Shown one piece after another: positions 1 through 64,000 of a stretch of 64,000 nt of DNA; the first letter of the stretch is position 1; every line of letters begins with the position of its first letter. Position numbers and translations under genes: made by a program. Below the pieces are notes generated by a model, which was given only the letters and a program-made list of their open reading frames with translations, had not been told where the DNA came from and did no database searches. Source of the stretch: Desulfomonile tiedjei DSM 6799 (lineage in GTDB: Bacteria > Desulfobacterota > Desulfomonilia > Desulfomonilales > Desulfomonilaceae); assembly GCF_000266945.1 (NCBI RefSeq), contig NC_018025.1:186001-250000 (forward strand). Direction: 5' to 3'.

Positions 1-56
1 ACAGTTCGGGGAACTTTCGACAATCACCCTGAACGAGACCGACACAGGAGGATTTT

Positions 57-812
57 ATGCCGCATTCTGACTACATAGCGGTGTTTTCGTCGGACTGGAG
101 CGAATGTCTTTCGCCAAACGGCCCGTTTGATCCTATTGCGTTTAACTATCCTGAATACGAAGAGTCACTCAAGAGAATTTTCCGGGAGTACACAGGGAAT
201 CGCATCTCTCTGAAGCAAGCGGTGCAGGAAATAGAAGCGCTTTTGCCTGAAAAATTCACGAGCGATCGGATGGACGCATATCTTGACGCACATTTCGAGA
301 CGTACTATAGGGTTCCCGAGCTGATCGAATGGTGCTTGTCACGGGGAATTCTGTTCATGATCAATACTACGGGTACTCAGGGCTACTTTCAGCGCGCATT
401 CGCCAAGAATCTGCTCCCGAGAGTTCCCGTTGTCGCTGCCAACCCGTTCATCAGTTTCCCGGGCAATGATGAGGGAATCGATTTCACACATCATGTCCAG
501 GAGATTGATGACAAGGCCAAGAATACTCGACTGGTAATGGAATCGCTCGGTTTTCCGGCAAATAGGCTCATCATTATGGGGGATAGCGGCGGCGACGGCC
601 CGCACTTCGAATGGGGAGCATCCGTAGGAGCGTACCTCATCGGCAGCATGACGAAATCATCGCTTTCGGAATATTGTCGCACCCGAGGGATAAGAATTAA
701 CAAGAAGTTCGGCTTGAGCTACGCGTCCGGTGAAAGCCGCAATGTGGACCTGGAACTCCAGGCCAATTTCATGGACTTGATGATTCTCATAGAAGATATT
801 TTCGATATATGA
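57..812 (+). CDS. HAD-like hydrolase family protein
   Basis: A 251-residue soluble protein with no signal peptide. It has a HAD-type layout: an Asp-bearing first strand (SSDWSE, D13), a Thr motif (INTTGT, about 102-107), a Lys at about 154 and a C-terminal acidic motif GDSGGDGPHFEWG (about 176-188). HAD enzymes are usually phosphatases using DxD in motif I. Here the residue two after the Asp is Ser, so the usual general acid is absent and phosphatase activity is uncertain. The start is set by a strong AGGAGG eight bases upstream. The next gene is co-directional 66 bp away. The substrate cannot be told. Confidence 0.75.
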   Translation: MPHSDYIAVFSSDWSECLSPNGPFDPIAFNYPEYEESLKRIFREYTGNRISLKQAVQEIEALLPEKFTSDRMDAYLDAHFETYYRVPELIEWCLSRGILFMINTTGTQGYFQRAFAKNLLPRVPVVAANPFISFPGNDEGIDFTHHVQEIDDKAKNTRLVMESLGFPANRLIIMGDSGGDGPHFEWGASVGAYLIGSMTKSSLSEYCRTRGIRINKKFGLSYASGESRNVDLELQANFMDLMILIEDIFDI

Positions 813-878
813 TTTTAGATCGGGGAGAGAACGGATTACAAAAAGGCTCCACATGTCCGAACCAGTCCAGGAGAAGGA

Positions 879-1319
879 ATGAGAAGAGCGTTCGTTTTGT
901 TGATTCTGGTTGTTGCATTTCCTGCGTACGCGGGAGAATTCGGGATACCCGAAAACATCCTGAACGATTACCGGGCCGTTCGCCATGAAAGCGTCTACAC
1001 CAAGGTCCCCACAACGGGAAAGCTCGTCTCCATAAAAATCACCGACAGCGGACGAGTCTTCTATGTCTGCAGAGAAAAGACCGGATATGTGATTTACAGC
1101 CTGGAAATTCGTCCCATAGCCGGCTTTGAAGAAAAGGTGCGCGAGGAGTTGAAGAATTCCGGCCGAAACTGGAATGCGGATTATCCGAATGAACTGCTGT
1201 ACACAAAGGATTTCGCGGACGCTCAAATTCGCCGGAAATTGTCGAAGTATACGGAAGCCGTATGGGTTAGAAACGAAATCGTCGTACCCGAAGCCCCGAG
1301 ACAGAAGGATCGAGAATAG
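879..1319 (+). CDS. secreted or periplasmic hypothetical protein
   Basis: A 146-residue protein with a short basic start, a hydrophobic stretch (about 5-15) and a likely signal-peptidase site after PAYA-GEF, so it is probably exported. The mature part is charged and mixed alpha/beta, with one Cys. I do not recognise a family. The ATG follows AGGAGAAGGA, a good ribosome site. It may be transcribed with the HAD-like gene just upstream, but nothing in the sequence links their functions. Confidence 0.6.
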   Translation: MRRAFVLLILVVAFPAYAGEFGIPENILNDYRAVRHESVYTKVPTTGKLVSIKITDSGRVFYVCREKTGYVIYSLEIRPIAGFEEKVREELKNSGRNWNADYPNELLYTKDFADAQIRRKLSKYTEAVWVRNEIVVPEAPRQKDRE

Positions 1320-1409
1320 TAAAGGCCACTAGCGAGGTCACCTGACCACTTCTGCCAGGAGCCATTTCAGAAGACTGCCACTCACAGGCATAGAACATCA
1401 ACAGATAAT

Positions 1410-1510
1410 TGTCATTGCGAGGAGCGCAGCGATCCCGCGTCTCGCGGGACAATCGACTGGGAATCAGGCGCTTAATGTCAGGCGATTGCTTCGCTTCGCT
1501 CGCAATGACA
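1410..1510. repeat. palindromic repeat with 11-bp inverted ends
   Basis: A 101-bp element bounded by TGTCATTGCGA (1410-1420) and its exact reverse complement (1500-1510). The inner parts also pair roughly (GAGCGCAGCG against CTTCGCTTCGC). This is the common CATTGCGAGGAGCGAAGCGA type of dispersed palindrome found in many proteobacterial genomes. Short ORFs through it are not credible genes. The rest of 1320-1907 holds no gene I can support, only the ftsK promoter candidate. Confidence 0.75.
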
Positions 1511-1798
1511 GCCATTCAGACACTCTGGCAAAAAAGATGCGGTTCGCTTTGGTCATCACATCCGCCGGATTCCTGTTTTAGTGCCTATGTATAACGCCGC
1601 TCCATTGCAAGGGGTATTGCCGGTACTCCCTGACGGGGGCGTTATTGACTGTTCGCACGCGAGCCTGAGAAATATTGAACCGCACTGTCTTTGCCCTTCA
1701 ATAATTATTTACCCGGACAGCAAAGGCACGCAGATGCATCCAGCCCGGACCGGCGCATTAGTGTGTGTGGTGTAACAATCAATTAATACGCTTTGATA

Positions 1799-1828
1799 TT
1801 GAAAATTATTAAACCAGTATGGTATTAT
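1799..1828 (+). promoter_or_regulatory. candidate sigma-70 promoter for ftsK
   Basis: TTGAAA (1799-1804) and TATTAT (1823-1828) are separated by 18 bp in an AT-rich stretch 80 bp ahead of ftsK. Inference from consensus match only. Confidence 0.4.
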
Positions 1829-1907
1829 TTGTTGCAACACGCCACTCCTACTATATTTTTTTACTTAAGGCGCGTTCAAAAATTCCGAAGAGGCCCTTAT
1901 ACTCCAC

Positions 1908-4493
1908 ATGCCAAAAAAGAGACCGGAAAAAACCGACTTGCTCAGAACAGTTCCACAGGAAGGCGACAGTCCGGTAAAGTCTCACAAAAGCGGCTGTTTC
2001 GCAGTCTTGGTCCTGGTATTGGCAACGTTCCTGTTTCTATGTCTTATTTCTTACGATCCTCGCGATCCATCCTTCAATGTTGCCACTCCGAGGACGCAAG
2101 TGTCCAATCTTTGCGGGCTTCTGGGTTCGCATATCTCAGATGCCCTGGTTCAATTACTGGGCGTTGGCGCTTTTATCTTGCCCATAAGTTTAGGGCTCTA
2201 TTCGATCACGCTGCTTTGGGCGGGTTCCGTAGCATTGTCATTGGCTGATATCGGATTTTCTCTCCTTCTTTTGGCGGGCATTTCCTGCCTTATGGATCGA
2301 TTCAGTTTCGGAGCATTCCTCAGCTTCCCCTCGGATCATCCGGCAGGTGCGCTCGGAAGCTTCTTTCATACCGTGCTCGGAAAATTCCTCGGAAGTGGCG
2401 GTGAACTGCTGTTTAGCTGCACCTTCATGTTCTTCAGTCTTCTACACTTTGCGAAGGTGTCCCCCGGCAGAGCAGTACGGGTTTTCCGTTCACCTGCGGC
2501 CATGTTGTCCGATATGTTGAGGGATTCATGGAATCGATGCAAAGAACTCGTGGCAGAAGCACGGCAAATGAGGATCCCGCTTCCCGCTGTTCGATCCGGC
2601 GGCAACAGAGTAAATGGTTTACCCGATGAATCTGCACAAGTCGTTGGGTCTGAGAGTCCCAGTCCCAAACCCAAGGAACAATGGGCCAAGATTTCCCTTA
2701 AGATTGAAAATACTGAAGAATTGCTTATAGATGATGACATGGATGAGGAACCGTGTGCAGAAGCTCCCTGTGAGAAAAGCAACGGCAAATCGGCTACCTG
2801 GAAAGCTCTCAATCCTCTGGAATCCCGGGCTCCAGTCAGCCAAACGGATATGGAAGAAGCTATAGACGAGTACCTGTCTGAAATACAAAAGGCTCAACCG
2901 AAACCTCGCGTTGCGGAAAAGCGTCCCGAGCCGGAAGCAATCAAGGTTGTAGAAAGCGAACTCCCTCGTCCTATCAAAGTCATTCCACGTGCAGATGAGG
3001 CGCTTCCTCTGACAGCTACTCCGATTATCAATGAAACCGGAGATTATGTGTTGCCACATTCCGATCTCCTGGATACTCCTCCTTCTTCTGCACGAGCAGT
3101 GGATGAGAAGCTTCTCGAAGAGAATGCGAGCGTTCTGGAACAGAAATTGGCCAATCTCGGCGTTCGCGGACAAGTGGTGGAAATCCATCCCGGTCCGGTT
3201 ATCACCATGTACGAGCTGTCGCTTGAACCGGGAATCCCGCTGCGTCGAGTGCTTAACATGGCGGATGACCTGGCTATGGCGCTGAAATCCGGATCGACCC
3301 GAATTGTTGCTCCCATACCCGGAAAAGATACTGTTGGTATAGAAGTCCCGAACCTGAATCGTGAGATCGTCTACTTCAGAGAAATCATCGAGTCTCCGGC
3401 ATTCAGCCAGTCCGACGCACCATTGAAGCTCGCTCTCGGAAAACAGATCGATGGTGAGCCCTTTGCCACAAGCCTCGCACGCATGCCTCACCTCCTGATT
3501 GCAGGAGCGACCGGCACCGGAAAATCCGTCGGACTGAATTGCCTGATTTGTTCATGGCTCATGTCGTGTCACCCTGATGACGTGAAGTTCATCATGGTGG
3601 ATCCCAAACGTCTCGAGCTTTCCTACTACAATGACATACCGCATCTTCTGCATCCGGTGGTGACCGAGGCTGAAAAAGTACCCAAGGTGCTGAGCTGGGC
3701 GATAAAGGAAATGGAACGTCGTTACGAGCTGCTCAGCCTGTCGGGCTCGAAGAACATCGAAAGCTTTAACGAAAAGGTCCGCCTTGGTGAATTGCCGCTT
3801 GACGATGAGGACAATCCGCAAAGAAAACTGCCGTACATCGTGATCATTGTTGACGAGCTGGCAGAACTCATGATGGTTGCGGCAAAGGATATCGAGATTT
3901 CCATAGCACGATTGGCCCAAATGGCACGTGCATCCGGGATACATCTTATCCTGGCGACACAACGACCGTCCGTTGACGTAATAACCGGCGTTATCAAGGC
4001 GAATTTTCCGGCACGTCTGTCTTTCCAGGTTTCCGCAAAACCCGATTCAAGGACCATCCTGGATACAGTAGGTGCCGAAAATCTGCTCGGAATGGGTGAT
4101 ATGCTTTTCCTTCCCCCCGGAACGGCCAAGATTACCCGACTTCATGGAGCTTTCCTGTCCGAAAAAGAGATCCGCAGAATCGTGGATTTCATCAAAGCAC
4201 AGAGATCCCCAACATACCTCCAGGAAATCTGCAAACATGTGTCGGATGGAGACTCCAGTATGGCCCAAGCTGAACTCATCGACGACGAAAAGTACGATGA
4301 AGCCGTTCAACTCGTGACACGCCTCGGACATGCTTCAATCTCTCTCATCCAACGCCATATGAGAATAGGATATAACCGCGCCGCGCGCATTATCGAAGCC
4401 ATGGAATCCGAAGGAATCATCGGACCCTCAGACGGAACGAGCCGACCGAGAGAAATACTCGCCCGCTCCCTCGAATCCGTCCCCGACCGATAA
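1908..4493 (+). CDS. ftsK: DNA translocase FtsK/SpoIIIE
   Basis: An 861-residue FtsK-family protein: a membrane-anchored hexameric ATPase that pumps DNA at the division septum and activates dimer resolution. The N-terminus holds about four membrane segments (about 30-180), followed by a short acidic linker (about 180-370). The RecA-like motor contains Walker A GATGTGKS (about 531), Walker B IIVDEL (about 648) and the conserved GMGDMLFLPPG region. The C-terminus is the winged-helix gamma domain (about 790-850, GYNRAARIIEAMESEG) that reads KOPS-type polar DNA sequences. Length is normal. No clear ribosome site lies directly ahead of the ATG, so the exact start is less certain. The last two bases of its TAA begin a 27-bp inverted repeat whose other arm lies in the converging GHMP kinase gene. 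Confidence 0.97.
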   Translation: MPKKRPEKTDLLRTVPQEGDSPVKSHKSGCFAVLVLVLATFLFLCLISYDPRDPSFNVATPRTQVSNLCGLLGSHISDALVQLLGVGAFILPISLGLYSITLLWAGSVALSLADIGFSLLLLAGISCLMDRFSFGAFLSFPSDHPAGALGSFFHTVLGKFLGSGGELLFSCTFMFFSLLHFAKVSPGRAVRVFRSPAAMLSDMLRDSWNRCKELVAEARQMRIPLPAVRSGGNRVNGLPDESAQVVGSESPSPKPKEQWAKISLKIENTEELLIDDDMDEEPCAEAPCEKSNGKSATWKALNPLESRAPVSQTDMEEAIDEYLSEIQKAQPKPRVAEKRPEPEAIKVVESELPRPIKVIPRADEALPLTATPIINETGDYVLPHSDLLDTPPSSARAVDEKLLEENASVLEQKLANLGVRGQVVEIHPGPVITMYELSLEPGIPLRRVLNMADDLAMALKSGSTRIVAPIPGKDTVGIEVPNLNREIVYFREIIESPAFSQSDAPLKLALGKQIDGEPFATSLARMPHLLIAGATGTGKSVGLNCLICSWLMSCHPDDVKFIMVDPKRLELSYYNDIPHLLHPVVTEAEKVPKVLSWAIKEMERRYELLSLSGSKNIESFNEKVRLGELPLDDEDNPQRKLPYIVIIVDELAELMMVAAKDIEISIARLAQMARASGIHLILATQRPSVDVITGVIKANFPARLSFQVSAKPDSRTILDTVGAENLLGMGDMLFLPPGTAKITRLHGAFLSEKEIRRIVDFIKAQRSPTYLQEICKHVSDGDSSMAQAELIDDEKYDEAVQLVTRLGHASISLIQRHMRIGYNRAARIIEAMESEGIIGPSDGTSRPREILARSLESVPDR

Positions 4494-4755
4494 CCTCTCT
4501 CACCGCTACACGTTGACCGGTCCAGCATTCAAAGAATGACAATCGGGGAGGAACTTCTTGTAAGAAGTTCCTCCCCGAACCCCACCTCAAGAACTTTCAA
4601 CACTCGTCGGAACGCAATTTCCGAAGGAAATTCCGTTCCGACGAATGATAAAAGTTTCTTGGAGGGGGTTTGGGGGGACATTCTTTACAAAGAAGGTCCC
4701 CCCAATTTCTTTCTTCAAATGGTGATCGGGTCAACGTGTAGCGGTGAGAGAGGTT
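4492..4755. repeat. long inverted repeat with nested hairpins (cruciform element)
   Basis: A 25-bp perfect inverted repeat (4494-4518 and 4729-4753, extendable to 27 bp) encloses about 210 bp. Inside are a perfect 16-bp hairpin (4544-4559/4562-4577), a hairpin CGTCGGAACG/CGTTCCGACG (4605-4614/4634-4643) and GGGGGGAC/GTCCCCCC (4672-4679/4696-4703). It sits exactly between the convergent ends of ftsK and the GHMP kinase gene and overlaps both reading-frame ends. It may act as a bidirectional terminator. Its hairpins recur at 25715 and 44340. Confidence 0.85.
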
Positions 4756-5741
4756 CCGATGGTATCGATACGGAAGGGCATTATTTTGCCACCTGCTGCG
4801 GCTATTGCATTTTCGACGGCAGTCTTTTTGTTAGGTGGGCAGAGAGTGACCATGCATCCGCCACCGCCTGCTCCGCAGATTTTGTTTGCTTGAGCGCCTG
4901 CGGACAGGCTTGCTTGCATCAGAGCTTCGATTTCGGGGGTGCTGATTCCTGGAGCCAGTGTGCGTCTGACGTTCCATTCTTTTTGCACCAGTGGAGCGAC
5001 TGCATCCAGATTTTGTTCGGACAGGGCATTTCCAAGCTCAACAGCTATATCTCGAATAGCCAGGAGTTTTTCCCTGGTTTGTCCCACATTGTCGATATAG
5101 TTCTTAGTCACTTCCCAGTTATTCATACCCGAGAATCTGCCTAACCCGGTGTAGGACAGAACGATCATCTTTTCGAGTTTACGAGCAAGCTCTTGTTCGT
5201 TTCGCATCGGTTCTCGTTGAAAACCTCTGTGATCGAAACGAATGCAGGATATACCACCATACAGAGCTGCAATATGATCCTGACTCCCTGCCGGAACTCC
5301 GATAACCGCGGTTTCCGTGTTGACTGCCAGAGAAACGATACTCTCTGTAGATTCTTGCGATGAGTGCAGGTTCAGGAGACCGCTCACGAGCGCTACCAGC
5401 AGGGAGCTGGATGCCCCCAACCCCGAGCCTGCCGGAGCTTCGTTCCGGGTGAGGATCTCGAGAGAATAGGGTGGTGGGAATGTTCTTACGGCCTCACTGA
5501 CGAGTGCCAGAGGTCCATTTGCAAAAAGCTCGCTCAAGCTGCCTGCATCCGTGCAAAACCCGAGGTCTTCCGAAACGATGCGGAAGCCTGGGATATCCCG
5601 TTTTTTCAGAATGACTCTGCTGGAGACACTGATAGCCGCATTCACAGTGTACCCGCCGCCCATGAAGATGTACAGCGGGTACAGATCCGTGGTGCCTCCT
5701 GCGAGGTCGATTCTGTTGGGAGCAGTGATTGTCAGCTCCAT
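4731..5741 (-). CDS. GHMP-family sugar kinase
   Basis: A 336-residue GHMP kinase, resembling D-glycero-D-manno-heptose 7-phosphate kinases and similar sugar kinases. Motif 1 is NRIDLAGGTTDLYP (about 9-22). The ATP-binding motif 2 is PAGSGLGASSS (about 106-116). Motif 3 is KICGAGGGGCM (about 290-300). The family transfers the ATP gamma-phosphate to a sugar or isoprenoid hydroxyl, but the substrate here is unknown. The ATG follows the TAA of the upstream LUD gene with no gap, so the two are translationally coupled. Its last codons form one arm of the inverted repeat shared with the end of ftsK. Confidence 0.88.
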   Translation of the reverse strand: MELTITAPNRIDLAGGTTDLYPLYIFMGGGYTVNAAISVSSRVILKKRDIPGFRIVSEDLGFCTDAGSLSELFANGPLALVSEAVRTFPPPYSLEILTRNEAPAGSGLGASSSLLVALVSGLLNLHSSQESTESIVSLAVNTETAVIGVPAGSQDHIAALYGGISCIRFDHRGFQREPMRNEQELARKLEKMIVLSYTGLGRFSGMNNWEVTKNYIDNVGQTREKLLAIRDIAVELGNALSEQNLDAVAPLVQKEWNVRRTLAPGISTPEIEALMQASLSAGAQANKICGAGGGGCMVTLCPPNKKTAVENAIAAAGGKIMPFRIDTIGTSLTATR

Positions 5742-6383
5742 TTAATAACCCAGCTCCTCATCAAGCAGAATGACCGTAATTTTGGTCAACATGGGTTTCC
5801 GGTGAATTATACTCGTGACGTTGCAGATCCGTTCCGGAGAATCGCAGTCCATACAGTATCCGGTTGCCACGCACGGAGTTTTTCGGGAAAGACTCGCGGA
5901 CCGAATCGGACCGGCAACTTCTTCTATACGGGCAAATGCGGAATCCAGATCGGGCACGATCTTGTTTCGGCCTACCACGATGACAACTTTCTTTGGGCCG
6001 AATGTGATCGAGTTGGTTCGATTACCGCAGCCATCACGATTCACAATTTCTCCGGTCATGGTAACCGCATTGGAAGAGGCAAGAAGGAGATCGGCTGTCA
6101 TCTGGCGTTTTCGGCATTCGAGTTCTTCCGGAGTTCCCGGCTTCAGTTTCCAGTGATCGAATATGGTTTTTCCTGCCTCTTCCAATCTGGGCAGAATGTT
6201 CAGAGCTCGTACTGTAAGAGTGCCTCCAATTCCAACTGTAGCGCAATCCGCAGCCATTTCGAAGATGTGAGCTGCAGCTTCTTCCCGGGACGCGAAAAAG
6301 AGTGCTTCGAAACCATGTTTCTTCAAAGATTCCATGGTTGTGGTGATTGTTTTCATCTTGTGAGCCTGAACAAATTCATCCAT
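5742..6383 (-). CDS. LUD-domain protein (LutC/YkgG, DUF162 family)
   Basis: A 213-residue LUD-domain protein. The family includes LutC of lactate oxidation, but many stand-alone members have unknown roles. Visible features are the glycine-rich VGIGGTLTVR segment (about 50-59), NRDGCGNRTNSITFGPKKV (about 119-137) and a Cys cluster GYCMDCDSPERICNV (about 178-192), conserved in anaerobe members. No LutA or LutB partners are nearby; instead it is coupled to a GHMP kinase. The start is supported by AAGGGAG ahead of the ATG. Confidence 0.85.
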   Translation of the reverse strand: MDEFVQAHKMKTITTTMESLKKHGFEALFFASREEAAAHIFEMAADCATVGIGGTLTVRALNILPRLEEAGKTIFDHWKLKPGTPEELECRKRQMTADLLLASSNAVTMTGEIVNRDGCGNRTNSITFGPKKVVIVVGRNKIVPDLDSAFARIEEVAGPIRSASLSRKTPCVATGYCMDCDSPERICNVTSIIHRKPMLTKITVILLDEELGY

Positions 6384-6464
6384 GATTAGCTCCCTTTCTT
6401 ATGATTCTTAAAACTGTTTTTCATCTGATGTGAACACTTGGGTGAATGCTTGGATTTTCGCGGT

Positions 6465-8594
6465 TCATTTTTGTACTGACGATTTTATTTTCGATTCGTG
6501 TCTCATGGGACACCATTCTCCGGGTTGGGTCCCTTTCAGGAAAGGTTCCCGCACTACTTTGGAGCAAATGGATGTAGCGCGCAAACCGGATTCCACGCAT
6601 ATGTTTCTGAAAACTATACCTTCCGGTGTAGCTTGAGGCACATTCCCGGAACTCGCACCGGCCAACAGCTTTTCAGTCATTTTTCTGATTTTCTTTTCGC
6701 TGTGTGTCCCGGGCATTCTCACCACAACAGCGGCCTGTCCGGAATAGGCGATTGACCATACCCCTTGATCGTCTCTCGAATAGAAGAGCGATGGATACTT
6801 TTCGCTTTTGTCTTGTCCGCGCTCTTTTATTTCCACAGTCTCCAAGCCTTTCATCATATGATTCACCATGAAGATGACTCCAGGATTGCTTGGAACACGT
6901 ATTCTCAGCTCCTCTTTTTTAGAAGACGAATCACCAACGACCTTGATACCGGGACCTAAGACCGCAGAATTTCCGAGGGTGGCCATAAGAGAGTATATCT
7001 GAGCGATTTCAACAGGGGAGAGCGGATTGGTCACGGCTTTGTCTCCATTGGTTTGGACCTGAACTCCGAATTCTTTCAATACAGGAGTGATCTTCTCCGG
7101 TCCAATGCCGGTCCACACTTTTTGAAACAAAGCTTGCCGTTCTTTTCTGAATGCCTCTCGAAACGTCAATGGGCCCCCGGATTCCTGAGATACAAAAACC
7201 TGGGATGTAAGAGTATACTTGACTTGATCGAGTCGCTCCGGGAGAAGCGCGGGGATGAAGACAAGAGGCAGAAGATTGTCCAGACTTGTCGAAGTGCCGG
7301 CCCATTTCTGCGGTCCCGGGGAAATGTAGGCTTTCAGTGCTCCGGTTTCCGGATTTGTGACCACAACGTGGGCCGACAAACCTGCATCTCCGAAAGCTTT
7401 TAAAAGGTTTTCCGCTTCCTGCTGAAGTATGGGATCCAGGGAAGTCAGCACATCCTGACGTGCTCCCTCCGGGCCGGGCAGATCTCGAGGTAAGAGTTCT
7501 TTTGCGAGTTCCACGAACGCGGGAGCCTTAAGTGCGGGCGCGCTGGATTTTCGCATTTTGACTGAGCTGCTGCAGGATTCATCATATTGTTCTCTTGAGA
7601 TTTTGCCCTCTTTCAGGAGTAATCCGAGGATCATGTTTCTCCTGGCTTTGGCTCTTTCCGGATGCTTGAAAGGATTAATAATGTTCGGGGCCCGTATGAT
7701 CGCGGCCATGAGACCGCATTCTCCCGGATCGAGTTCCGAGAGGTCCTTTCCGAACAAAAATTGAGCAGCTTCGGCTACCCCCTTTACCGGATATGCCCCC
7801 CAGTGTCCGAAGTAGACTCGATTCAGATATGCTTCCAGAATTGTTTTCTTGCTGTAGATTGCGTCGGCGGAAACCGCAAAGACGATTTCGTTTATTTTCC
7901 GAAATAATGTTTTCTCGGGAGTCAGCAGAGTCATGCGAATGAGCTGCTGTGTTATCGTGCTTGCGCCCTGGGCGTATCTGCCCGCTTTAATATTGGCCAG
8001 CAGCGCGTTAACGATCGATATGGGATCTATACCCTGATGACGAAAGAAACGGGTATCTTCCGTGAGCACGATTGCATCTACGAGAAGCTGGGGAATATGC
8101 TCCAAGGGTAACGGGCGGCAGAATTCCTGGGGATAACCGTCTGCCGGCAAAATGGTCAATAGCTCGGGTTCGAGCGTCAGGGCTTCTGCGTCGTTCAAGG
8201 AACGCATCAGACGAATGGAGTTCACTCTGTTCCAATCCAGCCCTATGCTCACAGGACCGTTGGCCATGCCGTAGCTGCGGAAAGGCGAATAGGGCAGACA
8301 TACGTTTATCGCCGAACCTACTTGATTCCATTGCCCTATTTCCGGGACTGCAGAATCGGTTTTCGTGCAACTGATTCGAGAAAGGTGTTCTGCAAGCTTT
8401 ACATTCAGGATGTCATCGCCCACATTCAGAGTGAAAGGAGCAGAATAGAGAAACACCGGCCAGCGATTGAGCTTGACTTCAAACATCCAAACCACAATGC
8501 CGACCGTAAACAGCACGTAACCCGCAGTCAGTGCGAGCAGCACTTTGATTACACTGAGCAACACGGAGAGAATTTCTTTTGAATGACGCGCCAA
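6465..8594 (-). CDS. GT51 peptidoglycan glycosyltransferase with degenerate transpeptidase domain
   Basis: A 709-residue class A penicillin-binding-protein homologue. It has an N-terminal membrane anchor (about 13-35) and a small domain reminiscent of the PBP1b UB2H region. The GT51 transglycosylase is intact in sequence: EDTRFFRHQGID (about 177-188), GASTITQQL and EIVFA motifs. The C-terminal half aligns in layout with transpeptidases but I cannot find the catalytic SxxK, the SxN, or the KTGT motif; the region where KTG is expected reads FYSRDDQGVWSIAYSG. Function is therefore probably glycan polymerisation only. It lies 81 bp ahead of the LUD gene and may share its transcript. Confidence 0.85.
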   Translation of the reverse strand: MARHSKEILSVLLSVIKVLLALTAGYVLFTVGIVVWMFEVKLNRWPVFLYSAPFTLNVGDDILNVKLAEHLSRISCTKTDSAVPEIGQWNQVGSAINVCLPYSPFRSYGMANGPVSIGLDWNRVNSIRLMRSLNDAEALTLEPELLTILPADGYPQEFCRPLPLEHIPQLLVDAIVLTEDTRFFRHQGIDPISIVNALLANIKAGRYAQGASTITQQLIRMTLLTPEKTLFRKINEIVFAVSADAIYSKKTILEAYLNRVYFGHWGAYPVKGVAEAAQFLFGKDLSELDPGECGLMAAIIRAPNIINPFKHPERAKARRNMILGLLLKEGKISREQYDESCSSSVKMRKSSAPALKAPAFVELAKELLPRDLPGPEGARQDVLTSLDPILQQEAENLLKAFGDAGLSAHVVVTNPETGALKAYISPGPQKWAGTSTSLDNLLPLVFIPALLPERLDQVKYTLTSQVFVSQESGGPLTFREAFRKERQALFQKVWTGIGPEKITPVLKEFGVQVQTNGDKAVTNPLSPVEIAQIYSLMATLGNSAVLGPGIKVVGDSSSKKEELRIRVPSNPGVIFMVNHMMKGLETVEIKERGQDKSEKYPSLFYSRDDQGVWSIAYSGQAAVVVRMPGTHSEKKIRKMTEKLLAGASSGNVPQATPEGIVFRNICVESGLRATSICSKVVREPFLKGTQPGEWCPMRHESKIKSSVQK

Positions 8595-8725
8595 CAGTTT
8601 ACCGCCTTGACGGTTTAGAGGCGGCTCTTCGATGCACTATGCCGCTGGTGGGTAACTATCCTAAAGCGCCCACGAGATCAAGATCCTATAGGGGCTGTTG
8701 CGACAGCTTCAGTTCGACGGCCGGT

Positions 8726-9919
8726 TCAGTTACGTCGCATCAAATGCGTAACCGACTTGTCGAGACCGTCCAAAGTCAACTCAAACATGGGGAAAATATT
8801 GGCAATAATACCGATGGTCCTGGTCATGGGCCAGAGGCGGATCGGGGTCGGGTTCAACCATACTGCATGAGAAAATAACTTGGTCAGTAAATGCAGTCGG
8901 TCAATACTTGGCAATCCGCTCCGTTCTTCTATGTGAATGGAACCGTCTGTTGCCATAAGCTCGTACGGAGCCATGCTGGCATCGCCGATCACAATGAGTC
9001 TCGTCTCAGGGTCCCACGAAGTAAATGCTTCTACTTTTTGGGGTTTATACCTTCTGGGAGCATCTTCCCAGACAAAATCATAAATGGTGTTATGAAAAAA
9101 GAATGTCTTCAGATCCTTAAACTGAGCTCGCGCGTAGTTGAACAACGTCTGGACCACCTCGATATACGGGTCCATAGACCAGCCGCCGTTATCGATCATG
9201 AGGATCACTTTCAATCGGTCCCGAAGGCTCCGATCAAAGATAATCTCGATTTCTCCCGCATTCCTGGTGGTGGCCCGAATAGTCTCGTCGACGTTCACCT
9301 CGTCTTTCGGACCCACAGGAATCATTCTTCGGAGTCTCTTAAGAGCCTCTCCCATCTGGGCTTCCGTGAGCGGTCCTTCCAGTGAATAATCCTTGTATCT
9401 TCTATCGAGTGCCACTTTAATGGCAGAGCGGCCCATGGATCTCCCGCCCACTCGCATTCCACCCGGGTGAAAACCCGAGTGCCCCACCGGGGAAGTTCCG
9501 CCGGTTCCTATCCAGCGGCTTCCACCATGATGAGCCTCGGTTTGTTCTTTTAGCCGGTCCAGGAAGTACTGAATGAGCTCTTCAGGAGACAGGGACTGCA
9601 ACTGATCTTTGCTTAGTCCCAGCGCTTCGGCAAGGGCATCGGGATTCTTGAGCCATTCGTCAAGGAGTTCTCGGGCTGCCGCGTCGAGATCCACGCCGCG
9701 AAAATCGGGCAGTTCCGCACCATTGAAGTAATGAGCAAATACCTTGTCATAAATATCGAAATATCGCTCGCTCTTTACCAGAATCGTCCGGGCTGCCGTG
9801 TAGAAATCGTTCAGAGAGTTGACAAGCCCGCTCTTAAGGGCTTTTTGAAGCCGGAGAAACGATGTGGGAGATACCGGTATCCCTGAATCTTTCAGAAGAA
9901 AAAAGAAGTTTACAAACAT
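8726..9919 (-). CDS. CoxE-like von Willebrand factor A domain protein
   Basis: A 397-residue VWA protein of the CoxE type. The VWA part starts near LKVILMIDNGGWSM (about 237-250), a diverged MIDAS site, as DxSxS is replaced. The front third is helical, and a Gly/His-rich linker (HHGGSRWIGTGGT, about 150-162) follows. Such proteins work with MoxR-type AAA+ ATPases as chaperones for metal insertion or enzyme activation. The partner ATPase is immediately upstream (15 bp). The client enzyme is not obvious; the family name comes from CO dehydrogenase clusters and no cox genes are here. Confidence 0.85.
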   Translation of the reverse strand: MFVNFFFLLKDSGIPVSPTSFLRLQKALKSGLVNSLNDFYTAARTILVKSERYFDIYDKVFAHYFNGAELPDFRGVDLDAAARELLDEWLKNPDALAEALGLSKDQLQSLSPEELIQYFLDRLKEQTEAHHGGSRWIGTGGTSPVGHSGFHPGGMRVGGRSMGRSAIKVALDRRYKDYSLEGPLTEAQMGEALKRLRRMIPVGPKDEVNVDETIRATTRNAGEIEIIFDRSLRDRLKVILMIDNGGWSMDPYIEVVQTLFNYARAQFKDLKTFFFHNTIYDFVWEDAPRRYKPQKVEAFTSWDPETRLIVIGDASMAPYELMATDGSIHIEERSGLPSIDRLHLLTKLFSHAVWLNPTPIRLWPMTRTIGIIANIFPMFELTLDGLDKSVTHLMRRN

Positions 9920-9934
9920 ACGTCACCAATGCCT

Positions 9935-10786
9935 TCAGACGCGCAAACGGCGGCTCTGTTGGAGAGCCTGCTGATAATCCGAGCTTTTCTTGAACAGTAT
10001 ACCCAGGAACGGAATCTTTCCCAACAAGAGATCTTTGGGGCGGAAATCCTGATCTTGTCTCAGGGCTCTTATCCAATTCAGAAGCTCTCTGGTCGCGGGC
10101 TTTTTCTCTATCCCTTGGAATTCCCTGACCTTATAGAAGGTCTTTACGCACGCATCCATTAATTCACGGTCCACATCCGGAAAATGGACTTTGATGATGT
10201 CCCGCATCATGTCCGGCTCAGGGAAGGCGATATGATGGAAATTGCATCTTCCGAGAAACGGGTCTGAAAGGTCCTTTTTCGCGTTTGAGGTGATGATGAT
10301 GACAGGTCTATGCTTGGCACCGACGGTCTTATCGATTTCCATGATATCGAATTGCATCTGATCCAGCACATCGAGCATGTCATCCTGGAAATCAGTATCA
10401 GCCTTGTCGATCTCGTCTATGAGCAGAACGACTTTGACATCCGAAACGAAAGCCTGCCCTATTTTGCCCATACGAATGTACTCTTCTATGTTGCTGACGT
10501 TTCGAGTGCTGTCTCCAAAGCGGCTGTCATTCAATCTGGTGAGGGTGTCATACTGGTAGAGGGCATCGACCAGCTTGAGGCTGGATTTCACGTTCAGAAT
10601 CAACAAGGGCATTCTGAGCGTTTCTGCGATGGCATGGGCAAGCATGGTCTTTCCTGTGCCGGGCTCACCTTTCAAAAGCAATGGCAATTCAAGCGCCATG
10701 GATATGTTGACAATTTTCGCGAGTTCATCATCCAGAACGTATTTGGACGCGCCGGTGAAGACGGTTTGGTTTGAATCATCGTGCAT
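9935..10786 (-). CDS. MoxR/CoxD-type AAA+ ATPase
   Basis: A MoxR-family AAA+ ATPase, 283 residues from the chosen start. Walker A is GEPGTGKT (about 39-46), Walker B is VVLLIDEIDKA (about 118-128), and the sensor 1 region reads IIITSNAKKDLS. It pairs with the VWA gene directly downstream, the standard MoxR-VWA arrangement for ATP-driven activation of a client protein. An in-frame TTG 78 bp upstream would add 26 residues, but the ATG at 10786 has AGGAG nine bases before it and fits the usual family start. Confidence 0.88.
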   Translation of the reverse strand: MHDDSNQTVFTGASKYVLDDELAKIVNISMALELPLLLKGEPGTGKTMLAHAIAETLRMPLLILNVKSSLKLVDALYQYDTLTRLNDSRFGDSTRNVSNIEEYIRMGKIGQAFVSDVKVVLLIDEIDKADTDFQDDMLDVLDQMQFDIMEIDKTVGAKHRPVIIITSNAKKDLSDPFLGRCNFHHIAFPEPDMMRDIIKVHFPDVDRELMDACVKTFYKVREFQGIEKKPATRELLNWIRALRQDQDFRPKDLLLGKIPFLGILFKKSSDYQQALQQSRRLRV

Positions 10787-11067
10787 AAAGCGAATCTCCT
10801 TTTTCCTTTCAGGCAACTCACGTGGGAATAGTTTTCTAAACATACTCTGCAGGTCGAGGGCCAATGCTCTAGGGTTCTCCTGATTGAATTCCTCAGAACT
10901 TTTTAACCACCCGGTTTATCGGAGTCAATGCCTTATACGATATCACAGTCGTGCTGCTTTGGTTCTCAGGAGAGCAAGATACGCGCCCTTTATAGCCTAT
11001 CAAGCTTACGAAACATTCAATTACTGCGATAAACCGATTTACCCGACTTCGGGGAAACTAAAATAGC
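10787..11067. other. intergenic region, no gene seen
   Basis: This AT-richer stretch precedes the secreted Cys-rich gene pair and follows the MoxR gene start. A possible TTG start of the MoxR gene at 10864 lies within it. I see no credible coding region or RNA gene. Confidence 0.4.
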
Positions 11068-11097
11068 TTGACAATATATTTTTAAGATTGCTAACCT
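11068..11097 (+). promoter_or_regulatory. candidate promoter of first Cys-rich secreted gene
   Basis: Consensus TTGACA (11068-11073) is followed 18 bp later by a weak TAACCT (11092-11097). The analogous second gene has the same arrangement. The implied leader is about 190 nt long. Consensus-based inference. Confidence 0.4.
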
Positions 11098-11286
11098 GCC
11101 CTCATTCATCGAGAGTGAAACCTTGATGCAAGAGGGCCGGCATGGGCCCTACAAAAAAAGATTGACAGCAGGGTTGATTTCTGTAATAAACTTTAAGCAC
11201 ATCCTGAGGAAACTATTTTTTTGGAGGCATCCAAATCTGGTATTTAAGCTTCCTTTGAAAAGGATTAGTGAAAGGAGGATGAGGGT

Positions 11287-11766
11287 ATGGTTAAGAGGAC
11301 TCTGGTTGTTCTCGGTATTTTTTCAATGTTGTTAATGGCGGCTGGGACATCGTCGGCCTTTTTGGGCTATGGTTTCCCTGACAATGGTTGCGGTGTGGCT
11401 TCCTGCCCTCCGTTGTATCTTCCGGTTGATTGCCCCCCCTATCCGGTAGCCAAAACCATCGTGAAAACTTGGCAATGCAAGATCGTCGGTCCTTGCCCTG
11501 CACCCGCTCCCATGGCGGCTGGCTGCGGTGACAAAGGAAATGGTTTTGCGGCTCCTGGGCTGATCACCTCCGTTGCCAACTTGCTGGGCATGCCTTTCGA
11601 CGTGCTGTTCAACCATTGCGACAGCGTCTATGGCTGCTTCAATACCAAGGGTCTGTTCCCGGGTGGTGGCCCCTGTGGTCCTTGCTACGGTCCCGTAACG
11701 GGCGCCATGGCAGCAGTGCCTATGGTTCTTGGCGCTCCCACAGTAATGTTTGGCGCTCTTTGGTAG
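11287..11766 (+). CDS. secreted Cys/Pro/Gly-rich protein, paralogue 1
   Basis: A 159-residue protein with a clear signal peptide (MVKRTLVVLGIF start, cleavage likely after SSA). The mature part is low in charge and rich in Pro, Gly and Cys (10 Cys, several as CPP, GPC, PCG, PCY), suggesting a disulfide-bonded surface or envelope protein. I do not recognise the family. The ribosome site AAAGGAGGATGAGGGT is identical to that of the next gene, which has a related signal peptide and composition. A terminator hairpin follows. Confidence 0.75.
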   Translation: MVKRTLVVLGIFSMLLMAAGTSSAFLGYGFPDNGCGVASCPPLYLPVDCPPYPVAKTIVKTWQCKIVGPCPAPAPMAAGCGDKGNGFAAPGLITSVANLLGMPFDVLFNHCDSVYGCFNTKGLFPGGGPCGPCYGPVTGAMAAVPMVLGAPTVMFGALW

Positions 11767-11803
11767 GCCTGAAGAATCCCGGCGAAACGAATACAAAAGG
11801 GAC

Positions 11804-11834
11804 CGGCTTCCTTCTGCTGTCCGGTCCTTTTCAT
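11804..11834 (+). terminator. rho-independent terminator-like hairpin
   Basis: AAAGGGACCGG and CCGGTCCTTTT pair around a loop just after the first Cys-rich gene, with a short T run on the 3' side. Good form for an intrinsic terminator. Confidence 0.7.
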
Positions 11835-11879
11835 AACCCCGGGACCGGCAATCGAGCGGAACGTCGATCTAAAAAAATC

Positions 11880-11908
11880 TTGACAACGAGCTGATTTTAA
11901 GCTAAAAA
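11880..11908 (+). promoter_or_regulatory. candidate promoter of second Cys-rich secreted gene
   Basis: TTGACA (11880-11885), a 17-bp spacer, then TAAAAA (11903-11908). The terminator between the two paralogues implies that each has its own promoter. Confidence 0.5.
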
Positions 11909-11994
11909 ACAGCAATAGCTTATCGAAGATAGAAGAGAATATACGGTTTTCCGGTTAACGACTGGAAGCTCTTGAATGAAAGGAGGATGAGGGT

Positions 11995-12390
11995 ATGGTA
12001 AAGAAATCCGCTGTAATTCTTGGAATCCTAGCGATTATGCTTGTGGGCGCAGGGATCTCCCAGGGTTACACCGTCAGCAAATGGCCCGTGCCTGGTATTC
12101 CAAATACAGTTTATTGTGGCGGAAGCCCCTGCCTGCCCGGCTTGGGTGCTGAAGACACTACGCTGAGAGGCCCGGTTGCCCCTGCTTGCGAACCCCCGCT
12201 TGTTCCTGGCGTAATACATGCTGCTCTTAGTGTTCCCTTCAGGGCATTAGGTCTCGTTGCATCACCTCTGTTAGCCGGACAATGCCCTGGCGAGCAGTGC
12301 TGCAAGGTGGAACTTGGTGAGGCCGCATATGTTACCGCAGCAGTTCCCTGCACGCCGGTTAACGCTTACGTTCCCCCCAGAGGCTGGTAA
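11995..12390 (+). CDS. secreted Cys/Pro-rich protein, paralogue 2
   Basis: A 131-residue protein with a signal peptide very like that of the preceding gene (MVKKSAVILGILAIML, cleavage likely near SQG). The mature part is Pro/Gly-rich with 7 Cys, including a CC pair (QCPGEQCCKVE). The ribosome site matches the first paralogue base for base. The pair looks like a tandem duplication that has diverged strongly outside the leader. Function unknown; an extracellular or envelope structural role is a guess from composition. Confidence 0.72.
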   Translation: MVKKSAVILGILAIMLVGAGISQGYTVSKWPVPGIPNTVYCGGSPCLPGLGAEDTTLRGPVAPACEPPLVPGVIHAALSVPFRALGLVASPLLAGQCPGEQCCKVELGEAAYVTAAVPCTPVNAYVPPRGW

Positions 12391-12407
12391 GCAGTCATCT
12401 GTATAAG

Positions 12408-12443
12408 ATGAAGAGGCTGGGCTTGAGCCCGGCCTTTTTATTT
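12408..12443 (+). terminator. rho-independent terminator
   Basis: AGGCTGGGC and GCCCGGCCT pair around TTGA and are followed by TTTTTATTTTT, just downstream of the second Cys-rich gene. Classic intrinsic terminator shape. Confidence 0.85.
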
Positions 12444-12746
12444 TTCGAAACTGGTACCCGCTAGAGCGCGGCGCGGTTTCAACTTCCTCTGGGAGCCAGC
12501 CCCAGGTCACTCGTCCTTGGCAAAATTAAACCTATCACTGGTGCTTCCCTACTATGACGGCACATTATGCCTCCAAGTTGACTCATGATGCCTTTCCGGC
12601 TCTGCAATAGAGCTGCTCCCTGAACCGGTTCACTTCAGATCATCAAGGAGATCGTCAGCCCTCCCAAGAGCGACAATTCACAGTGTCGGTTTTCCTCAAT
12701 TCGTACGGAGGCCTGCCGGTCTATAGTAAGTGCCAAAACTAATGTC

Positions 12747-13073
12747 TGATACCGATTCGCTTTTTCTTTTTATAATCTGGCAGGCTCGAGGTATCCTTCG
12801 CTCCGGACGACGCAAAGCCGTCTATAGCGGTTATCGAAAGTCTTGACGGAATCCAATGCCTGCAATGAGAAGAATCAGTAGCGCCGGCGTCCCTGCCGGC
12901 GAGAACTTATTGATTTGTTTGGTGAATTGTTCGCTGGCACGGAGGCCGGCGCTACCAATTGCTGGGAACTGCTCTTCACAATCCGTGATTACTTTCGAGA
13001 ATCGGTATAATCACTCCGCTCAGAATACCTCAGCCTGCGCTATCTTATATGCACAATTGCGAAATGGTATGAT
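12747..13073. repeat. TAATACC family-1 element split by a nested insertion
   Basis: The left half (12747-12824) and right half (13008-13073) together match the family-1 element found at seven other sites. They are separated by a 183-bp insert (12825-13007). The insert has imperfect inverted ends (TAGCGGTTATCGAAAGT and the complement of ACTTTCGAGAATCGGTA, 14 of 17 matching) and is flanked by TA on both sides, as expected for insertion at a TA site. It carries a GCCGGC-type palindrome (12889-12957). Confidence 0.8.
12825..13007. mobile_element. 183-bp nested MITE-like insertion with TA target duplication
   Basis: It interrupts the family-1 repeat precisely at the TA of its GCCGTCTAATCAC core, which continues intact on the other side. 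Its own ends are 17-bp imperfect inverted repeats. No coding capacity. TA duplication is typical of IS630/Tc1-mariner-type transposition; this is an inference, as no transposase is in the window. Confidence 0.7.
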
Positions 13074-13179
13074 TCAGAAAAAAGAGTATTGGTGGGTGCC
13101 GGCCTCCGTGCCGGCACATCTTCAATATTCATCAATGATATCGCTGTGATTGGACGGCAGAGAGAAAATGTCTCAAAAT

Positions 13180-13365
13180 TCTCGTATGCACAAAAATCGT
13201 GCCACGATTCATCATCCTTGTAGGGGCAGGTCTCGTGCCTGCCCTCCCGTAGTGACCGGCACGGAGGCCGGTCACTACGGGGCACCCATGAGGAGCGCCC
13301 CTACAATCAGGCCGTGAAGATGATGAGAATTTCGTACCACGATCTGGGATAAATTTCGTGTTGAA
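13180..13365. repeat. nested large palindrome
   Basis: The core is a perfect 15-bp inverted repeat (13246-13260 / 13267-13281, CCCGTAGTGACCGGC). It is enclosed by TGTAGGGGC (13219-13227) and GCCCCTACA (13297-13305), itself inside longer imperfect arms sharing ATCGTG and CATCATC segments out to about 13190 and 13345. No gene. It looks like palindromic elements inserted into one another. Confidence 0.75.
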
Positions 13366-13739
13366 ACAATCTTGAGGCGGCGGTCCCTACCAATATTCCG
13401 TAATTCACACGTCGGGATAAACGACAGGATCTTTGTCACTGCCTATTAGTGGATTGCCAGGTTGAGGCGCTCCGGCTGGATCACCAAACAGGCATGTAGA
13501 AGAATCACCACCATCGGGCGAGGAATTTGTTCGATTCCTGCAGAGAAGCCCAAAAGCGCGGCGCGTGGTGCCGCGGTGCTGCTCATGTGCAGAGAATGAC
13601 CGACTGTTCCGTTGTCGGCTCAGCCCTGAATCGAAGCTGCTTTCATTTTCTCATGGTAATGAGAGCGCCTGTAGCAGAGATGCCTTTATAGGAATTACCG
13701 AGAAATTCTGACGTCTATCCCATGCTCCAGTACAAGATA

Positions 13740-13832
13740 CTAGTGGGGACCGGCGTCCCTGCTGGCCCATTCTATCGATATCATTGATCATATTGAAGAT
13801 GTGCCGGCACGGAGGCACGGCACCCACCAATA
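13740..13832. repeat. GCCGGC hairpin element, intact copy
   Basis: Ends GTGGGGACCGGCGTCCCTG and GGCACGGAGGCACGGCACCC pair across a 40-bp AT-rich middle. Copies or fragments of the same unit occur near 12889, 13092, 19928/20117, 27681, 39893 and 44431. The rest of 12444-13928 contains no supportable gene. Confidence 0.7.
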
Positions 13833-13928
13833 TTTCTATCTTCAATCGGACACTAATTTTGGCAATTGTCATGGTACGAAATGCTGGTGACCGGTGAAAC
13901 AGTGAGGCAAGAGATCCAAATTATGCCC

Positions 13929-15092
13929 CTAAGCTTCGGAGTTAGGAGCAAATGACAGCCCCTTGGCGAGATTCAAATTGACCTCCTCAAGGTAAGCTCC
14001 TGTGAGATTCGTCCCTATGAGGATAGTTTCAAAGACGTGAGCTCCGGAGAGGTTGGCTCCGAATAGATTAGCGTACGACAGATTTGTCTCCGACAGATTT
14101 GCACCTTGCAGGAAAGACCAGGCAGCGTTAGCCATACTGAGATTCGCGTCTGAAAGATTTGTTCCGGCAAGGTTCGCCTTGAACAGGATCGCTGCGAACA
14201 AGTCTGCCGAAAGCAACTCTGCTCCGGATAGTTGTGCGCCGGTCAGATCGGCTCTTATAAGGATGGTCCTGCTGAGATCCGCCGCGGACAGCCGGGCTCC
14301 GGAGAATCTTCCTCTGGAGAGGTCCAAACCACGTAGGTCCGCCTCCGATAAATCCATTTCCTGGGAAATTGCTCGTTCCAACAGGTCGGCCATGGAACGG
14401 GCATGACCTTCGTGAATGACATTTCCGGAAAAACGATTCCTGATCTGAAAGGGTCTAAGCGGCCGAGAGAGTAATCGATCCAAATCTCTCCTAGTTACAA
14501 GGTTTTCTTCTATTATTTTGGCAAAGAGCTGATCCATCTCTTGGTTCGTCAGGCTGTATTTTTGTTTCAGAATGGCCCTGTCTGCTCCTAGTTCCAATTC
14601 TGCCACGATCTCGATCAAATCCAGAGTAATGGTCTCCGCTCCCGGCAGTTTGAAATTCTCGCGGGTGGCCATTGAATTCAACTCCGGCAAACGTCGATCC
14701 CATTCCTGTTGGGACACCAGGCCCAGGCCTAACAGCTTTGTGAAGAGGCTCTGTAGACCCTTTGGAGACAGTTGATACTTCCGCATGAGCTCAGTATTGG
14801 TCGCCCCCGATCGAACAAGATTCAAAACTTCAGCCCCATCGACAATTCTTTTCTTTGCTGTGCTGACTGGAGAAACTTGACGACCGATCTGGAAGGAGTC
14901 CCCCTGTTCTCCGCAGATTCTGTTTTCAACATCTGCAGCTTGAATGTGACCGAATGCAAGAAGCCGCCCTACCATGATACGTAACTCGGCTGCTGAAAGA
15001 TTGTATTTGGACATAAGGTCGCTATCGGTCATTCCGGACCGAATGTCTGCAGCCGCTTGGAGCGGATTAATTCTTACAATTCTGGCGGGCAC
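13929..15092 (-). CDS. pentapeptide-repeat protein with tandem helix-turn-helix-like repeats
   Basis: A 387-residue protein. The C-terminal part (about 240-375) is a run of A(D/N)Lxx pentapeptide repeats, which form a right-handed beta-helix. The N-terminal part holds three copies of a roughly 45-residue unit: LMSKYNLSAAELRIMVGRLL, LMRKYQLSPKGLQSLFTKLL and LKQKYSLTNQEMDQLFAKII, each followed by a short G-hydrophobic-acidic tail. The same unit occurs twice in the PilZ protein at 40974. The unit looks like a small winged-helix or protein-binding module; its function is unknown. The start used gives MPARIVRINPLQ; the upstream ribosome site is weak. Confidence 0.85.
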   Translation of the reverse strand: MPARIVRINPLQAAADIRSGMTDSDLMSKYNLSAAELRIMVGRLLAFGHIQAADVENRICGEQGDSFQIGRQVSPVSTAKKRIVDGAEVLNLVRSGATNTELMRKYQLSPKGLQSLFTKLLGLGLVSQQEWDRRLPELNSMATRENFKLPGAETITLDLIEIVAELELGADRAILKQKYSLTNQEMDQLFAKIIEENLVTRRDLDRLLSRPLRPFQIRNRFSGNVIHEGHARSMADLLERAISQEMDLSEADLRGLDLSRGRFSGARLSAADLSRTILIRADLTGAQLSGAELLSADLFAAILFKANLAGTNLSDANLSMANAAWSFLQGANLSETNLSYANLFGANLSGAHVFETILIGTNLTGAYLEEVNLNLAKGLSFAPNSEA

Positions 15093-15287
15093 GGCTCACC
15101 TCTGATAAGTGTAACCGAACAAGTGTGTCACTATAGCATGATCGATTTTCTGTGTGAATCGTATTTGCACTTTTGCAGAAGCAGACCATTCTCAGCAAGA
15201 CTTCTGTTGAATTGAGCCAATAATTTAGGTATCTTTTATTCCATCTTACGCACGCGGCTTCAACCTTTTCACACAGGTTCAACCCTC

Positions 15288-17567
15288 ATGCCGGTACTCC
15301 GAGCCAAAAACGTCCAAAGAACAATCGTATACTCGTCCGCACTCGGTATTTTTGTTGTCGGCCTCATTGTAGCCCTGGTGAGTATCTATCCTCTATATCT
15401 CGATTTCAAAAGTGAAGAAGAGTTAAACCTGACGCTTGCGTTGAACACAAAGACGCTTGCCATCGAAGAATGTCTCGCCCGGGCGAAAGATGTTGCACTT
15501 CAGATATCCTCCAGATCGGTAGCGCGGCAGATGCTGGAAGCCTATTATGGAGGATCGATGACCTTAGAGGCCGTTTCCGATTTCACACGGGAGGTATTGT
15601 CTGATGCGATCTCGTTTTCTCACGAAGTGTGGGGAATCACACGTCTGGACAAGGATGGGAAAATAGTCGCGCAAATCGGCATTGAGCTTCCCAAAGAATT
15701 CTGGCCGCCTCTGAGCGCTACAACCCAGTCACCTACGCTTCACGGGCCCGCAGTACTCGGAATCAACTCCTATCTCGTAGTCTCAAGTCCGATTTTGGAT
15801 CGGCAATCGCAACGCCTTGGAACTGATATCCTTGCTTTCAGATTATTCCATCTCGCACGTATCGTGGAAGATTACATAGGTCTTGGAAAAACCGGCGAGA
15901 CAGTCATAGGAGTCGATCGACCCGATGGCGTGGAACTGGTGTTTCCGTTGCGAAGGGACAAAGGAGCAATCGGCGGAACCATCAGCAAAGATTCGGATAT
16001 GGGCAGGGCCCTGTCCAATGCTATCCAGCGGCGTTCCGGTGTCATGATACCCAGAGACGGGAACGATGTGATCGCGTATGGACCTATTCGCGACATAAAC
16101 TGGGGTGTCGTTGTCTCTATGGACCAGGACGAACTCTATGCTCCTGTAACACGGCGAATCTGGGCTACCTCCAAGATTATTGTGGCGCTCATACTTTTGG
16201 GCACACTTGCCATGGTCCTTCTCGTGCGACCTCTCACAGGAAAACTGATCATCCATACAGACGAATTAGCGCGTGAGATCCAGGAAAAAACGGAATCCCT
16301 GAAACGTGAGTTGGAAGGCCGAAAGCGAATGGAAAAGTGGCTTATCGATTCAGAGCGACGATACCGTGTGCTTCTTGAAGAGGTGCCGGATATCATCTTC
16401 ATACTGGACCGGGAAGGTCGTTTTTCGTACGTGAATACTCAGGTAGAAAAATTCTTGGATTATCCGGTATTTCAGATCCTGGAAACTCCGCTTATCGACT
16501 ATGTGGTTCCTCATGACCGCCCCTTAGTGGAGACTTTGTTGCAGACCGGAATGGACCAGATTTGGGATGAAGAAGTGGAAATGATGGCCGCAGGCATGGT
16601 ACAGAAGTTTGCCAGAATCAGGTGCAAAGTGTCTCTCGTTGAAGATCACGGTCCGGTGAGATACGAGGGAGTTATGCGTGATATCACGCGGCGGAAAGGC
16701 CTGGAAGAGGAACTCCGGGCATCCAGAGAGGAACTGCTGGAGAAGATAAAAATTATCGATGACTTGTACGAGCATATTGTCCAGCAGGGGAAATCCAAAG
16801 CTATAGCCGATCACACGGCTGAAGTCGCACATGAACTCCGGCAACCACTGGCAATCATCGGAGGATTCGCGAGAAGACTCTCAAAGCACTTTGAATCGTG
16901 TCTGCCCCAGGATGGCGGACAACGAAGATCATGTGAGATGATAATTTCTGAAATTCAGAGGCTTGAGGGAATTCTTACCAGCCTCATCAACTTCACTCGC
17001 CATGAACGAATCCGACTCGAAAAGGTCGATCCCACAGAAATAATTGAAAGAGTTCTCAGAGTGTATGACGATAGAATGCGTGAGCGTCAGATCAAACTCA
17101 TTACCAGCTTTGGAAAAGAACTGGCGGAAGTGATGCTCGACCCAAACCGTTTTGAACAGGTCGTCAGAAATCTCATTTCCAATGCGATAGAAGCCTCTGC
17201 TCCCGGAGAAGCGATATGCATCGAAACGGGAGCGTACGTTCTGAGCGGGAAAGCACAGGAAACAGGAGGGCTGGCAGTGGAGTCCTATTTCGAGATGAAA
17301 GTCAAGAACTGGGGAAAGGTCATCCCACCTGACGAGCTGAGCAAGATTTTCAGCCCTTTCTATACGACAAAGAATTACGGCACAGGAATCGGTCTGACAC
17401 TCTGCAAAAAGATAATTGAAGACCACAACGGGTCCATCTCGGTGAGATCGGACAACGAGGGAACAGTGTTCACCATTTGGCTTCCGCTGGAGCACACTGC
17501 ACGGTTACCGGCCAAGGCCACAGATCGCGAAATTGCGGTTCGACCCGAAGATCTCGTCAAGGAGTGA
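15288..17567 (+). CDS. sensor histidine kinase (Cache-like sensor, PAS)
   Basis: A 759-residue membrane histidine kinase. TM1 is at about 13-35, an extracytoplasmic double-Cache-like sensor at about 36-295, TM2 at about 297-315, a short coiled segment, PAS at about 350-475 and HisKA with the phospho-acceptor His in AHELRQPLAIIGG (about 514). The HATPase has an N-box NLISNAIEAS and late G-boxes (YGTGIGLTL). It closely resembles the kinase at 52971 from PAS to C-terminus, so they are paralogues with different inputs. No response regulator is adjacent. Its stop overlaps that of the convergent HDAC-family gene by 11 bp. Confidence 0.92.
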   Translation: MPVLRAKNVQRTIVYSSALGIFVVGLIVALVSIYPLYLDFKSEEELNLTLALNTKTLAIEECLARAKDVALQISSRSVARQMLEAYYGGSMTLEAVSDFTREVLSDAISFSHEVWGITRLDKDGKIVAQIGIELPKEFWPPLSATTQSPTLHGPAVLGINSYLVVSSPILDRQSQRLGTDILAFRLFHLARIVEDYIGLGKTGETVIGVDRPDGVELVFPLRRDKGAIGGTISKDSDMGRALSNAIQRRSGVMIPRDGNDVIAYGPIRDINWGVVVSMDQDELYAPVTRRIWATSKIIVALILLGTLAMVLLVRPLTGKLIIHTDELAREIQEKTESLKRELEGRKRMEKWLIDSERRYRVLLEEVPDIIFILDREGRFSYVNTQVEKFLDYPVFQILETPLIDYVVPHDRPLVETLLQTGMDQIWDEEVEMMAAGMVQKFARIRCKVSLVEDHGPVRYEGVMRDITRRKGLEEELRASREELLEKIKIIDDLYEHIVQQGKSKAIADHTAEVAHELRQPLAIIGGFARRLSKHFESCLPQDGGQRRSCEMIISEIQRLEGILTSLINFTRHERIRLEKVDPTEIIERVLRVYDDRMRERQIKLITSFGKELAEVMLDPNRFEQVVRNLISNAIEASAPGEAICIETGAYVLSGKAQETGGLAVESYFEMKVKNWGKVIPPDELSKIFSPFYTTKNYGTGIGLTLCKKIIEDHNGSISVRSDNEGTVFTIWLPLEHTARLPAKATDREIAVRPEDLVKE

Positions 17568-18336
17568 CAGGATTATCCATTCCCTGACACAACGCCAGAG
17601 CATTCTCGCCAAGGACGTTGACGTTATAGCCTCCTTCCAGGACAGCGAAATAGCGGCCCTGGCATTTGGTTATAGCAAAATCTCTCACGGCACGCCCGAT
17701 TGTAAAATAATCTTCAGTAGTCAGAGTCCCTCCCCAATCCTCGACGTGTCGGTCGAACCCGGCGCTTATTGCCACAAGATCGTATTGGTTTGAAGCCAGA
17801 GCTTCATCGACATGCCTGAGAAACGCCTCCCTGTAGTTGTCCTGAATATTTGCCACAGTAACTTCCCTTCGACCCGAAAAGAAATTATCCGTGCCGTCTC
17901 CGAAATGCAAATCCACGTCCAGGATGAGAGCCGACCCAATGACACGACGTTTCAACAGTGACTCGACCGCAATTGCCACATTGTTGAAGAAGCAGAAGCC
18001 CCAGTGGCTGTCAGGACTTGCATGGTGACCGGGAGGCCTGACGCAGGCAAATGAAGGTTGTTGCTCGCACGCAAGGTTGGCAGCCAAAATGGCACCACCT
18101 GCTGCAGCGACGGCTACACGAAATAGCTGTGGATCTGATTTAACTATGTTTACAAGGGATTGTGTATGAACCAGCAGCAAATCATTATCGGTAGCGGAAG
18201 AGGGCTTCACTACCGGATAATGCTCAGCCAGCACCCGCATAATGCTCTGCACCCTCTGCGGCATCTCACAGGAAACAGTCGGATAGTCGGTCAGGTACAG
18301 GTCATCATATATAACTTTGAGTGACTTCGGCTCCAT
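17557..18336 (-). CDS. histone deacetylase / acetylpolyamine amidohydrolase family
   Basis: A 259-residue zinc amidohydrolase of the HDAC/AcuC/AphA superfamily. Family landmarks are RPPGHHA (charge-relay His pair), FCFFNNVAIA, the zinc ligands in LDVDLHFGDGT and the later Asp in SAGFDRH, and EGGYN near the end. It is shorter than most members (300-370 residues). It removes acetyl groups from an amine substrate, probably a polyamine or protein lysine, but which one cannot be read from sequence. The neighbouring minus-strand glycosyltransferase gene ends 27 bp upstream. Confidence 0.9.
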   Translation of the reverse strand: MEPKSLKVIYDDLYLTDYPTVSCEMPQRVQSIMRVLAEHYPVVKPSSATDNDLLLVHTQSLVNIVKSDPQLFRVAVAAAGGAILAANLACEQQPSFACVRPPGHHASPDSHWGFCFFNNVAIAVESLLKRRVIGSALILDVDLHFGDGTDNFFSGRREVTVANIQDNYREAFLRHVDEALASNQYDLVAISAGFDRHVEDWGGTLTTEDYFTIGRAVRDFAITKCQGRYFAVLEGGYNVNVLGENALALCQGMDNPVTP

Positions 18337-18363
18337 TTCCCGCTCCTTGGAGAATTGGTCGGA

Positions 18364-19602
18364 TCACCTGCAGGATCTCGAGTTCTTTTTCCAGTCTTCA
18401 AGGTCATCCAGAATTGCTTTTCCAATCGCGTACTTATCGAACTTGCAGGACGCTGCCTTCTTTTCGGTTTCCAGCAGTTCCAAGAGTTTTCGGTCCATGT
18501 CGGGTCCAAGCACTTCGTCCTCGTTCATGGCCACAATGTTTTGCTCCGTAATATTACGGATACGCAGTTCCTGTTCACCTCCCCCGTGACTCTCGGGTAT
18601 AACGATGGCTTTCACGCCGGTGAGGAGAATTTCATTCGTCGTATTATAACCGGCCCTTGATATGACCAGCTCGGAATGGCTCATGAGATCCACCAGATCT
18701 GGGATGAACGGCATGAAACGAATTTTGGAGGCAAGAGGATGATCCCGCAATGACTCCACCGCTCCGGAATCCAAGTAAGGGTCCAGGATCATAATAACTT
18801 CATAGTTCAGGTTCACACCCAAAGTCTCAAAGACTTCCAGCAGCCTTACCGAAAGATCCAGGACTCTCTGATTCCTTCCCAAAGAGACAAGGATGATTTT
18901 CTTGTCAGGCAGCCCGTATCGTTTCACGACCTCTTCGCGAGGCGGCAATTCTTCCCATGCTTTATTGGTAATTTTTCCGAGATAACGAATCTTCTTTTCC
19001 AGCTCGGGATCGTTTCCAAGGAATTCTCGATTAATGTCGATTACTTTACGATCCTCCAAAACATACATGAAATCGTATAATTCCCCGATATTTATGGATT
19101 CAGATCGATGTCTGGGGTTTTGATACGGAATTTTCAGGAGAGGGACCCACTTCATGATTCCTCGGCAAATGTGAACCAGGGAAAAATCCACCGGGCCGCC
19201 CCTGCGCATCCATTTTTTCATAAGCAACGGTATCAGCTCACTCATCTGTCCGGTCATATTATGTTCGACCATGAGAACATCGGGCTGAAAGAAATCAAAC
19301 GCCGCAAGGATTATGCGCTGTCTGAAATCGAAAATTGCTTCCAGATCGAACCCGCAAAGATAACGGGAAGACATGGGATTGTCTTTGGCATCGATATCGA
19401 GCTTGATAGAAGGCAGCTTTATAACTTCTATGCCTTCCTTGAAGAAGATGTGCGGAATTGAAGTTCCCGAAATCACTAAAAAATCTATATCGGGTCTCCA
19501 ATACCTCATCCCCGTAATGACGGCCAGTGTTCGGAACGCATGTCCCAATCCGATGGAATTATGCGTATATACAAGCACTCGTTTTACGTTGTTATAGCTC
19601 AT
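18364..19602 (-). CDS. MurG-like GT-B glycosyltransferase
   Basis: A roughly 412-residue protein with a GT-B, family-28-like arrangement. The N-terminal Rossmann half has YTHNSIGLGHAFRT; the C-terminal half has VSLGRNQR, FIPDLVDLMSHSELVISRAGYNTTNE and PESHGGGEQELR, the donor-binding and acceptor-loop motifs of MurG/UgtP-like enzymes. It probably transfers a sugar from a nucleotide donor to a lipid or glycan. Start is uncertain: an upstream TTG (19650) would add 16 residues. The ATG at 19602 places the first strand right at the start. It may be co-transcribed with the HDAC-family gene. Confidence 0.8.
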   Translation of the reverse strand: MSYNNVKRVLVYTHNSIGLGHAFRTLAVITGMRYWRPDIDFLVISGTSIPHIFFKEGIEVIKLPSIKLDIDAKDNPMSSRYLCGFDLEAIFDFRQRIILAAFDFFQPDVLMVEHNMTGQMSELIPLLMKKWMRRGGPVDFSLVHICRGIMKWVPLLKIPYQNPRHRSESINIGELYDFMYVLEDRKVIDINREFLGNDPELEKKIRYLGKITNKAWEELPPREEVVKRYGLPDKKIILVSLGRNQRVLDLSVRLLEVFETLGVNLNYEVIMILDPYLDSGAVESLRDHPLASKIRFMPFIPDLVDLMSHSELVISRAGYNTTNEILLTGVKAIVIPESHGGGEQELRIRNITEQNIVAMNEDEVLGPDMDRKLLELLETEKKAASCKFDKYAIGKAILDDLEDWKKNSRSCR

Positions 19603-19650
19603 CCAATATACCGGCGTTTTTTTTACGACATTCGGAAATAATTCCGCCAA

Positions 19651-19925
19651 GACAGCTATTCTTCATTCAAGCAAATTCCGAAGCTCCTGTACCGTAAATC
19701 CCCGATCGGTTTCGCGTGCTCGAATGGCCAGAATGCATTCATCCTCATTTGTCCATTTTTACCATAACAAGAGCGGATTTCAATCGAATACAAACATTTC
19801 CATGGATCGCTCCGTTCCGGGCGAAGATTTTCCTGGAAATTTCTTCTTTACGGTAAGAAGAACAACAATCTTTATAGCATTTGACATAATTCCTGATCTT
19901 TTGACCACATTGTTCTTTGAAAGGA
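19651..19925. other. intergenic region, no gene seen
   Basis: AT-rich sequence upstream of the glycosyltransferase gene. I see no supportable coding region; the promoter of that gene must lie here but is not clear. Confidence 0.35.
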
Positions 19926-19927
19926 CG

Positions 19928-20150
19928 GTAGGGGGCGGCGTCCCTGCCGGCCCGAACTGATTGATCTGTATTCTAATACCGATTCGCTTTTCTTCTCATC
20001 ATCCGGCAGGCTGGAGGTATCTTTCGCTCCGGACGACGCAAGGCCGTCTAATCACTCCGCTCAGAACACCTCAGCCTTCACCATCTTATACGCATAATTG
20101 CGAAATGTTATAAAAACGTGCCGGCACGGAGGCACGGCACCCACCAATTG
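19928..20150. repeat. GCCGGC hairpin element interrupted by a TAATACC family-1 copy
   Basis: The left arm (GTAGGGGGCGGCGTCCCTG) and right arm (GTGCCGGCACGGAGGCACGG, 20117 on) of a GCCGGC element are separated by a family-1 element (19974-20111). That element begins TAATACCGATTCGC and ends GCGAAATGTTATA. This is the mirror image of the nesting at 12747-13073. Confidence 0.75.
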
Positions 20151-20260
20151 TCGAGCAGTGCTTTTCCCAATCGGACGCTATTTTAATGCACTGGATATAG
20201 TTGTCGATTCGTTTCACGAGAACAAGCTTGAGGGGGCACAAAGCAGGAAGAAAGCGGGAA

Positions 20261-20284
20261 GGCACCGGAAAATCATCCGGTGCC
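20261..20284 (-). terminator. terminator-like hairpin after the aldehyde oxidoreductase gene
   Basis: An 8-bp perfect stem GGCACCGG/CCGGTGCC with a loop of 8 bases lies 20 bp past the stop on the minus strand, followed by a pyrimidine-rich tract. Confidence 0.6.
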
Positions 20285-20303
20285 TCAAGGATATGACGGC
20301 CGA

Positions 20304-22040
20304 TTACCAGTTGAATACGGTATCGAGGTCCTCATTCTTCACGGTAAAGGTTACGCCGTGGGGTGCAAGCACCTCTTTTTGGAAGAAGTCGGGAAGTCTA
20401 TCCTGAGCCGAAGTGAATCCTGCTTTGACGTTGAATTCTCTTTCATTCTTGAGGACCGATTTTCCCAGAGCCGCAACATCGTCTGCGGTGAGTTTCAGTC
20501 CGTAAAACGCGTTGATCATATCAATCAGCGCCTGGAAAGTCTCGGGCTGGTCCAGGACCGCAAATGCCACAAAGAGACACATGCCCGTAGAGTCCACCGC
20601 GGCAGTGGCGATTTGCAGGTTTCTGGACAAATCTATCTGGCCTTCCGGGGAAAGAGGATCCACGAACCCGCCCACTTTGAGAATATTCGTCGCGACAGCA
20701 TATCCCGCAGTGTGGTCCGCTCCCATCGGGCTGGTAGCATAGGTGACTCCTATTCCCATGACAGCTCTTGGATCGTACGCGGGAAGGGCCTGATTCTTCA
20801 CGACCGGCACGCGTTCGACTCCGAAGGCCTTTCCGGTAAGGCCGGCTCCACTCCCTAGAATTCGTCCCAGGTGAGTGCCTTTTCCTACTTCCTTAACCAG
20901 ATTGATCGCTGCCTCCGCGTCACCGAACGGGATCAGTCCTGCTTCCATTGCTACACCAACGGTCGCTCCCATTTCTATGGTGTCGAGGCCGTAATCGTCA
21001 TCCAAGCGATCCAGCAGAGCGATGGAATCCAGATCGTCGATTCCACAGTTGCCGCCATGAGCCCAGACTGTCTCGTATTCGGGTTGTTTTGTGAGATACT
21101 GCCCATTCTTGTCGTTATACGTTCCGGAGCATTGAATGATGCATCCCCGATGGCACCCGTGAGTTGCGGTGCCTTTGCGCTCGATTTCCAGTGCAGCTTG
21201 AGTCTCTCCACTGATCTTTGTGCACGTGTCAAACCGGCCTACTTTAAAATTCCGCGTGGGATATCCCCCGGCTTCATTGAGCACATTTGTTAGAACGTTC
21301 GTGCCATATGCAGGCAGACCTTCTCCCGTTACGGGGTGCTTCTTGAGGCCATCTACCCAGACTTTGGATGCTGTTTTGAACGCTTCGGGATCCTTCGCAG
21401 AACGCATTTTCATGCCCGAGTCATCGAGCACGATTACTTTCACGCCTTTTGACCCCATGACGGCTCCGACTCCTCCACGACCCGCGTGACGAGTAGGACG
21501 GAGCTCCATATCCGTGCAAGCGATGGATGCTGCTCCCAGCTTCATTTCGCCGGCTTGACCGATGGAGATGCAGGTAATCTTGTCACCGAACTCGGCCTTC
21601 ATTTTGTCCACAACATCGTAGTTACCCAACATCTTCAACGAGTTATCAGGCTTAATTGAGATGCCGTCTTTATTGATAATTATCTTGTAAAGGGTGTCGT
21701 CTTTGGGTTTTCCTTCCAGAACAATTGCCGCGTAGCCCAATCGAGCTAAAACCTGCGCAGCTTGGCCGCCGGCATTGGATTCTTTGATCCCTCCGGTAAG
21801 AGGGCTCTTGCATCCAACGGAAAGCCTGCCGGACATTGCTGCAGTGGTTCCACTGAGGAGTCCGGGTGCAAACACAAGTTTGTTGTCTGCCCCAAGTGGA
21901 TGGCAAAGAGGAGGAACTTCCTTGGAAACGATCATTGATGTAAGTGCTCTGCCTCCAAGGCCCGCATACTCACCTGCGGGGACTTCCGTAACCTTGGGAC
22001 CGCCTTCGGCGCCCACATCGATTCTCAAAATCTTATCCAT
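20304..22040 (-). CDS. aor: tungsten aldehyde:ferredoxin oxidoreductase
   Basis: A 578-residue AOR-family enzyme that oxidises aldehydes to acids, or the reverse, with ferredoxin and a tungsto-bispyranopterin cofactor. The N-terminal domain has GGRALTSMIV and SGTTAAMSGRLSVGCKSPLTGG. The [4Fe-4S] cysteines are in HGCHRGCIIQC (about 313-323), with a further Cys near VDSTGMCLF. DDYGLDTIEMG is the second pterin-binding region. The start at 22040 follows AAGAAAGG and matches the usual MDKILRIDV opening; upstream in-frame codons are rejected. It is divergent from the metV-hdr genes, with which it could exchange electrons through ferredoxin. Confidence 0.95.
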   Translation of the reverse strand: MDKILRIDVGAEGGPKVTEVPAGEYAGLGGRALTSMIVSKEVPPLCHPLGADNKLVFAPGLLSGTTAAMSGRLSVGCKSPLTGGIKESNAGGQAAQVLARLGYAAIVLEGKPKDDTLYKIIINKDGISIKPDNSLKMLGNYDVVDKMKAEFGDKITCISIGQAGEMKLGAASIACTDMELRPTRHAGRGGVGAVMGSKGVKVIVLDDSGMKMRSAKDPEAFKTASKVWVDGLKKHPVTGEGLPAYGTNVLTNVLNEAGGYPTRNFKVGRFDTCTKISGETQAALEIERKGTATHGCHRGCIIQCSGTYNDKNGQYLTKQPEYETVWAHGGNCGIDDLDSIALLDRLDDDYGLDTIEMGATVGVAMEAGLIPFGDAEAAINLVKEVGKGTHLGRILGSGAGLTGKAFGVERVPVVKNQALPAYDPRAVMGIGVTYATSPMGADHTAGYAVATNILKVGGFVDPLSPEGQIDLSRNLQIATAAVDSTGMCLFVAFAVLDQPETFQALIDMINAFYGLKLTADDVAALGKSVLKNEREFNVKAGFTSAQDRLPDFFQKEVLAPHGVTFTVKNEDLDTVFNW

Positions 22041-22338
22041 TTTATTGCCTTTCTTTTGCTGGCCGGTTCCAGAGCTAATATTCCATCTAAAACGAATTAC
22101 GATACATAGTTTCATAGTACTTGGGCTGGTCCGTACAGTCAAGCGCGAAAAATTCAAAAAGCTAATAAAATACGATAGTTATGTCGTTTTTGACATAAGA
22201 AAGGCATGAGGAACATAAATTTTTCCTTTAATTCAGCTATTAAAAGCTAATGTGATAAAGTCCTCATGCAGGCACGTTTATTGACAGAGCATGGTTATAT
22301 CCGTTATCCTTTTACCACCCCTGATTCGGAGACAGCAC

Positions 22339-23016
22339 GTGATAGTAGCCCAGCCCAAACCATTTTCAGAGATTGAATCTTTCGTACATCAATATTCCCG
22401 CATCCTGGTCGCCGGTTGCGGCACCTGCGTGGCAGTGTGTTTGGCGGGTGGAGAAAAAGAAGCTGCCATCCTTTCCGCACAACTCAGACTCTCGGCGCTG
22501 AAAAAGGGCAGGAACGTCGAAGTTGCAGCCGCTACCGTAGAACGTCAATGCGATCGCGAGTTTCTGTCTCTTTTGCACGATAGGGTTGCAAAGGTGGATG
22601 CCGTCATTTCTCTCGCTTGCGGAGCAGGCATACAATTCTTGGCGGAAATGTACCCCGAAACTCCTGTTTTTCCGGGAGTCGATACCAGCTTCATCGGCGT
22701 GGCCGAGGGAGCGGGAGCCTGGGCAGAACGGTGTAAATCCTGTAACCAGTGCTTCCTGGGCATCACCGGGGGCATCTGTCCGGTCACAATGTGTGCCAAA
22801 AGCCTTCTGAACGGGCCCTGCGGAGGACCTACAAACGGCAAGTGCGAGACAGATTCGCAACGAGATTGCGCGTGGGTACAGATCATTCAACGATTGCAGT
22901 TGCAGGGCCGTCTCGATATGCTTGAATCTGTTGTGCCTCCGAGGGATTTTGGCAGAAGCTCTCATCCGGGCAAAATAGTGCGTCCGGATTACCAGAAAAG
23001 ATTCTCTACAGAGTAA
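22339..23016 (+). CDS. metV: MetV-like zinc-finger protein (methylenetetrahydrofolate reductase C-terminal type)
   Basis: About 225 residues. The front (VAGCGTCVAVCLAGG) and the Cys-rich tail (CKSCNQCFLGITGGICPVTMC, then NGPCGG) match the MetV-type protein that couples methylene-THF reductase to heterodisulfide-reductase modules in acetogens. It heads a run of hdrA, hdrA/mvhD, hdrC, hdrB and gcvH genes. No metF lies in the window, so its partner must be elsewhere or different. A GTG at 22339 with GGAG upstream is chosen; the ATG at 22291 would add 16 residues and has no ribosome site. Confidence 0.82.
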   Translation: MIVAQPKPFSEIESFVHQYSRILVAGCGTCVAVCLAGGEKEAAILSAQLRLSALKKGRNVEVAAATVERQCDREFLSLLHDRVAKVDAVISLACGAGIQFLAEMYPETPVFPGVDTSFIGVAEGAGAWAERCKSCNQCFLGITGGICPVTMCAKSLLNGPCGGPTNGKCETDSQRDCAWVQIIQRLQLQGRLDMLESVVPPRDFGRSSHPGKIVRPDYQKRFSTE

Positions 23017-23045
23017 ATCCCGAGAGGACCGAATCCACCAGCACG

Positions 23046-23077
23046 TTCGTAAACCTCTTTTTCGTCATGTTTACGAA
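23046..23077. other. inverted repeat between metV and hdrA
   Basis: A 9-bp perfect inverted repeat (TTCGTAAAC/GTTTACGAA) with a 14-base loop lies in the 114-bp gap. It has no T tract, so an mRNA-processing or regulatory hairpin is as likely as a terminator. Confidence 0.5.
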
Positions 23078-23130
23078 TTCGGCTGTTCAGGCGGGAAGCT
23101 CACTTTCTATTTTGAGATCTCGGTGTTCAG

Positions 23131-24174
23131 ATGACTGAAGATGCGATGACCTTCACAAACAAAGATGTAGTGATTATCGGCGGGGGCGTCGGAGGGATTT
23201 CAAGCGCTGTGGAGCTGGATAAACTGGGAATCGAATGCCTCATCCTGGAAAAAACAGATACTTTAGGTGGGCATGCAGCATCACTCTGCTGTAAGGCGAC
23301 CGAAACTTGTCAGCGTTGTGGGGCATGCCTGGTTGAAGACCTGATCCACCGGGCGGGAAACGCGGCGCATATTTCCACTATGCTGAACACAGTTGTTTCC
23401 AATGCACAAAAAACCGCAAATGGATGGAGGCTGGACCTCGTAGCGAACGGGTCCGAAAAAGCTGTCCCTGTTGATGCATCCGCGGTAGTTCTTGCCACCG
23501 GGTTTTCACCGTTCGATCCCGCCCTGAAACCGCAATTCGGGTATGGCAGAGTTCCGGGAGTGTCCACGGCATTGGAACTTGAATACCGTATACGAGCGGA
23601 CGATTGGGATACAGACGTTAAAAAGCTTGCCTTTATTCAATGTGTAGGCAGCCGGGATCATCGCGTCGGCAACAATTATTGTTCCCGCGTGTGCTGTGCG
23701 TATGCTCTGAGGCTCGGGCGATTATTGAAGAACAGATTTCCTGAACTTGACATTGCTCTCTTCTACATGGACGTGCAATCCTTCGATCGAAATTTCGACA
23801 CTCGGTTGAAAGCGGCTCAGGAAGACATGCGAATGGTAAGAGCCATTCCCTCTCAAATAAGAGAAAGCCGGAACGGAAAACCTGAAATCATCTATCACGG
23901 TCCTTCGGACGAAAGAGTTGTAGAGGAATTCGATTCGGTCGCGCTGAGTGTCGGCATGACTCCCGGCCAGTCGCCCCGAGCGATGGGTGAACTGTTCGGA
24001 ATAACAGCCGGCCGTGATGGTTTTGCAGCGCATGAATCGAGCAATCAGGGACTCTTTCTTGCAGGAACCGTCGGCGGCCCGTTATCCATTCCGGAGAGTA
24101 TTTCGAGCGGAGTGTTTGCTGCATCCCAGGTTGCTTCGTATGTTCGGAAAACACGATCCGGAGAAATGGCGTGA
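23131..24174 (+). CDS. hdrA: HdrA-like flavoprotein (QmoA/HdrA N-terminal type)
   Basis: A 347-residue FAD protein. The nucleotide-binding start is VVIIGGGVGGISSAVELDK (about 11-29), followed by LGGHAASLCC and a Cys set CQRCGAC (about 60-66). The middle has LATGFSPFDP and IQCVGSRD; the C-terminal FAD motif is GLFLAGTVGGP. In Hdr and Qmo complexes this subunit holds the FAD that can bifurcate or confurcate electrons. It is shorter than full HdrA, lacking the C-terminal ferredoxin part, which is carried by the next gene; the pair resembles QmoA/QmoB. The downstream GTG overlaps its stop by 4 bases. Confidence 0.9.
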   Translation: MTEDAMTFTNKDVVIIGGGVGGISSAVELDKLGIECLILEKTDTLGGHAASLCCKATETCQRCGACLVEDLIHRAGNAAHISTMLNTVVSNAQKTANGWRLDLVANGSEKAVPVDASAVVLATGFSPFDPALKPQFGYGRVPGVSTALELEYRIRADDWDTDVKKLAFIQCVGSRDHRVGNNYCSRVCCAYALRLGRLLKNRFPELDIALFYMDVQSFDRNFDTRLKAAQEDMRMVRAIPSQIRESRNGKPEIIYHGPSDERVVEEFDSVALSVGMTPGQSPRAMGELFGITAGRDGFAAHESSNQGLFLAGTVGGPLSIPESISSGVFAASQVASYVRKTRSGEMA

Positions 24175-25733
24175 ACGAGCGAGGAACAAATTCTGTCTTT
24201 CTTACGGCGAATCCTCCGGGACCCCGGGAATTCAATCGCGTACTGGTGCTCGGCGGAGGACAGGAAGGTTCTCGGCTTGCACACAGGCTCGGAGAAGATC
24301 AGTTCAACGTAGTACTCATAGGTGGTGTGGACGAAAAACCTTTGCCGAACGTCTCCATTCTACGGGATGCAATTCTGGAGCGAGTGACCGGGTTTGCAGG
24401 AGATTTTCACGTTACCCTCAGGACACCATCCGGACGTCTCACGGAACGTGTTGGCGCCATAATCGCCGCTCAGCCTTCTCAGATAAAACCCAAATTCGAT
24501 CTGTACGGGATTCGACCTGACGAACGCACTCTCTCGCTGTCCCAGGTTGAGGCCGCGCTGGCAAACAGCAGCCTTTCCGTTACACCTGAGGGGAACTGGT
24601 TCCATGCAGCGTTTCTTGTAGGGTTGAAAAACGAATCGGAACTACCTGTATTCGAGCGGGTTTTTGCCGCCATAGAAAAGCTGCAACAAAACGGGCAGGT
24701 CCAGTGTTACGTGTTTACAAGAAATCTGAAAGTGGCGGCACAGGGACTTGAACGGCGTTATCGTGAAACCAGAGAACGCGGAACGATCTTCTTCAAATTC
24801 GACGATGCCGGACCTTGCTTCGAATGCTCTCAAGACAGCACCCGCATCCTCTTCAAAGAGCCGCTTCTTGGTTCGGACATGGAGTTAACCCCGGATCTGC
24901 TTGTGGTGGATGAACTCTATTTGCCACCGGCAGACATGGAAGCTCTCTGGGCCGCAGTACCATCTTCTCCTTTGTTCAGACCCTACTTGCAGCCGGATTC
25001 GCCTCGGTTTTCGGCCGTAGAGACTCCGAAAACGGGAATTTTTGCCATCGGTGCAGCTCGTGGCGTGCACGATCCTCTGTTTGTTGAAGCGGACATTGAA
25101 TCGGCGGTATTTGGCGTCAAAAAGCTGGCGAAAATCGATCCGACCGAGACGATTCCCGAAGTGGCATTCGTCGATCCGGATAAATGCGCTATCTGCTTAA
25201 CGTGCGTAAGATTGTGTCCCCACGGAGCAATCGGATTCAGCGATCGCGCGTTTGTCGATACGATCTCCTGTGTGGGATGCGGCATCTGTGCTGCTGCATG
25301 CCCGATGTCTGCCATTACCCTTGGATCGTCGGCAGCCGAACAAACCAATACCCGGAATAACGGCAAAATAGTTGTATTTCTATGCTCCCATTCCGGGGCA
25401 GAGGCTTGGGAAGCTTCAGAAAACAGCCTGGGAAACTCGGTCCTACCGGTTCCGGTTCCCTGTGCCGGTACAGTGGATGAGAGCCGGATACTCATGGCAT
25501 TTGAACAAGGAGCCCGAGGCATCATCGTGGCCGGCTGCTTCAAAGGCAATTGCGCGTCCGTGTACGGCAGCTCGCTCGCAGAACAAAAGGTCGCTCAGGT
25601 GAAATCGATTATCTCAAACGCAGGATTTAACCCCGAGATCGTCGCTTTCCTGCCCCTTGCGGCAAATACACCGAAAACCCTGCAGACGGCTGTCAAAGAC
25701 ATGGAAGTAATATTGGGGGGACCTTCTTTGTAA
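24171..25733 (+). CDS. HdrA-like ferredoxin domain fused to MvhD
   Basis: A 520-residue fusion, GTG start overlapping the previous stop. The N-terminal part is a decayed Rossmann domain (VLVLGGGQEGSRLA, about 24-37). Two [4Fe-4S] motifs follow: CAICLTCVRLCP (about 341-352) and CVGCGICAAACP (about 370-381). The C-terminal MvhD domain has Cys at FLCSHSG, VPCAGTV and AGCFKGNCAS, with one usual MvhD Cys missing. MvhD normally passes electrons from a hydrogenase or dehydrogenase to HdrA. The last residues GGPSL and the stop are encoded by a dispersed hairpin repeat. Confidence 0.88.
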   Translation: MNERGTNSVFLTANPPGPREFNRVLVLGGGQEGSRLAHRLGEDQFNVVLIGGVDEKPLPNVSILRDAILERVTGFAGDFHVTLRTPSGRLTERVGAIIAAQPSQIKPKFDLYGIRPDERTLSLSQVEAALANSSLSVTPEGNWFHAAFLVGLKNESELPVFERVFAAIEKLQQNGQVQCYVFTRNLKVAAQGLERRYRETRERGTIFFKFDDAGPCFECSQDSTRILFKEPLLGSDMELTPDLLVVDELYLPPADMEALWAAVPSSPLFRPYLQPDSPRFSAVETPKTGIFAIGAARGVHDPLFVEADIESAVFGVKKLAKIDPTETIPEVAFVDPDKCAICLTCVRLCPHGAIGFSDRAFVDTISCVGCGICAAACPMSAITLGSSAAEQTNTRNNGKIVVFLCSHSGAEAWEASENSLGNSVLPVPVPCAGTVDESRILMAFEQGARGIIVAGCFKGNCASVYGSSLAEQKVAQVKSIISNAGFNPEIVAFLPLAANTPKTLQTAVKDMEVILGGPSL

Positions 25734-25746
25734 AGAATGTCCCTCC
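25715..25746. repeat. GGGGGGAC hairpin repeat overlapping a stop codon
   Basis: GGGGGGAC and GTCCCTCC arms flank TTCTTTGTAAAGAA. The TAA of the mvhD-fusion gene is in the loop. The same hairpin occurs at 4672-4703 in the ftsK-adjacent element. Confidence 0.75.
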
Positions 25747-25779
25747 GATTTTCCTTCTTGAATGCGAACGGAGGACGGC

Positions 25780-26244
25780 ATGAGTCCTACAAACTTGAAT
25801 GATTTGGACCCGACTTTCAAGGATCGTGTTGCTGCGCAGCCTGGCGGCGAGGGGATTCGATCCTGTTTCGGGTGTAAGGCGTGCACTGCAGCGTGTCCTG
25901 TCGAAGTTGCTGATAAGCGTTACGATCCTCGCAAGATCATTCGCATGGTACTCTTGGGCATGGTCAAGGAGGTCCTCACGAGCGATACTATCTGGCTTTG
26001 CTCATCATGTTACGGATGTCACGAAGTCTGTCCGCAGAACGTGCGATTCACGGAAGTCATGTTCGCGTTAAAAAACCTGGCGGTATTGGAAGCATGTATT
26101 CCTCCGGGCTTGACTGCGCAACGTGCCCTGCTCAGGGATCACGGCAGATTGTACGAAATCACCGATTTTGAAAACGAGAAGCGGGAAAAGCTTGGATTGC
26201 CTCGGATTGTGGAGCATCCCGAGCACTATGCGGAACTGCTATGA
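25780..26244 (+). CDS. hdrC: HdrC-like iron-sulfur protein
   Basis: A 154-residue protein with two CxxCxxCxxxCP motifs: CFGCKACTAACP (about 29-40) and CSSCYGCHEVCP (about 72-83). These bind the two [4Fe-4S] clusters that relay electrons between HdrA and HdrB. No membrane segments, so it is the soluble type rather than QmoC or HdrE-linked. The ATG at 25780 is preferred because CGGAGG lies just ahead; an ATG 18 bp upstream lacks one. It stands directly before hdrB. Confidence 0.92.
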   Translation: MSPTNLNDLDPTFKDRVAAQPGGEGIRSCFGCKACTAACPVEVADKRYDPRKIIRMVLLGMVKEVLTSDTIWLCSSCYGCHEVCPQNVRFTEVMFALKNLAVLEACIPPGLTAQRALLRDHGRLYEITDFENEKREKLGLPRIVEHPEHYAELL

Positions 26245-26297
26245 GCCGCTCCGTACCGGATAAACTCGTCACGAATTTGCTTATAGAGAAATAGCCA

Positions 26298-27173
26298 ATG
26301 GAAGCGCTCTTATATCTCGGCTGCACAGTCCCGGTCCGTAATCTCAATTACGAACTTTCCGCCCGACTCACCGCGGAAAAGCTGGGGATTACCTTTCGCG
26401 ACCATGAAGCATTCGGCTGCTGCGGATTTCCTCTGAAATCCATCAATGTTTTCGATACGCTGGTCACTTCGGCTCGCAACCTGGCGCTTGCAGCACAGGA
26501 AGGTTTGGAAATCTGCGCATTGTGCAACGCCTGTGCGGGGACTCTGACAGAAACCGCTCATACCCTGGATTCGGATCCCGAACTCAAAGCAAAGGTCAAC
26601 GAAAAGCTTGAAGTAATAGGACTACGGTATGAAAAGCCTGTGCGCGTCCGCAACTTCATGAGGCTGCTCTGGGAAGAGGTCGGCGTAGAAGGAATCAAGA
26701 ACGCTGTTGTCAGGCCACTGAATGATGTGTTGTTGGCTCCGCATTATGGATGCCATTATCTGAAACCGTCTGAACTGACGGAAGGTTTCGATTCCCCCCA
26801 TATGCCCAGGAGTATGAGCGGGCTCATTGAAGCAACCGGCGCTCGTGCATTGGACTACCCCTCTCTTAAAGAATGTTGCGGTGGGGGCATTCTCGGCATG
26901 TCCGAAGAGATTGCCAATGCTCTTGCAGCAGTTAAGCTTCAGGACGTGAATGCTGCCGGGGCGCATGCTTTAGTGCTCGTATGTCCCTTCTGCAATGTAA
27001 TGTACGAAGGCCAGCAGAAAAAGATAGCAAAAAACTTTGGTTTTGATCTAAAAGTGCCTGTGGTCTATTATCCGCAAATTCTTGGTCTGGCTCTGGGGAT
27101 GACTTCGGAGCAATTGGGATTCAAGCTCAACCGCGTGAAACCCTCAGGTCTCTTGAAGATTGTTGAAGGATAA
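26298..27173 (+). CDS. hdrB: HdrB-like subunit with two CCG domains
   Basis: A 291-residue HdrB. The first CCG domain has Cys9, GCCGFP (about 40-45) and CALCNAC (about 75-81). The second has HYGCHYLKP (about 153-161), ECCGGG and CPFCNVMYE. In methanogens these bind the noncubane clusters that reduce the heterodisulfide; in bacteria the substrate differs or is unknown. Both cysteine sets look complete. It is followed 32 bp later by the lipoyl-protein gene. Confidence 0.92.
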   Translation: MEALLYLGCTVPVRNLNYELSARLTAEKLGITFRDHEAFGCCGFPLKSINVFDTLVTSARNLALAAQEGLEICALCNACAGTLTETAHTLDSDPELKAKVNEKLEVIGLRYEKPVRVRNFMRLLWEEVGVEGIKNAVVRPLNDVLLAPHYGCHYLKPSELTEGFDSPHMPRSMSGLIEATGARALDYPSLKECCGGGILGMSEEIANALAAVKLQDVNAAGAHALVLVCPFCNVMYEGQQKKIAKNFGFDLKVPVVYYPQILGLALGMTSEQLGFKLNRVKPSGLLKIVEG

Positions 27174-27205
27174 GACCGAATCGATAGGGCCGTAAGGAGG
27201 CTGCA

Positions 27206-27637
27206 ATGGAATACGAAGGCTATGTTTTTCCTGACGATCTCAAATATGAAAAGAATCACTTCTGGGCGAAAATGGAAGGAGACCTTGTCGTAACAGGCGC
27301 AACGGAATTTATCTCCAAACAGGCAGGAGAAATCACGTTTGTGGATCTCCCCGAAGAAGGGGACGACGCGAGCCAGGGCAAGCCGTACGGCTCCATCGAA
27401 TCGGGCAAATGGGTCGGTAGAATTTACGCGGTAGTCAGCGGCGAAATCGTCGAGGTGAATTCATTGCTCGAAGACGAACCCGAGAAGATGAACGAGTCAC
27501 CGTACGGTGAGGCATGGATCTGCAAGATCAGACCGTCAAACCTGGAAGAAGAGATGAAAGCTTTGATGGACCCGAATGACGCGTTCAAAGATTTCATCAA
27601 AGAAGAGATTCGAAAAATAGAAGAGCAGAAGAAATAG
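27206..27637 (+). CDS. gcvH: GcvH-like lipoyl-carrier protein
   Basis: A 143-residue H-protein homologue. The hammerhead lipoyl domain has Lys68 in SIESGKWVGRIYA as the probable lipoylation site and conserved NESPYGEAWICKI near the end. GcvH shuttles aminomethyl groups in glycine cleavage, but no gcvP or gcvT is here. Its position at the end of an hdr operon recalls the LbpA proteins that serve sHdr complexes in sulfur oxidisers. Whether it interacts with this Hdr set is inference. TAAGGAGG precedes the ATG. A charged helical tail (about 115-143) is longer than in GcvH. Confidence 0.88.
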   Translation: MEYEGYVFPDDLKYEKNHFWAKMEGDLVVTGATEFISKQAGEITFVDLPEEGDDASQGKPYGSIESGKWVGRIYAVVSGEIVEVNSLLEDEPEKMNESPYGEAWICKIRPSNLEEEMKALMDPNDAFKDFIKEEIRKIEEQKK

Positions 27638-27680
27638 TAAGAGATCAGATTTATCACCTGTTTGCCTGTGTGAACCATAC

Positions 27681-27749
27681 TGTGCCGGCATGGAGATCTG
27701 CCGCTATCGTCCCGCGGTAGAGTCCGGCATCCCCTGCCGGATCTCGCGG
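27681..27749. repeat. GCCGGC-type hairpin fragment
   Basis: TGCCGGCATGG and related CCGGCATCCCCTGCCGG arms lie between the converging gcvH and cbpB genes. It belongs loosely to the GCCGGC hairpin family and may serve as a terminator. Confidence 0.5.
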
Positions 27750-27772
27750 TCGAACCAATTTGTGCAAGTCAT

Positions 27773-29188
27773 TCACAGCGAAGTGATTTCCAGCGTCGTG
27801 GAAGTGCCGGAATCCCACCCATCCCAGAGAAAAGTGTTTTCTTTCCCGTCGGCAATAAGCCTCATAGCATACCGAACCTGATCCTCATACAACTCACAGA
27901 AGGCTCCGGGTCTGTTCATCCCTCCGTTCATCTCATAGGCTTCCGCCGGACACGGAGAGCCGCAGAAATGCCGTATCGCGCAAACGGCACACGGGCCGAT
28001 CTCCTCTACCTTCCTACCGGTGACAGACTTGAATGCTCTGGTTTCCAGTACATCCGAGATATTGTCTCGGAAGAGATTTCCTCCGTTAAACTCAGGGACC
28101 CCAACGAACTCACTGCAAGGGAACAGATCCCCCTTCGCTCCCACGGCAAAGAAACACCTTCCGCCGCCGCACGGAGAAATGTCACACATGAGCCGCCGAG
28201 CCAGAGGAGCAACTATGCCGATCAGAACATTTGCGAAATTGGCGATTACCAGTTTCCGTCCCGTCTTCTGATAGAGTTCATAGGTTCGGTCGAGGGCTTT
28301 GAGATAATGAGGGGACATTTCAGCGTCTCTCGGCTTGATGTCCCTGGCTCCTTGCCTGGTGCATCTCACCGGGTTAAGCATCCCTATGGGGACTTCCATT
28401 TCGTGAAGGAAGTTTACCATGTCGGTCAGGGATTCCGTGTTCCGGCTCGTGACCGTACAGATCACATTGTAATTCGGGTATCCCTTCAATCTCTCAAGCA
28501 CCGTGACGGTCTTCTCAAAGAATCCTTCTCCAGCCCAATTCTTTCTTGTCAGGTTTGCTACAGCGGCTTCATGACCGTCAAGAGAAAGCCCTATCCCCAC
28601 ATTCCGAGAAGTAAGGAATTCGATGGACTCGTCATCCAGGAGCGTAGCATTCGTCTGAATCCCAAAGCTAAAATCATCCTTGTATTTCGTGATGCCTGCA
28701 AAGACAGCGTCGCGAGCAAGCATGGGCTCTGACCCGTGGAATACCACCTGGGGTAGCCTTCCCTCAGGTAGCGTGCTTCTGAAGTATTCCTTGAGAATGT
28801 CCAAAGCTCTGATGAGTTCCTCCCGGGTCATTTGGCTGCCGCTTTTGCGCAGTTCTTCCGGGATGTAGCAGTACGAGCAGTTCAGATTACATCGCTCAGT
28901 CGGATTGAAGTAAACCGCGGAAGGTTTGAGGCCAAACCGTAGCAATTCCATCTCCTGCGCAAAGGTCTCGCGCTTCTTCCGAAACTCCTGGATAAGGGAA
29001 CCCGACTCGTCGAGAGCCTCACTGATCTTCTCTTTTCGCAAGAGCGACCAAAAAGCGGTGTCGGGATCGAGAAGGGCAACATAGTCGGGGTGTTCGATTT
29101 CGATGAACTGAATAGTGGGCCCGTTTCCTGTGTTGAAATATTGACCGCTGGACGATGCGGAATTGTTTGCCATATTGGTTGTGTGCAT
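27773..29188 (-). CDS. cbpB: peptide-modifying radical SAM/SPASM enzyme (CbpB type)
   Basis: A 471-residue radical SAM maturase. CNLNCSYCY (about 99-107) is the CxxxCxxC site for the SAM-binding [4Fe-4S] cluster. The C-terminal SPASM region (about 335-445) has many cysteines, including GRCFFAVGAKGDLFPC and CAVCAIRHFCGSPC, for auxiliary clusters. Its gene follows a 29-residue Cys-containing peptide gene and a cobalamin riboswitch. This is the arrangement I recall for the CbpA/CbpB peptide-modification family; the product and role are unknown to me. The ATG at 29188 has AGGAG upstream; the TTG at 29224 is rejected. Confidence 0.9.
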   Translation of the reverse strand: MHTTNMANNSASSSGQYFNTGNGPTIQFIEIEHPDYVALLDPDTAFWSLLRKEKISEALDESGSLIQEFRKKRETFAQEMELLRFGLKPSAVYFNPTERCNLNCSYCYIPEELRKSGSQMTREELIRALDILKEYFRSTLPEGRLPQVVFHGSEPMLARDAVFAGITKYKDDFSFGIQTNATLLDDESIEFLTSRNVGIGLSLDGHEAAVANLTRKNWAGEGFFEKTVTVLERLKGYPNYNVICTVTSRNTESLTDMVNFLHEMEVPIGMLNPVRCTRQGARDIKPRDAEMSPHYLKALDRTYELYQKTGRKLVIANFANVLIGIVAPLARRLMCDISPCGGGRCFFAVGAKGDLFPCSEFVGVPEFNGGNLFRDNISDVLETRAFKSVTGRKVEEIGPCAVCAIRHFCGSPCPAEAYEMNGGMNRPGAFCELYEDQVRYAMRLIADGKENTFLWDGWDSGTSTTLEITSL

Positions 29189-29227
29189 GAATACATCTCC
29201 TGAGAGAATATTGCTTTGCAGCAATGT

Positions 29228-29259
29228 GGCGGGGGTGACAAGTCGAACATACCCCCGCC
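29228..29259 (-). other. stable hairpin between cbpA and cbpB
   Basis: A perfect 9-bp GC-rich stem GGCGGGGGT/ACCCCCGCC with a 14-base loop and no T tract. It follows the cbpA stop by 14 bases and could stabilise the cbpA mRNA 3' end or reduce cbpB expression relative to the peptide. Confidence 0.65.
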
Positions 29260-29273
29260 TGGTTGTGGGTGGG

Positions 29274-29363
29274 CTACTTGGCTTTGGCTACCATCAGAAT
29301 GTAATGGGACAATCCGGTACCGTCAGCCGCACAAGTCTTCCGATAGGCTATGACATCCTTCAA
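29274..29363 (-). CDS. cbpA: short Cys-containing peptide, radical SAM substrate (CbpA type)
   Basis: A 29-residue peptide read from a TTG start, with AAGGAGG ten bases ahead; no ATG gives a usable frame. It begins MKDVIAYRKTC, continues ADGTGLSHYILM and ends in a basic tail. A single Cys (residue 11), the GTG turn and the HY pair are the likely modification targets. It lies 86 bp upstream of the radical SAM gene and downstream of the riboswitch terminator. The fit to the CbpA precursor family is from memory, but the layout (riboswitch, terminator, peptide, maturase) is directly visible. Confidence 0.85.
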   Translation of the reverse strand: MKDVIAYRKTCAADGTGLSHYILMVAKAK

Positions 29364-29396
29364 TTCGTCATCACCTCCTTTCTTCAGCCAAGAAAC

Positions 29397-29429
29397 AAAA
29401 AAACCCTGACACCAAAAAGGTGCAGGGTT
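29397..29429 (-). terminator. riboswitch expression-platform terminator
   Basis: On the minus strand AACCCTGCACC and GGTGTCAGGGTT pair around a short T-rich loop, followed by a run of T. It sits between the cobalamin aptamer and cbpA. An upstream CAGGGTAAACCCTG could pair alternatively as antiterminator, so cobalamin probably controls transcription elongation. Confidence 0.85.
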
Positions 29430-29439
29430 CTGCTTTTGC

Positions 29440-29620
29440 CATCAGGGTTTACCCTGGTCTAAACGCCCGTCTTCTGGCTTTCGGGTCATCCTCCACCCGC
29501 CCTTCCCATCCGGTTTAGACCGAACAGTGGATATGCGGGCTTTGTCACCGATTACAGCGGCGGGACCGCCACGGATTTACACCGTGTTCCGATAGCGCCC
29601 AGACTCTATAATTCTACCTT
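29440..29620 (-). ncRNA. cobalamin (B12) riboswitch
   Basis: On the minus strand the sequence carries the AdoCbl riboswitch landmarks in order: GGAACACGGTGTAAATCCG, then GCGGTCCCGCCGCTGTAA (B12-box region), ATCCACTG, and GAAAGCCAGAAGACGGGC near the 3' side. A terminator follows, then the cbpA peptide gene. This predicts repression of cbpA and cbpB when cobalamin is plentiful. Exact ends are estimated. Confidence 0.92.
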
Positions 29621-29764
29621 AGCATCGGATACATCACGGCTGCAAGGAAAATCAACCAATGTGGATGCAATGGACTGCAATTCCATTGACGGTAATCGGG
29701 AATCTTGATAGGAGTGATGCGCCGGACAGGCAGGGCTTTGTCTTTCGGTAGGGAAGGGGCGATC

Positions 29765-30232
29765 ATGGAATCTACGAACCTGCTCGATATCACCATAAAA
29801 TACTTCAATGTGATTGTGTTCGTCATGTGTGTCTTCTTCGGGATGATCTCGCTGTTTGCCTCATGGATCGCGTGGAGAGAAGTCCATCGGAGGCGCAATC
29901 TCGTTCGAAGCGTACTGGCTGCGTACAACATAACCGAGGATGCTTTGGAGCAAGGTAGAACTCAGCACGGTGAACTCGACCTGGACCCGGCTGTAGTGCA
30001 AACGATTTTCAATAGTATCCAGGAGATTCTCAACGCCATTTACGGCGAAGTCACCGGAAAACCCATTCCCGCACGCGAAGACCGAATGCACGGCGGCAAA
30101 CTGGCCCGCATCAAAGCGCTCGGTCGTATCTGGAAGAAGAACCGTGAACCTGAGAAAATAGACATTGCGCACGGCGTTCCCACACTGGTTGCAGAAGACA
30201 GAGAACACCATCACAGCATTTCTCATCCTTAG
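29765..30232 (+). CDS. small membrane-anchored hypothetical protein
   Basis: A 155-residue protein with one strong N-terminal membrane segment (about 14-38, IVFVMCVFFGMISLFASWIAW) followed by a charged cytoplasmic tail with two helical stretches and a His-rich end. I do not recognise a family. The ATG at 29765 follows GGAAGGGG; an in-frame start 60 bp upstream lacks a ribosome site. It stands alone between the riboswitch unit and pdxS. Confidence 0.6.
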   Translation: MESTNLLDITIKYFNVIVFVMCVFFGMISLFASWIAWREVHRRRNLVRSVLAAYNITEDALEQGRTQHGELDLDPAVVQTIFNSIQEILNAIYGEVTGKPIPAREDRMHGGKLARIKALGRIWKKNREPEKIDIAHGVPTLVAEDREHHHSISHP

Positions 30233-30287
30233 TTTCATTTTTTTGCCTGAAAACCTTCCACGAGCCTCTGGGATTCTCTAGAAATCG

Positions 30288-30296
30288 TGTTATAAT
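30288..30296 (+). promoter_or_regulatory. extended -10 promoter candidate for pdxS
   Basis: TGTTATAAT is a perfect extended -10 element 64 bp ahead of pdxS. No good -35 is seen, as is common with extended -10 sites. Confidence 0.5.
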
Positions 30297-30359
30297 TACG
30301 AGTTCGCGTTCGCATCTGGAACACGGTCAAATCCTCACAAGATAATTGGGAGAAAGTAT

Positions 30360-31241
30360 ATGCAAACAGGGACCGAAACCGTGAAACGAGGTCACGCCCA
30401 AATGCTCAAGGGCGGAGTAATTATGGATGTGGTAACTCCCGAGCATGCCCGCATCGCGGAAGAGGCCGGGGCCTGCGCTGTCATGGCACTGGAACGAGTT
30501 CCCGCGGATATCCGAGCCCACGGGGGAGTCGCTCGCATGAGCGATCCCGGTCTGATACTTGAAATTATGAGCGCTGTCAGCATCCCGGTCATGGCGAAGT
30601 GTCGTATCGGCCACTTTGTCGAGGCCCAGATACTGGAAGCGATCGGCGTCGATTATATTGACGAGAGCGAAGTACTTACCCCTGCCGACGAGCACAATCA
30701 TATAAACAAGCACGATTTCAAAGTGCCATTCGTATGCGGCTGCAGAAATCTCGGCGAAGCCCTCAGACGAATCGGTGAGGGCGCTGCCATGATACGCACC
30801 AAAGGGGAAGCAGGAACCGGCGACGTTGTCGAAGCAGTCCGGCACGCGCGGTCGGTTATGGGCGAAATTCGACGGCTAACCACCATGCGAACAGATGAGA
30901 TGATGGCCTATGCCAAGGAAATCGGTGCCCCTTATGAACTCGTTAGAGAAACCGCGGAGCTCGGCCGTCTCCCTGTGGTGAATTTTGCAGCGGGTGGCGT
31001 TGCTACTCCCGCGGATGCCGCTTTGATGATGCAGCTCGGCGTAGACGGAGTATTCGTCGGCTCCGGAATTTTCAAGAGCGGTAATCCACCTTTGCGGGCC
31101 AAGGCTATTGTTCAGTCGGTTACCCATTACAACGATCCGAAAATCCTTGCAGAAATAAGCAAGGGCCTCGGCGAGCCCATGGTGGGGATCGGAGTGACAA
31201 CGCTTCCTGAAGAGGCTCGACTGGCCACACGCGGATGGTGA
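30360..31241 (+). CDS. pdxS: pyridoxal 5'-phosphate synthase lyase subunit PdxS
   Basis: A 293-residue PdxS, the DXP-independent PLP synthase subunit. It condenses ribose 5-phosphate, glyceraldehyde 3-phosphate and ammonia. Highly conserved segments are all present: [36 protein letters not shown] (with catalytic Lys), [17 protein letters not shown] and FVGSGIFKS. Length is normal. pdxT follows 7 bp later. Together they form the 24-subunit complex in which PdxT supplies ammonia. Confidence 0.98.
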
Positions 31242-31248
31242 CGGACCT

Positions 31249-31824
31249 ATGAAAATAGGCGTTTTGGCCCTGCAGGGGGCTTTTCAGGAACATTGTGCGA
31301 TTCTGAAGCGTCTTGGGGTCGAGGCAGTTCAAGTGAGGCTTCCGGAGCAGCTCGAAGATCTGGACGGCCTCATCATTCCCGGGGGCGAGAGCACTTCCAT
31401 CGGCAAGCTCGCTGATTGGTACGGTCTCATGGAGCCTCTGGTTAAAGTGTCTCGATCCGTACCCGTCTGGGGAACCTGCGCAGGACTGGTATTCATGGCA
31501 AGGGACGTGGGCATGGATCAGCCTGTCCTAAAAGCCATGGACATGGTCATCGAGAGAAACGCTTTCGGTCGGCAAGTAGATAGTTTTGAGGAAGATCTGG
31601 AAATTTCCGGCCTGGAAGGCGGCCCCTTTCACGGGGTTTTCATCAGAGCGCCTGCAATTGTCAGGGTGGGGAAAGAGGTCGAAATTATCGGGAAACTGAA
31701 GGATGGGCGAATCGTGGCTGCGAGGCAAGGAAAATTGCTCGTAACCGCTTTTCATCCGGAATTGACGTCTGATGACCGCCTGCACAAATACTTTGTGGAT
31801 ATGTGCAAGGCCGCGTCACAGTAA
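31249..31824 (+). CDS. pdxT: PLP synthase glutaminase subunit PdxT
   Basis: A 191-residue class I glutamine amidotransferase of the PdxT type. It has GGESTSIGKL (about 45-54), nucleophile Cys in WGTCAGL (about 77-83) and the His/Glu of the triad in FHPEL near the C-terminus. It hydrolyses glutamine and channels ammonia to PdxS, encoded immediately upstream. Length is normal. Confidence 0.97.
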   Translation: MKIGVLALQGAFQEHCAILKRLGVEAVQVRLPEQLEDLDGLIIPGGESTSIGKLADWYGLMEPLVKVSRSVPVWGTCAGLVFMARDVGMDQPVLKAMDMVIERNAFGRQVDSFEEDLEISGLEGGPFHGVFIRAPAIVRVGKEVEIIGKLKDGRIVAARQGKLLVTAFHPELTSDDRLHKYFVDMCKAASQ

Positions 31825-31913
31825 CTTTCATTTTTATTGCATATTTCCCTGTCGGTCCATGCTTGCTTTTTTCCTGTTACAATTTTTCAAGAACCGATTG
31901 GCTCGGCAGATTC

Positions 31914-32654
31914 ATGGCGAAATTCAGGATAACAGTAGAATACGACGGCACCGCGTACCACGGATGGCAACTCCAGAAATCGCTTCCCACTGTACAGGGA
32001 GCGCTTGAGGGCGCTCTCTCTCGCATCCTTACGGTCCCGGTTCGGGTACATGGGGCCGGAAGGACCGATGCGGGTGTACATGCCACAGGACAGGTGGCGC
32101 ATTTTTCAGCAGATTGGAACAAGTCTTTAGAAGCGCTCCAAAAAGCCTGCAATGCCCTGCTCCCGCCTGATGTGGTGGTGCGAAATCTTGTCTCCGCGCC
32201 TGAAGATTTTCACGCCAGACATTCAGCCCAGTCCAAAACCTATGTTTATACGATTCTGAATGGGCCGCTGAGGTGTGCTTTGAATCGTCATTATACGTGG
32301 CACATACCGTTTTCTCTCGATGTCGATGCCATGAAGCACGCGGCCAAGCTCCTGGAAGGCACTCATGACTTTGCCGCGTTCGGAAGTCCGACCGAAGGCA
32401 CTCCGTCCACGGTACGACGCATTCTCAGTGCACACTGGAGCAACGGCAACAGCTCCGACACGCTGCAGTTCACTATTATCGGCACCGGATTCTTGCGGTA
32501 CATGGTCCGTTCCCTGGTGGGAACCCTCGTACCCGTGGGAGCAGGAAAAATCGATCCAACCGCTTTCGGCAAAATACTGGAATCGTGCGACAGGTCTCAA
32601 TCGGGACCGACAGCGCCACCTCACGGATTGTGCCTTGCGCTCGTGGAATACTAA
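31914..32654 (+). CDS. truA: tRNA pseudouridine(38-40) synthase TruA
   Basis: A 246-residue TruA, modifying uridines 38-40 of tRNA anticodon arms. It has YDGTAYHGWQ (about 8-17), catalytic Asp in GRTDAGVHA (about 48-56) and RSLVGTLVPVG near the C-terminus. The ATG at 31914 gives the family-typical start; longer in-frame starts overlap pdxT and are rejected. Its TAA stop is the first three bases of a TAATACC family-1 repeat (32652). Confidence 0.96.
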   Translation: MAKFRITVEYDGTAYHGWQLQKSLPTVQGALEGALSRILTVPVRVHGAGRTDAGVHATGQVAHFSADWNKSLEALQKACNALLPPDVVVRNLVSAPEDFHARHSAQSKTYVYTILNGPLRCALNRHYTWHIPFSLDVDAMKHAAKLLEGTHDFAAFGSPTEGTPSTVRRILSAHWSNGNSSDTLQFTIIGTGFLRYMVRSLVGTLVPVGAGKIDPTAFGKILESCDRSQSGPTAPPHGLCLALVEY

Positions 32655-32788
32655 TACCATTTCGCAATTATGCAAATAAAATGGCGAAGGCTGAGGTGTT
32701 CTGAGCGGAGTGATTAGACGGCTTTGCGTCGTCCGAATCGAAGAATACCTTCAGCCTCCCAGATTGTGAGAAGAAAAGCGAATCGTAC
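32652..32788. repeat. TAATACC family-1 element
   Basis: About 137 bp, beginning TAATACCATTTCGC and ending near AAGCGAATCGTAC, with an internal GGCTGAGGTGTTCTGAGCGG block and its imperfect complement. It begins exactly at the truA stop codon. Confidence 0.85.
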
Positions 32789-32842
32789 AAAATCTGAATC
32801 ATCCGTTCCACCACCCCACCACTCAAATCAGAAGAGGATATT

Positions 32843-33772
32843 ATGTTTGAAGCCGCATATTTGAGAACTCTCAGAGAAGGAAGATTTCCGGAAAAGATTG
32901 CAGCAGCGAAGAAGATGCTTTCTCCGTGCACGGTATGTCCACGCGAATGCGGCGTTGACAGGCTCGGACGCGAGAAAGGATTCTGCGGTCTTACCGATAA
33001 GGCAATGATAGCATCGGTTCATCCTCATTTCGGTGAAGAGAGTCCTCTGGTGGGTTCCGGTGGGTCCGGGACTATTTTCATCACCTCCTGCAATCTGAGA
33101 TGCGTGTTTTGCCAGAATTATGAAATAAGCCATCTCATGGAAGGTCAAGAAGAGGATGCGAATCAGATGGGGCGGCATATGCTGGATCTCCAGCGAATGG
33201 GTTGTCATAACATCAATTTCGTTACGCCGACTCACGTTGTCCCCCAGCTTCTCGAGGCAATTCATTGGGCAGTGGAAAATGGGCTGAACGTTCCCATCGT
33301 TTATAATACTGGCGGATACGACAAAGTCGAGACTCTGCGCTTACTCGAAGGTGTCGTAGACATCTACATGCCTGATTTGAAATTCATGGATTCCAGAGTC
33401 TCAAAAGAGCTCATGGATGCTCACGATTACCCTGAGGCTGTGAAGGCGGCCATACGAGAAATGCACCGCCAGGTTGGCGATTTAGAAGTGAATGCTCAGG
33501 GTATTGCAACCCGCGGTCTATTGGTCAGGCATCTCGTGATGCCGGACGATCTGGCGAGTACACGTCAGGCCATGAGATTTCTTGCAGAGCTCTCATCGAA
33601 CACGTATGTGAACATCATGAACCAATATAGACCATGTGGCAGCGCGGTCCGTATGCCGAAAGTCAACAGGTCCGTTACACGACAAGAATACGCTCAAGCT
33701 CTGGAAATCGCCCAAGAAGAAGGTATTAGCAGACTTGACGAACGGGCGCCCCTGAGATTACGATTTTTTTGA
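32843..33772 (+). CDS. radical SAM protein of the PflA-like COG1313 type
   Basis: A 309-residue radical SAM protein. The N-terminal CTVCPRECG (about 29-37) with a later Cys precedes the SAM cluster site CNLRCVFCQ (about 84-92). TIM-barrel motifs include VYNTGGYDKVETL and YMPDLKF. It resembles pyruvate-formate-lyase-activating enzymes, but members of this group have no assigned target. No glycyl-radical enzyme is nearby. It is a monocistronic unit between two repeats. Confidence 0.88.
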   Translation: MFEAAYLRTLREGRFPEKIAAAKKMLSPCTVCPRECGVDRLGREKGFCGLTDKAMIASVHPHFGEESPLVGSGGSGTIFITSCNLRCVFCQNYEISHLMEGQEEDANQMGRHMLDLQRMGCHNINFVTPTHVVPQLLEAIHWAVENGLNVPIVYNTGGYDKVETLRLLEGVVDIYMPDLKFMDSRVSKELMDAHDYPEAVKAAIREMHRQVGDLEVNAQGIATRGLLVRHLVMPDDLASTRQAMRFLAELSSNTYVNIMNQYRPCGSAVRMPKVNRSVTRQEYAQALEIAQEEGISRLDERAPLRLRFF

Positions 33773-33847
33773 GAAGTCCAGCAGCCACACAGGCGTTGAC
33801 TTATGGCGTTGTTGGTCGTTTGTTCCGGAGGAACAATTGACAATAGG

Positions 33848-33965
33848 CTGGCGATTTATCGCCAGATAAGGAAAAACCTAATAATTTAAGAGTCCCGGAG
33901 GGACGGCTGATACACAAAATCCCGGCAATGAATTACCGGGCTATTTTCTTCAGTCCCTGCGGGAC
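33848..33965. repeat. cluster of short palindromes (GTCCCGGAGGGAC type)
   Basis: CTGGCGA/TCGCCAG (33848-33865), GTCCCGGAGGGAC (33892-33904), CCCGG/CCGGG (33921-33940) and GTCCCTGCGGGAC (33953-33965) occur in a row between genes. No coding region. It resembles dispersed intergenic REP-like units. Confidence 0.65.
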
Positions 33966-34048
33966 AAAGAATTGCAGAAAAGTTAGCGCATATGCCTGGG
34001 CAGCCTTTGGACTTCTTCGCTTCACTTAAAACACCAAGGAGAGTCTTT

Positions 34049-34519
34049 ATGAAGAAACTGAATCCGGAGTACGTCTCAATCGTGAGTGCAGGAGCAAATG
34101 CGTGCCCTTATTTCAACCTGCTCTCCATGAAACTGCTGGATTTCAGTGAAGGAAACTCCCTTCTGGAGATCACTCTGGAAGAAAAGCATTTGCAGCCTTT
34201 TGGTGTGGTTCACGGAGGCGTCTTTTCTTCGATCATAGATGCAGCAGCTTTCTGGGCTGTGTTCGGGGAAGTGGATGAAGACGCGGGCATGACGTCCGTG
34301 GATTTGAAACTCAATTATCTTGCGCCTGCCAGAAATGGAAAGCTCGTTGCCAGGGGCCGGAAAATCAAGCTCGGAAAGACCCTCGGCCTGGGGGAAGCGG
34401 AAGTAACCGACGGAAACGGCAAAGTGCTGGCTCACGGCACATCTACTCTTATTGTGCTGCCGGATATGCCATTCATGTCTCAAGACGTTTGGCCGCCAAA
34501 ATTCATCCAGATCAACTGA
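34049..34519 (+). CDS. PaaI-like hotdog thioesterase
   Basis: A 156-residue hotdog-fold protein with the PaaI-family signature PFGVVHGGVFSSIIDAAAFWA (quoted here in part as VVHGGVFSSIIDAA, about 54-67) and VDLKLNYLAPA. It probably hydrolyses an acyl-CoA, perhaps an aromatic or short-chain one. The ATG at 34049 has AAGGAGAG ahead; a longer in-frame start lacks this. It is isolated between two repeat regions. Confidence 0.88.
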   Translation: MKKLNPEYVSIVSAGANACPYFNLLSMKLLDFSEGNSLLEITLEEKHLQPFGVVHGGVFSSIIDAAAFWAVFGEVDEDAGMTSVDLKLNYLAPARNGKLVARGRKIKLGKTLGLGEAEVTDGNGKVLAHGTSTLIVLPDMPFMSQDVWPPKFIQIN

Positions 34520-34534
34520 TCCGCGCAACGACGG

Positions 34535-34672
34535 TAATACCATTTCGCAGTGTTGCATATAAGATAGCGACGGTAGGAGTGTTCTGAGCGGAGTGATTAG
34601 ACGGCTTTGCGCGTCCGGAGCGAAGGATACCCCAAGCCTCCCAGATTATGAAAAGAAAAGTCAATCGGCATA
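34535..34672. repeat. TAATACC family-1 element
   Basis: Begins TAATACCATTTCGC, ends near AAAGTCAATCGGCA. About 138 bp, 15 bp after the thioesterase stop and just before the amidohydrolase start. Confidence 0.85.
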
Positions 34673-34677
34673 AAACA

Positions 34678-35445
34678 ATGGCATTCCCGGAAGCCCCTCC
34701 TATCCGCCTTATTCTGGATGCCCATACTCACTGCGGGTACACGGTGCCATATGAAGATTTGGCAGCAGAATGGAAATTGGGCGGCATCGATGGCGGAGTA
34801 GTCTTTTCGCCTGTTGAAGAAATCTACGACCGGTACGATCCTTTCTTTACCGATTCTCAGGAATATGCCCTCAAACGGCGACGAGTCCATGAATACCTCT
34901 TGAAAAGCGCATCTGATACAATCTTCCCCTATTTTTTCGTATGGAACGATTTTCCTCGCATACCGGACGGATTTTTCGGGATCAAATGGCACCGGCACGC
35001 TGACGAGCCTGTTTACGCATACGGAACTCCGTCCTGCGATCGTACCATTGAAGAAATCTGTGAGAAACGGCTACCGATAGTCCTGGAAGAGGAGTTTCAG
35101 AACACTCTGTCTTTTATAAGGAAGATAGACGGCCGAACTATCGTAATCATTCCTCATCTCGGACACCTGAACGGGGGGTATTTCAAGCTGAAGAAAGCCG
35201 GAGTATTCGAAAATCAGCATGTCTGGGTGGATACCGCTCTGGCTGCGGAATGGGAAATCGGGGATTTCGTGTCCACGTACGGCAGCGAGCGCATCATGTT
35301 CGGTTCGGATTACCCTTTTGGAACGCCGTCTCGAGAGAGAAGGAAAATCGATTCTCTCTTTTCAGGAACAGACCTGAAAGCGATCCTGGGGGGCAACCTG
35401 TTACGCTTGCTTGGAAATAAGGCGGAGAATTTCTGCCGTGCGTGA
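34678..35445 (+). CDS. amidohydrolase-2-type metal-dependent hydrolase
   Basis: A roughly 255-residue TIM-barrel amidohydrolase. It has the metal-binding HxH in LDAHTHCGY (about 14-22), a His in IPHLGHLNGG and the catalytic Asp in FGSDYPFGT (about 212-220). Family members act as hydrolases or decarboxylases; the substrate is unknown. An upstream ATG (34648) lies inside the adjacent repeat, so MAFPEAPP at 34678 is preferred. No good ribosome site is visible for either, possibly because the repeat has replaced the native leader. Confidence 0.82.
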   Translation: MAFPEAPPIRLILDAHTHCGYTVPYEDLAAEWKLGGIDGGVVFSPVEEIYDRYDPFFTDSQEYALKRRRVHEYLLKSASDTIFPYFFVWNDFPRIPDGFFGIKWHRHADEPVYAYGTPSCDRTIEEICEKRLPIVLEEEFQNTLSFIRKIDGRTIVIIPHLGHLNGGYFKLKKAGVFENQHVWVDTALAAEWEIGDFVSTYGSERIMFGSDYPFGTPSRERRKIDSLFSGTDLKAILGGNLLRLLGNKAENFCRA

Positions 35446-35494
35446 AGATTTGCCGATAAGTCACTGAACCACCAGTATTTGACGGAGTTTCTGC

Positions 35495-35620
35495 ATGGAT
35501 TATCTCAAAATTTTGGCAGGAGTAATAATTGCGCTGTTCGTAATTATTCCCATTGGTTTTGCCTTGGTGGGCATGTTTGCACGCATTTGGCACTACATCA
35601 AGAATCGAAAATCAACGTAG
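35495..35620 (+). CDS. 41-residue single-span membrane protein
   Basis: A short gene read directly from the sequence: MDYLKILAGVIIALF opening, one hydrophobic helix of about 22 residues, and a basic tail ending WHYIKNRKST. GGAG stands eight bases before the ATG. It fills the gap between the amidohydrolase and kinase genes. Function unknown; such small membrane peptides are often regulators or complex accessories. Confidence 0.6.
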   Translation: MDYLKILAGVIIALFVIIPIGFALVGMFARIWHYIKNRKST

Positions 35621-35638
35621 ATCGGCTCCTGGTTAACA

Positions 35639-36076
35639 ATGCAGTTGATCCTGCTTATCGGTATTCAGGCATCGGGCAAATCCACGTTTTACAAGAAACG
35701 ATTCGTCGATACGCATATCAGGATAAATCTGGATATGCTCAAGACACGGCATCGTGAATGGATTCTGTTTCAGGCGTGCCTCGAAGCAAAACAACCGGTG
35801 GTAATTGACAATACGAATCCCACGAAAAAGGACCGGAGCCGGTATATCCTTCCTGCGCGATCTGCCGGGTTTCGAATAATCGGCTATTATTTTCAAACCC
35901 TCGTGGATGATGCCCTCAGCAGAAATCGGAGGCGTGACCGCGGCAAAGTCATTCCCGATCGGGGAATTCAGGCCACTCAAGCCAAATTGGAGCCTCCGTC
36001 ATATGAAGAAGGATTTGACGATCTCTTCACGGTAAGCATTGCCGGTCGAGGGAGCTTTTCGGTTTGCAGGATATAA
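35639..36076 (+). CDS. P-loop kinase (polynucleotide-kinase or zeta-toxin-like)
   Basis: A 145-residue AAA_33-type kinase. P-loop GIQASGKST (about 8-16), NLDMLK, VVIDNTNPTKKDR (about 59-71) and an arginine-rich lid NRRRDRGKVIP (about 99-109). The closing PSYEEGFDDLF is typical of the T4 polynucleotide-kinase-like group. It probably phosphorylates a nucleic acid end or a small molecule. No antitoxin gene accompanies it, so a toxin role is unlikely. Confidence 0.85.
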   Translation: MQLILLIGIQASGKSTFYKKRFVDTHIRINLDMLKTRHREWILFQACLEAKQPVVIDNTNPTKKDRSRYILPARSAGFRIIGYYFQTLVDDALSRNRRRDRGKVIPDRGIQATQAKLEPPSYEEGFDDLFTVSIAGRGSFSVCRI

Positions 36077-36210
36077 AGACGAACATTCCGTGGTCTCGGA
36101 TATCGATACACATTAAAAAAGTACGGGGCTGGACAAAATCACCGTCCTGTGTCAATTACAGGACATGAGCTACTGCAAGGATTGAATCAGTTTACGGAGA
36201 TGGTGCTAAG

Positions 36211-36915
36211 ATGCGAATTCACTTTTTGATCCTGTTATTCCTTTCCTTTTTTTGCACAAACATGGCCCACGCTGCGGCCAAGATCGGCTTTGATAAAGAA
36301 GTCTACAAGTTCGGCACAGCGCAGTATGGCGATAAAATCGGTCAGAAGTTTGTGGTAACTAATTTGGGTAGCGATCCTCTGATCATTGGGGATGTGCAGG
36401 CAGACTGCGGCTGCACGAAAACTCTTAAAGGTAGCTCGGAAATACCGGCAAACAGTTCGAGCGAAATTTCCGTGGAATACGACACTGAAGGCGAACGTTC
36501 CGGTAAGAAAGAAAAACATATATTCGTACATTCAAACGATCCGGAACGTCCTATTGTCAAATTGTCGCTTGTTGGAGAACTGATCAAAGAATTGGAAGTG
36601 GACCCTCCAACGTTCGCTCAAAAACTTGAAACATTTCAGGAAGACATCAGTATTCCGGTAAAAATCAAAAACACCTCTGATACAGCCCGGAAAATCACGG
36701 CAATAAAAACTGCGGAAAAAGTCATTTCAGTCGGCATGGAGCCCAAGTCGTTGGTTGTTGAACCAAACACGAGCGCTCCGTTGACCATCATGCTCCATCT
36801 GAAGAAGCAAGACGACCGCCCCTTTTACCTTGGCAGGATTGCGCTGCAAACCGATCATCCTGTAGAAAAAGAACTGAATTTCAGATTTCTGGTTCAGATC
36901 ACAGGCAAGAAGTAA
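36211..36915 (+). CDS. exported DUF1573 protein
   Basis: A 234-residue protein with a signal peptide (hydrophobic 5-16, cleavage near AHA-AAK). A DUF1573 domain (about 25-125) has the conserved DCGCTKT motif (about 69-75) and YDTEGERSGKKEKHIFVHSN; a weaker second copy lies in the C-terminal half. DUF1573 proteins are exported Ig-like proteins of unknown function. A family-1 repeat follows 27 bp later. Confidence 0.88.
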   Translation: MRIHFLILLFLSFFCTNMAHAAAKIGFDKEVYKFGTAQYGDKIGQKFVVTNLGSDPLIIGDVQADCGCTKTLKGSSEIPANSSSEISVEYDTEGERSGKKEKHIFVHSNDPERPIVKLSLVGELIKELEVDPPTFAQKLETFQEDISIPVKIKNTSDTARKITAIKTAEKVISVGMEPKSLVVEPNTSAPLTIMLHLKKQDDRPFYLGRIALQTDHPVEKELNFRFLVQITGKK

Positions 36916-36941
36916 TTTTCTAAATTCTCGGACGCTAGCAG

Positions 36942-37080
36942 TGATACCGATTCGCTTTTCTCTTCATAATCTGGGAGTCTGGAGGTATCCTTCGCTCCGG
37001 ACGACGCAAAGCCGTCTAATCACTCCGCTCAGGACACCTCCAGACTTCGCTACATTATATGCATAACTGCGAAATAGTCT
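36942..37080. repeat. TAATACC family-1 element
   Basis: Starts TGATACCGATTCGC and ends TGCGAAATAGTC. About 139 bp; the core GGACGACGCAAAGCCGTCTA matches other copies. It separates the convergent DUF1573 and outer-membrane genes. Confidence 0.85.
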
Positions 37081-37118
37081 GAGTAGACGTGCGTACCTGC
37101 GGCTTTTCACAGGAACGT

Positions 37119-38102
37119 TCAAAACGCATACAAAAAAGAAAAGCCGCCAGCAACAACATTCGATGTGTAAGTTCCCACGGCCGATTGGGAATTCGTGATT
37201 AAGGTAAACGGAGCACCAACGGTTAAATCTGCTCGATAATCTTCATTCCCTCTGCCACGAATCCGGCACCAGGTACCTTTGAGCCAGACTCCGCAACTGG
37301 CATTCGCGTACGCTTGGACGCGGTAGTCGAAAGTTCCTTCCGCCAAAATCCCGCTATGTTTGAAAGTGTACTGTGCGTCTTCGTAGGCGCTGATTACTCC
37401 TACGAAAAGGTATCGGAACGGTATGCTCACATTGGCCCATGTGTACGGGCTGAATATGAGAGCAGCTTTTGCGTTGAGGCCTTCGAGACGTAATCCCAGG
37501 TACGGTGCCAGGAGTTTGGTGCGCAAATCCCCGGAATATCGGTCACCAAAGAGAGCCTGAAACTGTTGAATGGTACCAGTCGAATCCACTGCATCCGAAA
37601 GCCGCAGAGACAGATGTTCAGCCTTGAATCCTCCTACGAAGGCTGCATTGTTGATGAACTCGTACGATGCTCCTCCATTGATGTTCCACCATTCAAGGCG
37701 AGAGCCATTCCACTCTACTGGCTCCATACCTGCCCAAAACGGGTCAGATGGCGTGTACACCCGGACAGACCTGCCAGCGTTACCTTCCGCGTTGACAAAC
37801 AGTGAAAACGGCCCCTGCCGCAAATCGACCCCTACGCCGCCCACCCAGACACCCGCGTTCTTCAAGCTGAAGTCGAGACCGCTTGCAGTGGCAAGTTCAA
37901 CGCCGAAGTCATTGAAAGGAACAGGAAGATTCATGTTTACGGACATGAGCTGATATCCGGCTTTGACTGAAGACTCAAGTCTCCATTCCCCGAGACGGAA
38001 GTCAGAAATGGGACCAAGAAGTGGTAATCCTTGGGCAACAGCTTTGAATGGTAAACAGATTACCCATAAAAAGATGAACACTTTAATTCCGGATCTGTAC
38101 AT
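37119..38102 (-). CDS. predicted outer-membrane beta-barrel protein
   Basis: A 327-residue protein with a signal peptide (about 1-23, cleavage near AVA-QGL). Alternating hydrophobic residues and many aromatics run through the mature part, which ends in SFLYAF with a terminal Phe, the usual beta-barrel assembly signal. I do not recognise a specific family. It is transcribed alone, away from the DUF362 gene. Confidence 0.72.
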   Translation of the reverse strand: MYRSGIKVFIFLWVICLPFKAVAQGLPLLGPISDFRLGEWRLESSVKAGYQLMSVNMNLPVPFNDFGVELATASGLDFSLKNAGVWVGGVGVDLRQGPFSLFVNAEGNAGRSVRVYTPSDPFWAGMEPVEWNGSRLEWWNINGGASYEFINNAAFVGGFKAEHLSLRLSDAVDSTGTIQQFQALFGDRYSGDLRTKLLAPYLGLRLEGLNAKAALIFSPYTWANVSIPFRYLFVGVISAYEDAQYTFKHSGILAEGTFDYRVQAYANASCGVWLKGTWCRIRGRGNEDYRADLTVGAPFTLITNSQSAVGTYTSNVVAGGFSFLYAF

Positions 38103-38430
38103 GAACCACCCTCCCTAACGGAAACAGCGGAAGCGTCCTGCAATGCTTCGGGCCCCTCGGAGTCGGTTATCCGGTCCTCCCGATGCATGCAGACCATTGA
38201 GTAAAAATGTAATCAGATTTTGATCGAGAATATTCTGCTCTCAGCACCAGGTCAAGTACAATGTTTATCCAAAGTGTAATTAACTGCTGCTAGTTTATTT
38301 TGCATATGGATTATTGAGTAACAACAGCCAACATCCGATAGCATTCACATTCATTGTTACGCTATCGAGCACTTTTCATGTTTCAATTTCATCACGAACA
38401 AAATGAGAAGCGCCACCCGTTCAGCCATAG
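38103..38430. other. intergenic region, no gene seen
   Basis: The upstream region of the outer-membrane gene. AT-rich around 38220-38400. No coding region or clear RNA gene; its promoter presumably lies here but I cannot place it. Confidence 0.35.
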
Positions 38431-38433
38431 TTT

Positions 38434-38574
38434 GCAGTACCATTTGGCAGTTGTGTACATTAAGATGGCGAAGGCTGAGGCGTTCTGAGCGGAGTGATCG
38501 GACGGCTCTGCGTCATCCGGAGCGAAGGATACCTCCAGCATCCCAGACTATGAAAAGAAAAGCGAATCGGTTCA
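38434..38574. repeat. TAATACC family-1 element
   Basis: About 140 bp, beginning near GTACCATTTGGCAG and ending AAGCGAATCGGTTC, with the internal GAGCGGAGTGATCGGACGGC core of the family. Somewhat more diverged at its left end. Confidence 0.75.
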
Positions 38575-38721
38575 AAACGGTTGTTGCCGACTCATTATGG
38601 TAAACATCGTGGCGATGCGCCGGTACGAGGTTGACCCCATTCTTGCCGCACGCTATCCTTGGACGAAATAAATCCTTTGTCTTTGTCTTTCGCATGTCGG
38701 AAGCACTTTAAGGAGGCCTTC

Positions 38722-39789
38722 ATGTGGAAAGTGATGATTCATCCGGCTACGTACGAAAATATCAGGAATGCTGTGGATCGCGCATTCGAGCTATTTCCGC
38801 TTGAGCTTCGCGGGAAGAAAGTCTTAATCAAGCCAAACGTCCTCCGGGCATCAGAGGCTCGGGAAGCCATCGTAACGAACCCGGCACTCCTCCGGGCAGT
38901 TGTGCAAAAAGTGGAGGAAATGGCGCCGGAATCTCTCGTGGTAGGGGATAATCCCGGACTTTTCAACTACGGAGCCAATGAAACGTGTTTTCGAGAAACC
39001 GGCTTAATGGATGCTGCTGGAAAGTACTATCTGAACATCGGGAACGATTCTGTTATGGTTGATTTCAATGCTGCATTTACGCCGTCAATGAGTGTTTCGC
39101 GTATTGTGCTCGAATCGGATGTCATTATCAGTCTCCCAAAATTCAAGACCCACGGGCTTACCGTTATGACGGGGGCTATCAAGAACAGTTACGGGTTGTT
39201 ACCTGGAGCGCAAAAGGCCAAGCTCCACCGGGCTGCCGGCAATCCCGAGCGATTCCATGAAGCCATTGTGGATGTATTTAAGTTGAGAATACCCGATTTG
39301 TTCATTGTCGATGCAGTTGTGGGCATGGAAGGAAACGGTCCTGCATCTGTCGAGTTGAGGGACATCGGCCTTGTCTTGGCCGGGAACAATGCAGTCGCGC
39401 TGGATGCAGTTATCGCAACTATGATGGGATGCGACCCTTCTCGATTGCGTTTCCTCCAAAAAGCACATGAAGAAGGACTCGGAGATTACGATCTAAGCAA
39501 GATTGAGATAGACGGAGAGTTGAAGCAACTGGAAAATTTCAAGCTTCCCCCCTTAGGTGGTGAGGCAATTTTCAACAACGATGCGGTTCAGCAGGTCATC
39601 CATTCAAGGACACTTATGCGACCCGTGGTCGACTCGGATGCATGTACAGGCTGCGGCACCTGTGTCGAACAGTGTCCTGTCTCCGCGCTGCACATTGAAG
39701 AGAGATTTCCCCAGGTCAATCCGGAACTATGTATCACGTGCTTCTGCTGCCAGGAGATGTGCCCTGAAAAGGCAATTGCGTTGCAGTAA
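38722..39789 (+). CDS. DUF362 protein with 2x[4Fe-4S] ferredoxin domain
   Basis: A 355-residue protein. The N-terminal DUF362 domain (about 1-280) has VLIKPNVL, VGDNPG and LPKFKTHGLTVMTGAIKNSYG. The C-terminal ferredoxin domain has CTGCGTCVEQCP (about 305-316) and CITCFCCQEMCP (about 335-346) for two [4Fe-4S] clusters. DUF362 proteins are common in anaerobes and their function is largely unknown. AAGGAGG precedes the ATG at 38722; the earlier in-frame start is rejected. A hairpin follows the gene (39800-39850). Confidence 0.88.
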   Translation: MWKVMIHPATYENIRNAVDRAFELFPLELRGKKVLIKPNVLRASEAREAIVTNPALLRAVVQKVEEMAPESLVVGDNPGLFNYGANETCFRETGLMDAAGKYYLNIGNDSVMVDFNAAFTPSMSVSRIVLESDVIISLPKFKTHGLTVMTGAIKNSYGLLPGAQKAKLHRAAGNPERFHEAIVDVFKLRIPDLFIVDAVVGMEGNGPASVELRDIGLVLAGNNAVALDAVIATMMGCDPSRLRFLQKAHEEGLGDYDLSKIEIDGELKQLENFKLPPLGGEAIFNNDAVQQVIHSRTLMRPVVDSDACTGCGTCVEQCPVSALHIEERFPQVNPELCITCFCCQEMCPEKAIALQ

Positions 39790-39799
39790 TTACATGCAA

Positions 39800-39850
39800 A
39801 GGCGGCTTCGGCGAGGAACTGACGCTTCGTAAGTTCTTATTTAGCCGCCT
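39800..39850. terminator. hairpin after the DUF362 gene
   Basis: AGGCGGCT (39800-39807) and AGCCGCCT (39843-39850) enclose an inner AGGAACT/AAGTTCTT pairing. It lacks a T tract, so its terminator role is tentative. Confidence 0.5.
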
Positions 39851-40068
39851 ATGCTTCTATGGGCATTGAAATAAAGGAGTCAAACTCGACTTTTCTGGTG
39901 GAGGTCGGCGTCTCTGCCGACCTTTGCCGATGAAAAACGTGCACGGAAACCATAAGAATCCAGGTATGATCCTCGAGTTGCGGGCATAAGTACTCTTCTC
40001 GGGGAAGGCGGAAATACGTTTGCCACGTGAATCCAAGTATTGCCGGTTCCGGGGCTGCAACCTTGGTA

Positions 40069-40536
40069 TCAGCTCACCTGCTGAGCCAAATAGTTTTCTA
40101 TTCCAATTTGTTGGATCTGCTCAAGTTGGGCTTCCAACCAGTCTATATGCTTCTCTTCGGTCTCCAGAATACTCTCGAGCAAGTCTTTGGTGCCATTATC
40201 CATTGCTTCCATGGCTAATTTGATGCCTTCGTTATACAAATTCCAGCCGTGCATTTCCGCCTGCAAATCGTTGTTTAATTGGGATTGTACATTGTCCCCG
40301 ATTCTTATTTCACTCAATTTACTTACGATTGGGCGGCCCTCGAGAAAAAGAATCCGTTCAATGAGTGATTCCGCATGCTTCATTTCTTGAATGGCACGTT
40401 CCCGGACCTTGGAATAAAGCCGTCCGTACTGCCAATTTTCACACATTTCCGCATGCACCATGTACTGATTGGATGCAGTCAATTCTTCAGCTAGAAGATC
40501 GTTCAGTTTGTTAATGATTTGCTCGTTTCCCTTCAT
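40069..40536 (-). CDS. bfr: bacterioferritin
   Basis: A 155-residue bacterioferritin, an iron-storage ferritin with haem at subunit interfaces. EELTASNQYM (about 16-25), EMKHAESLIERILFLEG (about 51-67, with the haem-ligand Met and ferroxidase Glu/His), and ETEEKHIDWLEAQ (about 127-139). Length is normal. GAGGAATT precedes the ATG at 40536; the longer in-frame start is rejected. It stands alone and probably helps the anaerobe survive oxidative stress. Confidence 0.95.
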   Translation of the reverse strand: MKGNEQIINKLNDLLAEELTASNQYMVHAEMCENWQYGRLYSKVRERAIQEMKHAESLIERILFLEGRPIVSKLSEIRIGDNVQSQLNNDLQAEMHGWNLYNEGIKLAMEAMDNGTKDLLESILETEEKHIDWLEAQLEQIQQIGIENYLAQQVS

Positions 40537-40716
40537 AATTCCTCCTCTTGTGACAATTCTTTTGATCGATCGCATTAACAAAATTACAGGCAACTCATGG
40601 TCACTCAAATAAATCTCAAACGCCTAGTAAGTCTCTCCACCTTCCCCATGAACTACATACATTCTATTTTGGAGATATGTTTCTGTCAACAAACCTAGTC
40701 TGACGAACATTGGATA

Positions 40717-40873
40717 TAATACCAATGCGCGATCGAAGAAGTGACTTCGGTTGAATCCGGTCCTGGCAGGTCTCCGAAGCGATGTCAGGCCCCCGTTCGC
40801 AGCGGAGGAGACTTGCCGGGACGAGCCAAGAATGCTCATCTCAATATTCCCTGTGTGAAACCGCATTGGTTAA
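40717..40873. repeat. TAATACC family-2 element
   Basis: About 157 bp, starting TAATACCAATGCGC and ending ACCGCATTGGTTAA. Related copies occur at 50430 and 54804. The central part differs from family 1, but the ends are alike. Confidence 0.8.
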
Positions 40874-40973
40874 GGGATTTCCTCTCAGGTCTATCGGGAG
40901 AATGAGAGCGATGAAACAAAAATGTATTCGCGAGAAAGCACAAAAGTACTTTCACAAGCATAATTATGGCTTT

Positions 40974-41681
40974 TTAATACCACACACTCGGCATTAACTC
41001 CTGGATAAATTTACCAAGTTCGCGACGGCTGTGATCGGAAAGCTTTTCTATTTGGAAACCTGCAACTAAACCGGAATCGTGTGGCTTCTTTATCCACCGG
41101 CATTCAGCCTCAAGGAAAAACGGTCGTGCATACGAGCCATCCATGGGGATGAACGAGAATATTTTAAATTCACCTTCCCGCGCTTGTATTCCCTGGACTC
41201 GAAACCCATATTCGGTAATGTCCAAAATCATGCCCCTGGCCTCAGGATCTCCCACAACATATACGGTAAATGGATATGGTAAGTAATTTCGAGGAAGCCG
41301 GGGAGTCTTACTCACTTCTGGCGGGTGCAACTTAGAATTGCCATTTGGGTCGATCTCTTCCGCTGTCAGAGAGCCGATCGTAACCAGTTTCTCGAAAATT
41401 TTCCTGAGATGTTTTGATGAGCACATATACTTGCTCATCAGATCGCGTTCGCTAACTCCCGCGCGTATATCATCCCTGATTTGTTCCGCTCTGATTTTAC
41501 GTGTATCGCAAACTACTATTGTCTTGCCATTCTGCTCAAGAAACCCGGCATTCGTAAGCTGTTCGTACAGATGACCAAGGCCTTTCCGAGAAAGCCGGTA
41601 CTTCGTCATCAATTCCTGATCTCCGGCGCCTGTCCGAATATCGTTCAGAACTTGCTGAACAGACAATTCGCGACATTTCAT
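40974..41681 (-). CDS. PilZ-like protein with two helix-turn-helix-like repeats
   Basis: A 235-residue protein. Two copies of the unit also seen in the pentapeptide protein at 13929: LMTKYRLSRKGLGHLYEQL (about 25-43) and LMSKYMCSSKHLRKIFEKL (about 77-95). The C-terminal part (about 125-225) resembles PilZ, with ILDITEYGFRVQG in place of the usual D/NxSxxG and a weak RxxxR, so cyclic-di-GMP binding is uncertain. The ATG at 41681 has GGGGGT upstream. It suggests a family of proteins with shared input repeats and different outputs. Confidence 0.75.
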   Translation of the reverse strand: MKCRELSVQQVLNDIRTGAGDQELMTKYRLSRKGLGHLYEQLTNAGFLEQNGKTIVVCDTRKIRAEQIRDDIRAGVSERDLMSKYMCSSKHLRKIFEKLVTIGSLTAEEIDPNGNSKLHPPEVSKTPRLPRNYLPYPFTVYVVGDPEARGMILDITEYGFRVQGIQAREGEFKIFSFIPMDGSYARPFFLEAECRWIKKPHDSGLVAGFQIEKLSDHSRRELGKFIQELMPSVWY

Positions 41682-41699
41682 GAAATGCACCCCCAATCT

Positions 41700-42065
41700 C
41701 TATAGGCTCGGACGCTCCAAAACAGTCAGGCAATCGGAATGCACTCGTCGTTTCTTGAAAGAAATAATCCTCTTCTTGGCATCTGACGATCCTGGCAAAA
41801 GTATTCGGGCAATGACAACGCTTTTGTGCTTCGGTGGATCCTTCAGTATCCGTACATTCAACCCAGAACGATGAACCTGAATCAGGCTACTTTTCCATGA
41901 GATCGGTGAAGGTGGCGCAACAATATTCGCCTCATCAATTCATTTCACGCGAAAAAATTCTTTTTCCGAGATCGTCATGTAAGAGAATCGAGTTAATTCT
42001 ACCATAAACTAATCCGCTTTCCGATACAATTTTGGTTCAATGGACCCTCTTTGTCTCATGACAGG
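41700..42065. other. intergenic region, no gene seen
   Basis: Upstream region of the PilZ gene. I find no supportable coding region. The right side joins a family-1 element. Confidence 0.35.
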
Positions 42066-42205
42066 TAATGCCGATTCGCTTTTCTTCTCATAATCCGGGG
42101 GGCTTGAGGTATCCTTCGCTCCGGACGACGCAGAGCCATCTAATCACCCCGCTCAGAACACCTCAGCCTTCCTATCTCATATGTATATCTGTGAAATGCT
42201 ATGAC
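42066..42205. repeat. TAATACC family-1 element
   Basis: About 140 bp, starting TAATGCCGATTCGC, ending TGTGAAATGCTATG. Core as in the other copies, with a few substitutions. Confidence 0.82.
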
Positions 42206-42287
42206 GCAGTGATAACACGCAAAAGTTGAGCAATTCCTGCCTCTGGGATCTGTGTGCCTGAAAAAAACGACATAAAATTAACAAAAG

Positions 42288-42327
42288 ATTAGCATGGCTA
42301 ATACATGAAGTCTGTCAAGATTTGACA
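42288..42327. promoter_or_regulatory. two short palindromes upstream of the zinc-ribbon gene
   Basis: ATTAGC-ATG-GCTAAT (42288-42302) and TGTCAA-GAT-TTGACA (42313-42327) lie in tandem, 27-66 bp upstream of the promoter candidate at 42354. They have the form of repressor or activator sites. Confidence 0.45.
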
Positions 42328-42353
42328 TACGGCAGATCAATAAAAAGTTTTAG

Positions 42354-42383
42354 TTGACAATGGCTCTATCTCGGCATTAGTAT
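42354..42383 (+). promoter_or_regulatory. sigma-70 promoter candidate for the zinc-ribbon gene
   Basis: TTGACA (42354-42359), an 18-bp spacer and TAGTAT (42378-42383), followed by an ATG 34 bp later. One of the better consensus matches in the window. Confidence 0.6.
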
Positions 42384-42416
42384 AACTAATAATCGGCGTA
42401 GTTTTGCAGGAGTCTC

Positions 42417-42623
42417 ATGAACTTCACAACGAAGAAAGCGAGAAAAACCATGAAGATCGAATGCCCCGAATGCTATGCCCAACTTTCAATCGATGAATTC
42501 CCCGATTTCCCTTCCGAGCACATTTGTACTGAGTGCGGAGCATGCTTCGAGCTTGAATCTCATCTCTGCTTTGAGGAGGCTTCATCGGAGGCCGACCAGG
42601 CAAGGATACCGCGTGGAGAGTAA
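42417..42623 (+). CDS. small zinc-ribbon protein
   Basis: A 68-residue protein with CPEC (about 16-19) and CTEC (about 37-40), a zinc-ribbon spacing, followed by an acidic tail. CAGGAG stands ahead of the ATG at 42417; an internal ATG at 42450 is also possible. Zinc-ribbon proteins of this size often regulate transcription or scaffold complexes. Strong promoter and palindromes suggest it is regulated. Function unknown. Confidence 0.6.
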   Translation: MNFTTKKARKTMKIECPECYAQLSIDEFPDFPSEHICTECGACFELESHLCFEEASSEADQARIPRGE

Positions 42624-42945
42624 TCCGACTCACTTCTGAGACTGCGGTAAGTGGAACACTGTTGTCTTCGGCTAAATTTCGGGATGCGAACCGATGTGGC
42701 TACTCGGAAGATAAGCTCGTCCAATTTGTCTGCGGACGTCTAGAGCAAAAGGAGGGGGAGTTCGCTGAAGTTGACAGATCTCTGTTCGGACTCATCCGTT
42801 TTCAAGACTCGCAATATTAATATCAACCTGATGTCGGTCGGCGCAGAGGCCTGCCGCTACTGGCTCTTGGCACGGCCCGGCGTCAGTGCGGATCTCTCGA
42901 TTTTACTCCCCTGACGAATGGTATAACCTGTTCGGAAAAAAGATC

Positions 42946-42982
42946 TTGACATTTTCACAGGGGTAAGTGATCTTCACTTACC
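42946..42982. promoter_or_regulatory. palindromic operator upstream of the thiolase gene
   Basis: A perfect 9-bp inverted repeat GGTAAGTGA-TCT-TCACTTACC (42962-42982) follows TTGACA (42946-42951) at the place where a -10 should be. The shape fits a TetR- or GntR-type repressor site for a fatty-acid gene. The remainder of 42630-43138 has no supportable gene. Confidence 0.6.
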
Positions 42983-43138
42983 GATCCGGATTTCCCCAAG
43001 CACTCCGCAGTAACAGGGAAGTGTGTGAAATTAATTGGTTAGCTCATTCAACCGTTCACCTGATAGCTAAATCACACGCAAAAACGCGACCTCAGCCAGA
43101 TCTGACGGATCCAAAAATCTCTTTTGAGGATATTTGAA

Positions 43139-44320
43139 ATGGAAGAAGCGTATATCGTAAGTGCAGTCAGAACGCCCATCGGCAAACGCAACGGCAGTTT
43201 GGCTCAATTTCGTGCAGACGAACTTCTGGGATTGGTGCTCAAAGAAGTGGTGGACCGGGTCGGAGTAGATCCTTCACATGTAGAAGACGTCATCGGTGGA
43301 GTGGTCACACAAGTCGGCGAGCAAGGGTTCACGTTGCCGCGTATGGCGGTGCTTGCAGCGGGCTTTCCGGACGATACACCGGGTGTCGCCATCAACCGGC
43401 AGTGTGGATCCGGGCTTACCTCGATCAATTTTGGAGCTGCTCAAGTGATCGCCGGATGGCGGGATTGCGTAATCGCGTGCGGTTGCGAAATAATGAGCAA
43501 GTACGCTATTGCAGCGGAATGGTTCAATCTTACTCTCGCAAACGGCCAACCTGCAGGAATGCCTATTGGGCCGGCGTACATGAAACGAACCGGCGGTAAA
43601 TGGGTCGATCAGGGCCAAGCCGCAGAGTTGATCGCTCAAAAATGGGAGATCTCAAAAGAAGAGATGGATGCTTTTGCGCTCCGGAGTCATCAGAGAGCTC
43701 ACCGCGCCTGGACGGAAGGACGTTTCCAAAGGGAAGTCATGCCGGTAAAAGTGCAAGACCCGGACGGCAAGGAAAAAGTGTTCGCTCAGGATGAGACCGT
43801 ACGGCCTGAAACGTCTCTCGAAGCGCTGGCGGGCCTCAAAACCGTATTCGGTACGAAAATAATCACTGCAGGGAATTCCAGCCCCATAACCGATGGCGCT
43901 TCAGCAGTACTGATCATGTCTGGAAGCAAAGCAAAAGAACTGGGCGTGAAGCCGCGCGCGCGGATTGTGATGGCTGCTGTGGCGGGTGCAGATCCGATCA
44001 TGATGTTGACCGGCCCCATTCCTGCGACAAAGAAAGTCTTGGAAAAATCCGGGTTGAAGTTCGACGATCTGGACGAGATCGAGATAAATGAGGCATTTTC
44101 TCCCATACCTCTTGCATGGGGGCGTGAGTACAAGCCGGATTGGGAAAAAGTAAACCCCAACGGCGGAGCCATCGCGCTGGGGCATCCCGTTGGTAACTCG
44201 GGATGTCGGCTTGCTGTCACGTGTCTGCACGAATTGGAGCGCATTCAGGGCAGGTATGGTCTGATCACGCTCTGCACCGGCGGTGGAATGGCTCCTGCCA
44301 CCATTATCGAGAGGGTTTGA
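43139..44320 (+). CDS. thiolase (acetyl-CoA acetyltransferase family)
   Basis: A 393-residue thiolase. Nucleophile Cys is in NRQCGSGL (about 86-93), the His in GHPVGNSG (about 346-353) and the second Cys in LCTGGGMAPA near the C-terminus. INEAFSPI is the usual NEAF motif. It condenses or cleaves acyl-CoA, in beta-oxidation or acetoacetyl-CoA formation; the direction cannot be told. No other beta-oxidation genes are adjacent. ATG at 43139 with GAGGA upstream; the longer in-frame start is rejected. Confidence 0.94.
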   Translation: MEEAYIVSAVRTPIGKRNGSLAQFRADELLGLVLKEVVDRVGVDPSHVEDVIGGVVTQVGEQGFTLPRMAVLAAGFPDDTPGVAINRQCGSGLTSINFGAAQVIAGWRDCVIACGCEIMSKYAIAAEWFNLTLANGQPAGMPIGPAYMKRTGGKWVDQGQAAELIAQKWEISKEEMDAFALRSHQRAHRAWTEGRFQREVMPVKVQDPDGKEKVFAQDETVRPETSLEALAGLKTVFGTKIITAGNSSPITDGASAVLIMSGSKAKELGVKPRARIVMAAVAGADPIMMLTGPIPATKKVLEKSGLKFDDLDEIEINEAFSPIPLAWGREYKPDWEKVNPNGGAIALGHPVGNSGCRLAVTCLHELERIQGRYGLITLCTGGGMAPATIIERV

Positions 44321-44336
44321 TCATGATTCGCAAGAA

Positions 44337-44458
44337 GATCGGGGAGGAACTTCTTGTAATCCCGCCTATAGCGGGACTCCCCGAACCCCCCCTCAAGAAC
44401 TTTCATAGCCGCCGGGCGTCAGTATGAGTCGGTAGTGGCCGGCCTCCGTGCCGGCCTA
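44337..44458. repeat. GGGGAGGAACTTCTT hairpin repeat plus GCCGGC hairpin
   Basis: CGGGGAGGAACTTCTTG and the following CTCAAGAACTTTCA match the ftsK-adjacent element at 4541-4600, with CCCGCCTATAGCGGG in place of one arm. A GCCGGCCTCCGTGCCGGC palindrome follows (44437-44454). Located between convergent thiolase and chrA genes, it could terminate both. Confidence 0.7.
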
Positions 44459-44459
44459 T

Positions 44460-45887
44460 TTACGCTATGAAGTTCCTCCACGCGTGAAAGACTAATCCCA
44501 GGCCTCCGCAACCCGCAAGAGTGTACAACATTCCGACCTTAAATCTGAAGATCGACAGGAGAGCCACGATTGCTATTCCAAGGGACGGAAGCTTCACTGT
44601 CGCGAGGACAGGAATGTGCATGTGAGCGCCCAAGAATTGAAGGTCTCTCAACGACCCGAAAAGGATATGCAGCGTGAACCAGACTGCAAGATTGAGAATC
44701 ACCCCCACAACCGCTGCGGTTATTGATGACATTGCTGCGTCGAGCGATTTGTTTCCCCGGAGCGCCTCTATGTAGGGCGCTCCAAGAAATATCCAGAGAA
44801 AACACGGCACAAAAGTAACCCAGACCGTGAGTGCAGATCCGAGCACTCCGGCGAGAACAGGATCGAGTTCGCCGGGATTACGATATGCTCCCAAGAACCC
44901 CACAAATTGAAGAACCAGGATGAGCGGTCCCGGAGTGGTCTCTGCCAGTCCCAGGCCGTCCAACATCTCACCGGGTTTCAGCCAACCATAGGACTCGACG
45001 GCTCGCTGCGCGACATATGCCAGCACGGTATACGCTCCTCCAAAGGTAACAACGGCGGTTTTGCTGAAAAAGAGTCCTTGCTGAAAGTACACACTTTCCG
45101 AGCCGAGGGTTAGAAAAACAAGGATCAACGGACAGAACCACAGTGCAGACCACACAAGGATTACTCCCACACTTCGCAAAAAAGAGGGACGCACATGGTC
45201 TGCAGCCTGGGAATCCAGGAGATTGTCGAGGACGGCCCCCTCGCAGGCATCTTGAACCGGTGATTTGCCTTTGGAATCCAGGAGAAGATCCGGCCTGAAC
45301 CGATGGCCCACGAAACCTACGACCGCAGCCGACAGAACAATCAACGGAAACGGCACATTGTAAAAGAAGATAGCAACAAAGGCCGATGTGGCAATCATGA
45401 TCATAAATCTGTTCTTGAGGGCACGTGTCCCTATTCGGAGGACCGCTTCAAGAACAATAGCCAATACGGCGGGTTTCAGACCGAAGAACAGCCATTGCAC
45501 GATGCTGAGATTCTGATAACCGGCATACAGAATACTCAGCACGAGCATACAGAAAAATCCGGGAAGAACGAAAAGGGTTCCAGCAACTATCCCTCCCGGA
45601 GTCCTGTGCAAGAGCCATCCGATATAAGTTGCCAACTGCTGGGCTTCAGGACCCGGAAGAAGCATGCAATAATTGAGCGCATGAAGGAATCGACTCTCGC
45701 CGATCCATTTCTTCTCTTCCACGAGATATCGGTGCATGACTGCAATCTGACCGGCAGGACCACCGAAGCTGTTCAGTGCGATTTTAACCCAGACCCAAAA
45801 TGCTTCTTTGAAGGTTACCATTCGGATCGGTATCTTTTCACAGACAGACTCGTCATGAGCGCTCGTCGTCTTGTCTCTCGCGTTCAA
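44460..45887 (-). CDS. chrA: chromate transporter ChrA (two-domain type)
   Basis: A 475-residue long-chain CHR transporter with two homologous halves. The first has FGGPAGQIAVMHRYLV (about 41-56) and LLPGPEAQQLATYIG (about 75-89); the second FGGAYTVLAYVAQRAV and ETTPGPLILVLQFVGF. About 10-12 membrane spans. It expels chromate from the cytoplasm. A TTG start with CGGAG upstream is accepted because no ATG nearby has a ribosome site. It is downstream of a rhodanese gene and divergent from chrB. Confidence 0.93.
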   Translation of the reverse strand: MNARDKTTSAHDESVCEKIPIRMVTFKEAFWVWVKIALNSFGGPAGQIAVMHRYLVEEKKWIGESRFLHALNYCMLLPGPEAQQLATYIGWLLHRTPGGIVAGTLFVLPGFFCMLVLSILYAGYQNLSIVQWLFFGLKPAVLAIVLEAVLRIGTRALKNRFMIMIATSAFVAIFFYNVPFPLIVLSAAVVGFVGHRFRPDLLLDSKGKSPVQDACEGAVLDNLLDSQAADHVRPSFLRSVGVILVWSALWFCPLILVFLTLGSESVYFQQGLFFSKTAVVTFGGAYTVLAYVAQRAVESYGWLKPGEMLDGLGLAETTPGPLILVLQFVGFLGAYRNPGELDPVLAGVLGSALTVWVTFVPCFLWIFLGAPYIEALRGNKSLDAAMSSITAAVVGVILNLAVWFTLHILFGSLRDLQFLGAHMHIPVLATVKLPSLGIAIVALLSIFRFKVGMLYTLAGCGGLGLVFHAWRNFIA

Positions 45888-45999
45888 GCAATTTCTCCGA
45901 AAAACTTTAGCATCTAGCCTTTTTCGCAGTTCATGTATGCGGGAACGCCTCTTCCCGCTGATAAATCATTCTGTGTACCTGAACCAGACCCGTTGCTGG

Positions 46000-46320
46000 C
46001 TAATCCTCCGCCGGTCCGCCGAATTCCGCCCATGCCTTAATACCGCCCTGAAGAAACTTGGTATTAAGATTCTTTTGCTGCAATCGATCGGCTATTGACT
46101 GGCTGACCGCTCCACCCTTTACACAGTAAACGACAACTTGTTCATTTTCAGGGATTTCATCGATCCACTCATCTGCTTTTTCCGGATCGAACCAGACAGC
46201 CTCCCCGATTCTCTTGGGAGCCGCGTCGAAATCCGCTTTTCTGCGCACATCAAAGATGATTGGCTTTCGATCGCTATCCATCAAAGCTTTCAACTCTTTC
46301 GGTGTTATTGCATCCGCCAT
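46000..46320 (-). CDS. rhodanese-like single-domain protein
   Basis: A 106-residue rhodanese with the active-site loop CVKGGAVS (Cys at about 69) and FDVRRKADFD. Such proteins transfer sulfane sulfur to thiol acceptors. GAGGAGATTGAAA precedes the ATG at 46320. Upstream of chrA on the same strand with a 112-bp gap; a link to chromate or sulfur stress is inference. Confidence 0.92.
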   Translation of the reverse strand: MADAITPKELKALMDSDRKPIIFDVRRKADFDAAPKRIGEAVWFDPEKADEWIDEIPENEQVVVYCVKGGAVSQSIADRLQQKNLNTKFLQGGIKAWAEFGGPAED

Positions 46321-46373
46321 TTTCAATCTCCTCTGTCGAAGAAGGTGGATTTCTTTGCTGATACTTCTTACTT

Positions 46374-46411
46374 CTTGACAAAAGATACAACTGCATCATA
46401 ATAGTGTCAAG
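46374..46411. promoter_or_regulatory. overlapping divergent promoters of the chromate region
   Basis: CTTGACA (46374-46380) and its complement TGTCAAG (46405-46411) provide -35 boxes on both strands facing each other. Matching -10 candidates are TAATAG (46399-46404, plus) and TGTATC on the minus strand. Symmetric layout between chrB and the rhodanese gene could also bind a regulator such as ChrB. Confidence 0.5.
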
Positions 46412-46431
46412 TGTTTCAGAAAGGTGCGGCA

Positions 46432-47415
46432 ATGAATGACTGCCCAGACGTAAAATGGCTGCTTCTTATCCATCAGATTCCCCCCAAACCAGGCTACCTC
46501 AGGGTGAAAATCTGGAGAAGACTACAGACTCTCGGCGCTGTAGCGATAAAGAACTCTGTGTACGTGATCCCCAGAAATGAACAGACCCTCGAGGATTTTC
46601 AATGGGTCCTAAGAGAAATCGTTCAAGCGGGTGCTGAGGCTTCGATTTGCACTGCCAGCTTTATAGAGGGATTGACCGACGACCAGGTGGAAGGTCTGTT
46701 TCGGGCCGCGCGAGACGTGGATTATGCACAGATTGCCGAGGAAGCGAAGGCGGTTCTCGATACGGCACCTCTCGGCCCGTCCATGACAGACGAAGATCGA
46801 TCCGGCTTGGAAGTCGCCTTGATGCGCCTCAAAAAGAGATTCTCGGTAATCGTCAACCTGGACTTCTTCGAAGCGACCGGTCGCGAAGCTGCATCGACCC
46901 TGTTGGAAAGAATAGAGTTCCGGCTCGCAGAAGCACGGAGTAGCAGAGTGACGGAACCTGAAGAGCTGAATACGTCAGATCTCTCTCAGTTCCACCAACG
47001 TACATGGGTGACGCGCAAAGGGGTATATGTGGATCGCATCGCTTGCGCATGGCTTATCCGTCGGTTCATCGATCCTGAGGCTGCATTCAGGTTTGTTTCC
47101 GAGCGAGGGTATCGTCCGAAAACGGGAGAATTACGTTTCGACATGTTTGAAGGAGAGTTCACCCACGACGGAGATCTCTGCACCTTCGAAGTTCTCATTA
47201 AACGTTTCGCTGTTCACGACAAAGCGCTTGCAGAAATCGGCAAGATCGTCCACGACCTCGATTTGAAAGATGCAAAGTTCAAGCGACCCGAGAATGCCGG
47301 AGTCTTGGCTCTGCTCGACGGAATCGCGGCATCTCGTAAACCTGATGACGAACGGCTGGAGCGGGGCGCAACTTTGTTCGACGATCTTTACGAATACTTT
47401 CGGAGAAGATTTTGA
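46432..47415 (+). CDS. chrB: chromate resistance protein ChrB
   Basis: A 327-residue ChrB homologue. The N-terminal domain (KWLLLIHQIPPKPGYLRVKIWRRL, given here in part) resembles a regulatory DNA-binding fold; the C-terminal half has the conserved WVTRKGVYVDRIACAWLI and LRFDMFEGEFTHDGDLCTFE. ChrB is a chromate-responsive regulator in known systems. ATG at 46432 with AAGGTG upstream. The MFS gene start overlaps its stop by 3 bases, so the two are coupled. Confidence 0.9.
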   Translation: MNDCPDVKWLLLIHQIPPKPGYLRVKIWRRLQTLGAVAIKNSVYVIPRNEQTLEDFQWVLREIVQAGAEASICTASFIEGLTDDQVEGLFRAARDVDYAQIAEEAKAVLDTAPLGPSMTDEDRSGLEVALMRLKKRFSVIVNLDFFEATGREAASTLLERIEFRLAEARSSRVTEPEELNTSDLSQFHQRTWVTRKGVYVDRIACAWLIRRFIDPEAAFRFVSERGYRPKTGELRFDMFEGEFTHDGDLCTFEVLIKRFAVHDKALAEIGKIVHDLDLKDAKFKRPENAGVLALLDGIAASRKPDDERLERGATLFDDLYEYFRRRF

Positions 47416-48770
47416 GGAGCAACATACCAGGCGTTGAAAATCTGGAAATAGTCGCCAAAGGACAGACAAGGACTGTCGGAAATTACATGAACGGACCTGA
47501 TTCAAAAACACTCGTTCCCAATGAGGATACCGACGGAATGTCTCAAGGATTTCTGGGTACCTTCAATGGCCTTTGTGCGGTGGGATTTCTCGCACGTGCG
47601 TCCTACGGCCTGGCACGAACACCGGTATTGGCTCTCTTCGCGGCTTCATTGGGAGCCGGACCTGAGGCCGTGGGTTTCGCTGTGTCCATCTCTACCGTGA
47701 CAGGAATCTTCTTCAAAATGCCCGCGGGAGTCCTGTCGGATGTTATCGGCCGGACACGGACGCTCTTCATGGGGCTGGCGGTGTTCGCAATTGTTCCCTT
47801 CGCGTATCTACTCGTTTCGTCGTACGAGGCACTGGTTGTGGTCCGTTTCTTCCATGGATTCGCCACTGCCATATACGGTCCGGTAGTTATGGCGGTAGTA
47901 GTCAGTGTAGCGGGGGATAAACGAGGGGAAATGCTTTCCTGGTTTTCCTCCGTCACCATTCTCGGAACTCTAGTCGGGGCGCCTCTCGGCGGGTTCCTCT
48001 TATCATGGCTTCCCGGCGCTCAAGAACCCACGTTACGCGACTTTCACATCATTTATGGAGTGGTGGCTGCGATGGGTATGGGGTCTCTTCCGATCGCTTT
48101 ATGGGTTATGCGGGGACGCTGGGACAACCCCGGCAATGGAAATGGTCGGACCCTCTCTGCCGTGTGGACGAAGTTCCGCGGCGGTGTGAAGGAAATCCTC
48201 ATGGACAGAAGGGTCCTTCTGACCAGCAACATGGAAGGAATCCAAAACCTTTCTGTGGGCGCTTTGGAAGCATTCCTTCCAATCTATGCCGTCATGGTAT
48301 GCGGATTCAGCGCTTTCCAGGCTGGGCTCCTCTGGGGTGTGCAGATGGCTGTAACCGTCTTAACCAAGCCTCTCATGGGAAGAATCTCTGACCGACATGG
48401 TCGCCAGAGTTTGCTCTTTTGGGGAATGTTTGTCTGCGCAATTCCTTTCGCTTTGATACCGTGGTTCAATAATTTTGTCGCACTTCTCCTTCTCGCGGCG
48501 ATCTTCGGCTTGGGCGAAGCGGTTGTGACTTCCTCGGCTGCCGCTCTGGTGGCGGATTTCTGCAAAGAAGACCAACTGGGATGTGCCATGGGAACCTTTG
48601 GTACCATCTTCGATGTGGGACATGCCTCCGGCCCATTGCTGGCAGGATTCCTCATCGGCGTAGTCGGTTCCGGAACCGATTATCGCATCCCGTTTGCAGT
48701 GGTGGCCATGTTACTGGTTGTGACAGCTATCGTATTTCGAGCGGGCGTCAAGATTGAGGCATCACGGTAA
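47412..48770 (+). CDS. MFS transporter
   Basis: A 452-residue major facilitator with 12 expected spans. Conserved loop motifs GVLSDVIGRTRTLFMG (loop 2-3) and GRISDRHGRQSL (loop 8-9) are visible. The hydrophilic front (about 1-45) is long. The TTG start at 47412 has CGGAG six bases ahead and overlaps the chrB stop; ATGs at 47487 or 47538 are alternatives. Its coupling to chrB suggests chromate or sulfate-analogue efflux, but substrate is unknown. Confidence 0.88.
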   Translation: MRSNIPGVENLEIVAKGQTRTVGNYMNGPDSKTLVPNEDTDGMSQGFLGTFNGLCAVGFLARASYGLARTPVLALFAASLGAGPEAVGFAVSISTVTGIFFKMPAGVLSDVIGRTRTLFMGLAVFAIVPFAYLLVSSYEALVVVRFFHGFATAIYGPVVMAVVVSVAGDKRGEMLSWFSSVTILGTLVGAPLGGFLLSWLPGAQEPTLRDFHIIYGVVAAMGMGSLPIALWVMRGRWDNPGNGNGRTLSAVWTKFRGGVKEILMDRRVLLTSNMEGIQNLSVGALEAFLPIYAVMVCGFSAFQAGLLWGVQMAVTVLTKPLMGRISDRHGRQSLLFWGMFVCAIPFALIPWFNNFVALLLLAAIFGLGEAVVTSSAAALVADFCKEDQLGCAMGTFGTIFDVGHASGPLLAGFLIGVVGSGTDYRIPFAVVAMLLVVTAIVFRAGVKIEASR

Positions 48771-48792
48771 TTTGTGGTACTCTCCCTTACAT

Positions 48793-49623
48793 TCACACGC
48801 GCCGGACAGTCGAAAGGCTCACGACTGAAGGAGCTGGCTCCTTTTCAAGGCTTCCTTCAGAAAGGAAACGGATAATTCTGTTTCGTATTTTGTAATAGCT
48901 GGGATGTTCGATGACTGTCGTTCGTCCCCTCGGCCTGGGTATGGGCACCTCGATCTGGTCCATGATACGTGCCGAAGGCCCTCTGCTCATGAGGACAATT
49001 CTATCGGAAAGCAGGATCGCTTCATCCACATCGTGAGTCACCATGAAGATGGTCGTTCCGGTCTCTTCCCACATTCTCACGAGCTCTTCCTGAATCACGC
49101 CTCTCGTCAGGGCGTCTATTTGGGCGAAGGGCTCATCTAACAACAAAATGCGCGGCTCCACACAGAATGCCCGTGCAAGCCCCACCCGTTGACGCATGCC
49201 GCCGGACAACTCCGCGGGTCGTTTGGATTCCGAACCGGTGAGCCCCACCATCGCGACGTATCGTTCCACCCAGGCATTCACCTGGTGTCTGGACCAGTCC
49301 GGGTGCGCAGCCTTCACCGCGAGCTTGATATTGCCCCACACCGTAAGCCACGGCATGAGCGCAAAATTCTGAAAAACCACCATGCGGTCCAGTCCGGGCC
49401 CGGTGATTTCTTTCCCGTCCAGGAAGACGTATCCCTTGGAAGCATAGTCTATGCCTGCGATGATGTTAAGGAGCGTCGATTTTCCGCAACCAGAGTGCCC
49501 CAGGACTGCCACGAATTCTCTGTCAAAGACTTCCATAGACAGGTCTGAAAATACGCAATACGGGTCTTTGCTTCCGGCAGTCGTAAAGTAACGGGAAATT
49601 CTATCCACATCGAGTAAAGCCAT
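48793..49623 (-). CDS. ABC transporter ATPase, nitrate/taurine/cyanate type
   Basis: A roughly 276-residue ABC ATPase. Walker A GHSGCGKST (about 43-51), signature LSGGMRQRVGLA (about 146-157), Walker B ILLLDEPFAQ and the H-loop THD. The NitT/TauT subfamily energises uptake of nitrate, sulfonates or cyanate. With cynS as first gene of the cluster, cyanate is the likely substrate. It follows the permease gene by 6 bp. Confidence 0.93.
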   Translation of the reverse strand: MALLDVDRISRYFTTAGSKDPYCVFSDLSMEVFDREFVAVLGHSGCGKSTLLNIIAGIDYASKGYVFLDGKEITGPGLDRMVVFQNFALMPWLTVWGNIKLAVKAAHPDWSRHQVNAWVERYVAMVGLTGSESKRPAELSGGMRQRVGLARAFCVEPRILLLDEPFAQIDALTRGVIQEELVRMWEETGTTIFMVTHDVDEAILLSDRIVLMSRGPSARIMDQIEVPIPRPRGRTTVIEHPSYYKIRNRIIRFLSEGSLEKEPAPSVVSLSTVRRV

Positions 49624-49632
49624 CATCTTCTC

Positions 49633-50406
49633 CTAATCGGCGTAGGCCAATTTCCGTGCCAAACGGTTAAAAAGAACGTCTATGAATACTCCCACCACGC
49701 CGATCACAAGGATGGCAAAGATCACACTGGTTAGAGAAAGATTGTTCCATTCATTCCACACGAAATAACCAAGCCCCAGGGAGCCCAGCAAAGCCTCCGC
49801 GGGAACTATAGCCACCCATGCGCTCCCCATGGAAATCTTCAAACCCGCCACGATAGTCGGTCCTGCGGCAGGCAGAATGACACGAAAGACTTTGCTTACC
49901 GGGTTCATCTGAAGAATGTTTGCGACATTCAGATAGTCCTTTTTTATATTGGATACCCCGAAAGCGGTATTGGCGAGGGTAGGCCAGACACTGGCCATGA
50001 AGACCACGAGCAGCGCGGTCCAATTGCTGTTTTGCACGGAATAGAGCAACAGTGGCATCCAGGCGATCGGCGATATAGCACGCAGCACCTGTATGAACGG
50101 GTTGACCGCTTTGAAAAGGACCTGGTTTAGTCCCAGAATAACACCGAAACCGATAGCCACGATCGATCCCGCTACGAACCCGGCCGTCAATCGAGAAACA
50201 CTATACAATGTCAGCGTACCGATACCTTTGTCATTCGGGCCGTTGTCGTAAAAGGGGTCGGACAGGAATTCATATGCGGTCTTTGCTACCGGTATGGGAC
50301 CCGGCAGATTCTTCAAGCTCATAGCGATAAGTTGCCAACTGCCGAGAAACAGGACGAAGAGAAGTAATGCGAGGATTATCCACGCCCGGCTATTTTTCGT
50401 GTTCAT
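49633..50406 (-). CDS. ABC transporter permease, nitrate/taurine/cyanate type
   Basis: A 257-residue permease with six expected spans and a BPD-type coupling motif AEALLGSLGLGYFVWNE (about 190-206). It belongs with the downstream ATPase gene. A TAATACC family-2 element separates it from the binding-protein gene, so either the operon reads through the element or the element has split it. Confidence 0.92.
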   Translation of the reverse strand: MNTKNSRAWIILALLLFVLFLGSWQLIAMSLKNLPGPIPVAKTAYEFLSDPFYDNGPNDKGIGTLTLYSVSRLTAGFVAGSIVAIGFGVILGLNQVLFKAVNPFIQVLRAISPIAWMPLLLYSVQNSNWTALLVVFMASVWPTLANTAFGVSNIKKDYLNVANILQMNPVSKVFRVILPAAGPTIVAGLKISMGSAWVAIVPAEALLGSLGLGYFVWNEWNNLSLTSVIFAILVIGVVGVFIDVLFNRLARKLAYAD

Positions 50407-50429
50407 AAAGACTCCGATTCTCCATATCT

Positions 50430-50586
50430 CATATCAATGCGTTTTCATATGAGTAATATCGGAAGCCGATCAGTTGTTGGCTCCGGCGGATCTCCTCCGC
50501 TACGGACCGCGCAGTCTGACTTCGCTTCGGAGACCCACCGGAGCCGGCTTCAGCACTGTCACTTCTTTGATAGCGCATTGGTATCA
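50430..50586. repeat. TAATACC family-2 element inside the cyanate operon
   Basis: About 157 bp, opposite orientation to the copy at 54804: begins ATCAATGCGTTTTCATATGAG and ends GCGCATTGGTATCA. Located between permease and binding-protein genes, a rare intra-operon position. Confidence 0.82.
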
Positions 50587-50654
50587 CGTCAAACTTTTGA
50601 AGAAGCAACTCCCTCTCATTACAAAGGAGCTGCAATCCTGTTCAGCACATTGTT

Positions 50655-52046
50655 TTATGTTCTTCGTATGGCAAAACTCTGAAGATATTCCTCCGGTTTG
50701 GAGGGGTCGAACGATTTGCCCATAATCGTGTGGGTCGTGTAGGTTTCTGAAGGTGCCGGGTAACCACCTTCTTTCATCAGATCCCTGCATTCCGATGCGA
50801 GAAACACTTGTTCGGCAATGGTCCGGTAATCGACATCTCCTTTGATGTACCCCCATCTCTTCATCTGAGTCAGAATCCAGACTGCCATTGACTGCCAGGG
50901 GAATGGGTTGAAATCAATTCTGTCGGGCTCGTTATGGTTGTTGCCCAGTCCGTCAGGATAGGCTCCGGTAAGAACCTGTTCCACAACTTCCACCGGTTGA
51001 TTCAGATAGTTTCTGGGAGCAATGGCAACGGCTATATCCTTTCGATTCTCCGGTTTGTGCGCGAACATGGTTGCATCGATGATGGACCTGAACACCGCTT
51101 TGAACGTATTCGGCATCTGGGTCGCGAATTCCTTGGATGCCGCAAACGCACAGCACGGATGGCCGGGCCAGAGTTCCTTTGTGAGCTTAAAAATGAATCC
51201 CGCTCCTTCGAATACAGCCCTTTGGTTGAACGGATCCGGTGAAAGGTAACCGTCGACATTGCCTGCTTTCAGGTTGGCAACCATTTCCGGAGGGGGAACG
51301 ACTCGTATCTTGACCTCTTTGTCCGGATCCACACCACCTTCAGCCAGATAGTAACGGAGCAGCATGTTGTGCATGGAATAATCAAACGGAACGCAGAACG
51401 TGAATCCCTTCATATCCTGCGGGCCCTTTACGTTCTTGTGCTTTATGTGCAGCGTGATTGCCTGACCGTTAACGTTTTCCACGGCAGGCATCAAGAATGG
51501 AGTAGCAGTGGAGCCGGCTCCCAGAGTGAGCGCCAGAGGCATAGGTGAAAGCATGTGGGCGCAATCCACCTCCTTGTTCATGGCCCAATCCCTGATCATT
51601 GCCCATCCGGCAGCTTTCACAACCTTTGTCCCTACCAATCCGTGTTTCTCGTAAAACTTCATGGGATCGCCCATAATGATGGGGGTTCCGCAAGTGATCG
51701 GGATAAAACCAATCTTCAGCTCTTTTTTCTCCAGAGAGCCGGGCGCATCCTTTGCCCACGCTTTCGCAGCATCCAGGGGAAACACACTCGAAATAATCGA
51801 CAGCGCGGCGGACGAACCCACCAGGCCCATAAATCCTCTTCTGGAAAGATCGTCTCCCTGGAATATTGCTCGAACTACCGAGCTTTCCACAGTGCGGTCG
51901 ATGATTTCCTCTTCGGCGACAGGAGTGTCGTTAGTCGCCGGTCCCCCTGAACCGAATCCGGAATGTACGAGGGATGTCTGCGAATCAAAAGGATCGGCCA
52001 ACGCATGCGTGAAGCCTGCGTACTGTTCCTGTTTCTTGTTGTCACC
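50655..52046 (-). CDS. ABC substrate-binding protein, NrtA/cyanate type, Tat-like signal
   Basis: A 463-residue binding protein. A twin-arginine-like signal SRRGFMGLVGSSAALS sits about 69 residues in, after a hydrophilic front, as in some NrtA-type proteins. The mature domain (about 105 onward) has LKIGFIPITCGTPIIMGD and ends with the usual SBP lobes. Cyanate or nitrate is the expected ligand given cynS upstream. ATG at 52046 has GAGG ahead; the longer in-frame start is rejected. Confidence 0.88.
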   Translation of the reverse strand, partial: GDNKKQEQYAGFTHALADPFDSQTSLVHSGFGSGGPATNDTPVAEEEIIDRTVESSVVRAIFQGDDLSRRGFMGLVGSSAALSIISSVFPLDAAKAWAKDAPGSLEKKELKIGFIPITCGTPIIMGDPMKFYEKHGLVGTKVVKAAGWAMIRDWAMNKEVDCAHMLSPMPLALTLGAGSTATPFLMPAVENVNGQAITLHIKHKNVKGPQDMKGFTFCVPFDYSMHNMLLRYYLAEGGVDPDKEVKIRVVPPPEMVANLKAGNVDGYLSPDPFNQRAVFEGAGFIFKLTKELWPGHPCCAFAASKEFATQMPNTFKAVFRSIIDATMFAHKPENRKDIAVAIAPRNYLNQPVEVVEQVLTGAYPDGLGNNHNEPDRIDFNPFPWQSMAVWILTQMKRWGYIKGDVDYRTIAEQVFLASECRDLMKEGGYPAPSETYTTHTIMGKSFDPSKPEEYLQSFAIRRT

Positions 52047-52104
52047 CATATTAGCCTCCTCAACGCCAACGTCGACTTCTTTCAGCGATAACCATTCAAC
52101 AACT

Positions 52105-52548
52105 CTACCATTTTCTATAGGGAAGAAACTTTCCATCGAAGGTGATAACGACTCGATCGCCCTTCGGGTCGGGTTTCTTACTGATGTCCATCTCAAAATC
52201 GATGGCGCTCATGATTCCATCGCCGAACATCTCGTGAATGATTTCCTTGATTGTCGTCCCATACACCTGAGTGATCTCATGAAATCGATAGATAAGCGGA
52301 TCTACCGGGACGTCGGAATCGAGAGATCCTTTTAGCGGGCATTCCGTGAGCGCCTTGGCGACTTCAGGTCCAAGCCCGAGTAGCGCTGTGGCCTTTTCCG
52401 CGGCCTCCGAACTCATCGAATTTTGTCCCAGGAGTGCCGAGGTCACCCACACTTTGTGTGAACCAACTTCCTGAGCTATCTTGTCCCAGGTGAGTCCTTT
52501 TTCTTTTTTCGCTTTTATGATGAGTTCCGTTGCTTCTTGTCGGTCCAT
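52105..52548 (-). CDS. cynS: cyanate hydratase (cyanase)
   Basis: A 147-residue cyanase. The N-terminal half is a helix-turn-helix-like fold; the catalytic C-terminal half has YRFHEITQVYGTTIKEIIHE and MSAIDFEMDI, placing the Arg, Glu and Ser active-site residues. It converts cyanate and bicarbonate to ammonia and carbon dioxide. GAGGAG precedes the ATG. First gene of an operon with a binding protein, permease and ATPase: uptake and use of cyanate as nitrogen source or detoxification. Confidence 0.96.
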   Translation of the reverse strand: MDRQEATELIIKAKKEKGLTWDKIAQEVGSHKVWVTSALLGQNSMSSEAAEKATALLGLGPEVAKALTECPLKGSLDSDVPVDPLIYRFHEITQVYGTTIKEIIHEMFGDGIMSAIDFEMDISKKPDPKGDRVVITFDGKFLPYRKW

Positions 52549-52599
52549 ACGAGTCTCCTCATGATGTAATCGGATGAAATGTTGGAAGTGCATTGATCA

Positions 52600-52930
52600 A
52601 GAATTGTGCCATGCTATGTTGATGTTGCCGGAATGAGGCTTTGAAGCTATTTTGCGGTGATAGGGACGAACGCGGCAGGCACACTGGAACACATTTACCT
52701 ACAAGACTGTATCATTGAAAGAAGTCACATACCAATATGTAGCTTTCTCGTATCCCGCCCTGTTCCGTGTGTCTGCTCTGAATCTGAAGATTCTTCTGTA
52801 CAAGCTTCATCACCGTACATTAGTGAACGAACATTCGGCTGAGAATACGCCATGACTTATTCGGAAGCTCCTTTCTATCTTTTGACTTGTCTTCATCGCG
52901 GACTTATCCTTTGGAAAGGTCACGAGCATA
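52600..52930. other. divergent intergenic region, no gene seen
   Basis: Lies between cynS (minus) and the PAS kinase gene (plus). Both promoters should be here, but I see no clear consensus pair and no coding region. Confidence 0.35.
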
Positions 52931-52970
52931 TACATTATGTAAGCGAGTGGCATTTTCGGAGTCCCCTAAC

Positions 52971-54806
52971 ATGGAAATCGAATCTGAGAGCGTCGAATAT
53001 GAGAGCAAACGTGGATCGGTTCCCCATGCAGAGAAAATCCCTGTATCGGGAGCCGATTTGTGGTCGGGCGATCAGGCTGCAAAAGACGTGAGCACTATAC
53101 GGGAAATCAACGAGAGGCTCCGCGTCATGGTGGAGACTGCCAACGATCCGATAATCGGAGCTGACAGTTCGGGACGAATCATGATGTGGAATTCGGCGGC
53201 AACCCGGGCATTCGGTTATTCCCCGGAAGAAGCCTTGAATCAGCCCATAACGATTCTCATGCCGCAAAAATTCGTAGCACTGCATGAAATCGCTCTGAAA
53301 AGGGCAGTGGCTTCCGGTCGCCTTTACTATTCCAAGAGTATCCGCGAGGTATCAGGGCGGAGAAAAGACGGCTCGGAGTTTCCCGTCGAGGTTTCTATAT
53401 CAGCGGGGAAGACACACGAGGGTATGTTTTTCACCGCAACTATCCGAGATATCACCGAGCGAAAGCAAAAAGATGAGGAATTGAGAAGAGCGAATAGAGA
53501 ACTGGAGTATCGGGTGACTGAACGGACCGCTCAACTTGTCCGTCTCAATGATGATCTGAAACAGGAGATTAGAGAGCGCAAGCGGATGGAAGCAATGCTC
53601 CGGGATTCGGAGCTGCTGTATCACACATTGGTGGAAGAAGTTCCCGACGTCATTTTTGTTCTCAACGAGGAAGGGCGGTTCACATACCTTAATGCACAGG
53701 CTGAAGAATTGTTGCGGACTCCGTTACGAGCTATCCTGGATACTCCCATCAGTGCGTACGTAGTGCCGGAAGAGAGATATAAGATCGACTCAATTCTGAA
53801 GCTCGCCCATCATGCGGTCTGGGATGAAGAGATAAGATTGCTGGATGCGGATGGCGAAACGAAGTTTACCCGCATCCGATGCAAAGCCCTTGATGACGGG
53901 TCCAGGGGCGCAATGCTATACGAAGGGGTTATGAGGGATATTACCCGGCGGAGAAGGTTGGAGGAACAACTGAAAGAGTCCCGGGAACAGCTCCTGGAAA
54001 AAGTGAAGATCATCGACGAACTGTATTCCCATATTATTCAGACGAGCAAATCGAAGGCCATTGCACAGCATACTGCCGAAGTAGCCCATGAATTGCGACA
54101 ACCCCTCACCATTATCGGGGGTTTTGCACGGCGCATAGCACGCCAGTTCGATTCCTACAATATCGGCAGCGATTCAGGTCAGGCGGAAGCCGTCAGGATG
54201 ATCGGCTCGGAAATTCAAAGGCTTGAAAAAATTTTGTCCACTCTCATCGAATTCACCAGGCAAGAAGGTCTGAATCGGCAGATGGCGAATCCGAACGCTA
54301 TCATTGAAAAGGTCTTGCACTTGTACAAGGAAGCTTTTGAAGAGAAGAACCTGAAATTGAGCGTCAGTTTGCGTGGTGATGAAGAAGAAATGTCTCTGGA
54401 TCCGGAACGATTCGAGCAGGTCGTCCGGAATCTCGTTTCCAACGCGATAGATGCTTCGCCATCCGGAGAAGTCATCCGCGTGGAAACCGGAATCTCCATT
54501 CCTGATAGCAAGTTGATTGAGACTATCGCAATGGATGCGGAACGATATTTCGAGATGAAGATCCGCAATCGCGGCGCCATAATAGATCAGGCAGAACTGC
54601 CGAGGATTTTCAGTCCCTTTTTTACTACAAAAAATTACGGTACCGGCATAGGGTTGACGGTTTCCAAAAAGATCGTCGAGGCTCACAAAGGGTCCATTTC
54701 AGTTCAATCCGACGGCGAGGGGACCACGTTCATTGTATGGCTTCCAATGAACATTCAGGAACATTGCACGGCAGACATGTGTATGGATGTTCAATGCGGC
54801 ACGTAA
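52971..54806 (+). CDS. soluble PAS histidine kinase
   Basis: A 611-residue kinase without membrane segments. PAS1 (about 45-165, ADSSGRIMMWNSAATRAFGY), a coiled linker, PAS2 (about 215-340), HisKA with AHELRQPLTIIGGFARRI (His at about 373) and HATPase with NLVSNAIDAS and YGTGIGLTVS. From PAS2 onward it parallels the membrane kinase at 15288. No response regulator nearby. ATG at 52971 has GGAG ahead. Its TAA stop is the start of a TAATACC family-2 element. Confidence 0.92.
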   Translation: MEIESESVEYESKRGSVPHAEKIPVSGADLWSGDQAAKDVSTIREINERLRVMVETANDPIIGADSSGRIMMWNSAATRAFGYSPEEALNQPITILMPQKFVALHEIALKRAVASGRLYYSKSIREVSGRRKDGSEFPVEVSISAGKTHEGMFFTATIRDITERKQKDEELRRANRELEYRVTERTAQLVRLNDDLKQEIRERKRMEAMLRDSELLYHTLVEEVPDVIFVLNEEGRFTYLNAQAEELLRTPLRAILDTPISAYVVPEERYKIDSILKLAHHAVWDEEIRLLDADGETKFTRIRCKALDDGSRGAMLYEGVMRDITRRRRLEEQLKESREQLLEKVKIIDELYSHIIQTSKSKAIAQHTAEVAHELRQPLTIIGGFARRIARQFDSYNIGSDSGQAEAVRMIGSEIQRLEKILSTLIEFTRQEGLNRQMANPNAIIEKVLHLYKEAFEEKNLKLSVSLRGDEEEMSLDPERFEQVVRNLVSNAIDASPSGEVIRVETGISIPDSKLIETIAMDAERYFEMKIRNRGAIIDQAELPRIFSPFFTTKNYGTGIGLTVSKKIVEAHKGSISVQSDGEGTTFIVWLPMNIQEHCTADMCMDVQCGT

Positions 54807-54960
54807 TACCAATGCGTGTCCAAAGAAGTGACATTGGATGAAGCCGGCTCCGGTGGGTCTCCTTCGCTACGGACAGCGCAGCCTGACTTCCCTTCGGAGA
54901 CCTACGGGCGCCGGTTACTGATAGGCTTCCCGATATTACTCGTATGAAAGCGCATTGGCC
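54804..54960. repeat. TAATACC family-2 element
   Basis: About 157 bp, starting TAATACCAATGCG at the kinase stop codon and ending GCGCATTGGCC. The inner GGAGACCCACCGGAGCCGGC region pairs in part with itself. Confidence 0.82.
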
Positions 54961-55072
54961 TGCCTCCCATGATACTGTTCAGAAGAATATGAGAAAAAGT
55001 GTTCTTCATTGTAATTACGTGAACAATCGATTACAACAAAACTAATGAGAGAATTATTGAAAGGAGTACTGC

Positions 55073-55336
55073 ATGGCTCTGACTGATTTGAAACCAAAAT
55101 CCAGTGTCTGGACAGGTATTGCAATTGGAGTAGGATTACTACTGGCGCCTGTCGTTGTCCCTGTCGTTGCAGCCTCCATGAGGCCACTTATGAAAGCCGT
55201 GATCAGAAACGGCTATTTGGTGTATGAACGCGGGAGAGAAATGCTTGAAGAAGTCACTGAAATGACTGAGGATATTATAGCTGAGGTCAAATCTGAAATA
55301 GAAACTGAATTGTCTGCAAGAGACGTTGAGGAATAA
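55073..55336 (+). CDS. small membrane protein, DUF5132-like
   Basis: An 87-residue protein with one glycine-rich membrane segment (about 12-36), then a charged amphipathic helix with many Glu (about 55-87). It resembles DUF5132 proteins that accompany HMA-domain and P-type ATPase genes. AAAGGAG precedes the ATG. A role in metal or calcium handling is suggested only by neighbours. Confidence 0.75.
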   Translation: MALTDLKPKSSVWTGIAIGVGLLLAPVVVPVVAASMRPLMKAVIRNGYLVYERGREMLEEVTEMTEDIIAEVKSEIETELSARDVEE

Positions 55337-55605
55337 TTCGTTCGTTGATGCGGGGTGGATCGATTAGTGAAGAAATATCGCTGTTGTGTGCACTCGCTGC
55401 GAAGTGGATAAGTGCGTGCGGCTAATCCGTTTGCTCCGTATAGCCGTTATGAGAGAAATTCCGGTGTGCCTTGCCAAAGATGATTTTGTTCACCGAACAC
55501 TGAGCTGACATTAGTTGATAATTGATGAATAGCGAGAGATGCTGAAGAACGAATAGAATGTCAGGGACATTCGCGGACATCGCGTTCAGTCCCGCGAGTC
55601 CGAGA

Positions 55606-55977
55606 CTAAATAAAAGCACTAATAAACGCCAGAGGCGTCCCCTGGAATGCGCGACCGAGTGCAAAGCCCAGTAGAGCTTTCGAAGCTGCCTGTCCGATAT
55701 GAGATGCCGGGGATTCTTCGCGTTTCTTTCCTGCAATGAGCTGGAAAATGTCGATATACCCTTCCTGAGCGAGAAGCAGGAGAATGCCGTCAGAACCGAT
55801 GACTTTCTCGTCGAAAAGGATAGTTACACTGCCGGTCATACCGTTTGTCGAAGCATGCTCGACCCCGGAGAGGTTTCTCAACAACTCTTCCAATTTCTGA
55901 GCCTTGGTTGGATTCTTCTTAAGGATTGGTAGCTTAATTCTCAGTCTTCCTGCCACCGCATGAACGTAATAAGACAT
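55606..55977 (-). CDS. HMA-like protein without CxxC, protein A
   Basis: A 123-residue protein. The front resembles a heavy-metal-associated fold: VAGRLRIKLPIL (about 8-19) and a TGSVTILFDE strand (about 47-56), but with no CxxC metal site. The C-terminal part has a hydrophobic helix (ALLGFALGRAF). The same GRxR...TGxVxIxxD pattern is in the protein at 56491 and the start of the P-type ATPase. Family name HMA_2 is from memory; metal binding is doubtful. Confidence 0.72.
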   Translation of the reverse strand: MSYYVHAVAGRLRIKLPILKKNPTKAQKLEELLRNLSGVEHASTNGMTGSVTILFDEKVIGSDGILLLLAQEGYIDIFQLIAGKKREESPASHIGQAASKALLGFALGRAFQGTPLAFISAFI

Positions 55978-56380
55978 ACATATTCCCCTTGTTCAAAGCC
56001 TTGAAGGCATAATGCGTGCCTTGTGTTAGCGGAGCGTTAGCAAAAAAATAAATGTTTGTAAAGAATTATTAGAAAGGGGTCTCGATAACTACCGTTTTTC
56101 ATTATATATTTATCCTGCTGCCAGCGTGCCGGTCCATTGTACGACAGTGGACAATCAGTCAGACGCAATTAGGCGGTTTTATTAATAAACTCGGTTTCGT
56201 CCAGGGCGTGTCCACAGCTCTGTTCTCAGGCATAAGAAAGTACGAGGCTCCTCCCCCTCCCTGAAACAAAAGCATGCAATCTTGTTTAGTCTCGAATGGT
56301 ATAAATGCAGTTATTAGCTTAAAGTTGAATACCGAGATGTAACCGTTCGACGGATCGGTACAATTCTTGTGATCCCGTTA
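55978..56380. other. intergenic region, no gene seen
   Basis: Lies between the minus-strand HMA-like gene and the plus-strand one. AT-rich near 56030-56110 and 56280-56420. Promoters for both are expected here; I cannot place them with confidence. Confidence 0.35.
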
Positions 56381-56490
56381 TTTGGTATTTTTAACAGGAT
56401 TATTGCAGCAGTCGAACATATTAGTATTCGGCAGCTTGCCAAAAATAAAAGCTACCCGTATTATGAAGAAAAAAAGTGGAGAGTGGGACC

Positions 56491-57009
56491 ATGCATCCCG
56501 TTGCTCATGTGTGTCATACAATTCCTCGGCGATTGAGGGTGAGGATTCCTTCCAAACGGGGAGATAGCGATTATTTCGCACACGTTTCCGAAAAATTGCG
56601 AGCTCTGCATGGGGTAGAGGAAGTTAAAGCCGCTCCTCATACGGGAAGTATTGTAATTATCTATGACGGAGAACTGGACGAGCTAAAGCGACAGGCATAC
56701 AAACAGGGCCTTTTCACCCTGAAACGCCCGCCGGTTCAACGAAAGACCTTGTTCCAGAATGTAGCATCGGCATTTCGATCGTACAACAAGGAACTCTTGA
56801 CTCTTACATCCGGACAAATTGATATACCGAGTCTCGTATTCGTCAGCCTGGTTACTTCAGGGATGTGGCAACTTGCACGGGGGAATGTGGTTCTTCCCGC
56901 GTGGTATGTCGCATTCTACTATGCACTGGGTGTTTTCATGCATTCCGGTGTCGATGAATTTGATGAAGGAGCTGAGATCGGTGTTGAAGACGTAGATATT
57001 GTGGATTAA
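56491..57009 (+). CDS. HMA-like membrane protein without CxxC, protein B
   Basis: A 172-residue protein. An N-terminal HMA-like domain has PRRLRVRIPSKRG (about 11-23) and TGSIVIIYDGE (about 50-60), lacking CxxC. A membrane region follows (about 108-150), then an acidic tail EFDEGAEIGVEDVDIVD. It stands 56 bp before the P-type ATPase, whose front carries the same domain. It probably acts with that pump; substrate unknown. The ATG at 56491 has GGAGAG upstream; a GTG 15 bp earlier is an alternative. Confidence 0.75.
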   Translation: MHPVAHVCHTIPRRLRVRIPSKRGDSDYFAHVSEKLRALHGVEEVKAAPHTGSIVIIYDGELDELKRQAYKQGLFTLKRPPVQRKTLFQNVASAFRSYNKELLTLTSGQIDIPSLVFVSLVTSGMWQLARGNVVLPAWYVAFYYALGVFMHSGVDEFDEGAEIGVEDVDIVD

Positions 57010-57065
57010 TAATTATCGGTTCACTGAACATTATTAAACATACAGTGAAAATGTCGGGTAGATAA

Positions 57066-60020
57066 TTGATACAAAAGATACATAGTCTCAAAGGGAGAGT
57101 CAGGTTCAAAGTAACCGGCCTTTACCGGTGTTCAGCTCTCAAGACAATTCTCGAAGCAGTCTTGCCCGCAAGAAAAGAAATAAAGTCGGTTTCCGCGAGC
57201 ATTCTCACGGGAAACGTACTCATTCTTTACGATCCTGCGTGTAACATCAAAGTAGTTGCTACTCTACTCGAGAATGTCGCAAAAGAGTACCTGCAGCATC
57301 CGGATTCCGCTCTTGCACGAACAGCGCGCGAACGCACATGGGGCCGTTCATGGACGTCCCGCTTCCTTGCGCCCTCGGAACTGCCTACCTGGCATGTGAC
57401 TGACAAAGAGACCGTCCTTGAGAAACTCAACAGCACTGCTTCAGGACTGCCCGAGGATGCTAAGGATAAGAATCTCGAATTGTTCGGACCGAATACCATT
57501 CCTCAGGCGGAGCCTCGATCGCAATTCCGGCTTTTTCTCAGTCAATTCAACTCCCTGCCGGTTGCCCTTCTTGGCGCGGCGGCTGGAATCTCCGTAGTAA
57601 CGGGGGGATTATTGGATGCGGTTGTAATCGGCGCGGTAATGACAATCAATGCAGTTGTAGGATACGCAACGGAAAGTGAGGCTGAAAGGGCTATCGAGAC
57701 ACTCAGGCAAGACATTCAGCCTGAGGCGATGATTCTGAAGTCAGGCAAGATGGTTGAGGTTTCTTCTCCCGAAATTCTGGTGGGAGACATCCTCGTTCTG
57801 CGACCGGGCACTTATGTTGCCGCGGACGCAAGGATACTCGAGGCGGTTCGGCTGTTTCTGGATGAATCGATCCTTACCGGGGAAAATATGCCGGTGGCAA
57901 AAAACGATGCGACCCTCCGGAAAGAGGACCTGCCGCTGGGTGACAGAGTCAACATGGTGTACAAAGGAACGCTCGTCACCGGAGGTCAGGGATTGGCAGT
58001 CGTGGTTGCGGTGGGGTCGTTTACCGAAATGGGCAGGGTTCAGTCGCTCATGGCCGAATCCGAATCTCCGGAAACACCGATAGAACGACAGTTGAGGCAC
58101 ATAGGCAATCAGTTGGTGGTTCTCTCAGGTGTTGTGTGCTTCCTGGTTTTTGTTATCGGAATCCTGCGGGGGAACGGGATCCTGAATATGTTCAAGACAT
58201 CCATTTCCCTGGCAGTCGCCGCGGTTCCCGAAGGGCTTCCCGCTGTGGCCACAACTACTCTCGCTCTGGGAATCCGGCGAATGAAAGAGCGCAAAGTCCT
58301 CATACGAAATCTTGAAGCCGTATCCACTCTGGGGTCAATTCAGACGATCTGTTTCGATAAGACAGGAACGGTTACTGCAAATCGGATGTCCGTAACGAGG
58401 ATCTATTCAGGGTTCCAGCGTATCGACATAATCGGAACGGAGCTCCGGTCGGAAAATGGCTCTTCGCCGGATGATTCCCGGATCGCGGTAAGCAAACTGA
58501 TCGAAATCGGCATTCTGTGCAATGAGAGTCAGATCGCCGGCAATCACGATACGTTCGTCCTGGAAGGAACTCCGACGGAAAACGCGCTCATGTCCTTGGC
58601 AATTGTGTACGGGATCGACATAACGGACGTCAGGTCCAGATTTCCGCTGATTGCGACAAATTATCGATCCGACGACCGGCAATTTATGACCACGACCCAT
58701 CAGCATAACAACGAGACCTTGGTCGCTGTGAAAGGCAGTCCGCTCGATGTGCTCGGTATGTGCAATTTCCACCTTCAAGACGGAACAAAGACTCCCTTGA
58801 CGGATGAAGATCGGACGATCATCGAGTCGGAGAACGATTCCATGGCCGGTGATGCCTTACGAGTCCTCGGAATGGCCTATGCCAACGAACATAACTCGGA
58901 TGGAGACGTAAATTTCACGTGGTTGGGACTCGTGGGAATGGAAGATCCTGTTCGACCCGGTGCGAGAGAATCTGTCGAAGCGTTTCATGCCGCGGGCCTG
59001 GACACAATCATGGTTACGGGAGACCAGAGTCCGACAGCATATGCAGTGGGCAAACAGCTTGGGCTTAATAGGGATCATCCCCTCGAGATTGTCGATTCCA
59101 CCCATTTGTCCCAAATCGACCCGGAAGTGCTTAAGGCGCTGAGCAAAAAAGTCCATGTTTTTGCAAGGGTTAGTCCATCGAACAAACTCCAGATCGTCCA
59201 GGCTCTCCAGTCTGCAGGCAAGGTTGTGGCCATGACCGGCGACGGGATTAATGACGGCCCCGCACTGAAAGCGGCTGATGTGGGCGTGGCAATGGGACGT
59301 TCCGGTACGGACGTAGCTCGGGAAGTTGCGGACGTCATGCTGGAAGAAGACGATTTGGAAACCATGATTGTGGCAATTCGGGACGGGAGAGCAATCTACG
59401 ACAATATCAGGAAAACGCTTCATTATCTGCTTTCCACAAATTTCAGCGAAATTGAAGTGATGTTTGTCGCAGGGGCGCTTGGAATGGGGTACCCTCTCAA
59501 TACCATGCAACTGCTGTGGATCAACCTCGTATCCGATATTTTTCCGGGTCTTGCTCTTGCATTGGATCCTCCGGAGCCTGATGTGATGCAGAGATCTCCT
59601 CGGGATCCTCAACGGCCGATCGTAGAGAGGAGTGATTTCAAGCGCATCGGTTTTGAATCTGCCTTAATGACGATCTCCGGTCTTACGGCATACGGGTATG
59701 GCCTGTTACGACACGGGGCGGGTCCTTATGCCGGGACAATTGCTTTTCAAAGCCTTACGAATGCGCAGATTCTGCATGCTTTGAGCTGCCGTTCGGAGGT
59801 GAAAACCATTTTCGACGCCGAACCGTCGCCTCCGAATCCATACCTGAAGGCTGCCATTGCCACTTCTCTGGGTTTGCAAATTGTAATACAGTTTGTTCCG
59901 GGACTCCGCTCCTTGCTGGGATTGACGCCGTTGGCATTGTCTGATTGGCTCGTAGTAGGGGGGGCTTCGGTGATCCCTCTCTTGATGTCCGAGGCAAGCA
60001 AAAAGCTTGAACAGAGGTAA
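57066..60020 (+). CDS. P-type ATPase of calcium type with N-terminal HMA-like domain
   Basis: A 984-residue cation pump. The N-terminal HMA-like domain (about 1-75, GRVRFKV and TGNVLILYD) lacks CxxC. Then the actuator motif LTGEN, M4 VPEGLPA, phosphorylation site DKTGT (about 432-436), GDGINDGPALK and M5-M6 FSEIEV / WINLVSDIFPGLALALDPP. The M4 Glu, M5 Glu and M6 Asn/Asp match calcium-site residues of SERCA-type pumps, so calcium or a similar hard cation is more likely than a soft metal. Ten spans expected. TTG start; no ATG fits. metK-like gene follows by 6 bp. Confidence 0.9.
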   Translation: MIQKIHSLKGRVRFKVTGLYRCSALKTILEAVLPARKEIKSVSASILTGNVLILYDPACNIKVVATLLENVAKEYLQHPDSALARTARERTWGRSWTSRFLAPSELPTWHVTDKETVLEKLNSTASGLPEDAKDKNLELFGPNTIPQAEPRSQFRLFLSQFNSLPVALLGAAAGISVVTGGLLDAVVIGAVMTINAVVGYATESEAERAIETLRQDIQPEAMILKSGKMVEVSSPEILVGDILVLRPGTYVAADARILEAVRLFLDESILTGENMPVAKNDATLRKEDLPLGDRVNMVYKGTLVTGGQGLAVVVAVGSFTEMGRVQSLMAESESPETPIERQLRHIGNQLVVLSGVVCFLVFVIGILRGNGILNMFKTSISLAVAAVPEGLPAVATTTLALGIRRMKERKVLIRNLEAVSTLGSIQTICFDKTGTVTANRMSVTRIYSGFQRIDIIGTELRSENGSSPDDSRIAVSKLIEIGILCNESQIAGNHDTFVLEGTPTENALMSLAIVYGIDITDVRSRFPLIATNYRSDDRQFMTTTHQHNNETLVAVKGSPLDVLGMCNFHLQDGTKTPLTDEDRTIIESENDSMAGDALRVLGMAYANEHNSDGDVNFTWLGLVGMEDPVRPGARESVEAFHAAGLDTIMVTGDQSPTAYAVGKQLGLNRDHPLEIVDSTHLSQIDPEVLKALSKKVHVFARVSPSNKLQIVQALQSAGKVVAMTGDGINDGPALKAADVGVAMGRSGTDVAREVADVMLEEDDLETMIVAIRDGRAIYDNIRKTLHYLLSTNFSEIEVMFVAGALGMGYPLNTMQLLWINLVSDIFPGLALALDPPEPDVMQRSPRDPQRPIVERSDFKRIGFESALMTISGLTAYGYGLLRHGAGPYAGTIAFQSLTNAQILHALSCRSEVKTIFDAEPSPPNPYLKAAIATSLGLQIVIQFVPGLRSLLGLTPLALSDWLVVGGASVIPLLMSEASKKLEQR

Positions 60021-60026
60021 CCACGC

Positions 60027-61211
60027 ATGAGTAGTTACATCCACACATCTGAATCCGTTACGGAAGGGCATCCTGACAAGCTGTGCGATCAGATCAGTGA
60101 CGCAATTGTCGATCGATTCCTCGAACACGACTCTTCGGCCCGAATCATCGCCGAATGTGCAGTATCTCTTTCCGTTGTATTCATTGCTGCACGATTTGCT
60201 TCTCACGTCAAAGTCGATTTTCCCAATGTTGCCAGAAAAGTAATCAGGCGAATAGGGTATGTGGACCAGGAGTTCAATTTTCGGACGTGCAGTATTTTGA
60301 CCAGCCTGAAAGAGATGTCGGATTCCGATCGTAAGCATACGTATGCAGTTCAATGCGAAAGTGCTGAGAACGGGATTCCGGTTGACGATCAGGTAACCGT
60401 GTTCGGGTTTGCGTGTAATCAGACCCCTGTTTTGATGCCTCTTCCGATCTGGCTTGCGCACAGATTGGCACGAAGGCTTGCCGAGGTACGCAATACTCGT
60501 GTGCTCGACTATCTGGCTCCGGATGGGACTACTCAGGTTGCCGTGGAATACCGCGACTCTCGCCCGGTCAGAATTTACAGCATAGCAGTAAATACGAGCC
60601 AAACCGATCGAAACTATCCTTCAGTCGATCGTCTTCAAAGGGATGTTCGAGAGACAGTGATCGAGCCGTCTTTTGAGAATGAGCTCTTAAAACCCGATAA
60701 CAATACCTTCATATTCATCAATCCTGGAGGACCCCTTAAATTGGGAGGTCCTTCGGTGCACTCTGGAATGACCGGCCGCAAGAATGCTATAGACACCTAT
60801 GGGGGATTCTCGCGAAACGCGAGTTCTGCTCTCAGTGGGAAAGATCCCCTCAGAATAGACAGAATCGGAGCGTATGCAGCCCGATACGCAGCCAAGAACG
60901 TAGTAGCGGCAGGATTGGCCGAGCGTTGCGAAATTCAGGTCAGTTATACTATCGGTCTTGCCGAACCGGTCAGTATTCAAGTGGAAACCATGGGGACAGG
61001 TTTTCTGCCCGATGAGGCGATTGTCGCCCTGGTAAAGAAGCATTTTCAGTTTACGCTTTGCGGAATCATCCAACAATTCGATTTGCTGCAGCTTCCGGCC
61101 AAATCGAAACAAGGATTTTACCGGCAATTGGCTGCTTACGGACACTTCGGCCGTCCGGATCTCGATCTTCCGTGGGAGAAAACCGATAAGACGGATCTCC
61201 TGGTTTACTGA
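60027..61211 (+). CDS. metK: divergent S-adenosylmethionine synthetase homologue
   Basis: A 394-residue MetK-family protein. Kept: GHPDKLCDQISDAIVDRFLEHD (part), GPSVHSGMTGRKNAIDTYGG (part) and SGKDPLRIDRIGAYAARY, plus EKTDKTDLL at the end. Changed: the GGEITT motif, whose Glu contacts methionine in known enzymes, reads AARFAS (Glu to Arg by alignment), and GAGDQG reads PVDDQV. It is 6 bp after the P-type ATPase gene with the ribosome site inside it, so coupled. It may make a SAM-like compound or have another role. Housekeeping metK must be elsewhere. Confidence 0.85.
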   Translation: MSSYIHTSESVTEGHPDKLCDQISDAIVDRFLEHDSSARIIAECAVSLSVVFIAARFASHVKVDFPNVARKVIRRIGYVDQEFNFRTCSILTSLKEMSDSDRKHTYAVQCESAENGIPVDDQVTVFGFACNQTPVLMPLPIWLAHRLARRLAEVRNTRVLDYLAPDGTTQVAVEYRDSRPVRIYSIAVNTSQTDRNYPSVDRLQRDVRETVIEPSFENELLKPDNNTFIFINPGGPLKLGGPSVHSGMTGRKNAIDTYGGFSRNASSALSGKDPLRIDRIGAYAARYAAKNVVAAGLAERCEIQVSYTIGLAEPVSIQVETMGTGFLPDEAIVALVKKHFQFTLCGIIQQFDLLQLPAKSKQGFYRQLAAYGHFGRPDLDLPWEKTDKTDLLVY

Positions 61212-61214
61212 CAT

Positions 61215-61351
61215 CTCAGACCGATTCGTTTTTCTTTTTATCATCTGTGAGGCTGGAGGTATCCTTCGCTTCAGAGGACGCAAAGCCGTCTAATCACTCC
61301 GCTCAGGACACCCCAGCCTTTGCTATCTTATTCCCCTGCGAAAAGGTATTG
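61215..61351. repeat. TAATACC family-1 element
   Basis: About 137 bp, starting near ACCGATTCGTTTTTC and ending CCTGCGAAAAGGTATT. Directly downstream of the metK-like gene. Confidence 0.8.
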
Positions 61352-61770
61352 GACCGAATATCAAAGATTCTGGCGTCTGTCCCTTGCTCAAATACAGCCG
61401 ACACATAGGAAACTGTCTCGGAATATCGATCCAACATTACTTGTATTGAGAACGGACGTCCATCTGTCTTAAAAAAGAATTCGAATTTTCGCATTTTATG
61501 TGTTACATTGAGATTTATATAGCGAGCAATTATTTCGAAAAAACAGGATGCTTCCTCAGTCAAGTTTTAATTGAGGCTTTATTCTTCTCATGAGGAACAC
61601 AGTCAGTCGCCTGGACGAATGCAACACCGGCCTTACTTAGGCCGTGTCGGAGCATTTTCCAAAGGTATTTCAGTAACACGTGTGTCTTCGACAAAGAAAT
61701 CTTTGTTGGTTCAGTTGATTCGTCTTTTATTGATGACATCGACAATTAATGCGTTACTTGTTCAATTGGT
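61352..61770. other. intergenic region, no gene seen
   Basis: AT-rich leader of the sensor gene. Short ORFs here have no support. No RNA gene recognised. Confidence 0.35.
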
Positions 61771-61776
61771 GAAGTC

Positions 61777-64000
61777 ATGACAATTCCGAAGTTTTCCGGG
61801 CTGCTGGTTTTGGCGGTCTTTGCCGTTGCCTTACTGGTTTTGGCTACTCTCGATATACGGACCGTTTTTGCATTACTCTTTCTGGCTCCTTTTCTGTCAA
61901 TTATATTTGGCGGCATTCTTTCTATCTTCATCGCTTATATTGCCGGTAAAACATATGTGAACGGCGGCTCCTACGCAGTCCTCTTCATGGGGTGCGGCAT
62001 GCTTTCGTTAGGGTTGGCCGTGTCGATAGGGAGCTATTTGGTAACCCGAGTTGGTGGAGCGAATGATGCCACTACCGTTCAGGCTGCCGGGTTTTTCTTC
62101 GGATCTGTTTTTCACGCCATAGGAGCGATTCTCAATGCTTCCGGTCGTCATCCGCATTACGGCAAAGGAAAACCTCTGACTGTTGCCGCTGCATATGCAG
62201 GTGTGACCGGGATCGTTGTGTGCGTCACATTGGCCGCCTTGAATGATGCTATCCTGCCGTTTTTCGATCCTTCGCATGGGCCGTCGATGCTAAGGCAAGC
62301 GGTTCTCGGCAGCTCGACAGTGCTTTACATTGTCTCATGCGCGTTCTTCTTCACGCATTATCTACGGTCCAGGTCAGATTTCTTCTACTGGTATGCAGTT
62401 TCTCTGGCGCTCTCTTCGATAGCAATGATCAGCTTCTTCTTCCTCAGGGCAATTGGATCTCCGATAGGATGGTTGGGGAAATGTGCGCTGTACATGAGCG
62501 GTCTCATGGCTTTGGCTGCGGTCTTCAGTTCGCTGAAAAATGCCAGATTACGAGGTGTGACCCTTGAAGAAGCCATTGCCGGACTTTTCGCGGATGCTGA
62601 AGCAGGGTACAAGATGCTGGTGGAGACTGCCACTGACGCGATAATCACTTTCGATCACTCAGGAAGGATCATCGACTGGAATTCAGCAGCCGAGAAGATG
62701 TTCGGCTATTCGAAGCAGGAGGCAATTGGAGCGTCTTTCTTCCAGCTCGTCAATGAGAACAGGAATGCGGAGCTTCAGGTTACGAAAGAAGGAGAATCTG
62801 CCTTTCATTCGTTTCGACCGGGGAACATAGAAGTGCTGTTGGAGAGGGACGACGGCCGACGGTTTCCGGCGGAAATGGCGGTATCCTGTAGAAAAGGCCC
62901 GGTCGGACTCCTTGGAACGTGCATTATTCGAGATCTTACCGAACGCAAACGGGCGGAAGCGGAGGTAAGAGATCTCAATCAGGCGCTCCAACGTACAGTG
63001 AAACAACGCACTGCAGCTCTTGAAACCGCGAGAAAGCAGAACGAATTACTTCAGGCAGTCGAGCGGGCACAAACACAATTCATAGCAGACACGGATTCAG
63101 AGACCGTCTTCGCCCATTTCTTGGAAGATTTTTGCTCACTCACCGCCAGTGAATTCGGCTTCATCGGTGAAATCGTCGAAAATGCGGACGGCCGATTACG
63201 CTTGTACCATAGAGCTGTCGTCAGCAACTCATGCAACGAACAATCCCAGCAGAACAATCATCAAGTCGATCGCACGAACGGAGAGACTCGTGAAATCAGC
63301 GGATTGTGGAGTTCGATCGACGAAGCGGCCGACCCGATAGTGTTCAATCATCCCGAAAACAACAGTCAGAGAATCGGACTGCCGGAAGATCATCCTCCTA
63401 TTCGGGCGTTCCTGGGTCTTCCTTTCCTCCATAATGGCAGACTTATCGGTATGGCTGGTTTAGCCAACAGGGCCGATGGCTACGATAGCGAACTTGTCGA
63501 TTTCCTTCAGCCTTATGTTATGACGTGTGCCAACATTATAAAAGCATATGATAACCAAAATCGGCGTAGAGAAGCTGAGCAACAATTGAAGAAAGCGCAT
63601 GCCGAACTTGAACAAAAGGTCCGGGAACGCACAGCGAAATTAGCTCGGGAAATCGAAGAGCGAAAACAAACGGAACAGGCATTACTGGAAAGCAGGGCAA
63701 AGTACAAGGCCTTGTATGAAGATTCGGCAGACGGGATTCTTTTGTTCGATGATACTGGTACTGTCGTGGATGCCAACAAGGCAATCCTGCACATGTTCGG
63801 ATACTCATTGGAAGAAATCAGGGGACAACATATAGAAGAGCTGATTCACCCCGAAGATCTGAAAGAAACGCCTCTAAAGCTGCAAGCAATCCTTGAAGGT
63901 GTATTGACCCGCCTGGATCGTCGCATGCGTATGAAAGACGGCACGTACGTGGCATGCGAGGTCTGCGGCAGACACATAGGAGATAACCTGAATCAGGCTT
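61777..64000 (+). CDS. multi-domain membrane sensor (MASE-like, PAS, GAF, PAS), 3' end outside window
   Basis: An open frame of 741 codons running off the edge. The N-terminus has about seven or eight membrane spans (1-255), an integral sensor domain. PAS1 (about 280-395, ITFDHSGRIIDWNSAAEKMFGY), a coiled coil, GAF (about 425-585), a second coiled coil with LEQKVRERTAKLAREIEERK, and PAS2 (about 640-740) before the cut. The output domain, probably histidine kinase or diguanylate cyclase, is not in the window. The ATG at 61777 follows GGTGAAG, a modest ribosome site. Confidence 0.85.
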   Translation, partial: MTIPKFSGLLVLAVFAVALLVLATLDIRTVFALLFLAPFLSIIFGGILSIFIAYIAGKTYVNGGSYAVLFMGCGMLSLGLAVSIGSYLVTRVGGANDATTVQAAGFFFGSVFHAIGAILNASGRHPHYGKGKPLTVAAAYAGVTGIVVCVTLAALNDAILPFFDPSHGPSMLRQAVLGSSTVLYIVSCAFFFTHYLRSRSDFFYWYAVSLALSSIAMISFFFLRAIGSPIGWLGKCALYMSGLMALAAVFSSLKNARLRGVTLEEAIAGLFADAEAGYKMLVETATDAIITFDHSGRIIDWNSAAEKMFGYSKQEAIGASFFQLVNENRNAELQVTKEGESAFHSFRPGNIEVLLERDDGRRFPAEMAVSCRKGPVGLLGTCIIRDLTERKRAEAEVRDLNQALQRTVKQRTAALETARKQNELLQAVERAQTQFIADTDSETVFAHFLEDFCSLTASEFGFIGEIVENADGRLRLYHRAVVSNSCNEQSQQNNHQVDRTNGETREISGLWSSIDEAADPIVFNHPENNSQRIGLPEDHPPIRAFLGLPFLHNGRLIGMAGLANRADGYDSELVDFLQPYVMTCANIIKAYDNQNRRREAEQQLKKAHAELEQKVRERTAKLAREIEERKQTEQALLESRAKYKALYEDSADGILLFDDTGTVVDANKAILHMFGYSLEEIRGQHIEELIHPEDLKETPLKLQAILEGVLTRLDRRMRMKDGTYVACEVCGRHIGDNLNQA

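Follow-up and report, generated by a model that had tools for sequence, protein, structure and literature searches.

Sactipeptides and ranthipeptides commonly arise from a small precursor peptide and a SPASM maturase. A pair of this general layout is already named in NCBIfam, where the peptide is CbpA (TIGR04164) and the enzyme CbpB (TIGR04163), and the copy described here is a regular member of it: both proteins score well above the curated cutoffs, the gene order is identical, and no essential difference is seen. In NCBIfam, PapB, anSME and SCIFF maturase are among the best sequence relatives of CbpB. Although B12 metabolism is well mapped and the pair is widespread, a literature search on CbpA/CbpB, and on B12 riboswitches combined with RiPPs, returned no published study and no paper naming TIGR04163 or TIGR04164, which agrees with the preliminary description of this DNA, where chemistry and product were given as unknown. 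New here are the recurrent riboswitch-terminator layout, the occurrence of the pair in two separate salvage-operon lineages, and a second class of peptide.

A cobalamin riboswitch upstream of cbpAB

The window, i.e., the whole 64-kb stretch of DNA that was analysed, carries on its minus strand, in 5' to 3' order, an aptamer, a terminator, cbpA, a hairpin and cbpB, with the following parts:

29651-29447, minus strand: cobalamin riboswitch aptamer (RF00174; Rfam cmscan 86.5 bits, gathering threshold 31.5)
29439..29457, minus strand: hairpin CCAGGGTAAACCCTGATGG after the B12 box (sequence and fold)
29432-29397, minus strand: intrinsic terminator of the expression platform (-19.5 kcal/mol, z -5.06, T run)
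29374..29379, minus strand: cbpA ribosome binding site AGGAGG (sequence)
29363-29274, minus strand: cbpA, precursor peptide of 29 aa with TTG start (TIGR04164, 55.6 bits, cutoff 35)
29259-29228, minus strand: cbpA-cbpB intergenic hairpin, GC-rich, without T run (fold, z -3.4 computed for the whole intergenic stretch)
29188-27773, minus strand: cbpB, radical SAM/SPASM peptide maturase of 471 aa (TIGR04163, 731 bits; Pfam; fold)

The preliminary description had recognized this five-element layout from the letters alone, and all five lie where it placed them, nearly to the base. Its cobalamin aptamer is the sole gathering-level Rfam match within the window (E 6e-20, full model 1-189 matched), the terminator and the hairpin between the two genes both fold as it had proposed, the 29-codon peptide gene has its strong ribosome site 10 nt 5' of the TTG, and the enzyme carries the Pfam domains Radical_SAM and SPASM.

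As read from the sequence, the succession of riboswitch and terminator corresponds to a transcriptional OFF switch, and this architecture indicates that the operon is probably on at low B12. The hairpin CCAGGGTAAACCCTGATGG may contribute to the switching helix, since ACCCTG occurs both in it and in the 5' arm of the terminator. To what extent does this layout recur? A scan of 84,980 species genomes yielded at least 80 cbpB loci, and a covariance model built from 28 cbpB-linked aptamers, and thus trained on the same aptamer family that it then searched, detected a cobalamin riboswitch in 49 of the 80 listed loci, no further than 1.1 kb upstream of cbpB; Rfam independently confirms the aptamers of the window, L014 and L075. 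Of the 45 copies with a B12 box 5' of the peptide, 34 have an intrinsic terminator between the two, as judged by a simple fold criterion. Control of peptide and enzyme by B12, the central claim of the preliminary description, is well supported, with an Rfam aptamer placed 5' of the CbpA/CbpB pair. Strong folding between cbpA and cbpB (z < -2 against mononucleotide shuffles) was found in 28 of the 40 loci with gaps of 45-300 nt, and the hairpin may set the peptide:enzyme ratio or mRNA stability.

Elsewhere in the window, a heterodisulfide-reductase-like cluster lies on the plus strand 3' of cbpB (23131-27173), with two HdrA-like ORFs (23131-24174 and 24171-25733) besides genes resembling HdrC and HdrB, and a radical SAM activase-like protein, under all family cutoffs (NrdG2-like, 30 bits), is encoded at 32843-33772.

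The CbpA peptide, the CbpB enzyme and a second peptide class

The peptide encoded in the window, LKDVIAYRKTCAADGTGLSHYILMVAKAK (29363-29274, minus strand), holds one Cys, and its TTG start is supported by ATG at the aligned place in two same-family relatives (L098 and L100). Both family assignments of the preliminary description are confirmed by the NCBIfam models, the peptide passing that of CbpA at 55.6 bits and the enzyme that of CbpB at 731.4 bits against a cutoff of 375. A CbpA-like peptide precedes cbpB in 76 of the 77 usable loci (those of the 80 listed with at least 400 nt of upstream sequence), so that the homologous peptide expected beside other cbpB genes is nearly always there. The only usable locus without it is L065, where the 700 nt upstream and the 600 nt downstream of the cbpB homologue (8001-9359) yielded no CbpA peptide. 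The hosts belong to Pseudomonadota, deltaproteobacterial groups, Verrucomicrobiota, Omnitrophota, Nitrospirota, Planctomycetota, Actinomycetota and others, and include the culturable Rhodoblastus acidophilus and Magnetospirillum fulvum.

These peptides share the core R-x-x-C-x3-5-G-L-[STA]-H-[YF]. They were searched for with the pattern R/H/K-x-x-C-x(2-8)-G/N-L-S/T/A-H-Y/F, and the pattern residues are therefore conserved partly by construction, though nearly all loci fit. Their N-terminal stretch varies and is short, down to a few residues in L075, and the CbpA-like peptides of the surveyed loci show no obvious conserved leader.

cbpB starts with ATG behind an AGGAG ribosome site. Across 24 diverse homologues, the radical SAM CxxxCxxC cysteines (C100, C104, C107) and those of the SPASM region (C335, C340, C358, C400, C403, C409, C413, C431) are invariant. 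A fold search with the AlphaFold model of CbpB (mean pLDDT 87.3, pTM 0.87) ranked CteB, the SCIFF thioether maturase (5wgg/5why), first and anSMEcpe next. The alignment with CteB spans nearly the full length, and the model thereby suggests that the N-terminal domain of CbpB binds the peptide. Given the single Cys in the conserved stretch of CbpA, the simplest assumption for the modification is a thioether at this Cys or its oxidation, other crosslinks being possible.

Ten CbpB proteins, from Nitrospirota (mostly) and Omnitrophota, form a clade with support 100 in the CbpB tree, and define what we call class II; L081, which was excluded from the tree because of an internal stop, also carries a class II peptide. 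The typical class II peptide has the C-terminal end NGLTHFVMYGDVPKKKMPL. Of two class II peptides searched with TIGR04164, one gave no match and the other a sub-threshold match, whereas TIGR04163 scored all five class II CbpB run against it above its cutoff, at 504-514 bits. Since the class II peptides (L077-L087) thus score below the NCBIfam CbpA model while their CbpB pass, annotation pipelines using TIGR04164 would overlook them, and they seem to require a family model of their own.

B12 gene context and the role of the product

Flanking ORFs were clustered and their representatives named by NCBIfam. In the surveyed loci, cbpAB is flanked by cbiA, cbiB, cbiC, cbiD, cbiE, cbiL, cbiM and cbiQ, as well as by cobD/cobQ, cobT, cobS and btuFC/btuB, and embedded copies sit either in cbi/cob/CbiMNQO operons or in btuFCD-cobUTS-btuB salvage operons. 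In 27 of the 80 listed loci the flanks hold two or more B12 or cobalt genes; 70 of the 80 have such flanks or a riboswitch of their own, and seven usable loci have neither riboswitch nor B12 neighbours (L064, with cobT adjacent, being excluded from this count). The operon-embedded state changes at least ten times on the CbpB tree, indicating that the association with B12 operons was formed or lost repeatedly. Only B12 and cobalt genes recur beside cbpB; a protease, exporter or receptor that would recur there as a partner was looked for without success. In the actinomycete loci (L039, L042, L044) a further radical SAM gene lies close by, which by its sequence resembles an anaerobic sulfatase maturase and was set aside as unrelated.

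The other riboswitches of the window genome stand ahead of cobU/cobT/cobQ/cbiB/cbiA/cbiC, CbiM, TonB-dependent receptors and a TonB gene; CobN and a CbiZ fusion lie close to them in these stretches. This fusion (L106:9950-12007), which joins a periplasmic-binding domain to a CbiZ amidohydrolase domain, is encoded near a CobN-like protein and a TonB gene.

Which step of B12 metabolism might the pair serve? In five loci (L012, L015, L018, L083, L084), falling in two separate CbpB clades, cbpAB lies among btuFCD-type genes together with, variously, cobT, cobS, cobU, cbiB and cobD, and neither CbiC nor CbiD has a match in these genomes. Many cbpB genomes are metagenome bins, in which single absences are weak, and more weight falls on the joint absence of CbiC and CbiD in genomes with salvage-type operons, which implies that the function is not confined to corrin-ring making or cobalt insertion. 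Among 50 cbpB genomes, matches were found for CobS in 45, CbiC in 39, CbiD in 38 and CbiM in 31; for the 19 without a CbiM match, incomplete bins and cobalt importers other than CbiM have to be kept in mind. CbiC, CbiD and CobS are all without a match in the genomes of L027, L046 and L073, which are possibly incomplete bins. On this genome content (CbiC, CbiD, CbiM), we reject a link solely to corrin-ring synthesis or cobalt insertion. Among relatives at least 90% complete, CbiC occurs in 8/8 with cbpB versus 19/63 without it (Fisher p 2e-4, kinship ignored), and 19 of the 27 that are CbiC-positive have no cbpB, which makes cbpB an accessory gene.

In the salvage operons, an asparagine-synthase-like protein of putative role recurs beside cbpAB (L012, L015, L018), and DUF71-like genes, also of putative role, adjoin cbpB in L012, L018 and L083.

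We hold with moderate confidence that CbpA/CbpB is a module under a cobalamin OFF riboswitch whose product aids the acquisition, handling or activation of corrinoids. With sufficient B12, the aptamer would bind it and the terminator would halt transcription, and at low B12 transcription would read through into the cbpAB operon. CbpB would then bind CbpA, probably via its N-terminal domain, and act by radical SAM/SPASM chemistry on the conserved core, likeliest at the Cys (thioether crosslink or oxidation). The product would be a single conserved compound, not a diversified toxin, and would help the cell to acquire, handle or activate corrinoids, whether made or imported. The individual elements, the family membership, the succession of riboswitch and terminator, the linkage of peptide and enzyme and the B12 gene context are shown, whereas the direction of regulation (from the architecture), modification at the Cys and the corrinoid-handling role are the parts that we infer. 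Weighing against this reading are the accessory status of cbpB, the seven usable loci lacking both a riboswitch and B12 neighbours, the failure to find a recurrent partner gene, and the genomes of L027, L046 and L073. More tentatively, this compound may be an undescribed peptide-derived cofactor or corrinoid-binding molecule used for corrinoid acquisition or handling by corrin-makers and salvagers alike, across many phyla and in two or more divergent classes. A corrinoid-handling product would supply a component so far missing from the B12 economy, and one that replaces B12 would be a new cofactor. Both the salvage-operon occurrences and the existence of two peptide classes open the question to direct tests, in culturable hosts too.

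The preliminary description had offered three functions, of which corrinoid acquisition or handling is favoured by the gene neighbourhoods. The main rival is a B12 substitute, in which a CbpA-derived alternative cofactor would run an enzyme or pathway without B12, as MetE replaces MetH. The OFF-riboswitch architecture agrees with such sparing, as does the fact that most cbpAB copies are solitary riboswitch operons, and the single core conserved in 76 of 77 loci points to a single defined product, as for PQQ. A substitute would nevertheless be unusual within or beside genes for B12 synthesis, transport and salvage, where cbpAB lies in 27 of the 80 listed loci, and no candidate client enzyme recurs beside cbpAB; we regard this reading as unlikely, its weakness being that the repeated placement in synthesis and salvage operons is left unexplained.

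Less likely still are the two other explanations. A cobaltophore or cobalt chaperone, binding cobalt and feeding CbiMNQO and a chelatase, would suit the loci L010, L011 and L077-L082, where cbiMNQO or a gene CbiX-like by sequence is adjacent, and the conserved Cys and His of CbpA could bind metal. The cobalt scavenging of the preliminary description is hard to reconcile with salvage operons in CbiC- and CbiD-negative genomes, with the CbiM-negative genomes (the reservations on importers and bins applying here too), and with the lack of any exporter found beside cbpAB, so that we consider it doubtful. A secreted antimicrobial or signal peptide whose expression is incidentally B12-gated would share the sactipeptide and ranthipeptide plan of small precursor and SPASM maturase, but is very improbable for a core conserved, not diversified, over many phyla, with no immunity, export or protease gene recurring near cbpAB and with repeated placement in B12 operons.

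Comparison with described systems

CteB, PapB and the anaerobic sulfatase maturase have the radical SAM/SPASM fold in common with CbpB, and the two enzymes that align best with the CbpB model act on Cys, CteB via a thioether and anSMEcpe via oxidation. CbpB nevertheless falls below the cutoffs of all the neighbouring families, with 140.5 versus 340 bits for the PapB ranthipeptide maturase (NF047865), 120 versus 349 bits for the anaerobic sulfatase maturase, and 111.8 versus 425 bits for the SCIFF maturase (TIGR03974). The peptides differ as well, SCIFF having a six-Cys pattern that the CbpA of the window, with its one Cys, does not match.

The plan of a conserved peptide and a SPASM enzyme leading to an apparent single product is similar to that of PQQ and mycofactocin. 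However, no PqqE or mycofactocin maturase is among the best 25 NCBIfam matches of CbpB, and cbpAB comes without recurring dedicated peptidase or partner genes. A different kind of likeness is found in the DUF71-B12 salvage genes: their protein family is unrelated to CbpA/CbpB, and the function proposed for them differs from that suggested here for cbpAB (PMC3541065), but they are likewise accessory B12 genes of unproven chemistry, adjoining btuFCD.
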